Shown here one piece after another: positions 1 through 64,000 of a stretch of DNA of 64,000 bases (positions are counted from its first letter, which is position 1; each line of letters starts with the position of its first letter). Location: the NCBI GenBank assembly GCA_016840165.1, contig JAEOSU010000080.1, forward strand, positions 124,001 to 188,000, read 5' to 3'. Under the pieces are notes generated by a model, which saw only the letters and a list, made by a program, of their open reading frames with translations, made no database searches and was not told the origin of the DNA. The position numbers and the translations under genes are program-made. Source of the stretch: Promethearchaeota archaeon (GTDB lineage: Archaea; Asgardarchaeota; Lokiarchaeia; Sigyniarchaeales; SOKP01).

Positions 1-1222
1 TCAAATTAATTGTCTTTTTAGCATGATTGTGTATCTTAGGATTTTTATTTTTGAGAAAATTAAAAAGGGGGATGGGATCAAAATTATGACCACACTGAGT
101 TATCTTTGAAATTTTAAGATTGATTATGAATTCATTTCTTTGAGATAAAAAGTAATATGTTGTAAATAGTATCATTGTAATCTCCTCGATAATTGCCGCC
201 CAAGAGAGTAGAAGATAATTAGGTATAATTTGATTCGTGATAGCCCAAAAGTTAAAAACTTCAGATAATTTATCTGAATTGACAATTAAGAAATTAATTA
301 GGACATTAATCCCAATAGCAGCGATTAAATAAGCGGAAAAATATATATCTATAGCTTTATATTTAATTTTTCTCCCCCAAAATCTTGTGAAATATCCAAC
401 GACTCCAAAGAATAAGGTGACAAATACAAATACTGAAGTCATAGTAGAAAAAGCCAGAGAGCCGGTAAAATATAATCCAATAGTTTGAAAAAAAGAAATC
501 CAAGCCCATACAAATACAAACAACATGACTCCAAAAGTTATATAGGGAATCGGCTCAGACAGAAACTGTTTAATTCCTCTTTTACTATTTTCAAAATTAA
601 GGAAAGAATAACGCTTTATTTCCGGAATATGATAATATGCATTAGAAAGGCCGGCGATATACCCTTTCGAACCAAAAAAAGTTAAAATCGTTATAGGATA
701 TATTAACAGCCAAGAGATCCATATTATCGCAAAAGGAATATTTACTATAGCTATAAAAAAAGGTGGTATTATAAAAAATAAATAAAGAATAATTGCCATT
801 GAAATTGACACTATTTTATTATTTGAGATATTAATAAAGTGTTTACTCAAGAACTTATGAAAAACTGTCAATCCTTCACTTGATTTTCCACTAATAGCAA
901 TAAATAGGAAATCTATTAAGGGGTATATTGAAATATAAAGCACACATACTAAAAAAGGGAGGAGAAAAGCTAAAGGATGGATTTCTGGTGGTGAGATAGA
1001 GGGATTTGTCCAAAATTCAGGAGTTTTTACTGTGAAAATAAAAGCCATCACCACAACAACCATGACAGAGAAACTAAAAATTATTCCATAAAAAATTGTT
1101 AATATCCTATCTTTTAAACTAAATTCTCCTTTCTTAACCAAGCTAACTTGTTTATTAATTATAAAAAACCCGAAAATGCAGAATATTATAAACAAAACAA
1201 GAAAAATCGATTCAACAATCAA
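1..1222 (-). CDS. Multi-pass membrane protein, C-terminus truncated by window edge
   Basis: Manual reverse-strand translation is open from TTG at 1222 to the window start (LIVESIFLVLFIIFCIFGFFIINKQVSLVKKGEF...), with many hydrophobic segments. Absent from the ORF track, probably because it runs off the edge. Confidence 0.7.
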   Translation of the reverse strand, partial: MIVESIFLVLFIIFCIFGFFIINKQVSLVKKGEFSLKDRILTIFYGIIFSFSVMVVVVMAFIFTVKTPEFWTNPSISPPEIHPLAFLLPFLVCVLYISIYPLIDFLFIAISGKSSEGLTVFHKFLSKHFINISNNKIVSISMAIILYLFFIIPPFFIAIVNIPFAIIWISWLLIYPITILTFFGSKGYIAGLSNAYYHIPEIKRYSFLNFENSKRGIKQFLSEPIPYITFGVMLFVFVWAWISFFQTIGLYFTGSLAFSTMTSVFVFVTLFFGVVGYFTRFWGRKIKYKAIDIYFSAYLIAAIGINVLINFLIVNSDKLSEVFNFWAITNQIIPNYLLLSWAAIIEEITMILFTTYYFLSQRNEFIINLKISKITQCGHNFDPIPLFNFLKNKNPKIHNHAKKTINL

Positions 1223-1325
1223 TTAATTCACAATAAATTTTGTTATGTTAAGTAAATAATAAATTATTATTTCCGTTTTATTGTATAGTTTTAGTATATA
1301 AAGGTAAGTTTATTTATTAAATATA

Positions 1326-1895
1326 GTGAGTGAGACTTTGGAAAGAGTAGAGGAAAATTTCGAGAATTATTTATTAAGGCTGAATTTTATATATAAAAAT
1401 CAAACTATTACCACTAAGTGTATTAAAGATCATCCAGGAGTACCCTTATTAGGAGAAACTTACGGTCCTTATCAAAAGGATAAGGAATATAATATAAAGT
1501 TTTTTATAGCAGTACCATTCATAAAAAACGGTTATTTAAAAGTGAAAGAGACGGAGAAATGTGATAATGTTGATGTAATGAATTATGCAGTTGAGGAAGG
1601 AGATAATGAAAGCTTGATTCGCAGAGAAAATAAACATTTTCTAAATAAAATTAAAGAATTCAGATATTTTATGGAAAGAGAGGTTGAGAAAAAGTCGAGA
1701 CCAGAAGTTGAATTAAAGCGCTATAAATCATATCATGCAAGTATTGTTGATAGTAGATTAAGCAAGTTATTAAGATTAGCAAAGGTTGATTTATCGTTGA
1801 ATGATGAACAGAAATTGACAAATTCAGAGATAAGATTATTCAATCAATTTTCAAAGAAAATTAAAATTTGGAGAGAGTTTTTTTTAAATCGATAA
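1326..1895 (+). CDS. GINS-family replication factor-like protein
   Basis: N-terminal 'EYNIKFFIAVPFIKNGYLKV' and C-terminal 'DSRLSKLLRLAKVDLSLNDEQKLTNSEIRLFNQFSKKIKIWREFF' resemble archaeal GINS B and A domains. Confidence 0.5.
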   Translation: MSETLERVEENFENYLLRLNFIYKNQTITTKCIKDHPGVPLLGETYGPYQKDKEYNIKFFIAVPFIKNGYLKVKETEKCDNVDVMNYAVEEGDNESLIRRENKHFLNKIKEFRYFMEREVEKKSRPEVELKRYKSYHASIVDSRLSKLLRLAKVDLSLNDEQKLTNSEIRLFNQFSKKIKIWREFFLNR

Positions 1896-1910
1896 ATTCA
1901 GTAAGAAAGT

Positions 1911-2597
1911 TTATTTGTTAGTTTTTAATTTTATTTCTCTTATTCCATACTTTTTATAATAGGTTTCAATTTGGTGGGCAATTTTTGGATCTAAGTCCAT
2001 ATGGAATAAGATATTGGGAACATTACTCATTGAATAATATTTAATGCCCATCTCTTTTAATGTATCCTCAAAATAATTTCCATCATCTGAAATCTCTTCA
2101 CGATTAGTTAAAGCAATTACTGAAAGGATATTAATATTAAGATTTTTTAGTAAATTGACGCTTTTTATTAATGATTGACCGGTGGTACTCACATCCTCTA
2201 ATATAATTATATCACCTTTAGGATAACCAAGAAAAAACTTGTCTTTTGAATCACCATGATTCTTTGGTTTCCCTCTTCCCATTGACATAGGAAATGCCCC
2301 AATTTTGTAATCCTTATGGGATCTTGCCCATTTAAACTGAGTAATTATACCTAGTTTTGATGCACCTTCTGGAACCCCATAAAAGCAATTTGGTTCTAAT
2401 TTCAAATATTTAGTAAAAGATATTAAATAATCAGTTAATTTATCAAGTAAAAAAACATCCTCTGCAATAGTTCTCCAATTTACATAAAAACATGAAGATC
2501 TACCAGATTTTAGTTCAATTGGTTCCTCAGGAAATCCAATTACTTTGTTATTTATGATAAACTCAATGAACTGTTCCTTAACGGTTTCCCATATCAT
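1911..2597 (-). CDS. pyrE: Orotate phosphoribosyltransferase-like protein
   Basis: PRPP-binding motif 'DIIILEDVSTTGQSLIKSVNLL'; N-terminal 'FPEEPIELKSGRSSCFYVNWR' typical of OPRTase. Confidence 0.8.
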   Translation of the reverse strand: MIWETVKEQFIEFIINNKVIGFPEEPIELKSGRSSCFYVNWRTIAEDVFLLDKLTDYLISFTKYLKLEPNCFYGVPEGASKLGIITQFKWARSHKDYKIGAFPMSMGRGKPKNHGDSKDKFFLGYPKGDIIILEDVSTTGQSLIKSVNLLKNLNINILSVIALTNREEISDDGNYFEDTLKEMGIKYYSMSNVPNILFHMDLDPKIAHQIETYYKKYGIREIKLKTNK

Positions 2598-2606
2598 TTA
2601 AAAAGG

Positions 2607-3131
2607 TTAACCTCGCAATAATAAGTATTCTTTTCTGATTTTAGCATATTCTTCCCCTGAGATTTTTCCAGCTAAAAAATCTTTTTCTTTTTGTTGCATC
2701 AATTTCCTTTTTGTATCTAGTTTCTTTTTCTTCTCTTCGCTACTAAATCTCTCTGAAATCTTTGTTAGTAAATTTTGTACTTTTTCATTTTTTAAAGTTG
2801 CAAGTTTTTTTAAGTATGGTTTGATTGGTTCCATTTGGTCGATATTCTTCTTCGAAAGTTCTTCTAATCTTATTAGGGCATCAAGAATTTCATCCTCTTT
2901 ATCACTTTCTAATACATCTATCAAACGAGGTATAGCAACATCGTTCAAAACTTCATTGAGATAATTTTCTACTTCCTTTTTAAGTATATTATCATTATAA
3001 GATTTTAGTTGATTATTCTTGACATATTCAATAAAGATTAAAGGTAATTCGACTGGCCACTCTTCCATTTTTTCTTTATCAATTAATTGTACAATTCCAC
3101 CATCTTTTTTTTGAAACACTCTTATATCCAA
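2607..3131 (-). CDS. Hypothetical protein, HEAT-like helices plus SHOCT-like C-terminus
   Basis: Overlaps the Top6A gene by about 10 bp; C-terminal 'EKDFLAGKISGEEYAKIRKEYLLLRG'. Confidence 0.5.
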   Translation of the reverse strand: MDIRVFQKKDGGIVQLIDKEKMEEWPVELPLIFIEYVKNNQLKSYNDNILKKEVENYLNEVLNDVAIPRLIDVLESDKEDEILDALIRLEELSKKNIDQMEPIKPYLKKLATLKNEKVQNLLTKISERFSSEEKKKKLDTKRKLMQQKEKDFLAGKISGEEYAKIRKEYLLLRG

Positions 3132-4309
3132 TCACCCGTACTTAATTTTTCTGGTAGATACTCTTCTGATAAAAATTCAAGCCCATGTGAAGATAATGCT
3201 TGGATCTCAGCCTTTTTCTTGAATTGTAATGCTAGTTTTAAATCTTCTTCCCATTTCTTATTTTTCTTTACAAAATCTTCCTTTAACAATTCTTTTGTTC
3301 TCTTAATGTCCATAGGTTTCATATCTAACCGTGCTTTTTTAGGAACGTTATATTTATCTAGATCTTTAGTTAACACCCCCAGAAGCTTTATATCTGGGGT
3401 TGCTAAAAACGGTGATTCATAGCTTAATCTTTTCGATCCCCGTAAATAAACACTATGAATATAGTGACCATAGGGATCACTGTCTACTAAACTAAAAACC
3501 GGTAATTGAAGTTCTTTATTTAATCTTTTTAAAAACATACGCGTAGCGATATCGGCAGCACCTTTTGCAGTCATTATTATGGAGGGATACTTCTTCCAAA
3601 ACTTATCCTCTGAAATACGCCTCATTGCGGCTTCTTTTTCAATTACAAGGATAAATTCAGCATCAGATTCAATAATATCTACTTTATCTAACATTGGAGT
3701 TATTGCCCAAGCTCCAGACCCAAATTTTTCTAAGTCGATGATATTATTTTCATCCCTAATTCTCAAGCGACCAACACACAAACCTTTAGCTGAAGCAATG
3801 ATGTGAGTGGAATTTCTAGTAGTATAGAGCATAGAAGAAATATCTTCAATACTTTTATCACTATTTTTCTGTTCTCCATATATCTCGACATCTTGATAAA
3901 AAACATCCCTTAATGTACTATGTTTATCTTTAACAAGCAACTCGTGAACTACTTCAGCAACTCTCATCAATCGGGTTATATCCGCTACACTAGCAAGAGA
4001 ATGAAATTGTTTTTTAATAATTTGTTTGCCTAATAACAATAAATCATTTTCCTCGTCCCATATTATATTACTTGCGGTTCTAGAAGGTAATTCCAGCGAT
4101 GGCCTTCCAGTTGCATATATCATCTCGATTAGGTTATCCACGACCTCGTATAAGCGATTAAGCGTTTCATTTCTACTCAGTTCATCTACTTCAATAGTAT
4201 CTAGTGGAAGTTTTACTTCCTTAGTATCTTTTCTTTTTGCTTGATAATCTTCGAAAAGCTTTCGAGCTGCTTTTAAATCATATTCTGTTATAGCTTTTTT
4301 TTTTGCCAA
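3122..4309 (-). CDS. top6A: DNA topoisomerase VI subunit A (Spo11-like)
   Basis: Toprim 'LPVFSLVDSDPYGHYIHSVYLRGSKRLSYES', tyrosine region 'MLYTTRNSTH'; adjacent to the B subunit. Confidence 0.93.
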   Translation of the reverse strand: MAKKKAITEYDLKAARKLFEDYQAKRKDTKEVKLPLDTIEVDELSRNETLNRLYEVVDNLIEMIYATGRPSLELPSRTASNIIWDEENDLLLLGKQIIKKQFHSLASVADITRLMRVAEVVHELLVKDKHSTLRDVFYQDVEIYGEQKNSDKSIEDISSMLYTTRNSTHIIASAKGLCVGRLRIRDENNIIDLEKFGSGAWAITPMLDKVDIIESDAEFILVIEKEAAMRRISEDKFWKKYPSIIMTAKGAADIATRMFLKRLNKELQLPVFSLVDSDPYGHYIHSVYLRGSKRLSYESPFLATPDIKLLGVLTKDLDKYNVPKKARLDMKPMDIKRTKELLKEDFVKKNKKWEEDLKLALQFKKKAEIQALSSHGLEFLSEEYLPEKLSTGDWI

Positions 4310-4321
4310 TTCAATTACCTA

Positions 4322-7300
4322 CTATTTTAATTTCCAATGTTTTTTCCCTTTTTTAATTTCAACAATTATGATTCCTTTTCTTTCTAATTCTTTTAATTTA
4401 AGCTGTAGGAATCGAGCATCCATCATATCTTTTATTTTCATCTTAAAAATTAATGAAGTGATTGGTTGCCATTCATTAGATAAGAATTTCAATATTTTAT
4501 CAGTCGATATTATTGGTAATTGTGTTTGAGTCGTTTTCTTTTCAGTAACTTTTGGTTCTTTTTTGATGGGAACTTTAACGATATTCTTTTGCTCAATAAG
4601 AGGAGTTTCTTGGTAGGGTTCTTTTACTTTTTCTTTTAATTCCTCAGCAGTAGCCTTATCATGTAAAAGAGATTCTTGAATAATAGTAATCATTTCATTC
4701 TTTTTTAGGTTAGATGAAAGTTCGATATTCTTTTCCTCACAATATTCCATGAGTTCTCCTTTAGTCATATTTTTTAGGGTTTTTGGGGATAAAACTTCCA
4801 TTTTTGAAATAGGTGCCTCCTTAGATTTCACAATTGTCTCAGTTTCTTTTAATTTATTGATGTATTGTTCAGACTCAATTTTTGGAGTTTCTGTAGGAGT
4901 TATTTTAGCACCGATGGCATTTATCATTAAAGTTTCTAATTCAGAAACAGATATTTTATCCGTATATTTACTATTCCCCTGAGTAGCAATATTATAAATG
5001 CTTTCTACGAAGGTTGGAATATATTTCTCAATATAGCTTGCTCTTTTCTCTTTTTTGCTTAAGTTCGCTTTTCTGTTAAGATAAACACGTAATCTTCTGC
5101 CTATAGCCTCAAGACAATATTTTATTTCTTTTATTAATTCTGGATCATCTGCTAAAGCATTTTTTGACTGGGATTTGAACATAAGATGGACATAAGGACC
5201 TGAAACATTAATTAATAACAATATAGGTCCTTTAGGTAAATTATTATCATATACATCAAGTTTGTAATTCTTCCAATTGACAGTTTGAACTGCTTTAGTA
5301 ATAGCGCAATCAGCGTTATCTCTCAATTTTGGAGTTCGGTTGACATATCTAAATAAAACATCACTAGATCGTTTAGGAGTTTCAAGTTTTTTTGGATCAT
5401 TACAATAAGCTAATACCGCTTCTACGACATAAGCAAGTCCTTTTCCACTTGTAGGAGGTCTAGTCTCAGCAGATACAAAATCGTCATCCCGAGAATAATT
5501 ATCGGTAAAATATTCAAAAATCTGTTCATAGGATTTTAAGGATGGATTTACTGATAATTCTAATATATTTTGTATTGAATGCTTGAGTTTTTCCTTATCA
5601 ACACTTACTTCATTTAAATTGATCCCATTCATGATCTGCAGATTAAACTCGAGAAGATCTTGCTTTGTTAATTGTTTATCGTCTTTTAATTGAACCTGTT
5701 TAGCTAACTGTATTAGTTCTTCAATGGGCTCCTCAAAATCTTCAGTTGCTTCTGAAATTTTTAAACCTATTTCCTTAATTAATGTATTTTCTAAGACGGT
5801 GTCCCCCACAGGAATGGCTGTATCAGTGGGGGGTGCCATGTACTTTATAGACTTAAAAGCGTGGAATAATGAATTGAATTGTTTATTTGTAACTTCTGAT
5901 GGTTTCGATTTAGAGATTTGAACCTCTTCCACCAGATCTTCTAATTCTGATCGATTGATCACTTTTTTTAATTCAACTAAATTGTCCTTATTCGACTCAA
6001 TCAGTTTGTTTAAATCGTTTTTAATCTTTTGCTTTTCTTTATTGATGGCTTTGATATCGACTAGTAATTTATCAATATTTTGTTCTATCTTCTTTTGATC
6101 TTTTTTAGTCTCAGCTTTTTCAATACGATCGCTGTATTTTTTTATTTGTTTTTGGATTTTTTCTAAATCTTTATTAAATTGATTATAATCTGATATCTTT
6201 TCCCAGTATTTCTCTACTAAATCATGTGATTCAATTTTATAAATGATAAGTTTTTCTCGTGGTTTTTTAGATTTCCCAAAAACACGCTTTTCGAAAGTTA
6301 AGAATAGAATATCTTCATTCTTTTTTTCATTTTTTTGGATAAATCCCGACTTAAGAATGAGTAGGTCTAATTCATCCTCTAAACTTCTTTGGGCAGACTT
6401 TATAATTTTTTTTGCTGTATTAGAACTTACTCGGACGAAATTATCTTGTAAAAACGCAGAAACGGTTAGATTTTCGGATTTGGCGATTAAATCCTGCAAA
6501 TCCCCGATATTTGTTGAGGAAGGATGAGGTTTTGCATATTTTGGTTCCCTTGGAAATGAGGAGACTAAACGCTCGAACTTTAATTCCTCACCATAAGGAT
6601 CGATATAGATTATCGTTATATGAGGATTCATAAGTGCGGTTTGTCGAATGTAAATATCCGCTGAACCTCTTTTATATTTTGTATTTAAATAATTAAGTTT
6701 TATGTACGTGCCATGTAAAAAGGGACTGTCAACCTCAGTGGGATGTACTAGATATCTTTTTTCATTTTTAGATGTCGTGAAAAATTCTGAAACGGTGGCA
6801 TAGATGTTGTCACTCGATTTTGATACAGCAATAATTGGCTTACCAGTTGTGTTTTGTGAATCACTAAAAGCACTTGGAGCTCCGAATCCTTGACTACCTC
6901 TAGTCTGCTTTAATTCGAAACTTTTTGATGAAGCTAAGTATTTTCCGAATTTACGTAAATCATTTTTACCCATACCTATTCCATTATCAAAAATCTCGAA
7001 GGAATAACTCATAACATTTTTTTGAGATAACTCAGAAGTTAAAAAACTTGGTGCCTCTGACTCTCTGAGACGTATTATGACTAAAGGTTCTGTATCTATG
7101 ATGGATTCTACTGGCTTAATGATTTCATTCATATCTTCAATGATACGTAAAACTTCCTCTTCTACTTCTAATTCTGATTTGTCAACTATTTCTCCAGATT
7201 CTGTTTCTTTATCTTCGTTAAGTATTTTAGTTTCTTCTGAGATTTCTGCTGGACGGATACCCATCTCCTGCATGAGAACACTTTTAGCTTCATTATTTAA

Positions 7301-7522
7301 TGGTTTTTTTTCATCTTCATCCATTCCATCTTGAAGAATTGACAAATTTCGTAAAGTGAGTTCTTGATCTAATGAAAAGGCAATTTTTGAAGAATCTTTT
7401 TGTAATTCATTCCATTGAAAAGACTCAATTGCATCAAGAGCATTATCCATAAATTCTGCAGCGTATTGGGTATGTTTCCAATAACCAAATTCAAATCCTA
7501 CGAGCTGTGTGCGTTTCCTCAT
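4322..7522 (-). CDS. top6B: DNA topoisomerase VI subunit B, enlarged (1066 aa)
   Basis: GHKL motifs 'AAEFMDNALDAIE', 'IFDNGIGMGKNDL', 'TRGSQGFGAPSAF'; transducer 'LFRYVNRTPKLRDNADCAITKAVQTVNWKNY'. Confidence 0.93.
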   Translation of the reverse strand: MRKRTQLVGFEFGYWKHTQYAAEFMDNALDAIESFQWNELQKDSSKIAFSLDQELTLRNLSILQDGMDEDEKKPLNNEAKSVLMQEMGIRPAEISEETKILNEDKETESGEIVDKSELEVEEEVLRIIEDMNEIIKPVESIIDTEPLVIIRLRESEAPSFLTSELSQKNVMSYSFEIFDNGIGMGKNDLRKFGKYLASSKSFELKQTRGSQGFGAPSAFSDSQNTTGKPIIAVSKSSDNIYATVSEFFTTSKNEKRYLVHPTEVDSPFLHGTYIKLNYLNTKYKRGSADIYIRQTALMNPHITIIYIDPYGEELKFERLVSSFPREPKYAKPHPSSTNIGDLQDLIAKSENLTVSAFLQDNFVRVSSNTAKKIIKSAQRSLEDELDLLILKSGFIQKNEKKNEDILFLTFEKRVFGKSKKPREKLIIYKIESHDLVEKYWEKISDYNQFNKDLEKIQKQIKKYSDRIEKAETKKDQKKIEQNIDKLLVDIKAINKEKQKIKNDLNKLIESNKDNLVELKKVINRSELEDLVEEVQISKSKPSEVTNKQFNSLFHAFKSIKYMAPPTDTAIPVGDTVLENTLIKEIGLKISEATEDFEEPIEELIQLAKQVQLKDDKQLTKQDLLEFNLQIMNGINLNEVSVDKEKLKHSIQNILELSVNPSLKSYEQIFEYFTDNYSRDDDFVSAETRPPTSGKGLAYVVEAVLAYCNDPKKLETPKRSSDVLFRYVNRTPKLRDNADCAITKAVQTVNWKNYKLDVYDNNLPKGPILLLINVSGPYVHLMFKSQSKNALADDPELIKEIKYCLEAIGRRLRVYLNRKANLSKKEKRASYIEKYIPTFVESIYNIATQGNSKYTDKISVSELETLMINAIGAKITPTETPKIESEQYINKLKETETIVKSKEAPISKMEVLSPKTLKNMTKGELMEYCEEKNIELSSNLKKNEMITIIQESLLHDKATAEELKEKVKEPYQETPLIEQKNIVKVPIKKEPKVTEKKTTQTQLPIISTDKILKFLSNEWQPITSLIFKMKIKDMMDARFLQLKLKELERKGIIIVEIKKGKKHWKLK

Positions 7523-7793
7523 GAACTGAGCAATAGTTCCTTGCTCAATTCTTCCATCATCTTCAGAAGTAATTTTAACAACCTACATTATAATATTAAT
7601 CTCAATAAGAAAACCTTAGATCATTATTTTTAATTGTATATCTATTGGTATTAAAACTATGACCTTATGGTAATTTTTCATAATCTTTTTATTTATTTTT
7701 CAAAATCTATCTATTTATTCATTTTGAACTAAAATTGATTTCTTATTTAAATTTTATCCTAGCAGAAAAATTTATCAAAAAGAGTGTAATGAA

Positions 7794-9074
7794 TTAATTA
7801 ATACCTCTAATACGATAGGCTTCTAATGCTACATCTATGATTTTAGATGCAATATAACGTTTAGTATTTTTTTCTACATGAGTAATGTGTTTTTGCTTAT
7901 CAATAATATATACTTCATTATCCTTACTCATAAAGCCTATATCTTCTCTGGCAATATCATTAGCTACTATTAAATCAGCATCTGATTTTAGAAGCCTTTC
8001 ATAAGCCCGATTTATTAATTCAGTTCTAGATACATTTGATTCTGCTTTAAAAGCAACGATGAAGGCTTTGTAGTTTTTCTTCCGAGCAACATCAATTATT
8101 TTTGGAGTAAGTTTCATGTTTACTTGTAATTCTTCAACATTATGAGATGATATTTTACCATCGATACGTTCGACGGGTTTATAATCTGATATAGCAGCAG
8201 CAGAGATGAAAAAATGATAATCTTTATAACTTAGTTCATCTTTAACCGTTCTAATAAAATCCTCAGTTGAAACCACGTTTATTGTTTCGATATACTCAGG
8301 TATTTTGACCATACATTTACCTGCAATTAAGAGTACATCCGCACCCCTCGCAGCAGCTTCTTTTGCAAGTTCAATACCCATTCTTCCTGAAGATCTATTC
8401 GATACAAATCGAACAGAATCTATTGCCTCTCGAGTTGGACCAGCTGTTATTAAAACTTTCATTCCTTCCAAATCTTTCTTCGCTATAACTAAATCAATTA
8501 CGCGATCGATTACATCCTCAACTTTTGCAACTTTAGCTTTCCCTTCTGAAATTCTCGGCCCTAAGATATCAATTCCATATTTTTTAAGTTTAATTATATT
8601 TTGCTCGATTATGGGGTGAAACATGCTTTCATGCATCGCAGGAACCACAACGATGGGTAAATCAGAACCAAAAGCAGTGGAAACAACTGTAGTGACTGGT
8701 GTATCATCAATACCATTAGCAATTTTTGAGATTGTATTCGAAGTAGCAGGACATACTAATATTAAATCTGCCTTACTTGATGCATTTGGTCTATCTCCAG
8801 CAAGAAAAACATGTTCTACCGCACCAGTTAATTTGGTAATAACAGGATTCCCAGTAGCCCAATGCATTATAGAAGGGTTTATTAATTCTGTTGCAGCTCT
8901 AGACATGACCGTTATAACTTCAGCACCTAATCTCATTAACTCTCTTGCAACTATTGGTGCTGTAATTACTGCAACTGATCCAGTTAAACATAAGCATATA
9001 GTTTTACCTCGTAAGATTGTTCCCTTAGTTTCTACGATGTCCTTAGATGGATGATGATACTTATCTCTCAACAT
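7794..9074 (-). CDS. coaBC: Bifunctional phosphopantothenoylcysteine decarboxylase / phosphopantothenate-cysteine ligase
   Basis: 'GKTICLCLTGSVAVITAPIVARELMRLGAEV', 'VVPAMHESMF', 'VLITAGPTREAIDSVRFVSNRSSGRMG'. Confidence 0.93.
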   Translation of the reverse strand: MLRDKYHHPSKDIVETKGTILRGKTICLCLTGSVAVITAPIVARELMRLGAEVITVMSRAATELINPSIMHWATGNPVITKLTGAVEHVFLAGDRPNASSKADLILVCPATSNTISKIANGIDDTPVTTVVSTAFGSDLPIVVVPAMHESMFHPIIEQNIIKLKKYGIDILGPRISEGKAKVAKVEDVIDRVIDLVIAKKDLEGMKVLITAGPTREAIDSVRFVSNRSSGRMGIELAKEAAARGADVLLIAGKCMVKIPEYIETINVVSTEDFIRTVKDELSYKDYHFFISAAAISDYKPVERIDGKISSHNVEELQVNMKLTPKIIDVARKKNYKAFIVAFKAESNVSRTELINRAYERLLKSDADLIVANDIAREDIGFMSKDNEVYIIDKQKHITHVEKNTKRYIASKIIDVALEAYRIRGIN

Positions 9075-9218
9075 TTACATTCTCGTATATTAATTGTTCA
9101 ATATTATAAAAATATATATAAAATATAAAAATACTGGAAAATTAGATTTTTGTTTTAGAAACTTAGATTTAAACTATATTTATATTGAATGTTCTAACTT
9201 GAAATATATAAAAAAGAT

Positions 9219-11588
9219 TTACTCATTCTTCTCGATGATATTTAAATTAAAACCTAGTTTTGCTGTAAGATTTTCAAACTTTTGCATATAACTTTTATCT
9301 ACTTTTTTAGTGTTTTTAATATCCAAAATTTTTGAAAATTGATTGCCATAATACGTTTTACTAATTTCAGATAAGTCAAACCACACTCCTTTTTGCTCAA
9401 AATGCTTAATGATCATTGATTTTTGAAATTCACTCTCTCTTATATTCACAATTCTTTTAGAATATTTAATAAAGGGAGTATTTCGCATTTTTTTTAAATC
9501 ATAAACCTTAGTGGAACCCAATTTAGGGTTACTAAGATCCTCTTCTATATATTTGTGTATTTGATTTAGAATTTGTTTCTTTAATTGTTTTATAGTGATA
9601 TCATCTCTCATTGATTCTTCTATAAATCTTGTATAAGGTAATTGTAGCCCAGATAATTCCGTTGATAGATTAAGGAGTGTTAGAATTTGAGTCGTATAAT
9701 CTTTAAGATTCGATTTTAACGTATTAAATACGTATTCTTTTTCTTTTTTAATGAAATTAAATAAAAATTTTTGGAATGCTTTAATAAATTTTCTGTAACT
9801 TGGTATTAAAGTTTTATTTGGATTATTCAAAACAAGATTATAAGCATTAAACGGATTTATTTTCTTTTTTATTACTTTACTCACCAAAGATAATGGATAA
9901 TACCCTTCAAGATAATCCATACCTTTTGAAACGCCTTTTATTGCTTCATAGAAAGAGCATTTTTTAATAACATTGACTACTTTTATAATATTCCCTTCAA
10001 TTTTAACCGGTGTTTTTTGACAAAAACATAAATCAAAAGGTTTTAAATCATGAAAAAGACGGTTATTTTGATCAGGTATGATAATTTGAGAACTATATGC
10101 ATTCACAATGCTCCCCTGGTACGGTTTAATTGCTAAATCCCATTCAATAATCATACTATTCTTTATATTTGAAATTTCCTGTAGAGTTTCATAACTATAT
10201 TCAATTGATTTTCTTAATAAAGAGACTCCATCTATGGGATTTATTTTATATTTATCATTTTCTCCCCAAAACCGATTTTTATAATAGAAGATATCTGGAA
10301 ATTTCGTTAAATCATCTTTAAACAACTCTTTAAAAATTAAGTAATTTATCCCTATTTCTGAAGATTTGATCGTTGAATTGTTTAATCCAAAAAACCCAAT
10401 ATGTTTAATTATGTACAAGTATGCAGGATTAAAAATATTCTCCTTATTATGATTGGTTTCGTATGTATTCCTTCGTTTTCTAAAATCTACTTTTGATCTT
10501 ATGACTTTATGCTTTTCAGCGATAAGTTTTAAGTATGAAAATTTTTTTAAATATACTTTTCTTTCTAACTCTTTTATTTCTGCTTTATAAGCTTTATAAT
10601 CATCATAATATTGATCAACATTTATTTCAAACGTTTCAAATTGCTGTTTCATCAATTTTAATTTATCAATGATGCAAAAATTATCAATCTCATCGAAGAA
10701 TTTGGTTATCAACTCGTTCTCAAATGCTTTAAAATTTTCAGAATCTAATATATCTTTGAATTCTGTTGTATAATCATTAATCTTATCAATCTCTTTTTTT
10801 ATAAAATAGAATGAAAAATATTTTTCGTTAAAATCACTAGAATTTGTCATTCTTTTCATATGAACTAAAATTTTTGAGAGAAAGGACATATTTACAATCT
10901 CATAAGTTTCCAAAATCTTATCAGTAAAGCTAATGATCTTCAATAAATTGTAAAATGAATATTTTGATATTGCCTTGAGAAATAATAAAAATCCTTTTTC
11001 AATATGATTGTTAAAACGGAAAACTTGATCTTCTATTTCATTTTCTTGGGCAGATTTTATAAATTCGAAGAATTCAATGAATAAATTATTATCTATAGCG
11101 GTAAGAAGATATTTTTCAATCATATCTTCGCATTCATATTGATTTAAAATGGCTTTATTAAGGTAATTTAGGCCTTCTACAGAATTTTTACCATCAAAAC
11201 ATGATTTTGCTAATAATGTATAGTTTTTGCTTTTTTTTTTTGAACCGAAATCTTCAGATGTAAAATTAAATTTATCAAGATTTTTGATTATTCTAAGAGA
11301 TAATTCCGGTTCTAAAGATAGTAGAAGTTTTATTATATGAATGCAGATTTTATCTTCCCTATTGCTGTGGATTAAAAACAACGGGCAATCATGAAAGATT
11401 TCATTTTTTGCCTCATCTATAATTATATGAAACTCTCGCTCATCATCTAAAATTGTACTTCTAATTTTTATTGGATGATCTTTTAAAGAAATAATAGTTA
11501 ATTTTGTATTTGGATAATCTTGAGCTTTATTAAAGAGATCTTGGCCAAATCTATCAATAATTGTTTGATAAATAACATTTTTTGACAT
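9219..11588 (-). CDS. Large protein with SWIM-type zinc-finger-like motif
   Basis: 'IIIDEAKNEIFHDCPLFLIHSNREDKICIHIIKLLL' fits an HxC...CxH variant of SWIM CxC...CxH; last gene of the MoxR-VWA operon. Confidence 0.55.
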   Translation of the reverse strand: MSKNVIYQTIIDRFGQDLFNKAQDYPNTKLTIISLKDHPIKIRSTILDDEREFHIIIDEAKNEIFHDCPLFLIHSNREDKICIHIIKLLLSLEPELSLRIIKNLDKFNFTSEDFGSKKKSKNYTLLAKSCFDGKNSVEGLNYLNKAILNQYECEDMIEKYLLTAIDNNLFIEFFEFIKSAQENEIEDQVFRFNNHIEKGFLLFLKAISKYSFYNLLKIISFTDKILETYEIVNMSFLSKILVHMKRMTNSSDFNEKYFSFYFIKKEIDKINDYTTEFKDILDSENFKAFENELITKFFDEIDNFCIIDKLKLMKQQFETFEINVDQYYDDYKAYKAEIKELERKVYLKKFSYLKLIAEKHKVIRSKVDFRKRRNTYETNHNKENIFNPAYLYIIKHIGFFGLNNSTIKSSEIGINYLIFKELFKDDLTKFPDIFYYKNRFWGENDKYKINPIDGVSLLRKSIEYSYETLQEISNIKNSMIIEWDLAIKPYQGSIVNAYSSQIIIPDQNNRLFHDLKPFDLCFCQKTPVKIEGNIIKVVNVIKKCSFYEAIKGVSKGMDYLEGYYPLSLVSKVIKKKINPFNAYNLVLNNPNKTLIPSYRKFIKAFQKFLFNFIKKEKEYVFNTLKSNLKDYTTQILTLLNLSTELSGLQLPYTRFIEESMRDDITIKQLKKQILNQIHKYIEEDLSNPKLGSTKVYDLKKMRNTPFIKYSKRIVNIRESEFQKSMIIKHFEQKGVWFDLSEISKTYYGNQFSKILDIKNTKKVDKSYMQKFENLTAKLGFNLNIIEKNE

Positions 11589-11595
11589 TTTTACT

Positions 11596-14088
11596 TCAAA
11601 ATCGTGATTTTATAATATCGGATATTAATTTAGGAAATTCATTCCAATCCTTTATTGTAAGTAACTGTCCTCCAGCAGTTTTAACCATTTTTTCTGCCTC
11701 TTTTAAATTATATGATGCTTCTGGACAGATTAATATGAAATCGACTCCTAATGATCGCATTACTCTCAATTCATGAATCGAAGCTTTTATATCAAATACT
11801 TCTGCATCAGTAAATAATATATTTAACTTTTCTCGAGAAGTTGAATGGTCTTTAAACTGTTTATTAGCCCATTCAAGAGCATTTTGCATTCTTGTGCCTC
11901 CCCGAGCACTTATAGAGAGTAACTCATCTGCTAATTTCTCTAAATCAACTTTTTCATCTAGTTTTTTTAGAACATGAGTATCTGATTCGAAGAAAGTTAT
12001 GGCAAATTCATCTTTTCGCATGCCATAGCACATCATTGTGACACATATGCTCATATAAGCAAGTTTATCGCCTGACATAGAACCACTAATATCTAGTTCA
12101 ATACAACATGATCTTAACCCTTTTGCGGTTTCATAAACGTAGAAATCATCGTAATCAATATGATCTAGTTTTTTTCCTTTCTCAAGCAAGTTAAAAAGAG
12201 TTTCCTCTAAATCAATATTTTCAAAATCATCTCCTACTGAATATGGTCTTACTATATTAATAGGTATTGGCCCCGTTGTAGCAGATCCTAATCTGGCTCT
12301 AGAATAATATATGCCTAATTCTATTAGGAGCTTCTTCGCCAACTCCTTTACTTTCTGTTTAGATCCCTCTGGTAGATCTTTACGATGAATAAACCATTCT
12401 TTGAGTAAGTTTTCTCCGCTTCCTGCTGATAAACATGCAATCATTTTATCTTGACCTTCATTTCCACCAATGGTTTGTGCCACTTTAAGAGCCTCACTTA
12501 AATTAAAATGCCCAAGTGCTCCTAAAGCATCTCTATTTTCATTTGATAATGCGCTTGCAATTAATTCTTTCATTCTATCATAATTTATTTGGTCTTTGAT
12601 TTGATCCATAAGATTCTGTATCTTTTGAAAGTCAGCACTTTTATTATCAATCATTTTTTTTAATAACTGATAATTTGGTTCAATCAATTCAAAGATATCT
12701 TCATCAGACATATTAAGTTTCTCTCCAACTCGTTGAATATCTTCCGATTTTGGATCAAGCCCAATCTTTCTTAAAAACTCTGTTGCATCTCTTAGCTGAT
12801 CAGCATTTTTACATACATCTAATGTCTGCGAAGTTAAATCAGGGAGATTTTGAGCTATCTTTTGACTACAATGCATATTTTCACAGCTATTCATTAGTTG
12901 TTGTATCTGATGAGAGAGGTTTTTGAATGCTTCATATTTTAGAGGTTGATTTTTGGCATTTTCTATAGCATTCTTTAGTGCTTGATTAAATAATTCATTC
13001 CAAGATTTGTTTGCATATGCACTTTTAGTAAGAGACTCTAATGATAAATTCATTTTATTATTCATTTTTTGTTCATGAAATTTATCAAGTAATTCAGCCC
13101 TCAAATTACTTCCAAAAAATTGATCCAGTGAATTAGCTAAATTATAATTATGTTCAAATGATGAATTTTCTAAGGAATTGTTAAGAATTTTTTCCTTGTT
13201 AAAATTCGGCAACTCTCCTAATGTCTTTGCTGCATTGAATAGTTGTTCTAAATCTTTAATCTGGTCTCGAAGTTGGTTTTGTAAACGCGCTAACTCATTT
13301 TTTATTTCATTTTGACTCGAAGTCTCATTAAGAAACTTCATAGTCTTTAATAAATCATTTAATTTACCTGAATTTAGTAAATCTTCCAAATCTTTTTTTA
13401 TATCCTCACCATTAAGAGCCTTACTTGAAATTTTCTCCCATTCTCTCAAAGATTTATCTTGAATTAGATCATTCAAACCAAGTTCTGATCCTGCTCTTAT
13501 ATCCGCAGGTTCTAGCGAGTTAATTTTTTGTTCAAACCTCTTTTTTGCCTCTTCAATCAATTGTTCGAGAGATGAAATTTCTTCTTTAAACAAGTCTGAA
13601 TTATCACCAAAAAACTCGAGTGCAGATTTATACGGCTCTTCCTCTCTTTTTTCATTTAATTCTTCTAAAAATTTCTCTAAATTTTCGATAGATTCTTGAT
13701 TCACGGTATTTGATATCTCTATCTCATCGATTAATTCCTGTATTTTATCCAATTCAGATTTAAGGTTTTCATCCAAAAAATCTTTTTTATCAGTTACAAG
13801 ATCGTCTTGAAAGAAGGAATCAAGCATATCTTTTTTATAATTAGGGAATAAAATCTGAAAAGCAATATCTTTTGCCAGTTCTTGATTATCTGGAAATGAG
13901 GTAACTACGCTAATTTCAATATAATCATTTGGGTTAACGCTTCCTTTTCTATAATATCTTGAAAGGATTAATTTTGGGATAGATAACACTTGTCTTGAGG
14001 AGGGAATCTGGACGATATCAGGATTAGTTCGCATTTTCCTGATGAAGTCAACGGCAAATTCACATGGATTCTCAGGGAAGACACTCAT
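11596..14088 (-). CDS. VWA (CoxE-like) domain protein
   Basis: MIDAS 'CCIELDISGSMSGDKLAYMSI', 'SARGGTRMQNAL', 'LNILFTDAEVFD'; directly downstream of MoxR. Confidence 0.85.
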   Translation of the reverse strand: MSVFPENPCEFAVDFIRKMRTNPDIVQIPSSRQVLSIPKLILSRYYRKGSVNPNDYIEISVVTSFPDNQELAKDIAFQILFPNYKKDMLDSFFQDDLVTDKKDFLDENLKSELDKIQELIDEIEISNTVNQESIENLEKFLEELNEKREEEPYKSALEFFGDNSDLFKEEISSLEQLIEEAKKRFEQKINSLEPADIRAGSELGLNDLIQDKSLREWEKISSKALNGEDIKKDLEDLLNSGKLNDLLKTMKFLNETSSQNEIKNELARLQNQLRDQIKDLEQLFNAAKTLGELPNFNKEKILNNSLENSSFEHNYNLANSLDQFFGSNLRAELLDKFHEQKMNNKMNLSLESLTKSAYANKSWNELFNQALKNAIENAKNQPLKYEAFKNLSHQIQQLMNSCENMHCSQKIAQNLPDLTSQTLDVCKNADQLRDATEFLRKIGLDPKSEDIQRVGEKLNMSDEDIFELIEPNYQLLKKMIDNKSADFQKIQNLMDQIKDQINYDRMKELIASALSNENRDALGALGHFNLSEALKVAQTIGGNEGQDKMIACLSAGSGENLLKEWFIHRKDLPEGSKQKVKELAKKLLIELGIYYSRARLGSATTGPIPINIVRPYSVGDDFENIDLEETLFNLLEKGKKLDHIDYDDFYVYETAKGLRSCCIELDISGSMSGDKLAYMSICVTMMCYGMRKDEFAITFFESDTHVLKKLDEKVDLEKLADELLSISARGGTRMQNALEWANKQFKDHSTSREKLNILFTDAEVFDIKASIHELRVMRSLGVDFILICPEASYNLKEAEKMVKTAGGQLLTIKDWNEFPKLISDIIKSRF

Positions 14089-14106
14089 CGAATTTAATAG
14101 ACCTCC

Positions 14107-15048
14107 TTAAACTCCAAGGGTTTTATGTATGATATTTTCGATTATATTTTCGACTTTTATACCGGGTTTTGGTTTTATACTACCCAGCAAAACATGTCGA
14201 GTAATCTCTGAGAGATATTCATACATCGATTTTTTTTCTTTTACTTCTCCTTTTTTCTCTAAAAATTTCCTTCTCGCTAATAACTTAGCAATAGCAATCC
14301 CAGCTCTAATAGATGCAGGAACTTCAATATCGATTTTATTTCTCCGAGTTTCCTCAATGATTGTATAAATTAATTCTAATTCTGACTCTTCGATAATAAA
14401 GTGTTCTGGGAGATTAATTCTAATAATATCTAATTCAGTAGACTTTTCAGGATATGTTAACTTTATCCAGACTTTGATTCGGTCTTTTAAAGCTTCTGAG
14501 AGTCTATGTGTTCCTGACAATTCCTCGGGATTCATTGCAGAGATGAAAAAAAAATCATCGCTGGCTTTTATTCTGCCTAAATGAGGTATACCGATAGAGG
14601 CTTCTTCTAATGGTTCTAATAAAGTATTTTGAGAATATTCTGTGGCACGATTTATTTCATTTGCTAAAAAGGTTCCTCCCTCCAACATCGCACTCAATAA
14701 CGGTCCAGGATTAAAAGCTTCTAAGACAAACCCTTTCTTCAAAGTTATCGCCGGATCAAATGACCCTATAAAATGTGAGGGTTTAATGCTCTCATCCATT
14801 GTGAGCCAATGAAAGCTTTTATTTTTATTTTCTTTTGCCCTTAAACTTGCGAAGTATCTGCACAGGATTGTTTTACCCACACCAGGTGGACCGACGAGGG
14901 CAGGAAAAAGACCAGTTGCCTCTGCGTCCCTGAGTAACTCTAAAGCTCTTCCATATTGTCCAGATAAGACAATTTTTATTTCTTCTTCGGAAATATCTTT
15001 AATAAGTTGTTGATTAAACAATTGCTCAAATCTTTCTTTATTAATCAT
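14107..15048 (-). CDS. MoxR-family AAA+ ATPase
   Basis: Walker A 'LVGPPGVGKTILCRYFASL', 'GGTFLANEINRATEYSQNTLLEPLEE', 'FFFISAMNPEE'. Confidence 0.9.
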   Translation of the reverse strand: MINKERFEQLFNQQLIKDISEEEIKIVLSGQYGRALELLRDAEATGLFPALVGPPGVGKTILCRYFASLRAKENKNKSFHWLTMDESIKPSHFIGSFDPAITLKKGFVLEAFNPGPLLSAMLEGGTFLANEINRATEYSQNTLLEPLEEASIGIPHLGRIKASDDFFFISAMNPEELSGTHRLSEALKDRIKVWIKLTYPEKSTELDIIRINLPEHFIIEESELELIYTIIEETRRNKIDIEVPASIRAGIAIAKLLARRKFLEKKGEVKEKKSMYEYLSEITRHVLLGSIKPKPGIKVENIIENIIHKTLGV

Positions 15049-15244
15049 CTATAAAACTCATTTGAATTATTTGTAATTCTAGTAGGACTAATATGTGTAT
15101 ATTTAATTATTGGGAATTTAAAACTTTAAAGTTAATATTTTAAAATTATAATTTTATTAAATTCTGGTCAAATTCGTAAAAACGATGAATTGATGTGCTA
15201 ATAATAATTATTTATATATAGGAAAAAGAGTATTTTATATTTTA

Positions 15245-16174
15245 ATGAAAGAGACGCAAAACCCTCATAACCCTACCATGAAATTATCAGAGACTGAAAT
15301 CGCAATAGATTCTATTCTCGATTCAAGGAGGAGAGAAAATAAAAAAGCTAAAACGATTACTGGAATTCCTTATCCATTTCTTAAATGGGCAGGAGGTAAA
15401 AGACAATTGCTTTCACAGATGGAAAAGTTCATACCAAAAGAATTTAATAGATATATCGAACCGTTTGTAGGGGGTGGGGCATTATTTTTCTTTTTATTAC
15501 CGAAAAAAGCTATTCTATTAGATAATAACTTTGAATTGATTAATTGTTATAAAGTTATTAAAAAAAATGTGAATGAGCTTGTACAGTGTTTAAAAAAACA
15601 TACCTATAATAAGGAATATTACTATAAGATTCGAGCGCTTGATCGAAACATTGAAAAATACAGCATGTTATCAGATTCTGAAAAAGCTGCTAGGATGATC
15701 TTCTTAAATAAAACTGGCTATAATGGATTATATAGAGTAAATCAAAAGGGATTTTTTAATGTACCTTTTGGTAAATATAAAAATCCTAAAATCTGTGATA
15801 GAAAAAATCTTTTCGCAGTCCATCATGCTTTACAGTCAGTCAAAATAATTCATAATTCATTTGAACATTGCTTGGATTATGCTGAAGAGGAGGATTTCGT
15901 ATATTTAGATCCCCCATATTATCCTATTTCTGACACTTCATTATTTACAAGTTATACTAAATTTAATTTCGGAAAAGATTCGCAGATAAAACTACATAGT
16001 GTCTTTAAAAAATTGGATCAAAAAGGCTGCCAGATCCTTTTAAACAACTCATATTCGGATTTCATTTTAAATTTATATAAAGATTTTCGAATAGAGATTT
16101 TGAAAGCTAAAAGAGCAATTAATTCAAAGTCTAATAAAAGAGGCGAGATTAAGGAAGTTTTAATTATGAACTAA
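15245..16174 (+). CDS. Dam/D12-class N6-adenine DNA methyltransferase
   Basis: 'PYPFLKWAGGKRQLLSQM', 'YIEPFVGGGALFF', catalytic 'VYLDPPYYPIS'. Confidence 0.92.
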   Translation: MKETQNPHNPTMKLSETEIAIDSILDSRRRENKKAKTITGIPYPFLKWAGGKRQLLSQMEKFIPKEFNRYIEPFVGGGALFFFLLPKKAILLDNNFELINCYKVIKKNVNELVQCLKKHTYNKEYYYKIRALDRNIEKYSMLSDSEKAARMIFLNKTGYNGLYRVNQKGFFNVPFGKYKNPKICDRKNLFAVHHALQSVKIIHNSFEHCLDYAEEEDFVYLDPPYYPISDTSLFTSYTKFNFGKDSQIKLHSVFKKLDQKGCQILLNNSYSDFILNLYKDFRIEILKAKRAINSKSNKRGEIKEVLIMN

Positions 16175-16216
16175 TACTATATTATTCTTAAATTACTTTA
16201 ATGTTGAGATCTTAAG

Positions 16217-18586
16217 ATGCAAGTAGAGGAGTTGGGATTTAGAGAAAGAACATCAAGAATAAAGGAAAGAATAATCTCACAACCACATGAAATATGTTTA
16301 GATAGAGCAAAACTGTTTACAGAATCGTATCAAAATACTAAGGATGAACCTCAAATTATTCGATTTGCTAAAGCCTTTCGCCATGTTTTAAATAATATGA
16401 CTATAAAGATCTGGGATGATGAATTTATAATAGGAAATAGATGTTCCAAATTAGTTGGTACACCTCTATTCCCAGAAGTGCGGGTTGATACTCTTGAACA
16501 AGATATTGATACTTTTGAAAATCGACCAGCACAGAAGATGTATATTAAATCAGAAGATCGAGATCTTATGAAAAAAATCATTATTCCCTATTGGAAAAAT
16601 AATGAAGAAACAGTAAAAGAAAAGTTTATGGGTAGTTTAGATCCTTCTGTTAGAGAAGTAATGGACACCCTTGTTTTCACAGTGGAAGCTGAAATGACAA
16701 ACGGAGTTGGCCATTTTATCCCTGGTCATGATAACCTTATAAGATTTGGATTGGGCTCCATCATTAAGAAGGCAGAGGAGAAACTAACGAGGATAGATGA
16801 AAATCCAGAAAAAGAAATTTTCCTTAAATCTGTGATAATTGAGTGTAAAGCAGTTCAAGAGTTCATATTAAGATATTATGATCTTGCTCAAAACTTAGCA
16901 TTGGAAGAGGGTAATGAAAGAAGAGAAAGAGAGTTAAGTGAAATCGCAAAAGTTTGCTTAAATATTTCATCTAAGCCTCCAAATTCATTTAAAGAGGCTC
17001 TTCAATTGATATTTTTTAATCATTTGGCTTGCAGTATTGAGGATGGGGGATACGCAATAAGTATCGGCCGGTTAGACCAGATTTTATATCCCTTTTTCCT
17101 AAATGATATAGAAGAAGAAAGAATAACAATCGAAGAAGTCCAATTTCTCACTGAATGCTTTTTTTTAAAACTTTCAACTCTTTGGAACTATGTTTTTTAC
17201 CTTGGGATTAGTGCTGTTGAGGGCCCTCCAATCGCGCAAAATGTCACCATTGGAGGATGTAATAGAAAAGGTGAAGATGCTGTTAATGAGCTTTCCTATG
17301 TAATATTAGACGCTTATTCAAATTTAAAATCTGTACAACCTACATTCTCAGTAAGAGTAAATAAAAATACCCCAGTTCAATTCTTGAAAAAAGTAGGCGA
17401 ATCAATAAAATCGGGAACAAGTATAGCATTATTTAATGATGATGTTATGATTAAAGGATTAATAAATCGAGGATTTTCTTTAGAGGACGCACGAGAATAC
17501 GCTCCTATTGGATGTGTTGAACCTCAACATCCGCATAAATCCTTTGGATCAACTAATGCTAATCAACTTAACATAGTAAAATGTTTAGAATTGGCATTGA
17601 CTAATGGTTTTGATATGTTTATTAGAAGAGAAATAGGAGTAAAAGATAGTAAACCTATCAGAACCTATGATGATTTATGGAATGCATTTGTAGAACAGAT
17701 GAAATTCTTTATAAGTAATATGGTACTTGCGATGAAAAGCCTTGATGAAACTATAGCCCAAATTAAACCGCAACCCTATTTATCTGCCTGTATCGACGAT
17801 TGTATTGAAAGAGGTTTAGATATAACAAATGGAGGCGCAATTTATAATTTCACTGGCCCTCAATTGATAGGATTGGCAACAGTTGCAGACAGTTTAGCGG
17901 TTATAAAAAAAGTTGTCTTTGAAGAGAAACTTCTTACTTTAGAGCAACTAACTCAAATTCTAATGAAAAATTATAGAGGTACTTATAATAATAGAAAAGG
18001 GAATGAATGGCGCGAAATTTTCATAAATAAAGTTCCTAAATTTGGAAATGATAATGATTATGTTGATCAGATAGCAGTTGATGTCGCTAAAATCTATTGC
18101 CATGAGATATATAAATACCAAAACTTTCGAGGAGGGAAGTTTAATCCTGGTATATATTCAACATCTTTACACTTAACGTTTGGTGCGTTCTCTGGAGCAT
18201 CAGCGGATGGAAGAAAATCAAGGGAGCCACTCTCCAATGGAGTGGGTCCTACCCATAGTAGAGATAAGAAGGGTCCTACAGCAATCCTAAATTCTGTGAA
18301 AAAATTGTATAATGAATTAATGACCAATGGAAATTCACTTCTGTTAGCTTTTCATCCCAACAGTATGTCTGAGGAGATTTTTATACCATTAGTTCAAAGT
18401 TTTTTTACAAAAGAGGGAGGTTATCAACTTCAATTCAATGTTGTAGGAAAGAAAACTCTCTGTGATGCTCAAAGGAATCCAGAGAATTATAGTGGTTTAG
18501 TAGTTAGAATTGCTGGCTATTCAGTATTATTTAATGAATTAACTAAAAATGCGCAAGATGAAATAATTGCCAGAACAGTTTATTAG
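16217..18586 (+). CDS. Glycyl radical enzyme (PFL-like, substrate unknown)
   Basis: Active-site 'YAPIGCVEPQHPHKSFGSTNANQLN' and C-terminal glycyl-radical motif 'VVRIAGYSVLFNEL'. Confidence 0.9.
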   Translation: MQVEELGFRERTSRIKERIISQPHEICLDRAKLFTESYQNTKDEPQIIRFAKAFRHVLNNMTIKIWDDEFIIGNRCSKLVGTPLFPEVRVDTLEQDIDTFENRPAQKMYIKSEDRDLMKKIIIPYWKNNEETVKEKFMGSLDPSVREVMDTLVFTVEAEMTNGVGHFIPGHDNLIRFGLGSIIKKAEEKLTRIDENPEKEIFLKSVIIECKAVQEFILRYYDLAQNLALEEGNERRERELSEIAKVCLNISSKPPNSFKEALQLIFFNHLACSIEDGGYAISIGRLDQILYPFFLNDIEEERITIEEVQFLTECFFLKLSTLWNYVFYLGISAVEGPPIAQNVTIGGCNRKGEDAVNELSYVILDAYSNLKSVQPTFSVRVNKNTPVQFLKKVGESIKSGTSIALFNDDVMIKGLINRGFSLEDAREYAPIGCVEPQHPHKSFGSTNANQLNIVKCLELALTNGFDMFIRREIGVKDSKPIRTYDDLWNAFVEQMKFFISNMVLAMKSLDETIAQIKPQPYLSACIDDCIERGLDITNGGAIYNFTGPQLIGLATVADSLAVIKKVVFEEKLLTLEQLTQILMKNYRGTYNNRKGNEWREIFINKVPKFGNDNDYVDQIAVDVAKIYCHEIYKYQNFRGGKFNPGIYSTSLHLTFGAFSGASADGRKSREPLSNGVGPTHSRDKKGPTAILNSVKKLYNELMTNGNSLLLAFHPNSMSEEIFIPLVQSFFTKEGGYQLQFNVVGKKTLCDAQRNPENYSGLVVRIAGYSVLFNELTKNAQDEIIARTVY

Positions 18587-18647
18587 TAAATCCAAAAAAT
18601 TTTTAGCGACTTATGTTTTTACTATTTATTACAAGTTTCATAGATTT

Positions 18648-18749
18648 GGGCCTGTAGATTAGTCGCAGATGGATGCCCTCATGAACGAAGCATCTTGAAA
18701 CGCGTGATTCGCATTCACGAGACCGCGGGTTCAATTCCCGCCAGGTCCA
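18648..18749 (+). tRNA. tRNA-Ala(CGC) with probable 30-nt non-canonical intron (about 18671-18700)
   Basis: Acceptor GGGCCTG/CAGGTCC with G3:U70; anticodon stem-loop CGTGA-TTCGCAT-TCACG; T-arm GCGGG-TTCAATT-CCCGC; removing 30 nt restores D-stem GATT/GATC. Confidence 0.8.
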
Positions 18750-18869
18750 CTCTTAATTGAAAGCTTTTTGGTGTAAAAAATAATTATTAATTGGTTTACT
18801 TCTACATATTCATAGAATTATGAATATATTTTTTTAAATAATCTCATTTTATACAATTAAATATCCTAG

Positions 18870-19616
18870 ATGATGATGAAGCTCTTAGTAATCATTCCTG
18901 CATTTAATGAAGAGAAGACTATTGAGAATGTAGTAAAAAGTATTCCTAATATTCCTAATATAGATCAAGATGTGCTCGTTATCGATGATGGAAGCAGTGA
19001 TAATACTTTAATATATGCTAAAAAACAAGGAGCTGAGACTCGCTCAAATAGAAGAAATATGGGACTTGGTTCGGCTTTTAAATTAGGTTTAAATTATGTT
19101 TTACAAGAAAAAGTCGATTATATAGCAATTTTGGATGCTGATGGACAATATGAGCCATATGGATTAAAAAGACTCATCAATCCAATTATTAATGAAAATT
19201 ATGATTTGGTTATCGGTAATCGTTTCATTAATGGAGGATATTTTGAAGCAAGAACTATAAAACGTCTGGGAAATCTCTTTATTTCTACACTTATATCGAA
19301 AGTATTATTAAGATTAGAGATAGTCTATGATATTCAATCTTCTTTTAGGGCATTCAATAAAAAGTTAGCTATATTTATTTTAAACAATATTAACGCGAAA
19401 TATAATTATGCTCAAGAAATGTTTATTTTAGCTAGCCTATATAGATTCAGGATTAAGCAGATCCCGGTTATATGTAAAAAGAGACATTCAGGAAAATCCA
19501 GACTTATTAAAAACCCAGCTCTCCATATAGTTCGAATATTATGGGTTTGTCTTAAAACATTTATAAAAAATTTTTTTATAAGGAATTACTCTTTTCCCTC
19601 ATCAAGTCCTAATTGA
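18870..19616 (+). CDS. Glycosyltransferase family 2 (DPM1-like)
   Basis: 'VIIPAFNEEKTIENVV', 'VLVIDDGSSDNT', 'YIAILDADGQYEP'. Confidence 0.9.
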   Translation: MMMKLLVIIPAFNEEKTIENVVKSIPNIPNIDQDVLVIDDGSSDNTLIYAKKQGAETRSNRRNMGLGSAFKLGLNYVLQEKVDYIAILDADGQYEPYGLKRLINPIINENYDLVIGNRFINGGYFEARTIKRLGNLFISTLISKVLLRLEIVYDIQSSFRAFNKKLAIFILNNINAKYNYAQEMFILASLYRFRIKQIPVICKKRHSGKSRLIKNPALHIVRILWVCLKTFIKNFFIRNYSFPSSSPN

Positions 19617-20344
19617 GAGATCATCATTCTTTTTAAATCCTGTCTATTTTTTGGCAGCCCAAACATATCTGCATATTTGTCTGTAGTCATTAATTCATGG
19701 CTTCTTCCTTTTTTTTCTGCAGATATTAATTCATTATCAAGGAGATACTTAACATGTTCGTATGCACCAGTACCTCTAATTTTTATGACAGTTGACTTTA
19801 AAATTGGTTGCTTTAAGGCAATTATAGTAAGGGTTCTTAAATACTTTTCCGCTATCGCCCCACCTTTAGTAAATTTGGAAATAGTTTCTGTATATTCCGG
19901 TCTTAGCTGCATTTGGTAGCGCTCTCCAACTTGCGCTATGACAAGCGCACTCGAGCGATCTAAATATTCATATGCAAGTTCGGTGATTAATTCTTCCACC
20001 AACTTTTTTGAGATTTCTAGTTTAGTGGCAATTTCTTCTATATCCAATGGACTTCCAGCAGCATAAAGAGCTCCTTCAATTAAATTTTTTTGGATAATCC
20101 GAAATTCTTTATCTTCATCTAAAGTTTCTTTTTCTATTTTTTCTTCTCCAATATCCATTTCATCGCTGTCCTCACTCTCAATATCTTCGATTTGCTCACT
20201 ATCTTGATCAATAGTATCATTTATTTCAGTATCAGATTCATTATTTTCATGGGATCCTTGTTCTGGATCAGATATGGATTCAACTTCTTTTTGATTTTCA
20301 TCTTTTAAATATTCCTCAATTTGATTTTCTTCCTCATTATCCAT
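19586..20344 (-). CDS. scpB: Segregation and condensation protein B with acidic N-terminal extension
   Basis: 'LIEGALYAAGSPLDIEEIATKLEISKKLVEELITELAYEY', 'IIALKQPILKSTVIKIRGTGAYEHVKYLLDNELI'. Confidence 0.85.
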   Translation of the reverse strand: MDNEEENQIEEYLKDENQKEVESISDPEQGSHENNESDTEINDTIDQDSEQIEDIESEDSDEMDIGEEKIEKETLDEDKEFRIIQKNLIEGALYAAGSPLDIEEIATKLEISKKLVEELITELAYEYLDRSSALVIAQVGERYQMQLRPEYTETISKFTKGGAIAEKYLRTLTIIALKQPILKSTVIKIRGTGAYEHVKYLLDNELISAEKKGRSHELMTTDKYADMFGLPKNRQDLKRMMISQLGLDEGKE

Positions 20345-20359
20345 GGTTTAATCTCCCAA

Positions 20360-21355
20360 TTATCTTATATTAATTATAAAATCCCTAAAATCCTCTTCCT
20401 GGTTTAAGGTTAACTTATTTCCCGTTGAGAGAAACATTAATGCTAAAAACATCCTTACAAATGCAAATCTTCTTCCAATATCAGATGGTTCTTCATTTTT
20501 AATTATTTGAGCTAAATCAAAAAAAGTAGTCTCTACACCTTCTAAGTTTATTTTTGCTTTTATTCGATTAAACCAGGACTCATGTAATTCCTCTATTGAT
20601 TGTTCTCTTCCACTGATATGCTTTAATAATTCTTTTGGTAACTGAGCTTTTGATCTCATCTGGATTTTTTGTTCTTTTAATTGTTCTCTTCGTAATCGTC
20701 TCCGCCTTAATTTCTCTTTATTTTGCATTGTTTCTATTATAGCAGAGCGCATAGCTTCGAATAACTCCTCTTTTGTTGCAATAAGCATTTTTGGCTGCAA
20801 TGGTTGAGATAATGTTTTCGGGATGGTTCTAGCATGCGATTGCCTGAACTTTTCGAGCTCCTCTTTTTTCTGTATTTCCTCCTCTTGTTTAATGATGCTC
20901 GAGATTTTATAGTGATGTAATGATGCAGAGGTTTTGAGAGCAATTCCTGAAATTTTGTAATTTATTAGACTTTCATGGAGCATGTTATCGAAAAATTTGT
21001 CTACCAGTGAAGCTAAGTCGTAAAATGCTACATTTGAATCTTTTGCGAGCTCCGTATCCAACAAACTCGAATAAGGAGGTTTTTGCCAGAATTTCAATTC
21101 CATTTTTTCCTTATACAATAAAGCAGGGTCATCATCTTCCTCTACTCCCGCAATTAATTCTTCTTCTAACTCAACTTCTTGCGTTCGATCAATAAAATCC
21201 GGGTGAGAAACAATCTCCTCCAGTAATTTAATTATATCTTTCTTTTTTGATTTAGAAGGAATTGTAATATTATTTTTTCCAGCAAAATCTCTTAATTGTG
21301 CAACAGTCCATTCAGTAAATTTGTTTTCTTCTTTAGCTTCACTTTCTTTTGAAAT
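20360..21355 (-). CDS. scpA: Segregation and condensation protein A (kleisin), with N-terminal SAP-like domain
   Basis: Track ORF begins at an internal TTG (21118). The frame stays open upstream to about 21369, encoding '(I)SKESEAKEENKFTEWTVAQLRDFAGKNNITIPSKSKKKDIIKLLEEIV...'. Start codon uncertain (possible ATT at 21355). Flanked by smc and scpB. Confidence 0.75.
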   Translation of the reverse strand: MSKESEAKEENKFTEWTVAQLRDFAGKNNITIPSKSKKKDIIKLLEEIVSHPDFIDRTQEVELEEELIAGVEEDDDPALLYKEKMELKFWQKPPYSSLLDTELAKDSNVAFYDLASLVDKFFDNMLHESLINYKISGIALKTSASLHHYKISSIIKQEEEIQKKEELEKFRQSHARTIPKTLSQPLQPKMLIATKEELFEAMRSAIIETMQNKEKLRRRRLRREQLKEQKIQMRSKAQLPKELLKHISGREQSIEELHESWFNRIKAKINLEGVETTFFDLAQIIKNEEPSDIGRRFAFVRMFLALMFLSTGNKLTLNQEEDFRDFIINIR

Positions 21356-21387
21356 TTCTATTTCACCTAATTAAAATGAATACTTAA

Positions 21388-24300
21388 TTAACTTTCCTCG
21401 ATGTTTGTGGGTACATCCGGTAATTCTAATAATTTTTTAGCCTCCTCCTCTAAATCGACGCTAAATATATCCGTTATACCACTTTGCTGCATTGTGACCC
21501 CATATATTCTATCTGCATTTACAATATTCTCTTCTCGATGACTAATAACCATGAATTGAGCTTGTTGAGCAAATTCTTTAATCACCATGCTTACTCTATG
21601 AACATTTGGACCGTCAAGGGCAGCATCTATTTCATCCATTATATAAAAGGGTGCGGGATAGAACTCCTGCACAGCAAAGATGAATGAGAGAGCTACGAGC
21701 GTTTTCTCTCCTCCACTAAGAATTTCCAAGCTTGAGATCTTCTTTCCTCTTGGTCGTGCTTCTATACTTACACCTCCTTCGAAAGGTTTATCCGGACGAT
21801 CTAAAATCATTTTAGCAGAGCCACCTGGGGATAATTTTTGAAAAATTCGCGAAAATTCTCGATTAATTTCATGATATGCTTTCATAAAAGTACGAGTTTT
21901 CTCAAGTTCAATCTTTTCTATAGCATCTAAGATAGCTTTACGTTCACGTTGGATTGTTTGTCTTCGCATATCGATCTCATCAAAGCGTTCTTTAACGGCA
22001 TCAAATTGTTCTATTGCTTTGAGATTTACAGGTTCCAAAGCATTTTTCTTTTTAGATGCTTCAGATATATCCGATTGGAGTCCAGATTCGGATAAATCAT
22101 CTGTAACAGGAGGAATAACACCATAATCTTTAGAACGATGATAAAGGGTTTCAATTTGATCTTTAGTAATTATAATTCTTGATTCATAATTATTTATTTT
22201 CGAATTTTCCATAGAATAATCTGTTTTTAAATCAGTGATTATTTTCTGATAGTTCTTTTGCTTATTCCAAGATTCATCTTTTTGTTGAATAAATTGATTT
22301 AATTCTTCTTGTTTGAGATTTTTGTTTTGTTTTTCTTGTGATAAATTCTCTTCGAATTTTTTTATTTCTATGGAGATTTTTTCAATTTCTTTCTCAGTAT
22401 CATCAATATCTTGATGTAATGCTAAAATTTTGTTTTCTCTTTCTTTATTTTTATTGATTTCATTTAAATTTCCTTGATTTTTCTGTAAATCATTATTAAG
22501 CTTATTTAGATTCTTTTGAGCGGCTTTCTGGAGCTCTATTTCTTTGCTTTTTTCTTGTCTTAATCCATCAATGATGTTTTGTATTTCATCAACTTTTGAT
22601 TGCAGGCTTTCAATCTGTTTTTTATTTTCCTCAACATTTTTCTTGCTAGCTTCAATATTTATCTTTGCATCTGAATTTTCTTTTGATAAATCCTCAATAG
22701 ACGTAATAATCATCATTATATTATCTAAAGATCTCAATTTGTTCATAGTTTCTTCTAAAATCTTATTTTGTTCGTCGATCTGAACCCTTATACTTTCAGT
22801 GTTTTCCCAAAATTTCTCCTTTTTACCAATTAATTCATTTATATTCGAATTGATGGATTCTTGTTCCCTGTTAACTGAGTCAATTTTATTTTTTATTTCA
22901 TTTATTGTCTCTTTCTTTGAGTCAATGTATTTTTTTAAATCTTCAATATTCGTCTCTATTTCAATAATACTATCAAAAAGAGATTGAATTCCCTGTAATT
23001 CTTGGAGATTTATCTGTAATTGTTCCAACTCTTTTTGTTTCGAATCGATTTTACCTTGAATTATTTCAATATTTTCCCAGTACTTAGATTTTAGATCTTT
23101 TAATTTTTTGATATCATCTTCATAATTTTCTTTTTCTTTTTCATTAATTTGATTACTCCTTTGACTTATTTCCTCTTCAGATTTACTTATAGTCTCACTC
23201 GCCTCAGAGATTTTTCTATTAACTTCATCTAATCGTTTAGTATACAGAGCAAAGTCTTCGGAATCCCGTTTTTTGTTAATATTAACCTCAGTTAATTTAT
23301 TCTCTATGGTATTTAAATCATCTGTTTGAGATGCAATGTTTAGAGAAATCGCCTCGAGTTGTTTATATAGGTCCTGACTCTTAGACATAGTTAGTTTTCT
23401 AAGAGAAATATAGACATTTTCAAGGATTTCCATAAGATCTTGAACAAAACTATCGAAGTTAGTCGTCGATTCTTGAATTTCAACATCAGCAGATTCTTTT
23501 ACTTTAGAAATTAACTGATCAATGGTAGAATCAACATTATCAGTAAATAGAGAAAGGGTTTGGAGTATTGAATTAATAGATTTCGAGGTTTCGCTTTCTT
23601 CATCAGTCTCACCACTAACGTCCTCAATGGTTTTCATAATATCTACGATATCTAATACAAATTTACGGAAATCATCAGCTGAAGTTTCAATAGCCTCAGC
23701 ATTTGATTGTTGTATATTACTCTTTATTGATTCTACACTAATATTGATATTTTGCGTTAACATATTTAGGATTTGAAGTATACCGGTTATATCTTCTGTA
23801 TTTCTCTCATATTCTTTTTCTGTTTTTTCAATTTTTAAAGAAAGTTCTTCTTTTTCTTTTATTAAATCATTTAAGCGTCTTTGAATATTTTCCTTTTTAG
23901 AAACGAGATTATTTTCGTCATTTTCTACTTTAGCGAGATTACTCTTTAGATTATTAACTTTTAACTCTGAATCACTCTTTTCTCGTTCAAGGTTTGTGAA
24001 GTCTCGGTTTACTAATTTTAATTTTGTATTTAGGTTTTCTATTTTTGCTTTGTGGTCATATATTTCTGATTCTATAGAATCTTGCTTCATTATCAATAAT
24101 TCTAAATCTTGTTCATATTTTCTGAATGTTGAATTTTCTTGTTGATATTCTTTCTTTAACTTATTTAATTCATTATTAATTGCTGATTTTTTATTCAGCA
24201 TTTCCTTTAAAACGATTTCTGTATCTTTACCCTCACTTAATTCTTTAATTCTGTTCTCAATTAATGTCTTTTTTTCCTCCATTTCCGCTATTCTCGTGTT

Positions 24301-25851
24301 ATTAATATTAATTTCCGTAGTTAAAGAGGATAAGGAGGATTGAAAGGCTAATTGATTTGAATTTAATTCACTTTGCTTATCCTGTAATTCTTTAATTTGA
24401 TTCTCTAGATTTTTCTGGTTTTGATTTTCTTTTGATATAGCTGATTTCAATTCATTTATTTTCTTTCTTATTGCGAGCTCCTCTTTTTTTGTAGCATCTA
24501 TTGCATCCTCTATACTTTCTGCCTCTCCTTTTAATTTTTTAAGATCCTCCTCTAATTTTATTTTCTTCTCTTCATTCTTCTTGATGTTCTCTTTAAGTAC
24601 TTTGATTTGAGCATTATCAGATGAAATATTTTGCTTCACATTTGAAATATCTGATTTAAACTTAGATTGTTCTTCATTTTTAAGCTTGATTTGATTATCT
24701 AAATCAGCTTGATTTTGCTGTCTTGTTTCTATTTCTTCTTTTGATTCTTCGATTAGTTTTTCAGTTTCAGAAATTTTGTTAGTAAATTCGCTTATAATTG
24801 AATCATAGGTTTGTCCCTCCTCAAGTTTCATCTGTTTATTCTCTAATGATACAATTTCTTTAGAATATTTATCAATAGTTTTCTTTGCAATTTCTAAACT
24901 GGTCTGATGAGAAGAGAGTTGAGTTTTTAATTGAGTAATATTTTCGTTAATAGTTTCTTTTTCCTTTTCCTTCTCAGTAATTGTTTTTTGGATGTTATCC
25001 ATGAGGAATGATTCCTGTTTTAATATTTCTTCTTGTCTAGTTATCCTCTCTTCCAGTTCCTCAATAATTTTGGTTGATTGCTCAACATTTTGCTGTAAAT
25101 TTTCTTCCTCCTCTTTTAATTTCGAAATCTTTAGAGCGATTAATTGAGCATTATAATATTTTATTTTTTCATCTAATTCCTTCCAAGCTAATGCATCATT
25201 CTTTTCTTTTTCAACTTTCTTCAACTGAGAGGATACCTCTTTAAAGATAGCTTCGAATTGACCCAAATCTCTCTCAGCTTTTTCTAGTTCTTTCATTGTT
25301 GCATCTTTCATTTCATCGTATTTCTGAAGGCCTATGAGTTCTTCAATAAAATCCCTTCGATTCTCCGGATTCATATGAGTCAATTCAACAATTTTCCCTT
25401 GTAAAACAAACTGATTTGTTCCATCAGGATCTATATTCGCAGTAGCTAGAGCATTTAGAATTTGCTGACGAGTTGCTCTTTTGCCATTTATTTTATATCC
25501 GCCCCCACCACCACGTTTAATTGAACGAGATACTTCAAATGTGTCACCTGGAGTAGGGAAAATATTCTCAGAATTATCGAAATATAGGCTAACCTTCGCT
25601 CTCTGAGAAGGATTCTTTCCTCTAGACCCCGCAAATATTAAATCTTCCAGACTCTTAGCTCTCATCGTCTTTTTGCTTAACCTTCCTAATGCAAATGTTA
25701 ATGCATCAATAATATTGGATTTTCCTGCTCCGTTTGGTCCCACAATGCAAGTAAAGCCACTTGAAAGCTTAATTGTTACAGTCCGGTCGCCAAAACTTTT
25801 AAACCCAGTCATTGATATTTTTTTTATGTGAGTCATCACATTATTCCTCAA
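21388..25851 (-). CDS. smc: SMC-family chromosome segregation ATPase (1487 aa, atypical hinge region)
   Basis: Walker A 'FTCIVGPNGAGKSNIIDALTFALG'; C-terminal 'LEILSGGEKTLVALSFIFAVQEFYPAPFYIMDEIDAALD'; long coiled coils; scpA and scpB downstream. Confidence 0.92.
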   Translation of the reverse strand: MRNNVMTHIKKISMTGFKSFGDRTVTIKLSSGFTCIVGPNGAGKSNIIDALTFALGRLSKKTMRAKSLEDLIFAGSRGKNPSQRAKVSLYFDNSENIFPTPGDTFEVSRSIKRGGGGGYKINGKRATRQQILNALATANIDPDGTNQFVLQGKIVELTHMNPENRRDFIEELIGLQKYDEMKDATMKELEKAERDLGQFEAIFKEVSSQLKKVEKEKNDALAWKELDEKIKYYNAQLIALKISKLKEEEENLQQNVEQSTKIIEELEERITRQEEILKQESFLMDNIQKTITEKEKEKETINENITQLKTQLSSHQTSLEIAKKTIDKYSKEIVSLENKQMKLEEGQTYDSIISEFTNKISETEKLIEESKEEIETRQQNQADLDNQIKLKNEEQSKFKSDISNVKQNISSDNAQIKVLKENIKKNEEKKIKLEEDLKKLKGEAESIEDAIDATKKEELAIRKKINELKSAISKENQNQKNLENQIKELQDKQSELNSNQLAFQSSLSSLTTEININNTRIAEMEEKKTLIENRIKELSEGKDTEIVLKEMLNKKSAINNELNKLKKEYQQENSTFRKYEQDLELLIMKQDSIESEIYDHKAKIENLNTKLKLVNRDFTNLEREKSDSELKVNNLKSNLAKVENDENNLVSKKENIQRRLNDLIKEKEELSLKIEKTEKEYERNTEDITGILQILNMLTQNINISVESIKSNIQQSNAEAIETSADDFRKFVLDIVDIMKTIEDVSGETDEESETSKSINSILQTLSLFTDNVDSTIDQLISKVKESADVEIQESTTNFDSFVQDLMEILENVYISLRKLTMSKSQDLYKQLEAISLNIASQTDDLNTIENKLTEVNINKKRDSEDFALYTKRLDEVNRKISEASETISKSEEEISQRSNQINEKEKENYEDDIKKLKDLKSKYWENIEIIQGKIDSKQKELEQLQINLQELQGIQSLFDSIIEIETNIEDLKKYIDSKKETINEIKNKIDSVNREQESINSNINELIGKKEKFWENTESIRVQIDEQNKILEETMNKLRSLDNIMMIITSIEDLSKENSDAKINIEASKKNVEENKKQIESLQSKVDEIQNIIDGLRQEKSKEIELQKAAQKNLNKLNNDLQKNQGNLNEINKNKERENKILALHQDIDDTEKEIEKISIEIKKFEENLSQEKQNKNLKQEELNQFIQQKDESWNKQKNYQKIITDLKTDYSMENSKINNYESRIIITKDQIETLYHRSKDYGVIPPVTDDLSESGLQSDISEASKKKNALEPVNLKAIEQFDAVKERFDEIDMRRQTIQRERKAILDAIEKIELEKTRTFMKAYHEINREFSRIFQKLSPGGSAKMILDRPDKPFEGGVSIEARPRGKKISSLEILSGGEKTLVALSFIFAVQEFYPAPFYIMDEIDAALDGPNVHRVSMVIKEFAQQAQFMVISHREENIVNADRIYGVTMQQSGITDIFSVDLEEEAKKLLELPDVPTNIEES

Positions 25852-26016
25852 ATTGATTCAGATTTCTATACTTACAAGAAGATTTGAATAAAAATCATTC
25901 CAAAATCGTTGTTTATTTCTTGATTCTTTATAACTTAAAGAATTATTACAACTATATATATAATCATTATTTAAATAGTTAAGATTTTTGGAATATTTGA
26001 CTTATAAAATTAGTTA

Positions 26017-27207
26017 TTATTTGCCAAATATGGAATCTACAATCGCCTTAAGCTGTTTAGGATTAATAAATAAATAAAAAGATGTATCATCTGAAATCTT
26101 GCTAAAGATAGAACCCCTTTCAAATTTAAAACTCTTTTTAGAGATATTGATTAATCCCACACTCCTTAAATTTCGCAAAATGTCATTATATTGAGTTTTA
26201 CTGGCAATATATTCTATTGATTCACATGAGATGATATATAACTCTTTTAGCTTTTTATTAGATATGTAGTAATTAGAATTTCTTAAGAAAAAGTTTGCTA
26301 GATTATCCAGAAATATAATAATAAGGAGTTCTTCTTCAGAAATATAGGAAAGCAACGAAAATTCGTCTGAAATTTGGATGGAGTCAAATTGATTTTGAAT
26401 GAGTGAGATAAAATCTAAATGACTGATATATTTTGGATCTTTAAGAAGAGGATATAATTCTTTAAATATTTCAATTCCTTTTCCAGGCACGGGTACATAA
26501 TGTTCAAAAATTAAGTCTGTGATGTATTCAATCAATTCAATATCTATTTCGTGCATAAAAGTTAATGAAACTCTTTGTTTTAGAATATCTAATAATTCAG
26601 AATAAGAATAGAATTCTAATTTTTTTTTGTAATCAAACTCATTTAAAAGATCAAAAGTCTCACTTCGATTTACTCTATTTACTGTAGAAATTATTGTTGT
26701 TTTCGTCTCTTTTCCATAATTCAAAAATTTTTTGAAGTTTTGAGGTTTTAAATCTTCAATATTATTAAAAACCATAATCAACGGATTAGTAATTTTACTG
26801 GTTATCAGTTTAAATGTATTCCATAACTCAGATACACTAGCCTTTAAAAATGAAGTTAAATTTAGCTCAAAATTGCACATAAACGAGAGATCTGAGATTA
26901 AACCGAAAAAAATTTCATGCAGATTTTTGTCTTTACAATCTACACTAACTTCATAGATTATTGAATCCAATTGATTTTGATAGATTAGGTCTTTAGTAAC
27001 TTTATTTATTATAACTTTTTTACCTATTCCTTGCAGTCCTTGATATAGGACATTGCAACAGAAATTATCCGATAATGAATCGTTTAGAAGAGATTTAAGA
27101 TAATTCTCTTCTTTAGCTCGATATAATATTTTTGGAGGGACATAATTAACATCAAATAATGCTTTAGGACCAATATAATCATTAAATGTTTCAGATTTTA
27201 CTATCAT
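26017..27207 (-). CDS. Orc1/Cdc6-like AAA+ protein with degenerate ATPase motifs
   Basis: 'PPKILYRAKEENYLKSLLND...NVLYQGLQGIGKKVIINKV' (degenerate Walker A), 'LIMVFNNIEDL' (degenerate Walker B), C-terminal winged-helix-like region. Confidence 0.5.
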   Translation of the reverse strand: MIVKSETFNDYIGPKALFDVNYVPPKILYRAKEENYLKSLLNDSLSDNFCCNVLYQGLQGIGKKVIINKVTKDLIYQNQLDSIIYEVSVDCKDKNLHEIFFGLISDLSFMCNFELNLTSFLKASVSELWNTFKLITSKITNPLIMVFNNIEDLKPQNFKKFLNYGKETKTTIISTVNRVNRSETFDLLNEFDYKKKLEFYSYSELLDILKQRVSLTFMHEIDIELIEYITDLIFEHYVPVPGKGIEIFKELYPLLKDPKYISHLDFISLIQNQFDSIQISDEFSLLSYISEEELLIIIFLDNLANFFLRNSNYYISNKKLKELYIISCESIEYIASKTQYNDILRNLRSVGLINISKKSFKFERGSIFSKISDDTSFYLFINPKQLKAIVDSIFGK

Positions 27208-27340
27208 TTTATCTAAATTTAATTTTTAGATATAAATTTAATAATAACTATTTAAACCCCCCCAGAGAGTGGGAGGTGATTGGAAGTAAATTTAATTTTT
27301 TATAATTTAAAATTAGAATTATAGGGAAAAGAAAACCTGT

Positions 27341-28159
27341 TTATAACGAGATAATATTTACCTTTATATCAGTTTTTTCTAGTTTTTCATCTAATCTCTG
27401 CTTCCTTAGCTTATTTGCAAACTTTATATCGATTTTATCATAAATATATCCATTTGAGCTATAAGGAGCTTCAATTACTCTTAAAAGCGAAGGAGAGTAA
27501 TGTTCAGGAACAAAAGAAATGATTTTACTTTTACCTGAAAATTTTCTTTTAAAAAATTCTCCATAGGTATTAGAGGCTACAACGGGAATCCTATTTTCTA
27601 ATGCTCGAGCTTTTAAATAAATATCCCAGTTATTTAACCCCATATCTCTTATCTGAGTAGGAGAGAACAAAATCTCAGCTTCTTTTTCAGAAGCTAACCT
27701 TGGGGTTTCAAAGAAAGCCATATCAAAACAGATTAATATTGCAAAATTAAATGATTTCAATTTAAATATATTTAAAACCAATGAAGATTCAAACTTTTTA
27801 CGTTCATAAGAATAAAGATGAATTTTATCTTGACGACCAATCTCTTCACCATATTTATCGAAGAAATAGGAAGTAATAAATGGTTTTTTAGTTGTTGGGC
27901 GCTTTTCCCATATCCCTCCTGAAATAATATTAATACTATAATCCGTCGCGAGTTTTTTTACAAATTCATAATCTTGACCTCTTTCTTTTTGAAAGTTTAG
28001 GGCTATATCTTTCGAATAAGGTACCCACCTCTCAGGTAAACAAGCAATTTCACAATCATTATGCTCTTCAAGTAAGTTACTTATTAATCCTTCAATCTCT
28101 AAATAGCATTTTTTTTTATTTGGATATATTTCTGGTTGAATAGAAGCAACATTTAACAT
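27341..28159 (-). CDS. Carbon-nitrogen hydrolase (nitrilase superfamily)
   Basis: E-K-C triad contexts 'IACLPERWVPYS', 'GRQDKIHLYSYE', 'AILICFDMAFFE'. Confidence 0.88.
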   Translation of the reverse strand: MLNVASIQPEIYPNKKKCYLEIEGLISNLLEEHNDCEIACLPERWVPYSKDIALNFQKERGQDYEFVKKLATDYSINIISGGIWEKRPTTKKPFITSYFFDKYGEEIGRQDKIHLYSYERKKFESSLVLNIFKLKSFNFAILICFDMAFFETPRLASEKEAEILFSPTQIRDMGLNNWDIYLKARALENRIPVVASNTYGEFFKRKFSGKSKIISFVPEHYSPSLLRVIEAPYSSNGYIYDKIDIKFANKLRKQRLDEKLEKTDIKVNIISL

Positions 28160-28170
28160 TTTGAATCTAT

Positions 28171-28914
28171 TTAGACTTTTTTTTTATTCAAGTTAGACAC
28201 AATATCAAAAAGTTCATATAACTGATGGATTTCATAATCTGGCATACTTTTATCATCTAAATTTTGTTCAGATAAAGAGAGATCATATTTCCCTCCTCGA
28301 TGAATGTAAATTGTATATATGTTATTCAAATTTGCCGGAATAATATCTTTCTCTATATTATCTCCTACATATATAGTCTCATTCCCTTTAACACCAAATT
28401 TCTCTAAAAAATATTCAAAAAGTTTTGGATTCGGTTTCCGAATTCCAATCTCATCGGTGATTACTATTAAATCAACTAATTTGTCAATTTCAAGTCTTAA
28501 AATTTTTTCATATTGTTTGATTGGAATTCCATCACTAATTATGGCAGATTTAATTCCCATATCTTTGATTTTTTTAAGAGTTGGTTTCACATCGTCATAA
28601 AGTTTTATAGAATCAATTTTTTCTTGATGATAAGCCATTACAGCTGCAGCAATGTATTTATATTGTTCATTAAAAGAGATGGAAAAATCTTCGATGGTGT
28701 TTAATCTTCTGATAAAATAATCATAATGTTTAGAAGAATTAGATCCATATTCGTTTACAATCTCATTTAATAGGTTGATAGCATTTTTACGGTCTAATTT
28801 TAATCCTAGTTTAATCATTGCATCAATTCCTTTAATGCGAGCTCTTTCTGAAAGTCCAGTAGAATCAAAAAGGCAATCATCTAAATCAAATCCTATCAAT
28901 TTTATTGGACACAT
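28171..28914 (-). CDS. HAD-superfamily hydrolase
   Basis: 'LIGFDLDDCLFDSTGLS', 'SAIISDG', 'KPNPKLFEYFLEKFGVKGNETIYVGDNIEKDI'. Confidence 0.88.
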   Translation of the reverse strand: MCPIKLIGFDLDDCLFDSTGLSERARIKGIDAMIKLGLKLDRKNAINLLNEIVNEYGSNSSKHYDYFIRRLNTIEDFSISFNEQYKYIAAAVMAYHQEKIDSIKLYDDVKPTLKKIKDMGIKSAIISDGIPIKQYEKILRLEIDKLVDLIVITDEIGIRKPNPKLFEYFLEKFGVKGNETIYVGDNIEKDIIPANLNNIYTIYIHRGGKYDLSLSEQNLDDKSMPDYEIHQLYELFDIVSNLNKKKV

Positions 28915-29129
28915 TATCTTTAGTAAAGGAAAATCAAATTTATTGGATTTAAAATTATATTTGAATTTTTAGTGTATGAAATCTCTACTACGGCTTTTAG
29001 ATATTTAGTTAAGTTAAATTTATTTATCTTTAAATATATATAATGTTTAAATATTAATTTATTATGCTTTAGAATTTAAATATTTAATTCGGTTTGCTGA
29101 ACTTCATTACATTTGTGGGGATTTAATTC

Positions 29130-30251
29130 TTGAGAACTATTACTGCATTGTGTTACTTTCATAGAAAAATTGGACCCATAGTTTTTTACTCTTATCCTGA
29201 AAACTTACTAGATGACCAATTATCTTTAAGACTTGCAAATATAATGGATCAAACAGTTAGTGAAGGTTTTTTTATTCATTCAATTGAAAATAGGAAATTT
29301 ATGAATTTTTATTTTGAAATCCGTTCTGATTGGGCTCGTGGAAACAAGGAAATGCTAATGATTTCTATTGTTTTTGATCGTCAAATCTCTTCCGATTTAG
29401 AAATAAATGTGAAAACTTTATGTGCAGAATTTTCTGAGAAACTTTTAACAAATGAAAACATCTTTACAGCATTTTATATTAATGACATCGATAATTTTGA
29501 TGAAAAAGATAAAGAACTGATTTTTAATAATAATTCTTTGATTAATTCGTGGGTAAAAGAATTATACTGGGCTGTTTTAGAAGAGACTCGTGAAAGAACT
29601 GAAGAGGAAAAAATCGCAACTTTGTTAAATAAAAAACATATCTTTTCAACGCTTAGAAAACTATCAAAAGGACCTATTACTTTGGAAGGTCTGAGAGAAT
29701 GGTTTGATGATGAATTCCCGAAATTAGATTTTAAAGAGCTTATTGACTCCTTAGCAGAAAAACAATTTATTTTTATCAACCAAATAGGGTTTGTTGAAAA
29801 ATATGTACTTTTATTGAAAGAAGTAAATGCGGAACGAATCCCTCCAGACAGCGTGATTGAATATATAGAAGGTGCACCTGAACAAGTTGAAAGGGAATTA
29901 ATTGATCTTTTACTGCCAAAAGTGCAGGAATATTTTAGCAGTTATGAAAATAAATCGAAAATGGAATTAGAAAAAGATACGTATACGTTATTTCAAATTG
30001 TATCTGATCCAAAGAAATATAATGTACTTTCAGAACTCAGGAATGGATTAATTTCAAAAGATAATCTACCTAAATTAGTCTCCAAAAGAACACTAGAATA
30101 TTTAAACTCTTCATTAGATTTCCTTAAACAGCATGATATTATTGAAGAGTTGAAGTTTAAAGGAAAACGATACGTGGTACTCAAAACTGATATACAAATT
30201 ACCACTTCTTTCCCCGAATATTTAAGAAAGTTATTACCGAAAGAAAGTTAA
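29130..30251 (+). CDS. Longin-like N-terminal domain protein with C-terminal winged-helix-like region
   Basis: N-terminal 'RTITALCYFHRKIGPIVFYSYPENLLDDQLSLRLANIMDQT...FYFEIRSDWARGNKEMLMISIVFD' resembles longin/SEDL-type folds. Confidence 0.5.
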   Translation: MRTITALCYFHRKIGPIVFYSYPENLLDDQLSLRLANIMDQTVSEGFFIHSIENRKFMNFYFEIRSDWARGNKEMLMISIVFDRQISSDLEINVKTLCAEFSEKLLTNENIFTAFYINDIDNFDEKDKELIFNNNSLINSWVKELYWAVLEETRERTEEEKIATLLNKKHIFSTLRKLSKGPITLEGLREWFDDEFPKLDFKELIDSLAEKQFIFINQIGFVEKYVLLLKEVNAERIPPDSVIEYIEGAPEQVERELIDLLLPKVQEYFSSYENKSKMELEKDTYTLFQIVSDPKKYNVLSELRNGLISKDNLPKLVSKRTLEYLNSSLDFLKQHDIIEELKFKGKRYVVLKTDIQITTSFPEYLRKLLPKES

Positions 30252-30294
30252 GAAAACTTATAGAAATAGGGACTCAAACAATAATAGTTTTAAT

Positions 30295-30555
30295 ATGGCT
30301 GAAGATAACGAATCATTAGAAGATTTAAAATATCTATTAGGAAATATGGGAATTGATATACTTTTAGCTATAGGGGAAGGCGCAAAAGATTTTGAAACTA
30401 TTAAGATATTCTCAGGTTTACCTTTAATATGTGTTAAAGGCCGCATCCCTGTTCTGTTGGAGCTTAATCTTGCGAACAAGGATAATGATGAATATTATTT
30501 AACAGAAAAAGGTTTGCGCTTCAAAAAAGAAATGAATTCAATAATAAAGAAATAA
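30295..30555 (+). CDS. Small hypothetical protein
   Basis: 86-aa ORF with ATG start 43 bp after the previous stop. Confidence 0.5.
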   Translation: MAEDNESLEDLKYLLGNMGIDILLAIGEGAKDFETIKIFSGLPLICVKGRIPVLLELNLANKDNDEYYLTEKGLRFKKEMNSIIKK

Positions 30556-30561
30556 ATTAGA

Positions 30562-30632
30562 TTTCAGATTGGGGCGACAACGTCCTTGCTACGAGCAATA
30601 GCTCTAATCATTTGTCATAAGTTCATCATCAA
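30562..30632 (-). ncRNA. Candidate C/D-box sRNA
   Basis: Minus strand: AGATTG-ATGATGA (C box) ... GTTGTCGCCCCAAT-CTGA (D box)-AATCT. Perfect C and D boxes, 5-bp terminal stem AGATT/AATCT, GC-rich interior in an AT-rich context. Confidence 0.5.
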
Positions 30633-31105
30633 TCTAAATCATTATTATCTAAGTCATTGTGAGTTAAATATTTTTTGTAATATTTTTTTTGATAGTACCC
30701 AGGTTCTTTATAACCACCTATTTTATTAATAAGATTGCTTAAACCATCTTCTTGTGAGAGCTCTGTTTTTATCAGATTATATAATTCAATTGAGAGTTCT
30801 TTTCTGTTTAATAAGTATTCTAATATCGCAAATGCATCACTTAAATTATCACAGCGCCTTATGAAATCAAAAACACCAGGATTGGTTATATTTTCCTTAT
30901 AATCTTCAAATGGATTTTTTTCTGATTCCTTTTTTATACGGATAGCGTCAATTGAAAGTTGTTTCTTTTTTTGAACTATCTCTGAGGTTAAGTTCGGAAA
31001 ATGTTTTTCTAAATCCTCTTTAGCATATATTATATTTAATCCATTCTCTTGATTAATTTCAGAATTATTGACGATCTTTTTCTTTTCTTTGATTTTTTTT
31101 TCCAT
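30629..31105 (-). CDS. DUF2095-like archaeal protein
   Basis: 'FDFIRRCDNLSDAFAILEYLLNRKELSIELYNLIKTELSQEDGLSNLINKIGGYKEPGYY' resembles DUF2095. Confidence 0.55.
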   Translation of the reverse strand: MEKKIKEKKKIVNNSEINQENGLNIIYAKEDLEKHFPNLTSEIVQKKKQLSIDAIRIKKESEKNPFEDYKENITNPGVFDFIRRCDNLSDAFAILEYLLNRKELSIELYNLIKTELSQEDGLSNLINKIGGYKEPGYYQKKYYKKYLTHNDLDNNDLD

Positions 31106-31286
31106 TTTAAAGTAATTTAAAGGTAAAAATGCTCATTTGAGAGTTAATTAACATAATCCGTATAAAAATATATAATAATCTATTAAAATTATTCAAGAAA
31201 AACTTTAATTAAATCTAAATAAAAACAATAAAATTAATTAATTTCTCATTATTTAATATACCAAGATAGACACAGTTGTTTTTATT

Positions 31287-31871
31287 ATGAAGTCGGGATA
31301 TGCCTATGTCAAGGAAACCTTTGAGAAACATGAAAAAGAATACCAATCTCCAAATTGGAAACGAGGAATAGAATATCGAAAAGGTAAGGCCATCCAAAGA
31401 GTTGAATATCCATTAAATATTAGCCGTGCCAGAAATTTAGGATATAAAGCTAAACAAGGGTATGTAGTTGTTAGAGCGAAAATTAGAAAAGGTGGCATGC
31501 ATAAAGTAAGACCAAAGCGAGGTAGAAAACCTCGGGCGTTAGGTGTCTCCAAATATACAACAGGTAAGAATCTACGCTGGATAGCTGAAGAACGCGTTCA
31601 AAGGAAATATCCAAATATGCAAGTACTCAATAGTTATAAAGTATATTCTGATGGAAAAAGTTGGTATTATGAGGTAATTTTAGTCGATCCGAATCATCCT
31701 GTTATAAAAAATGACCCTAAAATTAACTGGATTTGTCAAGCACATCAAAAGAGAAGAGCCAATCGTGGTTTGACCTCTGCTGGTAAAAAGTCTCGTGGTT
31801 TACATAAAAAAGGATGGGGTTCAGAAAAGACTAGACCCAGTATAAGAGCTAATAAAGGACGAGGTAAATAA
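31287..31871 (+). CDS. rpl15e: Ribosomal protein L15e
   Basis: 'SGYAYVKETFEKHE...RARNLGYKAKQGYVVVRAKIRKGG...RGLTSAGKKSRGLHKKGWGSEKTRPSIRANKGRGK'. Confidence 0.95.
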   Translation: MKSGYAYVKETFEKHEKEYQSPNWKRGIEYRKGKAIQRVEYPLNISRARNLGYKAKQGYVVVRAKIRKGGMHKVRPKRGRKPRALGVSKYTTGKNLRWIAEERVQRKYPNMQVLNSYKVYSDGKSWYYEVILVDPNHPVIKNDPKINWICQAHQKRRANRGLTSAGKKSRGLHKKGWGSEKTRPSIRANKGRGK

Positions 31872-31916
31872 TTTCTCTTCCTATTATATTCTAATCCTTA
31901 ATTTTTTAAAAAAAAT

Positions 31917-32726
31917 TTATAATTTGTTTATACTACAAGTCATTCCGCCGTCTAATATTAGATTATGGCCTGTAATATAATCTGCTGCTGGAGAGGCTAA
32001 GAATAGGGCAACCCCGGCAACATCTGTAGTTTCTCCAACCCTATCAATGGGAAGAGATACTTTTCTTAATTTAATCCATTCCTTAATGAACTCTCGACTT
32101 TCATAAATTGGAGTAAAAAAGATTCCTGGACAAATAGCATTTACAGTTATATTATTAGCTCCTAGCTCGAGAGCCCACAATTTAGTGAACATAATGAGTC
32201 CAGCTTTACTTACGCTGTATATACCAATAAGAGGATTAGCACCACATTCCGTTCCGGCACATGAAGTAATATTAATAATTTTTCCCGCAATTGGTCTATA
32301 AGATTGGTTTTTCATTTTTTTATGGAATATTTTAGTCATATTCCACGCTCCTTTCAAATTTACATCCATAATTCTGTCGTATTCTGTTTCTTTGGCACTA
32401 AGTGAAAAAGAACTTGCCCTTTTTCCTACTCCTCTAACTCCTGCATTATTTACCAAAATAAAAACATTATCAAATCTACTAAAGGTTTGTTTACTCATCT
32501 CTTTAACTTCATCAACTTTAGAAATGTCTGCTTTCACTAGTAGAATATCAGATTTAACCGATTTTAAAATTATCTCACGAGTTTCTTCGATTCCTTTCAA
32601 GTTGATGTCATTTAGTACCAGATCAGCTCCTTTTTGAGCGAATCCTTTTGCCATCTCACGGCCAAAACCACTTCCTGCACCAGTTATCAAAACTGTCCTA
32701 TTTTCTAAAAATTTTTCATTATTCAT
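31917..32726 (-). CDS. SDR-family oxidoreductase
   Basis: 'VLITGAGSGFGREMAKGFA', 'ILVNNAGVRG', 'YSVSKAGLIMFTKLWALELGANNITVNAICPG'. Confidence 0.9.
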   Translation of the reverse strand: MNNEKFLENRTVLITGAGSGFGREMAKGFAQKGADLVLNDINLKGIEETREIILKSVKSDILLVKADISKVDEVKEMSKQTFSRFDNVFILVNNAGVRGVGKRASSFSLSAKETEYDRIMDVNLKGAWNMTKIFHKKMKNQSYRPIAGKIINITSCAGTECGANPLIGIYSVSKAGLIMFTKLWALELGANNITVNAICPGIFFTPIYESREFIKEWIKLRKVSLPIDRVGETTDVAGVALFLASPAADYITGHNLILDGGMTCSINKL

Positions 32727-32766
32727 ATTGACTCAATTTATTTTTTCATTATAAAAATAAAAGAAA

Positions 32767-34512
32767 TTAATTTCCAAATAAACCTTTATTTTTCTTAAAC
32801 AAGCCTAATAATTTCATTGCGGGTGGTGTTTCGAATGCAATTTCAATATCTAAAACAGCAGGTTTTTTGGATTGGATTGCCCGCTCCAAAGCCGGTCTTA
32901 TATCTTCTGGTTTGTTTAATGTTTCCCCATAGCATCCAAAACTACGAGCAATTTCAGTATAATTAATTGGTGGAAAATCTACATCACAATATCTTTTACC
33001 AAAATTGAGTTTTTGATTAGACTTTATCATTCCCCATGCACAATTATTCGCAATTACTATAATAATAGGTAAATTCAATCTGACTGCTGTCTCTAATTCT
33101 TGTACATTGAAAAGAAAGCTTCCATCTCCAGTTAAACAGATTACTAGTTTATCTGGTTTAGCCATTTGTACACCAATAGCATAAGGAATTCCAGTACCCA
33201 AATGACCCATTGAGACCGATCTAAAAAAGCTTCTTGGAAGACGAGGTTTAAGAGAGATTAAATCGAGGGCAAATACATAAATATCACCACCATCAATGAC
33301 TATTTGCGCATCATCAGGAAGAAAATCTAACATTTCATATATCAATCGGTGTGGTTTCATAGGTAATTTATCAAATTTCAACATTTTTTCTATCTGATTT
33401 TTATCTTGTTTTCTTACATCTTGTAGATAATCATTCCATTGCGACCATTCCGTTATAGTTCCTTTAGGGAAACTCTTTTCCATCTCTTCTAGGAGCTGGA
33501 TTATAACTGATTTCGCATCTCCGATTATAGCAACACTTACCGGCCTATTCTTTCCAATTTCAGAAGGATCAATATCAACTTGGATAAGTTTTTGATTTTG
33601 GTTCCAAATAGGTGATGATCCATAAATAATTGTATGATCCCATTTGCACCCAAATGAAAGAATTACATCAGCTTCAGCAGCAGCTCTTCTATATGCTATA
33701 GCAGTTAATTTCCCTCCTACAAAGGTCTCATCCATTGTAACCGCTCCGATACCACTTGAAGTTGTCCCAATAGGAATTTTATAAGTTTCAGATAATTTAT
33801 TTATTTCATTAAAAGCTTCTGAAGCCAGAACACCCCCACCAGCAACAATTAAAGGTTTCTTAGCTGATTTTAACAATTCTACGGCTTTTTTTATTCCTTC
33901 AATATTACCAGCTGGTCTGAAGATCGGACGATATTGTTCTGGAGTTAAGATTTTTTTAAAATCTTCCTCTTTAGCTTCTCTTACTAAAGCAGTTTCTCTT
34001 AATTCTAAAAAGACAGGTCCTCTTCTTCCACACATTGCTGCCTTCATACATCTTTGGACTGCGTATGGAATTTCATGAGGTTCTTCGACGGAAACTTGTA
34101 GTTTTGTGATTGGTTTCATTAGACTCATTTGATCCAAATCACCTTGTAACATCCCAATATTTTCAAACATTCTGCCAACTTGAGCACCAATTACTAGCAT
34201 TGGTATGGAATCCGCATTTGCTGCCGCAACGGCAGGTATCAAATGAGATACACCGGGACCTGCTGTACCTAAACAAACACCAATTTCTCCCGTTGCTCTT
34301 GCCCAAGCATCTGCCATATGACCCCCTGCTTGTTCATGTCTAACCATCACGGTGTCAATTCCCTCTTCACGACCCCACCGTTCAATAGCGTCATAAATTT
34401 TTAACAATTCTCCCCCAACAATGCCAAAAATCGTAGTTATTCCTTCATTTATAAGGCATTTGACTAGTAAATCTCCACCATTCTTCATCTGTTTTGACAT
34501 ATTAATAAACAT
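32767..34512 (-). CDS. Thiamine-diphosphate enzyme, acetolactate synthase large-subunit-like
   Basis: 'GGDLLVKCLINEGITTIFGIVGGELLKIYDAI', 'MVRHEQAGGHMADAWARATGEIGVCLGTAGPG', ThDP motif 'GDGSFLFNVQELETAVRLNLPIIIVIANN'. Confidence 0.88.
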   Translation of the reverse strand: MFINMSKQMKNGGDLLVKCLINEGITTIFGIVGGELLKIYDAIERWGREEGIDTVMVRHEQAGGHMADAWARATGEIGVCLGTAGPGVSHLIPAVAAANADSIPMLVIGAQVGRMFENIGMLQGDLDQMSLMKPITKLQVSVEEPHEIPYAVQRCMKAAMCGRRGPVFLELRETALVREAKEEDFKKILTPEQYRPIFRPAGNIEGIKKAVELLKSAKKPLIVAGGGVLASEAFNEINKLSETYKIPIGTTSSGIGAVTMDETFVGGKLTAIAYRRAAAEADVILSFGCKWDHTIIYGSSPIWNQNQKLIQVDIDPSEIGKNRPVSVAIIGDAKSVIIQLLEEMEKSFPKGTITEWSQWNDYLQDVRKQDKNQIEKMLKFDKLPMKPHRLIYEMLDFLPDDAQIVIDGGDIYVFALDLISLKPRLPRSFFRSVSMGHLGTGIPYAIGVQMAKPDKLVICLTGDGSFLFNVQELETAVRLNLPIIIVIANNCAWGMIKSNQKLNFGKRYCDVDFPPINYTEIARSFGCYGETLNKPEDIRPALERAIQSKKPAVLDIEIAFETPPAMKLLGLFKKNKGLFGN

Positions 34513-34594
34513 TAAAAATAAAAATTAAATTTTGGTAAAATCAAAATTTTTACATTAGTATCTAAAAAAACTAAGATCTGTTGAGGAAAATAAT

Positions 34595-35884
34595 TTAAAA
34601 TACTTTTGGATAAAAATTAAGAGGTCCTGTAGGTTCCCTCAACTCAAATTTTCCTCTAAGTATTAAATTTTTAAGTTCAATAGCAAGTTTTATCGCATTA
34701 TATCTATCAGATTGCCTTAGAACTACTGGGATTTCCTCCCCTTCGAATTTAATAGTTTTTAAATCACATTCAAAAGCATTTTCAGGGCAAAAGTAAACAC
34801 ATGTACCACAGTTAAAGCAACGTGTGCGATCAATCGAAGTAATTTTTCCTTTTTCTATTATAAATGCATTAGTGGGGCATTCTCCAATAATTTCGCAACT
34901 TCTACACTCTTTGCATACACTTGGATTAAAACTAACGTAAAAATTGTTGTCCCATACATCTCCATATGAAATCTGCCCTATTTTATTTCTCCCTACCACA
35001 TTAAGGATTACTAAAGGAACTTCATTATCACTCTTTATGATTTGATTTAACACATTTTCATTAAGAATTGGGATCGGTACAGCTATACTGCATATATTTT
35101 CTAATCCATAAGATGTTTTAAAAGCACCCATATACTCAGGTTTCATTCCTTTAAAATCAGCAATAGTCTGCATATTAGGTTTAAGTTTATCATTACGAGT
35201 TCCGGGTCCAAATATAATCCCTTCACCTCCATTAACAAGAATCTTAGTTCCAACACCTAATACATCCGCATCGGGGTCATTTTGAAAGGGATTTAACGCC
35301 CCACATCCAGAAAATGTGAGTTGTTTCTTATGACCAGCTAACGGTAAAACAGAAAATATTGTATCGACCGGATCTTGACTAGGATTCAACATTGCAAAAT
35401 AATTTTTTATTGCTTGCCTTGTTCCCATCATCCTTGCGAACTGCATATCATCTAACGTTATTTCTCGTTCCAATCTTTCTCCATTCTCTCCCTCTGCGCA
35501 TACTTTTATCGTTTTACCTTCAACCAAATCCCTAAAGAGCATCCCACCGGAATAATTTTTAATTGTAGTACTATGATTTGTACCATATAATATGAGATCT
35601 ACTATCCCAAGAAATTCGTTTGGACAGGGTCCCGGGAAAGCGGTGATGCCATTTAGCGATACTTTTGTAAATTTTCTGATTTTTTTAGGAGGAGTTAGTC
35701 GAAAAGAAAAAATTCCTGCGATACCACTCATTAAAGCTTTAGTTGCAGTAGTGATCACATCAACATCCTCAAATCTAACCTTCTCTCCATCTTCTAATTT
35801 TTCAATAAGTTCTTGAACAGTTAAAATTACTGCTGTACCTTTAGAAATTTTCTGATTTATCTCACTATAAGTTCGTTTTTTCAT
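34595..35884 (-). CDS. DUF39/HcyBio homocysteine biosynthesis protein (methanogenesis marker 16-like) fused to 2x[4Fe-4S] ferredoxin domain
   Basis: 'RTYSEINQKISKGTAVILTVQEL', 'TFSGCGALNPFQNDPD', 'CKECRSCEIIGECPTNAF', 'CFNCGTCVYFCPENAFE'. Confidence 0.8.
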   Translation of the reverse strand: MKKRTYSEINQKISKGTAVILTVQELIEKLEDGEKVRFEDVDVITTATKALMSGIAGIFSFRLTPPKKIRKFTKVSLNGITAFPGPCPNEFLGIVDLILYGTNHSTTIKNYSGGMLFRDLVEGKTIKVCAEGENGERLEREITLDDMQFARMMGTRQAIKNYFAMLNPSQDPVDTIFSVLPLAGHKKQLTFSGCGALNPFQNDPDADVLGVGTKILVNGGEGIIFGPGTRNDKLKPNMQTIADFKGMKPEYMGAFKTSYGLENICSIAVPIPILNENVLNQIIKSDNEVPLVILNVVGRNKIGQISYGDVWDNNFYVSFNPSVCKECRSCEIIGECPTNAFIIEKGKITSIDRTRCFNCGTCVYFCPENAFECDLKTIKFEGEEIPVVLRQSDRYNAIKLAIELKNLILRGKFELREPTGPLNFYPKVF

Positions 35885-36019
35885 AAACCATATCTCATCT
35901 CGAGAACAATAAAAAATTTAATCTTAAATTTATAATAAAATTTTTTTATTATACAAATGCTTACATTTCTTAAAGAATTATTGCATGATCTGGTAGTTTA
36001 AATCGAGGTTTAACTTTTA

Positions 36020-36742
36020 TTGCCCTATTTTGAATCGAGATTGCGAGTGAATTTCAATGACTTGGATGAAATTCATCGTGTATTAGAATTCTGTGAAAAA
36101 TTGCAAATAAACAATTTGATTTTAGAACCTTTAAATGATTCAAAGCATTTTCATGAAGATTTTTTATCGAAAATCAATAAAGACACAAAAATCAACATCT
36201 ATATTCGATTTAATTTAACACCCAGAACTTTAAATGAATTTAAAGAGGATTTGAAATTATATCGAAATCTTCCCTATATTCTTTCTTTGGAGACTAATGT
36301 GAAAGAGATTCAAATTCAAGCCGCTAAAGATTCAAGAATTCAACTTTTATCTTACTCAGATCCAGTTAATATGAAAACAGCAACACCTGGGGTAATCTCT
36401 CTGGCCAAACAAAATGGAACCTTTATAGAATGTTCCTTAGCACCTATAATGATAAAGAATAGAGCCTTGCAATCAAAAAATCTTCGATTAATATATCGTT
36501 TCTTACAATTAATACTGAGAATTAATCCTTACTTTATTATTAGTGGGAATTTCGAAACTATATATGATTTAAGACATCCTAGGAACTTATGCAGTATTTG
36601 TAATACCTTGCTTGGAATGCCACTAGACAAGGCAAAAAATGCTTTTTCAAGAAACGTTGATATATTGTTAAAACAAGTAATAGAACGAAAAGAAAATAAG
36701 TTAGCCCAATCTGGTGTACGTTTAATTAAAGGGGATAAATAA
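36020..36742 (+). CDS. rnp3: Ribonuclease P protein component 3 (Rpp30)
   Basis: 'LLSYSDPVNMKTATPGVISLAKQNGTFIECSLAPIM', 'ISGNFETIYDLRHPRNLCSICNTLLGM'. Confidence 0.88.
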   Translation: MPYFESRLRVNFNDLDEIHRVLEFCEKLQINNLILEPLNDSKHFHEDFLSKINKDTKINIYIRFNLTPRTLNEFKEDLKLYRNLPYILSLETNVKEIQIQAAKDSRIQLLSYSDPVNMKTATPGVISLAKQNGTFIECSLAPIMIKNRALQSKNLRLIYRFLQLILRINPYFIISGNFETIYDLRHPRNLCSICNTLLGMPLDKAKNAFSRNVDILLKQVIERKENKLAQSGVRLIKGDK

Positions 36743-36745
36743 ATT

Positions 36746-37066
36746 ATGAAAGAGGAAAGACAAAGATATATTTTATTTAAAATTATAAAGGATGATCCAA
36801 TATTTCTTAGCGATAAAATGCTATTGAATTCAATTTGGCATTCAATATGGAAATATTTTGGAATGGAGGGAGCTACGAAAATTGGTTTATGGTTAGTTGA
36901 GTATAATACAGATGAGGGCTATGGAATTATACGATGCTCTCATATAACAAAAGAGATGATAATTTCTGCATTAACTATGATTCAGGAAATATCAGGGGTA
37001 AGAATAATTTTGTCTCCGATTAAAACATCAGGGACTCTTAATAAAATTAAAAAGTATATTAAATAA
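36746..37066 (+). CDS. rnp2: Ribonuclease P protein component 2 (Pop5)
   Basis: 'RQRYILFKIIKDDP...SIWKYFGMEGATKIGLWLVEYNTDEGYGIIRCSH'; directly after rnp3. Confidence 0.85.
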   Translation: MKEERQRYILFKIIKDDPIFLSDKMLLNSIWHSIWKYFGMEGATKIGLWLVEYNTDEGYGIIRCSHITKEMIISALTMIQEISGVRIILSPIKTSGTLNKIKKYIK

Positions 37067-37084
37067 AATAAATGAACCATTAGG

Positions 37085-37519
37085 ATGTCCAAAGAATTTT
37101 TAACAGATGCGATTATCGAAAAGAAGGTAAAAGTCGCTAATTATTTTCCTAATCTTTTTTTAAAATCGAAAGGAAAGTTTAAGGGCTATCCTAATATCCT
37201 TGTAGTTCGGTTATTAACAAAAAAGTTTGCTAAATTATCAATTTATCCTTTAAAGAGCACCAAAATAGTTAAAATAATTCTCAGTGGTTTTGATTTTCAA
37301 AATGCAATGATTCAAAATACTATTAAAAAATTAAAAAATTATAATATAATTCACACTTCAGGACTCACATCCTTAGGGAAGAGAGCCTATTATGAATGCT
37401 ATTTAGATTTAAGTTTTAGTGATAAAGATTATAAATATTTAAAATCCGTATTAGATAATGTTAAAAATATATTTGAAGATATAAAGATTGTAGAAATTGG
37501 TTTGAATTTGAAGAGTTAA
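37085..37519 (+). CDS. Basic hypothetical protein co-directional with RNase P genes
   Basis: 144 aa, 18-bp gap after rnp2. Confidence 0.6.
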   Translation: MSKEFLTDAIIEKKVKVANYFPNLFLKSKGKFKGYPNILVVRLLTKKFAKLSIYPLKSTKIVKIILSGFDFQNAMIQNTIKKLKNYNIIHTSGLTSLGKRAYYECYLDLSFSDKDYKYLKSVLDNVKNIFEDIKIVEIGLNLKS

Positions 37520-37523
37520 AAAG

Positions 37524-37976
37524 ATGAAGATATGGAATATTTCTCTAAGTTATGGTGAAAACGATACTAAAGAATTTGAGTTATTCGATACTTTTGAATT
37601 TTTCAATGGATATCTAAAAATAAAGCGTAGTTATTTTGAAAAACTGTTGAAAGCTGTTAATATGACTAAAAAATATAAAATTGAGAAAGCTATTTCAAAA
37701 GTAATCGATCCTGAAAAAAAGGATTGGACATTGAATCCTTGGATGCTTTTTTTAGTAAAGGATAATGAAAAAGAGAACCCTTTTTGGCTCCTAATAAAGA
37801 GGGAAAAGGATTTATCAGGGACCCTTGTAGCTATCGGGCCTAAACAATTTAGAGATTACAATTCAAGTCTAAATAGTGAGGCAAAACGAGAATTGAAAAG
37901 ATTGATAAATTTTATTATTGTTTATTTGAATAAGTTTAATTGTTTGATTCTTATTCCTAATTTTCTGAGAAAATAA
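37524..37976 (+). CDS. Hypothetical protein in the RNase P gene cluster
   Basis: 150 aa, 4-bp gap after the preceding ORF. Confidence 0.6.
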   Translation: MKIWNISLSYGENDTKEFELFDTFEFFNGYLKIKRSYFEKLLKAVNMTKKYKIEKAISKVIDPEKKDWTLNPWMLFLVKDNEKENPFWLLIKREKDLSGTLVAIGPKQFRDYNSSLNSEAKRELKRLINFIIVYLNKFNCLILIPNFLRK

Positions 37977-38010
37977 CCTTCTCATAAAGAGAGTGAAGCA
38001 AATTTTTGCT

Positions 38011-38442
38011 TTATATTATTTTTTCACATTCCTCATTAACAGCTTTCATAGTGCTATTAAAATCTTGCCACCAATCTTGTCCTTGTTGTGCTACTAAAAT
38101 AGCATCTACTTTATTAGTGTCTAAGCACCTAATCTCTTCCTTTTGAGCTTTCACTTTATCTTGCCAAATTTGACTGAAAATATTTTGTAAATTAATTTTA
38201 ACTTTTTTTACTAATTCCTCGTAAGTCACACTTACATCCTCTGTTTTTTGGAGCTTCTGGAGTTGATCAAACTTCACTTTTTCTTTAGCCTTATTTAAAT
38301 CGCTACAATTAATTATAATTGTAAAAGGCTCATTTTTTCCATATTTACAATATTTTTGAATTTCACAAGGAGTACAATATTTTTCAAAGCTAATATTGAA
38401 ATCCTCCAGACCAATTATCGAGTAATTTAAGATATTTGACAT
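38011..38442 (-). CDS. Cysteine-containing hypothetical protein
   Basis: 'CTPCEIQKYCKYGKNEPFTI' (CxxC-x5-C) possible metal site. Confidence 0.55.
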   Translation of the reverse strand: MSNILNYSIIGLEDFNISFEKYCTPCEIQKYCKYGKNEPFTIIINCSDLNKAKEKVKFDQLQKLQKTEDVSVTYEELVKKVKINLQNIFSQIWQDKVKAQKEEIRCLDTNKVDAILVAQQGQDWWQDFNSTMKAVNEECEKII

Positions 38443-38772
38443 GGAATGCTCTCTTAAAGGATGTTTAAATAATAAAAACCTTTAAAATATTAATATTTAA
38501 GGCAAAAGAAGACAAAAATTTTTTAACCATATTTTATTAGATTATGATGTCTTTGCGTGTTCCTGCAACAGTACCTTCTTTTTTTAAGGTTTAATTTTAA
38601 AATAACAAGATTAATCTTTCAGAAACAGGATATATTTGTTCAAACATTTCTTTAGTTAAATATGATTTTGTTTCTAACTAATTCGTCAATATATATAAAA
38701 TTTCTATAATTACGAATAACCATATCCACATATTTAATTTTTCTTTAAATATATTCGGCTAGATTTACTACT

Positions 38773-40902
38773 ATGGCCTCTGATAATAAACAAAAATCCT
38801 TGCCACGACGATGCACCTATTGCAACGCTCGATTTAACGATGAACTCCGCCAACTTCTAGTGGAAGATGACGAACCCATTTATTGTGAATTATGTGGAAC
38901 CGAAGTGAGAATTCACTCTACGCAAGAGTCTCAAACTCATAAAAAAGGCTCTAAAAAAGGACGACCCTGCTCCAAAAAGAAACATAAAAAGAAAAGATCT
39001 AAAAAAAAGCGAAAACAAGAAACCCAGCACCTAAATCCGATCACCCATATCGGCTTTGACCCCGAATTCCCCCTCATCTTCAAAGAAAACCTCATGCTCG
39101 TCCTCTCGCGAATCATATATCTCGCCATCAAAAAGGTCGACGATATTGAAGCTCTGAAAAATAGTAACCGCGACATTTCAAAAGAACTGATCGCCCAGCT
39201 TGAACACATCCTTGAACCAACCACGTGGGCGAAAATTAAGGTCAATTTTCTTGGAAAGCTTTATAAGCTTACAATTGACCAGTTCTATGAGCACTTAAAA
39301 CGACTCCAGAAAAAAATCCAGGAGAATGAGCAATACCGCGAGCACTTTATCATCTTTCTGCGCTATATCATTAACAACACCTTTAGAATCATTTCAGAGA
39401 TGTGGGAAGCCCCTGAAATCCCCAAATTCTTTCATGTAATCCGGAAAGACCTCAAAAATTACGGGTTCGATGCGTATACTAAGGAAGATCACAGTGAAGA
39501 ACAAGTAATTGAAAAAAATGTTGACAACACCTCCGAAAAATTTATAGTTATTGAAGAAAATGAGAATGTGGAAGCTCAAGAAGAATTCTTAGCTAACCCA
39601 ATTGGTTTTAATCTCAACGAAGAAAAAAAAAGCATCATTAGAAATTTTGTTATAAATTTATTCGGAAATGATCCAATAAACTGCTATAAAGATATCATCA
39701 ATGATGAAAATTTTGGATCATTAAGATCCATTGCAGATCGCTTAGAAATATCAAGACCGACCCTTAAAAGTTATCTTTCGACCTGGTTCAAAATATTGTA
39801 TAGGAAAAAAGCAGTAAATAATGTTTTTAAATTATTCTGGAAAGAAAATTCTTCCAAACAAAAGGAAAAAATAATATTTAACGAGTTAATTGAAAAATAT
39901 ATCCGTTTATATCCAGATAGAATCTATTTAATTCCAACAAGAAATAGCTTATTAGCGAGTGAATTAAAGGGAATAATAAGCAAAAATACTTTTAGGCCTT
40001 GGGTAATAGATTACCTTGTTCAACTTAGGTTTAAAAGCCAAGATAAAGCAATTAAAATTTATAATGAAATATGGGGCAAAAATTGTGCTAGGAGAAGAAA
40101 GATTAAATATGTGGATATAAAAGATTTTATCCATCATAGAAGTCATGGAAAAGCTTTTTTGCTAACATCTAAAGAAGATTTTGAACAAATACAGGGTTAC
40201 CCTACAGAGAGAAACATTAGTATAGCATGTGGAGAGGAACATAAATTTTCTATCCAGGTTAGAAAGTTAATTTACGACTATAATTGGTGTCCATACTGTA
40301 ATGAGTACCTTTGTGAAAAGTTCCTAGGGAGTTATTTGGGATATCTATTTAAAACATCTTTCAAATCTCAAGTTTCTCTAAATGAGGCTTTTTGCATTGA
40401 TAAAAAAGAGGAAATCGTAAAAACAGTAGAAATAGATGGTATTAGGTATAAAATTTCTATTTTTCCTGGAAGATTGCGATATGATCATTATAGTGCTAGC
40501 GTTTATTTGACAGGAAAAAAGGAAGTCACTTATAGGTTTTTTGTTGCAGCAGAATACGATGGAATCCATCATGATGAGGAGAATATAATGCAAAATCCGT
40601 TTTGCGATAGTAATGAGGAATATGCTTCTATAGTAGCGAGGGACACTATTAAAAATGAAATCTCTTATGAAAAAAAAGTAATTCTGATAAGGCTAAAAGA
40701 GAAAGATGGTTTCAATCGGAGAAGACTGCAGTATAACCAAAAAGAGACTATGAGAGAAATTATATCGCAATTTAAAAGACAAATCAAAGAATTATTTGAT
40801 ATTGAGGAGGTTGAGCTAAAATATGATCCATATATTAGAATTGATCCTTTTGGAGAAAAAGAAATTTATCGACTACAAGGTTCTTTAGATAGATTCTTAT
40901 AA
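38773..40902 (+). CDS. Chimeric zinc-ribbon / HTH / EYDGxHH endonuclease-like protein
   Basis: Two CxxC pairs 'CTYCNARF...CELCGTEV', lysine-rich linker, HTH-like 'LRSIADRLEISRPTLKSYLSTW', 'CGEEHKFSIQ...WCPYCNEYLCEKF', 'AAEYDGIHHDEEN...ARDTIKNEISYEKKVILIRL'. Confidence 0.7.
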   Translation: MASDNKQKSLPRRCTYCNARFNDELRQLLVEDDEPIYCELCGTEVRIHSTQESQTHKKGSKKGRPCSKKKHKKKRSKKKRKQETQHLNPITHIGFDPEFPLIFKENLMLVLSRIIYLAIKKVDDIEALKNSNRDISKELIAQLEHILEPTTWAKIKVNFLGKLYKLTIDQFYEHLKRLQKKIQENEQYREHFIIFLRYIINNTFRIISEMWEAPEIPKFFHVIRKDLKNYGFDAYTKEDHSEEQVIEKNVDNTSEKFIVIEENENVEAQEEFLANPIGFNLNEEKKSIIRNFVINLFGNDPINCYKDIINDENFGSLRSIADRLEISRPTLKSYLSTWFKILYRKKAVNNVFKLFWKENSSKQKEKIIFNELIEKYIRLYPDRIYLIPTRNSLLASELKGIISKNTFRPWVIDYLVQLRFKSQDKAIKIYNEIWGKNCARRRKIKYVDIKDFIHHRSHGKAFLLTSKEDFEQIQGYPTERNISIACGEEHKFSIQVRKLIYDYNWCPYCNEYLCEKFLGSYLGYLFKTSFKSQVSLNEAFCIDKKEEIVKTVEIDGIRYKISIFPGRLRYDHYSASVYLTGKKEVTYRFFVAAEYDGIHHDEENIMQNPFCDSNEEYASIVARDTIKNEISYEKKVILIRLKEKDGFNRRRLQYNQKETMREIISQFKRQIKELFDIEEVELKYDPYIRIDPFGEKEIYRLQGSLDRFL

Positions 40903-41020
40903 TTTTTTTCCAAAAATTTTTTAGGCATTCACTATAAAAATTAATTATTAAAGCAATAATTAATGATTATTACAAGCACTAAAAATTCAAGCTTCTAAAA
41001 CATAAAATTATTCTTTTCGA

Positions 41021-41137
41021 GGGAAAGTGGCTTGGGAGAGATGATGTTTACTTGCGAGACGTCTCTTCATTGGCTTAGCCTGGTATAGCGCACGGCTGAT
41101 AACCGTGAGGTCGGGGGTTCGAAGCCCCCCTTTCCCA
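41021..41137 (+). tRNA. tRNA-Ile(GAT) with probable 43-nt non-canonical D-arm intron
   Basis: Acceptor GGGAAAG/CTTTCCC-A; anticodon arm CACGG-CTGATAA-CCGTG; T-arm GGGGG-TTCGAAG-CCCCC. TGGCTT occurs at 41028-41033 and 41071-41076, so excising 43 nt gives a 74-nt tRNA. Confidence 0.82.
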
Positions 41138-41256
41138 TTCAATAAATTATACATATCTATAGAATTTTATCAATGTTATATATATAAATGATAATAACTC
41201 ATTCTTTTAATTTTAAATATTGATTTAAACAATAATACCTTATATTGGAGAGGTAA

Positions 41257-41850
41257 ATGAAATTTATTATAATTTCGGGAACACCGGGAACTGGAAAGAC
41301 CACAATTTCTAATAATTTGCTTAAGTATATTAATGCAAAAGTCATTTCGTTGAATGAACTTGTTATTGAAAGAAATTTCGTCTTAGAATATGATCAGGAA
41401 AGAGAAACATCTATTATTGATGAGAAGAAGTTAATTAAAAATTTGGATAAAATGATTAAAAATTATGTGAAAACGTCTATAGATTACCTAATCATTGAGG
41501 GGCATTTCTCGGATATTATTCCAGAAAAATATATGGATCTCATTATTATACTACGATGTCACCCAGATGAGTTATTTGTTAGATTGAAAAAACGAGGATA
41601 TATGAATAAAAAGATTTTAGAAAATATCCAGTCAGAAATTTTAGGGAGTTGTGCTAATTATTTTATTTCAAAGGAAAGAGAATTACCTTTGTATGAAATC
41701 GATACCACTAATTCCAAAATAAAGGAGATTTCAAAAAAGATTCTTGATATTATAAACGGTAATGTGGATATAAATGATTATCTGATTGGTGAGATTGATT
41801 GGCTTGAAGAGATTTCAAATCAAGACCGATTAAATGAATTTTTTAAATAA
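41257..41850 (+). CDS. AK6/Fap7-type adenylate kinase
   Basis: 'FIIISGTPGTGKTTISNNLLKYINAKVISLNELV', 'IIEGHFSDIIP', 'DLIIILRCHPDELFVRLKKRGY'. Confidence 0.88.
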   Translation: MKFIIISGTPGTGKTTISNNLLKYINAKVISLNELVIERNFVLEYDQERETSIIDEKKLIKNLDKMIKNYVKTSIDYLIIEGHFSDIIPEKYMDLIIILRCHPDELFVRLKKRGYMNKKILENIQSEILGSCANYFISKERELPLYEIDTTNSKIKEISKKILDIINGNVDINDYLIGEIDWLEEISNQDRLNEFFK

Positions 41851-41881
41851 TTTTGAATAAGAGTATGAAAAGATTAGGTCT

Positions 41882-43522
41882 ATGATTTTTGAAGTAAATG
41901 ATGTAGATGCAATGGGACGTATAGGAATAATCAAAGTCAATAATAAAGAAATGATTACTCCAAATTTATTTCCTGTTGTACATCCTATAAATAATTCTGT
42001 TCCAATAAGCGATTTAAAAAAAATGGGGGCAGATTGTCTTTTTACTAATTCATATATACTTTATCAAAATGAAAATATAAAAGAAAAAGTGCTTAAGAAC
42101 GGAATTCATAAACATCTCAACTTCAATGGGATCATTGCGACAGATAGCGGTGCATTTCAGCAGTATATGTACAATAATCATGGTTTTGAAATAAAGCCTG
42201 AAATTATTGAAAAGTTCCAAGAGGATATTGAATCTGATTTTCCCGTTATCTTAGATATTCCAGTGCAACCAGATGATGATTATAAGACTGCAAAAATTAA
42301 AGTCGAATTAACAATTAAGAGAGCTAAAGATAATATTACAAGAAGAACAAGTCAAAAATCTCACTGGATTGCTCCTGTACATGGAGGAATTTATACTGAC
42401 TTACTAAGGAAAAGTGCGGTTGAGATAAGTAAATTAGATTTTGCGATATTTGCGTTAGGTGGTCTGGTCAAGTTATTTTTAGATTATAGATTTAAGTTAG
42501 CAATTGAAATGCTCTTAAATGTTAAAGAAAACATTATTCCAAATAAACCAATTCACATGTTTGGATTAGGTTTGCCGCAATTTTTCTCTCTTGCTGTTGC
42601 CTGTGGATGTGATCTTATGGATTCTGCTGCTTATATCTTATTTGCTAAAGAAGAGAGATACTTTACACTTTCAACTGGTACAAAATCTTTAAATGATTTA
42701 GAAGAATTTCCATGCAATTGTCCAATATGTTCAAAACATACACCACAGGAACTAAAAAATCTAAGTAAGGAATTAAGAATTAGAATGTTAGCAAAGCATA
42801 ATCTTTATGTTTCATTTTCAGAACTAAATACAATTCGTCAATCTATTAGGGAAGGAAATTTATGGGAATTAGTTGAGCTAAGAGTACGAAATCATCCTAA
42901 TTTAGTCAAAGCTTTGAAAGTAATAAGAGAGCATAAAACATTATTTGAGAGCCATGAAAAATTATATAAAAAACATGGAAGATTATATACTTCTAAAGAA
43001 AGTTTAGAGAGACCACTTATTTATAGATATCAAGAGAGAATTAAAAATAAATATAGGGTACCACAGGAGGCTAAATATCTTCTTATTTTACCTGAACTTG
43101 ATGTAAAGGGGAAAAATTCACCTTCAATATTGAACTGGTTAAATTGTTTAGATCAAAATGCAATGATTAATAGACGTGATGTTCACGTAGTTTTTAGTTC
43201 ATTTATTTATGGAATTATTCCAATTGAGTTGACGGATACGTTTCCAATGGGCCAATTTGAATCTATCGAATTTGAAAGTTCATTTTGTGAGAATTATATG
43301 GAAAAAGTCAAACAATTTTTCGAAAAACATGGTAATCGATATCATAAATGTGCGATTTTGATTCCAGAATACTATATAGATCAATTTCATAATCAACAGA
43401 AGTTTTTAGAAAATAATGGTTTAAATTCACTGAAATTACATCTTAAGTCTCAATATAAATCTAATTTCAAAGAGTTTAAAGATATTGATTCAATTATTAA
43501 ATTTTTTACTGGTGATGACTAA
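41882..43522 (+). CDS. tgtA: Archaeosine tRNA-guanine transglycosylase
   Basis: 'GIIATDSGAFQQYMY', 'DIPVQPDDDYKTAK', 'HMFGLGLPQFFSLAVACGCDLMDSAAY', zinc-site cysteines 'CNCPICSKH'. Confidence 0.9.
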   Translation: MIFEVNDVDAMGRIGIIKVNNKEMITPNLFPVVHPINNSVPISDLKKMGADCLFTNSYILYQNENIKEKVLKNGIHKHLNFNGIIATDSGAFQQYMYNNHGFEIKPEIIEKFQEDIESDFPVILDIPVQPDDDYKTAKIKVELTIKRAKDNITRRTSQKSHWIAPVHGGIYTDLLRKSAVEISKLDFAIFALGGLVKLFLDYRFKLAIEMLLNVKENIIPNKPIHMFGLGLPQFFSLAVACGCDLMDSAAYILFAKEERYFTLSTGTKSLNDLEEFPCNCPICSKHTPQELKNLSKELRIRMLAKHNLYVSFSELNTIRQSIREGNLWELVELRVRNHPNLVKALKVIREHKTLFESHEKLYKKHGRLYTSKESLERPLIYRYQERIKNKYRVPQEAKYLLILPELDVKGKNSPSILNWLNCLDQNAMINRRDVHVVFSSFIYGIIPIELTDTFPMGQFESIEFESSFCENYMEKVKQFFEKHGNRYHKCAILIPEYYIDQFHNQQKFLENNGLNSLKLHLKSQYKSNFKEFKDIDSIIKFFTGDD

Positions 43523-43527
43523 ATTCT

Positions 43528-43950
43528 ATGATTTTAGAAGAAATATATGCTTATGGGCATGAAAATATTAGCTGCTCTCACTCTAGTACTATTGAACTAA
43601 CAAAGGATTCATATGTTACGAAAAGAGGGACATGCATTTTAGGGATTAAAGCTACAAAAGCCTGTAGTGATTTGAATGAAATTACAAAAGAAAAAATAAG
43701 ACATGGAAAAAAGTTATCTATATTAATCAAAATCGATGATAATTGTGAGGAATTTTATGGATTTGGGCATGCTAATTTAAAGTTGCTAAATAGAAAAGAA
43801 ATGGTTTTTCGAAAGAGTAATTTTATATGCGATAGAACAGTTTTAATACGATGCTCTAAAGCTTCTAATGATTTAAATAAAGAGCTCATAAACAAAATAA
43901 TGGACTCCAAAAAAAGATTCTTAATTATAATCTCAGATAATGACTCATAA
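43528..43950 (+). CDS. DUF371 family protein
   Basis: 'AYGHENISCSHSSTIELTKDSYVTKRGTCILGIKATKACSDL' is typical of DUF371. Confidence 0.75.
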   Translation: MILEEIYAYGHENISCSHSSTIELTKDSYVTKRGTCILGIKATKACSDLNEITKEKIRHGKKLSILIKIDDNCEEFYGFGHANLKLLNRKEMVFRKSNFICDRTVLIRCSKASNDLNKELINKIMDSKKRFLIIISDNDS

Positions 43951-45094
43951 AGCAGAAAATAATGAACAAGAAGGTTTATTTATAAGGCTAAATAAACATG
44001 ACGTTCAATCTTTCATAGATTTAGTACAAAGACAATTTAAATCTAAACCTACCATCGAATATAGATATAAATTTATTAAAGAAAGAGATTTTATACTAAT
44101 TCCTTTAAATCGAAGTTCTATGGATGAGATACAGAATTATATTGAAAGCAATAGGTCCTTGAAATATGAGATTGTTAGTAGAAAGGTTATTAAAAATCCA
44201 AAATTTAAATATAAGACTATAGAGGATCTTCTAAAAGAAGAAAGACCTGAATGGAATTATAAGTTAATTCCAAAATCTTATGATATTATTGGATCCATTG
44301 CAATAATCGAGTTTCCCAACTTAGATAACTTATCCCAGAAAGAAAAAAACCTCTTCAAAGAAGATGTAGCAAAAGCCGTAGTTAATGTAAATAAATCTGT
44401 TAAATCAGTCTACGAAAAAGTCAGCCAAGTAAAGGGTGAATATCGTTTAAGAAATCTTCAAATCTTATTTGGAAACGATGATCCTGAGACAGTTCATAAA
44501 GAAAATCATGCCATTTTTAAATTAAATGTAAAAAAGACTTATTTTACTCCCAGATTAGTAACTGAACGCAAAAGAATAGCTAATTCGAATATATGTAAAG
44601 GAGAATTAATTGTGGATATGTTTGCGGGAGTGGGACCATTTTCAATCCAAATCGCAAAGAAAAGAGACGTACAAATTTATTCTTTTGATATAAATGTCGA
44701 TGCCTATAAGTATCTAAAAGAAAATATCTTTTTAAACAATGTAGAAAAAAAAATTTTTCCATATAATATTAATATTAAAACATTATTAGAATCTGAAAGC
44801 CAACTAAATATTTTATTGAGGGGGAAAATAAATAGAATTATCATGAATTTACCTGAAAAATCTTTAGAATTTCTCGATGTAGCTTGCTTTTTAATGAAAA
44901 AGAATGGTGGAATAATTCACAATTACCAATTTTGCAGTAAACCCAAACCAATTGAGCTAGGAATTAAAAAATTTTCTCATACTTTATCTAAATATCAATA
45001 CCAAATCGAAAAGGTTATTCATGCAAATATAGTAAAATCTTATTCACCCCTTATGGATCTCATTTCTCTAGATGTAAAAATTATAGCAAAATAA
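43940..45094 (+). CDS. trm5: tRNA (guanine37-N1)-methyltransferase Trm5
   Basis: 'LIVDMFAGVGPFSIQIAKKRDVQIYSFDINVDAYKYLKENI', 'RIIMNLPEKSLEFLDVA'. Confidence 0.9.
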   Translation: MTHKAENNEQEGLFIRLNKHDVQSFIDLVQRQFKSKPTIEYRYKFIKERDFILIPLNRSSMDEIQNYIESNRSLKYEIVSRKVIKNPKFKYKTIEDLLKEERPEWNYKLIPKSYDIIGSIAIIEFPNLDNLSQKEKNLFKEDVAKAVVNVNKSVKSVYEKVSQVKGEYRLRNLQILFGNDDPETVHKENHAIFKLNVKKTYFTPRLVTERKRIANSNICKGELIVDMFAGVGPFSIQIAKKRDVQIYSFDINVDAYKYLKENIFLNNVEKKIFPYNINIKTLLESESQLNILLRGKINRIIMNLPEKSLEFLDVACFLMKKNGGIIHNYQFCSKPKPIELGIKKFSHTLSKYQYQIEKVIHANIVKSYSPLMDLISLDVKIIAK

Positions 45095-45161
45095 TCGCTC
45101 TTAGATTCCCTCTTATAAAGAGATAAGGAGCTTATTAATAAAATATAATCTGATTTGGGAG

Positions 45162-45236
45162 TGGACTTGGCAGGATTCGAACCTGCGATCTTCGGATTAG
45201 AAGTCCGACGCCATATCCAGGCTTGGCTACAAGTCC
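45162..45236 (-). tRNA. tRNA-Arg(TCT)
   Basis: Minus strand GGACTTG TA GCCAAGCCTGGATATGGC G TCGGA CTTCTAA TCCGA AGATC GCAGG TTCGAAT CCTGC CAAGTCC A; intronless cloverleaf. Confidence 0.93.
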
Positions 45237-45415
45237 ATATTACGCTTAGTTATTTTTAAAAATTCAATTTTAGCTTTAAATTTTATTATTCTCTAACGAG
45301 CTATCTTGAATTAAGTGATTATTAATAAATAATTAATAGATTTTTTTTAATAATTTGCTGCATGTTTACTTTTATAGGACATTATTTTAGATAGAGGTTT
45401 ATATTCGATATTAAT

Positions 45416-46153
45416 ATGAAAATGCTGAAGACAAAGGTTTATATTCATAGAAAAATACCTTATGCTTTTAATTGGAATGAATATAACCATTCCCAAAAGT
45501 TCTCTCAATTATTTGGGAATCACCAAGAAATTAAAAGAATGAGCGCCTATTTGGAGAAAATTCACCATGGAGATATTCCAAATTATCTTTTTAATGAAGT
45601 AAATTCTCCAAGAGTTTCTCAATTTAAAGTAAAAGGGATTAGACATGCTTTCCTTAGTAGTTTTAGCAAAAAATTAATTCGACAAGGAGCTATTTCTTAC
45701 TTAGATTCAAATTCTAAATTACCCTTATATGTCCAAAAAGTGTATAACACATACAGAAAGAATGGAATTACGAGGGTTCCTGGGCATGAACCAGTTCTCA
45801 AGAACATATTGATTAAAGATACGAATTCAATTGCTATTGAAGTACCAATTTGGAAAAAATTTGGGGAGTATTTTATCACAGGTCATATCGATTTAATTCA
45901 AATTGTAAATGATACTGTTAAAGTTGTAGATTATAAGCCTGAGGGAAATTTTATTGTTTCTTTACCTCAGGTGGCTTCATATGGATTAATAATTAAATCA
46001 ATACTTAATCTAAGTAAAATTACATGCGTCTCTTTCAATAAAAAAGAAGGTTGGGAATTCAATCCTGAGATATTGAACACGAAAGTCAGAGCTTTTTTGG
46101 AATTACATAGAATTAATGAAAGACCATGGGAAAAATTCATAGAAAATTTATGA
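45416..46153 (+). CDS. PD-(D/E)XK nuclease-superfamily protein (Cas4/RecB-like fold)
   Basis: 'ITGHIDLIQIVNDTVKVVDYKPEGNFIVSLPQVASYGLII' matches H..D..(D/E)XK..Q..Y. Confidence 0.7.
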   Translation: MKMLKTKVYIHRKIPYAFNWNEYNHSQKFSQLFGNHQEIKRMSAYLEKIHHGDIPNYLFNEVNSPRVSQFKVKGIRHAFLSSFSKKLIRQGAISYLDSNSKLPLYVQKVYNTYRKNGITRVPGHEPVLKNILIKDTNSIAIEVPIWKKFGEYFITGHIDLIQIVNDTVKVVDYKPEGNFIVSLPQVASYGLIIKSILNLSKITCVSFNKKEGWEFNPEILNTKVRAFLELHRINERPWEKFIENL

Positions 46154-46160
46154 AAAATAC

Positions 46161-46421
46161 CTATTTTACTCTTTTTTTTTGTTCTTTGGAGTCTTCTTCT
46201 TTCTCTGTAAAATATTTTCTTACTAAAAAATAGCTCGCAATAAGTGATATAAGCTCAACAACAAAACTAAGGAACGCAATGATCGTTCCATTCTGGTCTA
46301 AATAATTTAAGAGAATAGCAACTCCGAGTCCAGAAGAAACTAGTAGAAATAGTAAAAAACCTTTAGCAATTTGGGGTATAGAATCTTTAATATAATTCAA
46401 TTCTTTCTTTATCCAAGACAT
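46161..46421 (-). CDS. Small membrane protein
   Basis: Two hydrophobic helices in 86 aa. Confidence 0.5.
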   Translation of the reverse strand: MSWIKKELNYIKDSIPQIAKGFLLFLLVSSGLGVAILLNYLDQNGTIIAFLSFVVELISLIASYFLVRKYFTEKEEDSKEQKKRVK

Positions 46422-46508
46422 ACATAAATACCTACTCTAGCTATAGAAGAGAATAATCTATTTAATTAAAAATATGATGATTTTAATATTTTTGTTTAAA
46501 ATCTCTCC

Positions 46509-48911
46509 TTATTTATTTTTAAATTTATAATATAAGGCATTATCTAAAATTTTACCAATTTTTGTTGCTATTATTTTGGATATCAAATATCGTTCACCAT
46601 CAAGCATTTGAGCAATATCATTAGAAGTAGGTATGTGATCCAGTCTTTTTCCTAAAACCTCATTAAGGATTGATTGAATATCCAGATCAATTTTGCTAGA
46701 TTCTAATAAGAGTTCATCTGGTATAAATTGCTTGAGTTTTTCTATAGTAAAGCGATAATAATCAACGAATCCATTAAGATAGTCATTATTTTTTTCACTA
46801 TGTAGTTTAATGTTGTCTGCACAAGTTTTTGTATCTTTTTCTTGCCAGTAAAACCGATTAGGATTAATTCCTTTGCGAGTGATTCCCATTAAAGCGGAAG
46901 TGATTCTCCTTTCAATCCAATTTAAAGTACTTTCTTGTTGAATCTCAATTATTTCATTTCTTTTTAGTTCTTTCTTCTTTTGCTCTTCTTTAATTACTTG
47001 TTTTACAGAAGATCTTCTTGACTCTTCAAATATTTCTAATCTTTTTATAAGATCGAATGCAATACAGTATGAGATGGGAGATATCAAATCTGCTTTTAAA
47101 GTTAAAGGTTTTATACCATCATATATGAAACTAGGATTATTTCTTAATTCGTTTATACAATTTTTTAAAGATCCAGATATAAATCTTGACATAATAAATC
47201 CATTGACTAAAAATATTTGATTTTTGGCATTAAAGACCGTAACTAATTCCTTTTGTCTCTTCATAATACGTTTAATAATTAGCTCTTCTAACTTTACATT
47301 TACCCAATCTTCATTCTCTAGAGTGCCCTCCATTTTTTTAATGGCTTCATTGATAAGACTCTTATCATTTGTAATTTTGTGGTATAATTCAATAATTCTG
47401 CTAAGTTGCCTAAAGATTTTTGAGAAATTATAAAAATAGATATCTTTTACAATGTTATCAATGATTTCATCAAAATTTAAAATAAATATGATTTGAGAGT
47501 AGTTGTTTAAATTTAGTTCATGAAAAAAAATCTTATCAATAATTTGTTTTTTTCGTGCAAACTCTCTTATATCATTTATAGAGCACCCTATTTTCTCCTC
47601 TAGAATCATCCATAATTTTGCTAACTGTGGCTCATCCCTATATATTAACTTATTTAGTCCATATTCCAAGAAATTTTTATTATTTTCGATAAAATTTTTT
47701 ATCTCAGGAATTTGTATATTACACAGTACTTGCTTTGCTGAGTATAATAAGTCTTTATTCTTATCATTTAAGTATAAAAGATCCTGTTTTTTAATATTAT
47801 AACGAAGCATTTTTTTCTTTACATCTTCAACTAAAGTCTCATCAACATTAAAAGTTTGTAAGATGTCATGAATGCCCCTTTTGTTCATATTAAAAATGAT
47901 TTCATCAAAACTAGATTCACTTATGCATTCCAAATAATACAAAAAATCATTAGGATGCGTTTTTAATTGTTTGATTAACTCCTTTCTAATTAATAGCTTA
48001 ATTTCTTGCTCAAATAAATCAAATTCAATTTTTTCATGCATCTTATTTCGGATATACTCAATAATATCATGTTTGAGTTTATTAGCTTCTTGAAAAACGA
48101 TTAAACCCTCAACAGAAATTGGAAATTTGTTGAATTCATAATTATAGACCCTCTTTTTTATCATTCTTACTGGCATTGCTTCAATTTGAAGTTCCTTATA
48201 CGAGTTAAATTCAAATTCTTGTTGAACTTTTTGAATAAGTCGGTTCAATGTTGATATTTCTAAAAATAAGTCTTCCTTTTCTTCTATTTCTAACTTTTTT
48301 TCTAAACTAACGGATATTGCTTTAAATGCTGAACTTTCTTCCAATATCTCTTCTCTCAGATTATTATTATATCCCATTAGATCTCCAACAAAATCATAAA
48401 AGTAAAAGGGAGGATTGTTTGAAATAATATGAATCATTTTTTCTTCGATATTATTTTCAATTTCTCTTAACTTTTTTGATTGCTCATCCTCTTGAAGTTT
48501 AGCAATTCTTTCTTCTATTAATAAAGCTATAAATAAATTTTCTATGTTAATCAATTGAAATAACATATCAATTTCTTGTTGGAAAGAATCTTTTAATAGC
48601 ATTTCAATCTCTTCCATTAAAATCCTTTTTTCCTTCAATTCTAACTCTCTAGCAGCCTCATAAGAAAATTTATTCTTTTCATAAACATCAGAAACCTTGA
48701 TACCTATATTATGGTAAAGATGAACTGCTGCAGTTGCGATAAGTAGCTTATCTAAAGTATTAGTGTTATCTACAAGTTCAAAAACCTTCTGTTTGTCTTT
48801 TTCTCGGTTCAAATGAGAGATTATAGCATTCGTTGTTTTAAAGTATCTTTTAGCGCTTTCAATTGCCGTTTTCTTACGTTTAATTCCACTTATCATACTT
48901 CTTTTAACCAC
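46509..48911 (-). CDS. Large helical protein of unknown function
   Basis: 800-aa ORF; overlaps the upstream 779-aa ORF by 19 bp. Confidence 0.6.
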   Translation of the reverse strand: MVKRSMISGIKRKKTAIESAKRYFKTTNAIISHLNREKDKQKVFELVDNTNTLDKLLIATAAVHLYHNIGIKVSDVYEKNKFSYEAARELELKEKRILMEEIEMLLKDSFQQEIDMLFQLINIENLFIALLIEERIAKLQEDEQSKKLREIENNIEEKMIHIISNNPPFYFYDFVGDLMGYNNNLREEILEESSAFKAISVSLEKKLEIEEKEDLFLEISTLNRLIQKVQQEFEFNSYKELQIEAMPVRMIKKRVYNYEFNKFPISVEGLIVFQEANKLKHDIIEYIRNKMHEKIEFDLFEQEIKLLIRKELIKQLKTHPNDFLYYLECISESSFDEIIFNMNKRGIHDILQTFNVDETLVEDVKKKMLRYNIKKQDLLYLNDKNKDLLYSAKQVLCNIQIPEIKNFIENNKNFLEYGLNKLIYRDEPQLAKLWMILEEKIGCSINDIREFARKKQIIDKIFFHELNLNNYSQIIFILNFDEIIDNIVKDIYFYNFSKIFRQLSRIIELYHKITNDKSLINEAIKKMEGTLENEDWVNVKLEELIIKRIMKRQKELVTVFNAKNQIFLVNGFIMSRFISGSLKNCINELRNNPSFIYDGIKPLTLKADLISPISYCIAFDLIKRLEIFEESRRSSVKQVIKEEQKKKELKRNEIIEIQQESTLNWIERRITSALMGITRKGINPNRFYWQEKDTKTCADNIKLHSEKNNDYLNGFVDYYRFTIEKLKQFIPDELLLESSKIDLDIQSILNEVLGKRLDHIPTSNDIAQMLDGERYLISKIIATKIGKILDNALYYKFKNK

Positions 48912-51232
48912 TCTCTATAAACTTCTTTAAAATTATCTAATATTTCAATGTTCACTTTATTATGCCAATATTTGAAATTTAAAACATGAAATAGATCAGC
49001 AATGAATAAGTCATTCTCATCATTAGTAAGGTTATGTTGCAATATGAGTGTTTTAGGGCGAGGAATTAATGAAGAGAAAAACTTTAGACTTTTTTCATCA
49101 ATATAAGTGAGGAATGAAACCTCATCATCAATATGAAAAAAATCTAGTGGCGTTATTGAATCATTCTCTATTACAATTAAATTTAGTTGTTGTATAATTT
49201 TATCACGCATATATTTAGGAAATTCCGTTCTGATACTAATACAATATTTATATAATTCATAAAATTCTAAAAGTAGGGTCTTTTCTTCGGAATCTGGTAC
49301 TTTCCCGATATAATCATCTAAGAATAATATAAAGTTCTCAATTTTTTGTTCTTTCTTCTCTCTTGATTCAAAATAATTAATAAAATCGATATAGATATCT
49401 TTTAATGACCAAACTTTTTGTTCTTCTATTTTAAAAAACTTTTTTGCATAATCTCTAACCCAACTTAAAATATAGTCTTTCCATACTAAAGTTATACCCC
49501 CTATTCTCCTTTGCAAAAACCTATGAAACTTATTGGCAAAAGTAACTGGATCAGCTAATTCTTTTTCATTCTCTTCTTTTAAAAATCGATTTATAGTCGA
49601 ATATCTTAGAATATAATTTAATAAGTATTTCAATTCAAAAGAAAATTTTTCAAATTTATCCAAATGAGGTTTAATCTTACTGGAGTTTGACTCCATCTGA
49701 ATTTCAACAAATGAAACTAACTCTCCAATATTTAATTCAATTTTCTCAAAAAATAATTTTAAATTCTCACCAATTATATTCTTAAATACCCTTATTATAT
49801 TATCCTCATTATATTGTTGAGTTTTTGAAACTTGTTCTGATTTTATTTCTATTTTATTTAAAAAATATGATTCAAATTTGTCTAGAATTGTATTTCCAAG
49901 AACTTTTGCTGGTTTCTTTTCTGTGGCTAAACTTTCTCTCACCCTATAAATTAAATTTTGAGCTATCAAATATAACTTTCTATAAGAGAGAAATGCTGGT
50001 AATTCTTTTTTAATTAAGTTGAGGTTCGAGTTAAAAAGTTCAGAAAAATAATTAATAGCGGATTGCAACTCAATTGCTATTAATGTTTCCTTTTTTTGGA
50101 TTTTATTTGATATAGAAAATAATGCCAAATCAATATACTCTCCAAAGTTCTCTCCTTGTTTGGTATCAAAACCACTTGTAATTGAAGATTTATACTTTTG
50201 TAAAATCTCATTAAGGTTTCCTCGCTCGCCTGAACTTAAAAATGAATGAGATTCTTTTAGAAAAGAATTAAGTTCAATTTCTATCTCATTTAAGTAAATA
50301 TCAACTTTTTTAATCAAATCGTTTCCATTTTGTATATCATTTTTTTGGTTTAGTTTCTTTTCAAGTGATTTTATAATAAATTTCGCAATTCTTTCTTGAG
50401 ATTCATCAACTGTTCCTGTATTTGCCAGCATTAATAAATTAGAACCTAATTTTAAAGTGTTATCTATGATAAAGTTTATACTCGGTTCGGAAAGAGTAAA
50501 TTTTAAATGCTCATTTGCAATATGTTCCTCGTATGGTGTTTCTATTTTTTTAAATACCGGATTTTTAAATATTATCTCTTTTGGTTTTTTATTCCAAAAG
50601 ATATCTACCTCATTAATGAGAGATGCATAAGCTGTTAGCATTTCCTTTTCAGTTGGTAAAGATTTACTTATTCCAACAAGTTTTTTATTCCACTTATCCT
50701 CAATTAAATCTCCAAAAAGTTTCTTAATGAACCTGTTTATGAATTTGTTTAAAACCTGTGATTTTTGATCTAGATTTAATTCAGGGCGTTCGGTAAATTC
50801 TTCAATTTCATAAAATAACTCATTAATTTTATCAACAGAATTTTTTGATTTATGGATATCAATATGCCCCGTATCTGGCTTTAAAGTAATAAGTAGACTT
50901 TCACAATCTTTATACTTACCTGGTATCATTAACATTGATTTTGGATAAATTTTAGTTCTTGAACTCTGATCCCCTACATTAAACAATTCATATTCAATAC
51001 TAAATACCTCAGACCCTGTATAATCCCTCAATATAGCATTGTACATTCTAAGAAACTGAATTACTTTTTGGGTCAACTGATTTACTTTCGCACGGGTTAA
51101 TTTTCCAGGACCTATAATATCTCCAACAATTATTTCCTTTGGTGAGGAATAGCCAAATATCAATGAAAATTGATAATTAATCAGTTCTCTGGTTGTTATC
51201 ATAATTTCAAACAATCTCAAATAAAAGGTCAA
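48893..51232 (-). CDS. Large helical protein of unknown function
   Basis: 779-aa ORF; a downstream ATG (MITTRELINYQF, about 51202) is a more likely start than the TTG at 51232. Confidence 0.6.
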   Translation of the reverse strand: MTFYLRLFEIMITTRELINYQFSLIFGYSSPKEIIVGDIIGPGKLTRAKVNQLTQKVIQFLRMYNAILRDYTGSEVFSIEYELFNVGDQSSRTKIYPKSMLMIPGKYKDCESLLITLKPDTGHIDIHKSKNSVDKINELFYEIEEFTERPELNLDQKSQVLNKFINRFIKKLFGDLIEDKWNKKLVGISKSLPTEKEMLTAYASLINEVDIFWNKKPKEIIFKNPVFKKIETPYEEHIANEHLKFTLSEPSINFIIDNTLKLGSNLLMLANTGTVDESQERIAKFIIKSLEKKLNQKNDIQNGNDLIKKVDIYLNEIEIELNSFLKESHSFLSSGERGNLNEILQKYKSSITSGFDTKQGENFGEYIDLALFSISNKIQKKETLIAIELQSAINYFSELFNSNLNLIKKELPAFLSYRKLYLIAQNLIYRVRESLATEKKPAKVLGNTILDKFESYFLNKIEIKSEQVSKTQQYNEDNIIRVFKNIIGENLKLFFEKIELNIGELVSFVEIQMESNSSKIKPHLDKFEKFSFELKYLLNYILRYSTINRFLKEENEKELADPVTFANKFHRFLQRRIGGITLVWKDYILSWVRDYAKKFFKIEEQKVWSLKDIYIDFINYFESREKKEQKIENFILFLDDYIGKVPDSEEKTLLLEFYELYKYCISIRTEFPKYMRDKIIQQLNLIVIENDSITPLDFFHIDDEVSFLTYIDEKSLKFFSSLIPRPKTLILQHNLTNDENDLFIADLFHVLNFKYWHNKVNIEILDNFKEVYREWLKEV

Positions 51233-51477
51233 AAATTTTTTTTTTAGACCTTTCTAAAATTAAATAACTTATAGTAGAAGTAGTATTAAAATTTATTTTG
51301 GATAAAAATTCTAAACTTTTTTCTCCTAATGGTGCTGTCATTATTTAATAACATTTTCTGGAATTATTTCTATGTATTGAATTAGAATTTCAAAATAAAT
51401 AAATAATAAGATTTTATTTAATTCTATATTAGAGAAATAATTTTAATTAATAACTAAGGAAGAAGGTTTTTTAAAAA

Positions 51478-51882
51478 TTGCAATTTGGTTCAGATCTCGG
51501 GATTCGTGATGATGATATTGAAAAAATTAGCCCTCAAGTTACATTTATTACTTCAAATGCAGATATTGAAGCAATAGCGTTAGTATCCCAAGAGGGATAC
51601 CAAATAGCATTTTCAGCGCTTCCTCAATATCAAGTTGATGGTGATCAATTTTGTGGTTTAGCAAGCGCATTATTAATGACGGGAAGCTCAACAATTCAAA
51701 CGTTATTTCAAGAAGATTTGAGCGAAATAATTGTAAGGGCAGAAAATGGATATATAGTCATTAGCAACGCGGGAAGATTAGTGATTGTCTGTGCTGGAAC
51801 AATTATTGACACCTTAATGAAAACAGTTAAAGTAATGAGGATAGCATCTAAGAATTTAAGTAAAATATTTGAAAATAGATAA
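51478..51882 (+). CDS. Roadblock/LC7-domain protein
   Basis: 'ITSNADIEAIALVSQEGYQIAFSALPQYQVDGDQFCGLASALLMTGSSTIQTLFQEDLSEIIVRAENGYIVISNAGRLVIV'. Confidence 0.85.
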   Translation: MQFGSDLGIRDDDIEKISPQVTFITSNADIEAIALVSQEGYQIAFSALPQYQVDGDQFCGLASALLMTGSSTIQTLFQEDLSEIIVRAENGYIVISNAGRLVIVCAGTIIDTLMKTVKVMRIASKNLSKIFENR

Positions 51883-52148
51883 GAGAAAATATTTATAAGT
51901 ATGCTAATCTTTTTAGAATCTAAATAAACCCATGGTTCAATTTAATGCTGATTTTTTTTATTAATGATAGGACTTGGCATTGTTTTTGGCATCCTTAGTA
52001 ATGCCTAATCATTGGTTTAAAATCTTATTTATCTTGTTTTTAAGTTTTGAAACACTTGCTTAATCCAAAATATTGCATTTAGCAATATTGCCTATATTTT
52101 TTTGAATTCCAATTAAATTATGAAACAATTTATATTATTATACAAAAA

Positions 52149-53573
52149 TTGTTAATGATAAGTGAAAGAAAAATGAATAATTTTCTTAATTCGAGGGTTA
52201 TATTAAAACCAGACGAAACACCAAAAGAATGGGTAAATATTTTACCATATCTTCCCATTCCAATGACGCCTTTAGTAAATCCAATGGATGGAAAACCCGC
52301 CTCTTTTGAACTAGCTACTATGATTTTTCCAAAAAGTTGCGTTTTACAGGATACTTCTATGGAGGAAAATATTCCTATTCCAAAGGAACTGAGGGATCTT
52401 TACGTAAGAACCTACAGGCCATCCCCGCTACATCGAGCATATGGTTTAGAAACATTTATTGGAGTAAAAGGAGAGGATATTAAAATTTTTTATAAAAATG
52501 AATCTCTATCTCCTACGGGGTCTCATAAACCTAATACTGCTTTAGCACAAGCATATTATGCTCAAAAAGAAGGGGTAAAAGAACTAGTTACTGAAACGGG
52601 TGCAGGTCAATGGGGTTCCGGACTGTCATTTGGATGCAGTTTATTTAATATTAAGTGCACAGTCTATATGGTTAGAGCAAGTTTTTTGCAGAAACCAGGT
52701 AGAAAAATCCTTATGCAAGCTTTCAATGCAGAAGTCCATGCTAGCCCATCAAATCTTACCGAATCCGGGAAATTATACTATGATAAAGACCAGAATCATC
52801 CTGGTAGTTTAGGAATTGCCATTTCAGAAGCAGTTGAACATAGTTTATCAGATGCGAATATAAAATATTCATTAGGAAGCGTAGTTAATTTTGTTTTATT
52901 ACACCAAACGATAGTAGGTCAAGAACTTAAGATACAATTTAACAAGATAAAGTTAATACCTGATATTTTAATAGGTTGTATGGGAGGAGGTTCTAATTTT
53001 GGTGGGTTTATAATACCCTATATCAAAGATAAAATCAATGGAGATATGCCCGATTTAGAAGTGATTGGTGTTGAACCTAGAGCATGTCCAAGTGTTTGCA
53101 AAGGAAAATATATTTGGGATTATGGTGATTCTGCAAAAAAAGCACCAATTTTAAAAATGTATACATTAGGCCACAATTTTATTCCAAGCCCCATTCATGC
53201 GGGAGGGCTAAGATACCACGGAATGGCACCAATAATCTCGATTTTAAACAAAAAGAAAGTAATACGTTCAGTGATGCATCATCAAACGGAAGTTATTGAG
53301 GCGGGGTTGATATTTGCAAAATCAGAAGGGATAATCCCTGCTCCTGAAGCATGTCACGCTGTAAAAGAAGCAATTGATCAAGCATTAAAAGCAAAAGAAA
53401 ATAATGAAAAGAAGGTAATAGCGTTTAATTTTAGTGGACATGGTTTCTTCGATTTATCTGCATATAATGAATATCTATCGAATAAATTGATCGATTATGA
53501 ATTGCCCGGTTTCGAGATTCAATCATCACTGAGTTCGGATGATATGCCAAAGGTTAATGAAGCAGAATTTTAA
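52149..53573 (+). CDS. trpB: Tryptophan synthase beta chain, TrpB2 type
   Basis: 'RPSPLHRAYGLETFIG...YKNESLSPTGSHKPNTALAQAYYAQKEG', 'ETGAGQWGSGLSFG', 'GCMGGGSNFGGF', 'HAGGLRYHGMAP'. Confidence 0.93.
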   Translation: MLMISERKMNNFLNSRVILKPDETPKEWVNILPYLPIPMTPLVNPMDGKPASFELATMIFPKSCVLQDTSMEENIPIPKELRDLYVRTYRPSPLHRAYGLETFIGVKGEDIKIFYKNESLSPTGSHKPNTALAQAYYAQKEGVKELVTETGAGQWGSGLSFGCSLFNIKCTVYMVRASFLQKPGRKILMQAFNAEVHASPSNLTESGKLYYDKDQNHPGSLGIAISEAVEHSLSDANIKYSLGSVVNFVLLHQTIVGQELKIQFNKIKLIPDILIGCMGGGSNFGGFIIPYIKDKINGDMPDLEVIGVEPRACPSVCKGKYIWDYGDSAKKAPILKMYTLGHNFIPSPIHAGGLRYHGMAPIISILNKKKVIRSVMHHQTEVIEAGLIFAKSEGIIPAPEACHAVKEAIDQALKAKENNEKKVIAFNFSGHGFFDLSAYNEYLSNKLIDYELPGFEIQSSLSSDDMPKVNEAEF

Positions 53574-53592
53574 ATTTTTTTTTTTTTTTATA
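53574..53592 (+). terminator. Poly-T tract after trpB
   Basis: Long uninterrupted T run immediately after the stop codon. Confidence 0.4.
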
Positions 53593-53650
53593 ATAATTTT
53601 AAAATTTAACAGAAAATTTCTTAGTTATAATACAAATAGAGAATAAAGAT

Positions 53651-54733
53651 TTGAATATTCTTTCATTAGTCATTGTTAGCATTTTATATGTTTTTGGAGT
53701 GTTTTTATTATACATTTCATATTTGTCTAAAAAAAAGGGGGACAAAGGAGCATATATTAATAATATTTTCAATTCCATTATTTTCTTAGTAAGTATTACC
53801 GTTAATCTAATTATTGTGAATCTCTTCCATTTTTCTAATATCGATTTCATAATTTTTCCTTTTGATGTTTTTATAATTGTATTTATTTTGTTTTTTTTCC
53901 CTATTTTCTATTTATCTGTTTATCGAGAAAAAAAGAATATAACCACACGTTTACCTTATAATTCAAAAAATCATTATCCTTTATTTAAAGAATTACCATT
54001 GAAATATGAGCTATATCGTAAATTAACGCATCTGATTGTATTAGGAATTATATTTTTTTATTTTACTTTAGGGTTTTGGGTTCAAAATTTTTTTTTAAAC
54101 ATTTTAGATTTTTTTCCTGAAATAATTTCTGATTTATTTTTATCATTTTATAATATTGAAGGTGATAAGATGATTTTTACTCAGTATTTGGTCGTATTTT
54201 TAGTCAGCATAACACTAATAAGCTTTTTTACAGCAGATTTTACGAGAATTTTAAAACCAGAATTGTACCCGTTAAAACCCATAAATAAAATACTTAGAAA
54301 AAAAGAGCTAGGGCTAAGATTCGGACCACATATCTCAATGGCAATTGGTTGTTTCTCCATAATTATACTTTATGGATTATTTCAACCAATTGGACCAATT
54401 GTTATTTGCAGCTCAATGACAATGGCAATATTCGGTGATATTACAGCAAATTTAATTGGTAGAACAATAGGCAAAAAAACAATAAGAGATACAAAAAAGA
54501 CTTATGAGGGTTTAATCGCTGGTATAATAGCGGCATTTATTTCTGGAATTATTAGTTTACTTTTCTTAAATGAATTTTATTCAATTTCTCTCATATTCTT
54601 AATTATTGGTCCTTCTATTGGTTCTTTAATAGTTGGTATAATAGATTATTTAAGCTTAGAAATTGATGATAATCTAACCAATAACTTCTTTCTATCAACA
54701 ATATTGTTTTTTATTTCACTTTTAATTTTATAG
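53651..54733 (+). CDS. Dolichol-kinase/Dgk1-like CTP-dependent lipid kinase, membrane
   Basis: 'ELYRKLTHLIVLGIIFFYF', 'SSMTMAIFGDITANLIGRTIGKKTIRDTKKTYEGLIAGIIAAF'; multi-pass. Confidence 0.7.
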   Translation: MNILSLVIVSILYVFGVFLLYISYLSKKKGDKGAYINNIFNSIIFLVSITVNLIIVNLFHFSNIDFIIFPFDVFIIVFILFFFPIFYLSVYREKKNITTRLPYNSKNHYPLFKELPLKYELYRKLTHLIVLGIIFFYFTLGFWVQNFFLNILDFFPEIISDLFLSFYNIEGDKMIFTQYLVVFLVSITLISFFTADFTRILKPELYPLKPINKILRKKELGLRFGPHISMAIGCFSIIILYGLFQPIGPIVICSSMTMAIFGDITANLIGRTIGKKTIRDTKKTYEGLIAGIIAAFISGIISLLFLNEFYSISLIFLIIGPSIGSLIVGIIDYLSLEIDDNLTNNFFLSTILFFISLLIL

Positions 54734-54791
54734 GATTTTTTTTTCTCAATATACCCAAATTTTTTCAATAAAAATAATTTTATTTCAAAAG

Positions 54792-55298
54792 ATGTTAGAA
54801 GAAAAATTAAAAATAGATAAAATAAAAAAGGGCACTGTTATAGATCACATTGATGCCGGTTATGCGCTTACAATTCTTAATCTTACAGGTTTGGATGAAA
54901 CTACAAACCTCATGACTATTGGTGTGAACGTGTCTTCAAAAAAGTACTCTAAAAAAGATATAATAAAAATTGAAGGTGTTTTCCTAAATGAAATACAAAT
55001 GCAGCAGATTTCAATATTATCTCCTAATAATTCTATCTCTTTAATTGATAATTATAAGGTAATTGAAAAAAAGAAAGTAAAAATCCCTAAAGTTATAAAA
55101 AGATTGATCGTGTGTGTTAATAAAACCTGTATTTCAAATTCTAATAAGGAACCTATTGATTCGGAATTTATAGTTTTAGAAGAGAAACCATTGAAGATTC
55201 AATGTTCCTATTGCAATCGGATATATAAGCTAAATGAGATAAGGTTTAGCTCAAAGGGAAAAACTGAGAAGAAAGTTAAACAAAAATTTCAATTGTAA
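54792..55298 (+). CDS. pyrI: Aspartate carbamoyltransferase regulatory chain
   Basis: 'IKKGTVIDHIDAGYALTIL', 'KKDIIKIEGVFL', zinc cysteines 'CVNKTCISN...CSYCNRIY'. Confidence 0.88.
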   Translation: MLEEKLKIDKIKKGTVIDHIDAGYALTILNLTGLDETTNLMTIGVNVSSKKYSKKDIIKIEGVFLNEIQMQQISILSPNNSISLIDNYKVIEKKKVKIPKVIKRLIVCVNKTCISNSNKEPIDSEFIVLEEKPLKIQCSYCNRIYKLNEIRFSSKGKTEKKVKQKFQL

Positions 55299-55303
55299 TC
55301 ATA

Positions 55304-55720
55304 TTATAGAAAAGCCAAAAGAGTATGAGTGATTACACCTACAATCATGAATAGAAGGAAGAAGATTCCAATTCCTGGTTTAATTATATTTTTCCAATTC
55401 CACTCCTCTTTATCATAATTGTACCGTAATACTATAAAATTAAATAAGAAGGGTGACAAAAACCAAAAACATAACATCCAGATTAACATTGGCCAACCAA
55501 TAAATCCGATTAATCGCCCTATTACGGCACTTAATGCCCCAGTAGCAGCTCTTACCCAATATAGTTTAGTCTCTTTTTCTAACCTTATGTCTAAATTAGT
55601 CTTATGCTTTTTTTCCTCTTGTTGTTCTTGCTTACTTGATAATTTTCGTTTTTCTTTAATTAATTTTTTTCTTTCTTTCTTAATGTTAATTCTCTTAGGA
55701 CGATTATCTTTTTTTACCAT
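55304..55720 (-). CDS. Membrane protein with charged N-terminus
   Basis: Two or three hydrophobic segments in 138 aa. Confidence 0.5.
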   Translation of the reverse strand: MVKKDNRPKRINIKKERKKLIKEKRKLSSKQEQQEEKKHKTNLDIRLEKETKLYWVRAATGALSAVIGRLIGFIGWPMLIWMLCFWFLSPFLFNFIVLRYNYDKEEWNWKNIIKPGIGIFFLLFMIVGVITHTLLAFL

Positions 55721-55815
55721 AATGATAATTATAAATATTATTTATTATAAAAATCATTATCTATCTTGAATTATGTGGTTGTAATAATTTTGGAAGGAGA
55801 TTAACTAAAATAACT

Positions 55816-57855
55816 ATGAAATTTTCTAATTTTGATGTATACGCCATTAGTAAAGAACTGGATTCTATTCTCTCTGAAGCAAGAATTACTAATATCTATG
55901 AAGTTGAAGACCTTTTAATCTTAAAAATTCACACCAGAACATTTGGGAAAATGAATTTAATAATAAAAGATGATTCCCGAATTAATATCACAGAATATGA
56001 GTATCCTATACCAAAATATCCTACGCAATTTACACGGTCTCTCAGAAAGTTTCTTAAAAATAGGAAAATAATATCTGTTTCTCAATATAAATTTGATCGA
56101 ATTATTATAATCGAACTAAGTAGTTTTAATTCGGACTCTTGGAAATTTGTTATAGAGCTTTTTAATAAAGGTAATTACATCCTATTGAATGAGTATAATG
56201 TCATAAAAATTGCTAAAAGTTATAAAAAATTTAGGGATAGAGATATTTTAGCTAACAGAGAATATTCATTTCCTTTATCAAGAGGGGAAAGTTTCTTATT
56301 ATTAAAGGAGGAGGATTTTTTAGATCTGATATCGAATGCTGAAGGTGAAATTGTACGAGTGTTAGCAAACTTAATCTCATTTTCTGGTTTATATAGTGAA
56401 GAAATATGCTTTCGAGCCAACGTCGAAAAAAGTAAAAACGTCAAAGATCTTAATATGAATGAAAAAAAAGAGCTATTTAATAATTTTAAAATCTTGAGAA
56501 ATGAAATTCTATTTGGAGAAATAAAAGCTCATATAGTATATGATGAAGAGAGAAATCCAATTCACGTATTTCCCATTGAATTAGAGTTGTTTAAAGATTT
56601 TGAAAAAGAATATTTTGATTCTTTTAATAAAGCAGTTGATAAATTCTATTCTAGATTAGACTCACAAGATTTAAAACAACCTTATGATGCAAAAATTAAC
56701 CAGAAACTAGTTGAACAAGAGAAAATTTTGAAAAGACAAAGTGAATATTTGAAGGAGTTAAAGGAAGAGAAGATTAAATATTATGAGTATGGAGATTTTA
56801 TTTATACTAACCTAAACGCCTTAGAGAGATTATTTGGAGTAATAAAAGGAGCTAGAAATAAAGGTTACAATTATTACGAGATAAGTGATATATTAAAAGA
56901 GGCAAAGGAAAATAATATAGACGATCTTGAATTATTCCTAAAAATTAACCCCAGAACTAAAAAGATATTTGTTAATGTTAATAAAACTGAAGTTAAGTTA
57001 GATTTAATGAAAAGTGTGGGAGAAAACGCGAACATTTTCTATAATAGGGGGAAAAAAATAGAGAAAAAAATTATTGGTACTTTAAAAGCTATTTCTGAGA
57101 CTGAAGAACAAATAGAAAACCTGAAGGATGAAAAACTACAATTGGATGAAAAAGTAGAGGTTTTAATTAAACCTCCAAAAAAGAAATGGTTTGAAAAATA
57201 TAGGTGGTTTATATCTTCAGAGCAATTTTTAGTGATCGGAGGGAAAGATGCAAGTTCAAACGAAGCTATTTTTAAAAAACATTTAGATACGCACGATATC
57301 GTTCTTCATACGAATTTCCCTGGATCTCCTTTATTGATTATTAAAAACCTAAAAAATGATATTATCCCTGAAAATACAATAAAGGAAGCAGCAGAATTTG
57401 TTGCTAGTTATTCACGAGCTTGGAAGGAGAACTGGGGAGTAATCGATGTTTTTTATGTTAAACCAGAGCAAGTTTCTAAATCGCCCCCATCTGGTGAATT
57501 TTTACCGAAAGGCTCTTTTATGATTTCAGGAAAAAAGAATTTTATTAAAAACACCAAAACTCAATTAGCAATTGCATTAAAATTTATCAGAAGAACTGAA
57601 GGGAGTGGTAATGGTGAGGAGATTTATTATCCAAAAATCATAATTGGTCCAATTTCTGCTATTAAAACCAGATATGATTCCTATTTAATGATTAAACCTT
57701 CCAAATCAGGTTATAATAAAGGAAAGATTGCTAGCGAAATTAAAACTATTTTTCTTAACATCTCTAGCAAGGAGAAAAAGAAATGGGTGGATCTTCTCTC
57801 GTTAGATGATATTGTCAATATTCTCCCAGCTGGATTATCAGAGATCGAGAAGTAG
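55816..57855 (+). CDS. Rqc2/NEMF/RqcH-family ribosome quality-control protein (NFACT)
   Basis: N-terminal 'FSNFDVYAISKELDSILSEARITNIYEVEDLLILKI'; NFACT-R 'KWFEKYRWFISSEQFLVIGGKDASSNEAIFKKHLDTHDIVLHTNFPGSPLLIIK'. Confidence 0.93.
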   Translation: MKFSNFDVYAISKELDSILSEARITNIYEVEDLLILKIHTRTFGKMNLIIKDDSRINITEYEYPIPKYPTQFTRSLRKFLKNRKIISVSQYKFDRIIIIELSSFNSDSWKFVIELFNKGNYILLNEYNVIKIAKSYKKFRDRDILANREYSFPLSRGESFLLLKEEDFLDLISNAEGEIVRVLANLISFSGLYSEEICFRANVEKSKNVKDLNMNEKKELFNNFKILRNEILFGEIKAHIVYDEERNPIHVFPIELELFKDFEKEYFDSFNKAVDKFYSRLDSQDLKQPYDAKINQKLVEQEKILKRQSEYLKELKEEKIKYYEYGDFIYTNLNALERLFGVIKGARNKGYNYYEISDILKEAKENNIDDLELFLKINPRTKKIFVNVNKTEVKLDLMKSVGENANIFYNRGKKIEKKIIGTLKAISETEEQIENLKDEKLQLDEKVEVLIKPPKKKWFEKYRWFISSEQFLVIGGKDASSNEAIFKKHLDTHDIVLHTNFPGSPLLIIKNLKNDIIPENTIKEAAEFVASYSRAWKENWGVIDVFYVKPEQVSKSPPSGEFLPKGSFMISGKKNFIKNTKTQLAIALKFIRRTEGSGNGEEIYYPKIIIGPISAIKTRYDSYLMIKPSKSGYNKGKIASEIKTIFLNISSKEKKKWVDLLSLDDIVNILPAGLSEIEK

Positions 57856-57929
57856 AATTATAGAAAATAAAAATCTTCTTAAAGTTTATTTTTATCAACC
57901 ATTCTTAACTACTTTAAAAATTTACTTTA

Positions 57930-58340
57930 TTATTGAACAAAGTAAAAATAAGCAATGATAACTATCAAGCCAAAAAATGTGAAACCAAAGACCCATGAAT
58001 TTCTGTAAGCTTGGATTAAGGATAAAATAAATAATAGAAGCACTATCTTAAAATCTAAAGGTTTACCAGACAGTTCTTTGTAATTTCCAATACTAATCAT
58101 GCCAAAAAGAAAGAAAAGTAAAATTACCAAGGTTTTGATAATGATATCGATATAAAACCAAATTGTATTTTCAATCATAAAGATAGTTATTATCTGAGTA
58201 TTGAATAAAAGAGAAATGACTAATAATATACCACTGATAATTGCGGTCAAAAGTACACTCTTATATGCAAATTCTTCATCCAGTTTTGATTTCACAATAC
58301 TTTTTTTTGATCTAGTATCGTTCTTCTTAAATTTAGACAT
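57930..58340 (-). CDS. Membrane protein
   Basis: Multiple hydrophobic segments, 2-bp gap from the upstream gene. Confidence 0.5.
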   Translation of the reverse strand: MSKFKKNDTRSKKSIVKSKLDEEFAYKSVLLTAIISGILLVISLLFNTQIITIFMIENTIWFYIDIIIKTLVILLFFLFGMISIGNYKELSGKPLDFKIVLLLFILSLIQAYRNSWVFGFTFFGLIVIIAYFYFVQ

Positions 58341-58342
58341 TG

Positions 58343-59158
58343 TTAACTTCTTATTTTTTCAATTTTACCTTTCAATTTAATAATTTGGAATATATAATAT
58401 CCATACAGAGATCCTATCACGGTAAAGATTATTGATGCTAAAGTTATATAGATGAGCTCTTCTGCGGAAATAATGGGATTATAAGCATAAAATTGAACGA
58501 ATAATGAAACTACGTTCATTAATATAATCCCCTCATCATAATTTTGCGACTCTCCGAAAATAATCATAAAGGGTGAGTAAATTCCAGCTTCAATCCTGAT
58601 ATCCTGATCCCCTCCTTCTGAACTTTCTACAGGAAGTTGAAATTCATAAACAATACTTTCTCCATCTGAATCTAGTTGAGCAGCACCTACTCCATTAATT
58701 TCTGAATCTTCATAAAAGCTTGATTCATTGATATAATAATCCCGGTATTCAAAATCTCCTTTACTTAAGTTTAAAAATTGAATTATTTTTGCATCTTCAT
58801 AATCTAAAGGATCTAAAGATTCATCTTCAGAGGTTAATATTCCAATAAACTCATTAGTTTGATGTTCTGTTAATTCAAATAAAATCGCTAAATACAGAAA
58901 GAGTTCATGCTGAACAATCCAAAGATCAATTTCTAGTCCATCTTCTGTATTAGAAAGATTCTGATAGAGAAAGATTTTAGTTTTTATGGCATCATTCCAT
59001 TCATCAACTTCTTTATCAATGTGTCCATCAATTATTGGTTGTGTTCCAAATTCTAAAATGATCTCTGTATCTGCTCCAAGAGCACTCATTACTGAGGAAA
59101 ATGAAATTAATAATATAATGAAAAATGAAAAAATTTTATTAATGTTATTATTCTTCAA
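58343..59158 (-). CDS. Secreted, C-terminally anchored DOMON/CBM9-like protein
   Basis: Signal peptide-like N-terminus; 'PIIDGHIDKEVDEWNDAIKTKIFL...LEIDLWIVQHELFLYLAILFE'; C-terminal TM helix. Confidence 0.55.
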   Translation of the reverse strand: MKNNNINKIFSFFIILLISFSSVMSALGADTEIILEFGTQPIIDGHIDKEVDEWNDAIKTKIFLYQNLSNTEDGLEIDLWIVQHELFLYLAILFELTEHQTNEFIGILTSEDESLDPLDYEDAKIIQFLNLSKGDFEYRDYYINESSFYEDSEINGVGAAQLDSDGESIVYEFQLPVESSEGGDQDIRIEAGIYSPFMIIFGESQNYDEGIILMNVVSLFVQFYAYNPIISAEELIYITLASIIFTVIGSLYGYYIFQIIKLKGKIEKIRS

Positions 59159-59483
59159 TTTACAGAGCCACTGTAGTTGAGATTTATTAGTTAGAATATT
59201 TTAAATCTTAAAATTGATAATTAAATTTGGTTTTTTAATTTTCTTATACCTTCATAAATTCAAACAGTATTTTTAAAATTTCATGAAAAAATAAGAAATT
59301 ATGCAATATCATGATAATAATTGAAGCTATGATCATAATCAAAGAGCGATGGATTCTTTGATAATTTATTAATAGATATCCCTAATAATTATTAAGTTGT
59401 TAAAAATACAAGCACTAAGAAGATTTCTTATCAAAATATTAAAAAATATTAGCTTTTTATAGATAGATTTAGAATTACTCTAA

Positions 59484-60035
59484 ATGTTAATAGATATTGT
59501 TTCTGATTTATATCAATTACTCGACATTATCTCTATGCACTTTTTCCCACTTTTATTTTTAGTATTAAAATACTTTATTTCTTTTATTTTACTCTCTATA
59601 GGGATTTTATATTTACTGAGCCTTAAAGGAATTTTCTTGAAGAAGAAATTATATAATAAATATAATGACAATGATTTCAATAACCTGAGAATTATAATAG
59701 GAGTTACATTCATAATATTAGCTTTTGGCATCCTTTTTAATTACTTAATCTATTTTTTTATTTGGCTTTTTCAATATTTTGATGGATTTCTTCTTGTTAT
59801 AATAAACTTTTTTCTTGGGAGTTCTTTTTTGAATACTCTTAAACTTAATAACCTCATAAGCCAAGGAATAGCATTAGGTTCGTTTGTCGCGATATTACAA
59901 TTTATCCTCGCAATTTTTTATTTCCTTAATGATAGAATTGTTTTGATGAGCTCTAAGAATGCCTCATCTTTATTTATAACCTCCGTTATCAGTATTTTAT
60001 TATTTGGATTTGAATGTTTACCTTATTTGCTATAG
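59484..60035 (+). CDS. Multi-pass membrane protein
   Basis: 183 aa with several hydrophobic stretches. Confidence 0.5.
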   Translation: MLIDIVSDLYQLLDIISMHFFPLLFLVLKYFISFILLSIGILYLLSLKGIFLKKKLYNKYNDNDFNNLRIIIGVTFIILAFGILFNYLIYFFIWLFQYFDGFLLVIINFFLGSSFLNTLKLNNLISQGIALGSFVAILQFILAIFYFLNDRIVLMSSKNASSLFITSVISILLFGFECLPYLL

Positions 60036-60111
60036 TTTCATAAATTAAGAAAAAGTCAGTTGTAAAAAGCCTAAAAACTATAAATGAATATTTTAGTATT
60101 ACAAAATAAAG

Positions 60112-60129
60112 AGCGAAAGATTTATATAA
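60112..60129 (+). promoter_or_regulatory. Archaeal BRE/TATA promoter candidate
   Basis: 'agcgaaagatttatataa': BRE-like CGAAAGA followed by TTTATATA, upstream of tfb. Confidence 0.5.
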
Positions 60130-60295
60130 CTAATGTACATATAATTATGTTGCATTCAGTCTTTTCAGTCACGAATCAGTAGTAATAGAATTAAAATCAG
60201 TTTTCAATTAATTTATACGGGTTATAATTGAGATACTTGGTTTAGTTTATTTAGATTAGGTTAAAGTATTATATAAAATATTTGAGGTTTTAAGT

Positions 60296-61183
60296 ATGGA
60301 AGTTAAATCAGAAATTAGTAATTTATCAAATTTATGCCCAGAATGTGGAGGAAAAACTATTCCCATTCAAGAAAAGGGTGAGATTGTATGTAGTCAATGC
60401 GGTTTAGTAGTTAACGAGAGAGTTATGGATGTCTCCCATAGTGGAAAAAGAGCTTTTACAAAACAAGAAAAAGAGCAGAGAGAGAGAACGGGATCTCCTA
60501 TTTCTATTCTATTGCCTGATATGGGATTAAGTACAATTATAGATAAATCTAACATAAAGAGTCCCGATTTAAAAAGAGCCGCAAAGTGGAATTCTCGAAT
60601 GACATGGGATAAAAGAAACATGTTAATTGCCACGACTGAATTGAAGAGAATTGGGAGTAATCTTAATTTACCAAATCATATAAAAAAAACAGCAATCAGA
60701 TTATATATTGAAGCATTTAAAAAGAAATTACTAAGAGGACGTTCTATTAATGGTATGGTCGCTGCTTGTCTATATTTTGCCTGTAGGGAAAGCAAAATTC
60801 CAAGGACACTTCAAGAGATCTTAGAAGAAACGTCTGTAGATGCAAAAAGTGTGAGAAGGTGTTATAGAACCATTATTCGTGAATTAAATTTAAAAGCGCC
60901 TTCTACAGATCCGATTTCCTTGATACCACGATTTATTGCTGAGTTAAATTTAGATGCTGTAGCTGAAAAAGCTACGATTAGAGTATTAACATCCTTTATT
61001 AAGAAGTTTTCCACAAGTGGCAAAGACCCTAAAGGGTTATGCGCTGGAGCGCTATATTTGGTTTGCAAATTTAAAGATAAGAGAATATCTCAAAAAGAAA
61101 TAGCAAATATAGTTGGAGTGACAGAAGTTACTCTTCGTTCAAGGTACAAGGAATTAGTCACTAAGTTAAATCTGAAGTTTTAA
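60296..61183 (+). CDS. tfb: Transcription initiation factor IIB
   Basis: Zinc ribbon 'CPECGGKTIPIQEKGEIVCSQCGLVVNERVMD' and two cyclin repeats. Confidence 0.95.
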   Translation: MEVKSEISNLSNLCPECGGKTIPIQEKGEIVCSQCGLVVNERVMDVSHSGKRAFTKQEKEQRERTGSPISILLPDMGLSTIIDKSNIKSPDLKRAAKWNSRMTWDKRNMLIATTELKRIGSNLNLPNHIKKTAIRLYIEAFKKKLLRGRSINGMVAACLYFACRESKIPRTLQEILEETSVDAKSVRRCYRTIIRELNLKAPSTDPISLIPRFIAELNLDAVAEKATIRVLTSFIKKFSTSGKDPKGLCAGALYLVCKFKDKRISQKEIANIVGVTEVTLRSRYKELVTKLNLKF

Positions 61184-61770
61184 GTCTCTTGATTTTTTTT
61201 TTGTAATAATATTTTTAGAAAATCTGGATATGTTAGTAAATAACTCTGAGCATTAGGCAATTGTTGCTTTATTTTAATAAATAACTGAGAATAATGCTCT
61301 GCTCTATCTTTTTGTTTAAGCATTTCATTTCTAGTTTGTTCTCTAATTGGTTCTACCGGTATTCCTTTTAACACAGATCTGGCAGGTATAGTTAAACCGG
61401 GAGGGACTTCACTTTTATTAAGAATTATTGAACCCTCACCTATAGAAGTTTCTTCATATATTAGACTTCCTTCCATTACTTGAACATAATCTTCCATGAA
61501 GCATCCTAAAATGGTAACACCTGATTCAATAATGCAATATCGCCCTATATGAATTGAGCTCTTCTGCAATCTTGTAAACAGCATTACTCCATTAAATATT
61601 GTAGAATACTCCCCTATATTAATTTGGGAACTTTCGCCTCGAATTATAGATCCTGGCCAAATTACGGCATTATCATTTACTTTGACGTTTCCAATTAAAG
61701 TTGAAAGTGGTGAAACATAAGCATTACTACTAATCTCAGGTTTTTTTCCATTATACTCTAATAGTACCAT
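61180..61770 (-). CDS. Gamma-carbonic-anhydrase-like left-handed beta-helix protein
   Basis: Hexapeptide repeats 'IGNVKVNDNAVIWPGSIIRGESSQINIGEYSTIFNGVMLF'. Confidence 0.75.
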   Translation of the reverse strand: MVLLEYNGKKPEISSNAYVSPLSTLIGNVKVNDNAVIWPGSIIRGESSQINIGEYSTIFNGVMLFTRLQKSSIHIGRYCIIESGVTILGCFMEDYVQVMEGSLIYEETSIGEGSIILNKSEVPPGLTIPARSVLKGIPVEPIREQTRNEMLKQKDRAEHYSQLFIKIKQQLPNAQSYLLTYPDFLKILLQKKNQET

Positions 61771-61897
61771 TATTATCTACTTCTGATATTACAATATATT
61801 CTGAATAACAATAAGATAATTTTAATAAATTTAAATTTATTTATTTAAATAAGATTTCTGATAAAAATAGTAATTATGGGTCTTAAAACTTAAAAAA

Positions 61898-62719
61898 TTA
61901 GAGAGTAGTATATTTTTTTAGTGGATTTCTTGAATTATAAACGTAAAATTCATCATAGGGAAACTTCAAACTTAGAAAATTGCATAGTTTACTCAAAGCT
62001 AATAATTCACAATTAAAAAATGAAAACTCAATAAGATTTATACCTAAATCAAATGCATAACTAATTGTAGATTTATTTGTTTTTTCAGTGATATAACAAT
62101 CACATCCTTCACTCAAAAGTTCATGAAAATTCCTAATGAAAAGATCCTCACCACTTACAATACAAATACTATTTATTTCTTTTTTTAATTCTCCAAGGTA
62201 AAGAATGGATTTAATATTTAAATTTGAATCTATCCTATGAATTAATTTTTCTAAAGTAAATCTTTCATTTGAATCAGGATAAAGATTTGGAATGCATATT
62301 CTACCAATTGGAATATGAAAACCTTTATAGTTCTTAATTTCAAATGGATGATCTAATTTTAAGTATAAAGCATCCATTATTGTATTACTAATCCCCCCTT
62401 CAGCAATGTAAAAGGGGTAACCCAAAACAAAAATTGAGATAGGATATTTTGAGAGTATCGATAATTTATTTATTAAATTTGGTTTAAAATTCTTAATCGA
62501 TTCACTAACTAACCCATTGAGTGAAATAATGAGATTTATTTTATTTTTAACTGCAAAATATAAAGCTTTTAAACTCAAATCAACTGTAAGCATTACTCGT
62601 TTTATTGATTTCTCATTATTGTAATCGCCATAATGAAAGCCATATATTTCTGAATCTATTTGAAACTGCTCAGGAGCTACCTCCTTTTTAATAAATGAGC
62701 TTAATTCTTTTAAATACAT
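61898..62719 (-). CDS. NIF3-like protein, metal site apparently degenerate
   Basis: 'IYGFHYGDYNNEKSIKRVMLTVDLSLKALYFAVKNKINLIISLNGL' resembles NIF3 N-terminus. Confidence 0.5.
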   Translation of the reverse strand: MYLKELSSFIKKEVAPEQFQIDSEIYGFHYGDYNNEKSIKRVMLTVDLSLKALYFAVKNKINLIISLNGLVSESIKNFKPNLINKLSILSKYPISIFVLGYPFYIAEGGISNTIMDALYLKLDHPFEIKNYKGFHIPIGRICIPNLYPDSNERFTLEKLIHRIDSNLNIKSILYLGELKKEINSICIVSGEDLFIRNFHELLSEGCDCYITEKTNKSTISYAFDLGINLIEFSFFNCELLALSKLCNFLSLKFPYDEFYVYNSRNPLKKYTTL

Positions 62720-62855
62720 TAAAATCCAATTTTTTATTAAACATAATGAGGAACTATAAAAAAAAAGAAACTCTGTAATGATTTTTAATATTAAATATTG
62801 TTAATATTTAATATATTTCAATATAATATTATGAAAAAAATCAAGTGAACTTTAA

Positions 62856-63269
62856 ATGGAAGAAAAGAATTGTATTTTCTGTCAAATCGTCAATAAAGAA
62901 GTTGCCTCAAAAATTATATATGAAAATGAATATAATATTGCTTTTCTGGATATTTTTCCTATTGGAGAAGGCCATACTATAGTAATACCAAAAAAACATT
63001 ACAATAATATTGAAGTCATTCCTGAGAAAGATTTGATTGAAATTATAAAAACCATTAAATACTTGTCAAAGTTGCTTCATGATAAATTAAATTTCGATGG
63101 ATATAATATTCTTCAAAATAATTTCAAAGCTGCGGGTCAAGTTGTGCAACATTTTCATTTTCATATAATTCCTAGAAATTTTAATGATTCTAGATTCAGA
63201 TTAGCTATTCCACGAGAAAAAGCAAGTGATAACGATTTAAATCAAATTATGAAGAAGATTAAGGCTTAA
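62856..63269 (+). CDS. HIT-family nucleotide hydrolase/transferase
   Basis: 'CIFCQIVNKEVASKIIYENEYNIAFLDIFPIGEGHTIVIPKKH' and HIT motif 'VQHFHFHIIPR'. Confidence 0.93.
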   Translation: MEEKNCIFCQIVNKEVASKIIYENEYNIAFLDIFPIGEGHTIVIPKKHYNNIEVIPEKDLIEIIKTIKYLSKLLHDKLNFDGYNILQNNFKAAGQVVQHFHFHIIPRNFNDSRFRLAIPREKASDNDLNQIMKKIKA

Positions 63270-63353
63270 ATGCTTACTAGTTATAAATACATGGGATTTA
63301 AAAATATTGATTTATAACTTTGATTAGTATAGCTTTAATATTGAGGTTCAATA

Positions 63354-63548
63354 ATGAAAAGTTTATTTAATAACCTAAAAAAAAAGATACATAATTTTCT
63401 CAAGGATGATTTCGGGGGGAATCTAATTGAATATGCTCTTCTTATAGGTTTTGCTCTATTTCTATTTTTTTTAATTGTAGGAATTGTTACTAATCTCTTA
63501 GATTGGACTCTGGGACTCAAAGACGACTTTTTTAATCTTTTTGGTTAG
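63354..63548 (+). CDS. Flp/class III-type pilin-like small protein
   Basis: 'DDFGGNLIEYALLIGFALFLFFLIVGIVTNLL': GG/G-N-L-I-E-Y processing-like site before a hydrophobic helix. Confidence 0.6.
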   Translation: MKSLFNNLKKKIHNFLKDDFGGNLIEYALLIGFALFLFFLIVGIVTNLLDWTLGLKDDFFNLFG

Positions 63549-63927
63549 TTACTTTCTTTTCTACAAAATTTTCTATGATTTTAAGATTAAATTTATCAGT
63601 CCAAATATGTAGATTATTTAAAACAAACATTTTATCAACATTAATGTATTCAATAAAATCATCCAAAGGTATTCTATTAGCACCTTTAAATAAATTAATA
63701 ATTTTTTTATTAATTTCAGAATCTTCAGGTGGAAATAAACTTCTCTTTTTAGCTTTCAATCTTTCTAGAATATCATCAAACCTGCCATAATCAAAAAAAT
63801 GTTCCACTATTCGACTGATTACTGCAGCTGGGCTATTTCCAAATACACCTACAAGTTCTTCCACTTGATTCATACTACTTTTACTCAATGTAACAGTTGT
63901 TCTTAATGTTTCTATCATAAAGTACAA
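63532..63927 (-). CDS. Ribbon-helix-helix-like DNA-binding protein
   Basis: N-terminal 'LRTTVTLSKSSMNQVEELVGVFGNSPAAVISRIVEHFFD'. Confidence 0.5.
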   Translation of the reverse strand: MYFMIETLRTTVTLSKSSMNQVEELVGVFGNSPAAVISRIVEHFFDYGRFDDILERLKAKKRSLFPPEDSEINKKIINLFKGANRIPLDDFIEYINVDKMFVLNNLHIWTDKFNLKIIENFVEKKVTNQKD

Positions 63928-64000
63928 TTTTTATTAATTTAAGTTCAATAATACGAATATTTTTGTCGCTTATAAACTTATGCTAAATGATGATAATAAT

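Follow-up and report, generated by a model that had tools for sequence, protein, structure and literature searches.

The 64,000-nucleotide stretch of Promethearchaeota DNA analyzed here (hereafter the window) encodes an SMC protein that has no toroidal hinge at its center, bears a conserved duplicated tip there, and has lengthened arms, all three properties being shown by sequence (Table 1). On the reading that we consider likely, the protein belongs to an SMC-ScpAB condensin whose hinge was replaced by a helical hairpin tip that dimerizes to close the ring, with the dimerization itself remaining an inference. The window's protein is counted below among the long proteins, as distinct from a second hinge-less form of 1308 aa.

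Table 1. Features of the hinge-less smc locus, in coordinates of the window
Feature	Coordinates	Strand	Residues (aa)	Basis or remark
smc (hinge-less SMC)	21388..25851	minus	1487 from TTG	SMC_N 2.3e-46; orthologs
N-terminal ATPase head half	25162..25836	minus	6-230	Walker A GPNGAGKS; phmmer; low entropy
N-arm module N1	24712..25002	minus	284-380	hhalign to N2 7e-9, to N3 6e-9
N-arm module N2	24418..24711	minus	381-478	hhalign to N3 2e-16
N-arm module N3	24124..24417	minus	479-576	about one such unit absent from the 1308-aa form
Tip repeat R1	23626..23790	minus	688-742	N-arm side helix of predicted apical hairpin
Acidic linker / hairpin turn	23578..23625	minus	743-758	between predicted helices; main indel site of the center
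Tip repeat R2	23413..23577	minus	759-813	C-arm side helix of predicted apical hairpin
C-arm module C1	22846..23115	minus	913-1002	hhalign to C2 2e-14
C-arm module C2	22576..22845	minus	1003-1092	hhalign and module matches
C-terminal ATPase head half	21424..22089	minus	1255-1476	signature LSGGE, Walker B FYIMDEIDAALD; phmmer
scpA-like kleisin	20360..21118	minus		PF02616 E=0.008 alone; up to 5e-10 in aligned relatives
scpB kite subunit	19586..20344	minus		PF04079 3e-35

Absence of a hinge and presence of a duplicated tip

Searched with Pfam SMC_hinge, the window's SMC gave no match at E<=1, and none was obtained for the full-length long SMC of Prometheoarchaeum syntrophicum MK-D1 or for the full-length 1308-aa form, while the canonical SMC of MK-D1, serving as positive control, matched at 4e-29. 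Nor was this domain among the 25 most frequent families matched by 34 aligned center regions, that of the window included. When a profile of the 34 centers was compared with a profile of 13 Asgard hinges, the probability was 2.9% and only arm coil was aligned; a profile search of solved structures with the SMC center likewise returned coiled-coil-like matches only. AlphaFold2 folding of the center, carried out for the monomer only and with a shallow alignment of 34 sequences, produced helices at 2-149, 155-172 and 174-300 and zero strands (pLDDT 85 overall, 64-82 in the tip; pTM 0.47), that is, a predicted continuous antiparallel helical hairpin. Under the same protocol, the nearest hinge-bearing relative yielded an alpha/beta domain from only 13 sequences, and its best PDB matches were solved SMC hinges (best 2.3e-11), even with a lead sequence that is itself a weak Pfam SMC_hinge match (1.2e-5).

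A referee might object that the center is a highly diverged canonical hinge missed by sequence methods and by AlphaFold2 alike. Two points favor this reading: the hinge of the sister lineage described below is already diverged (SMC_hinge E 1e-5 to 1e-11), and canonical hinges are also built of two similar halves. Against it, however, stand the lack of any predicted strand at pLDDT 85 when the control hinge was recovered with fewer sequences, the absence of profile similarity and of a hinge among the families most often matched by the 34 centers, an apex of only about 125 residues, and helical hydrophobic periodicity throughout, which leave it with almost no standing.

The two repeats at the tip are strongly supported as a duplication. 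Their ungapped alignment has a BLOSUM62 score of 90, compared with -29 +/- 17 for shuffled sequences (maximum 42 in 20,000), and hhalign of the two half-profiles gave E=4e-13 over 61 columns. Within both arms of a 32-sequence profile, R1/R2 was the top ungapped 55-residue pair (76.9; runner-up 67.4). All 32 aligned long proteins, the window's included, keep the repeat (z 5.6-8.1, 10-19 identities), with shuffles never reaching the observed score, and the repeat is present in the 1308-aa form too (z 6.9). Between unrelated arm segments, comparisons yielded P values down to 4e-5, and module or repeat matches were trusted only when far below that value. Mere coiled-coil likeness was rejected as an explanation, since no other ungapped 55-residue pair scores as high as the tip pair, whose helical period also differs.

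Several properties set the tip apart from the adjoining arms. It is better conserved: entropy per 25-residue block is 0.8-1.3 (1.5 including the linker) versus 1.4-2.0 in adjacent arm blocks, and in the alignment nearly all length variation of the center lies in the linker. The hydrophobic period is 3.62-3.67 at the tip, a hendecad-like value that runs slightly past R2 and resembles that of straight helical bundles, versus 3.39-3.59 in arm windows. With a mean net charge of -17 the tip is strongly acidic, and no conserved cysteine was found in it, the window's tip having none and a single cysteine occurring in only 4 of the 32 long proteins. Its best fold neighbors in the PDB were chemoreceptor hairpins (2ch7, E 6.6e-4) and SMC coils, which are generic coiled coils.

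These results bear on most of a preliminary description of the gene, made from sequence alone, which had reported two homologous ungapped segments at residues 688-742 and 759-813 with 16 of 55 identities and no recognizable hinge. The coordinates and the identity count were reproduced. The absence of a hinge also held, since the SMC_hinge search that the description had named as a refuting check found none; a predicted canonical hinge fold, which would equally have refuted it, was not obtained for this center, whereas it was for the hinge-bearing relative. Conservation of the repeat in relatives held as well. The proposed duplicated helical module held with a nuance: in the predicted structure R1 and R2 run antiparallel as the two sides of a single hairpin with local two-fold pseudo-symmetry, and do not form a separate folded module.

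Heads, partner genes and arms

Both halves of the ATPase head are intact, and their nearest solved structures by phmmer are the Smc heads of Pyrococcus and Bacillus subtilis; entropy of the C-terminal half is 0.2-0.7 across most of its length. Translation probably starts at the ATG of residue 6, giving 1482 aa, because residues 1-5 are unconserved among orthologs. An assembly or frameshift artifact was excluded, with dozens of independent genomes, including one complete chromosome, carrying a hinge-less SMC. The kleisin and kite genes both lie downstream of smc, an order shared with MK-D1, Harpocratesius repetitus and the family with the 1308-aa form. ScpA is divergent, and its weak match when searched alone is backed by relatives and by gene order. 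Judged against the criteria we applied for Smc-ScpAB, the locus has the Walker A, signature and Walker B motifs of an ABC ATPase whose head is split, long antiparallel coiled-coil arms (of which only the part near the tip was modeled), and kleisin and kite partner genes; what it lacks is the toroidal SMC_hinge dimerization domain at mid-protein.

An alternative identity, a Rad50- or RecN-like repair ATPase rather than a condensin, draws on the hinge-free coiled-coil apex, which is typical of Rad50, and on scan matches to Rad50 and RecN models. It can be practically ruled out: the protein exceeds the cut-off of the NCBIfam SMC_prok_B model (TIGR02168; 603 bits, cut-off 567), whereas no Rad50 model scores above 111 bits, with cut-offs at 700-1087; the absence of a conserved cysteine excludes a Zn-hook, so that the CxxC criterion for Rad50 is not met; and the heads are nearest to Smc, with scpA and scpB as neighbors. 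A defense-system reading was also rejected, the PADLOC matches looking like generic SMC-like heads and coils.

Some further observations concern the neighboring genes. Directly upstream of smc (window positions 26017-27207, minus strand) lies a divergent Orc1/Cdc6-like gene (TIGR02928 3.5e-12, far under the cut-off), and a related gene occupies the same place in another genome (G034, locus L151). In the Prometheoarchaeum family (L139:8706-10842, L138:8713-10844), the N-terminus is long in both partner proteins, acidic in ScpB and forming a lysine-rich tail in ScpA. One scanned ScpA, by its sequence probably that of L151, has a match of the Ish1/HeH/SAP type.

The arms are lengthened, and by sequence this is shown. 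Between the same head landmarks in every form, arms average 354 residues for the sister lineage that has a hinge; the hinge-less forms have longer ones, averaging 393 at 1308 aa (415/371) and 485 in the long proteins (511/460). All four long proteins measured have the identical N-arm length, 511. The long form thus exceeds the 1308-aa form by about 96 and 89 residues, or one module per arm. Alignment of these two forms leaves a gap of 97 residues in the N-arm, and C1 and C2 both best match one single stretch of the 1308-aa form; module searches agreed, counting three N and two C modules in the long form where the short one has two N modules and a single C1/C2 module. Natural SMC arms vary in steps of about 100 residues (Bürmann et al., PMC5344682). 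A paired duplication of a module of about 90-97 residues would explain one such step, as inferred from a single lineage, and so offers a simple origin for a puzzling ~100-residue arm step, one tandem module gained per arm; the step from 354 to 393 is left unexplained by it. The earlier claim that the arms are longer than typical therefore held, and the tandem duplications within them, like the probable ATG start, go beyond what that description contained.

Distribution and descent

A search with the tip profile found it in 69 of the 231 genomes of the phylum, with all carriers inside one Lokiarchaeia order (families f1-f4), cultured MK-D1 included, except for one Hodarchaeota contig. In a scan of 85,462 species genomes, which relies on conserved peptide patterns and may miss distant relatives, only Lokiarchaeota/Lokiarchaeia MAGs, Prometheoarchaeum, Harpocratesius and the same Hodarchaeota contig were recovered. 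That contig (L146; G107, JAEOTC010000276.1) is a single 8.6-kb piece in one Hodarchaeota MAG carrying a hinge-less smc-scpA-scpB set. We set aside a presence in Hodarchaeota, as the tree puts the contig inside a Lokiarchaeia family and it is probably mis-binned or recently transferred.

No canonical SMC was found in any of the 24 genomes of the window's genus, seven of which are at least 98% complete, making the hinge-less protein the only ScpAB-type SMC found there. The sole hinge match in the genus is weak and lies in a separate SMC-like protein of ~1150 aa. This second protein (L001; G000:C54:291524-294865), with its weak hinge match, occurs in nearly all genomes of the order, and a Smc5/6-like identity is raised for it only as a question. 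A strong canonical hinge is present in 18 genomes of the order, most of which also hold a second, weaker-scoring ScpB, and MK-D1 carries the hinge-less and the canonical SMC side by side.

The hinge-less SMC could on these grounds be regarded as a specialized paralog and not the main condensin, given that several related genomes, among them MK-D1, encode it alongside a canonical SMC that has a separate ScpB. We think this very improbable, as many near-complete genomes, in the window's genus and in several others, contain the hinge-less SMC alone; a change of role in one sub-lineage remains conceivable. The preliminary description had called the protein probably the main condensin on account of its scpA and scpB neighbors, and that claim is supported by the gene order together with the lack of a canonical SMC in the 24 genomes.

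In the tree of head sequences, the hinge-less proteins form one clade (100%) that adjoins canonical SMCs from other families of the same class (93%) and not the canonical SMCs that some Lokiarchaeia genomes carry; the main alternative placement is only marginally rejected (AU p=0.049). The sister lineage retains its diverged hinge, and its SMCs also have an scpB-like gene adjacent or nearby. Because relatives bear a hinge under either placement, loss and replacement is the simpler reading, and we regard it as likely. The suggestion in the preliminary description that the toroidal hinge was replaced is supported by this tree.

Proposed mechanism and comparison with known systems

In the mechanism that we propose, two SMCs would dimerize when their tips, acidic and hendecad-phased, pack together as a helical bundle, an inference for which there are no dimerization data, and heads, kleisin and tips would, again by inference, still close a ring able to hold double-stranded DNA and extrude loops. 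A tip-closed ring is plausible because the B. subtilis Smc hinge can be swapped for an unrelated Rad50 Zn-hook with normal growth (PMC5344682) and because the Wadjet core works given a closed ring, its elbow-to-hinge segment being dispensable for extrusion and needed for bypass (PMC12647877). The positively charged channel of the hinge has been tied to single-strand capture and obstacle bypass (PMC12647877). The tip would be without this channel, by means of which canonical hinges take in single strands and pass obstacles. Being helical and acidic, the tip is expected to lack single-strand capture and bypass, which leads to the prediction of extrusion without hinge bypass; longer arms may make up for the loss, since larger obstacles could then pass through the lumen. 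Against a dimerizing tip, its strong acidity could disfavor self-association, and the mechanism is further limited by the monomer-only folding, the shallow alignment, the tip pLDDT and pTM given above, the generic structural neighbors and the divergent ScpA.

A different use of the tip is suggested by a headless protein of 925-1118 aa found in six genomes of the MK-D1 (Prometheoarchaeum) family (L143:1319-4093 in MK-D1; L140, L141, L142, L144, L145). It has two tip pairs, in which three repeats are clear and one is diverged; its C-terminal half looks beta-rich from the sequence alone and has zero Pfam matches, and its tail is lysine-rich and histone-H1-like. Within that family, a canonical SMC occurs in exactly these six genomes, a co-occurrence that shared ancestry could explain. 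In the window's family no full-length copy turned up, and the headless protein is therefore not generally required for tip function.

On the rival reading, the tip would be a docking site for another protein, such as this headless protein or an unknown partner, without self-association, and the only links between the SMCs would be ScpAB and the heads, unless the partner bridged their tips. The existence in six genomes of a protein with two tip copies and a lysine-rich tail supports it, as does the acidity of the tip. We nevertheless judge it unlikely, since the window's family keeps the tip equally conserved with no headless protein found there, and since Wadjet lost its extrusion-dependent cleavage once the ring was opened (PMC12647877). 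A bolder reading, in which a new apex module evolved in Lokiarchaeia, replaced the hinge and also became a stand-alone adaptor, the headless protein docking on SMC tips and cross-linking condensins with one another or with DNA, is doubtful too; if true, it would mean a tip-networked chromosome scaffold. The dimerizing tip remains our preferred reading.

Nearly all SMC motors are regarded as having a hinge. Its fold has been proposed to be irrelevant to chromosome segregation in B. subtilis (PMC5344682), and its conserved role has been proposed to be that of a single-strand gate for obstacle bypass, not extrusion itself (PMC12647877). A whole Asgard lineage seems to have run the hinge-swap experiment, and cultured MK-D1 carries both forms, which provides a natural test of hinge function and makes the role of the hinge directly testable. 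No description of a hinge-less Loki SMC was found in the open-access literature searched, preprints excluded; a 2026 Asgard review touches on SMC only in passing (PMC12993045).

Among known systems, a hinge-less SMC of uncultured ocean bacteria (PMC12153180) is also a member of the SMC head family without a hinge domain, but it is bacterial, tentatively actinobacterial, and neither a duplicated tip nor a ScpAB context was found in the passages bearing on it; this likeness rests on the description only, without sequence comparison. The cytoplasmic hairpins of methyl-accepting chemoreceptors, the best PDB neighbors of the tip, pack as dimeric four-helix bundles, which for the tip can serve only as an analogy, and the sequence relationship is not significant (MCPsignal E 0.017, 15 bits versus a cut-off of 34.6). 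Rad50/SbcC shares a coiled-coil hairpin apex without a hinge toroid, whereas the Loki SMC has no CxxC hook and has Smc-type heads and ScpAB partners. With the Smc-ScpAB of B. subtilis and Pyrococcus, it shares head motifs, a kleisin and kite operon, and long antiparallel arms, and differs in having a duplicated hairpin apex in the absence of a hinge, and arms of ~485 versus ~344-354 residues. The Wadjet JetC core construct (PMC12647877) is an engineered truncation held by a disulfide, unlike the natural Loki apex. In effect the Loki protein, as interpreted here, is a natural counterpart of the engineered B. subtilis Smc(Zn-hook) chimera (PMC5344682), likewise a condensin with an unrelated apex in place of the hinge and one that grows normally; that chimera is artificial and uses a cysteine-based zinc hook, whereas the Loki tip is natural and has no conserved cysteine.
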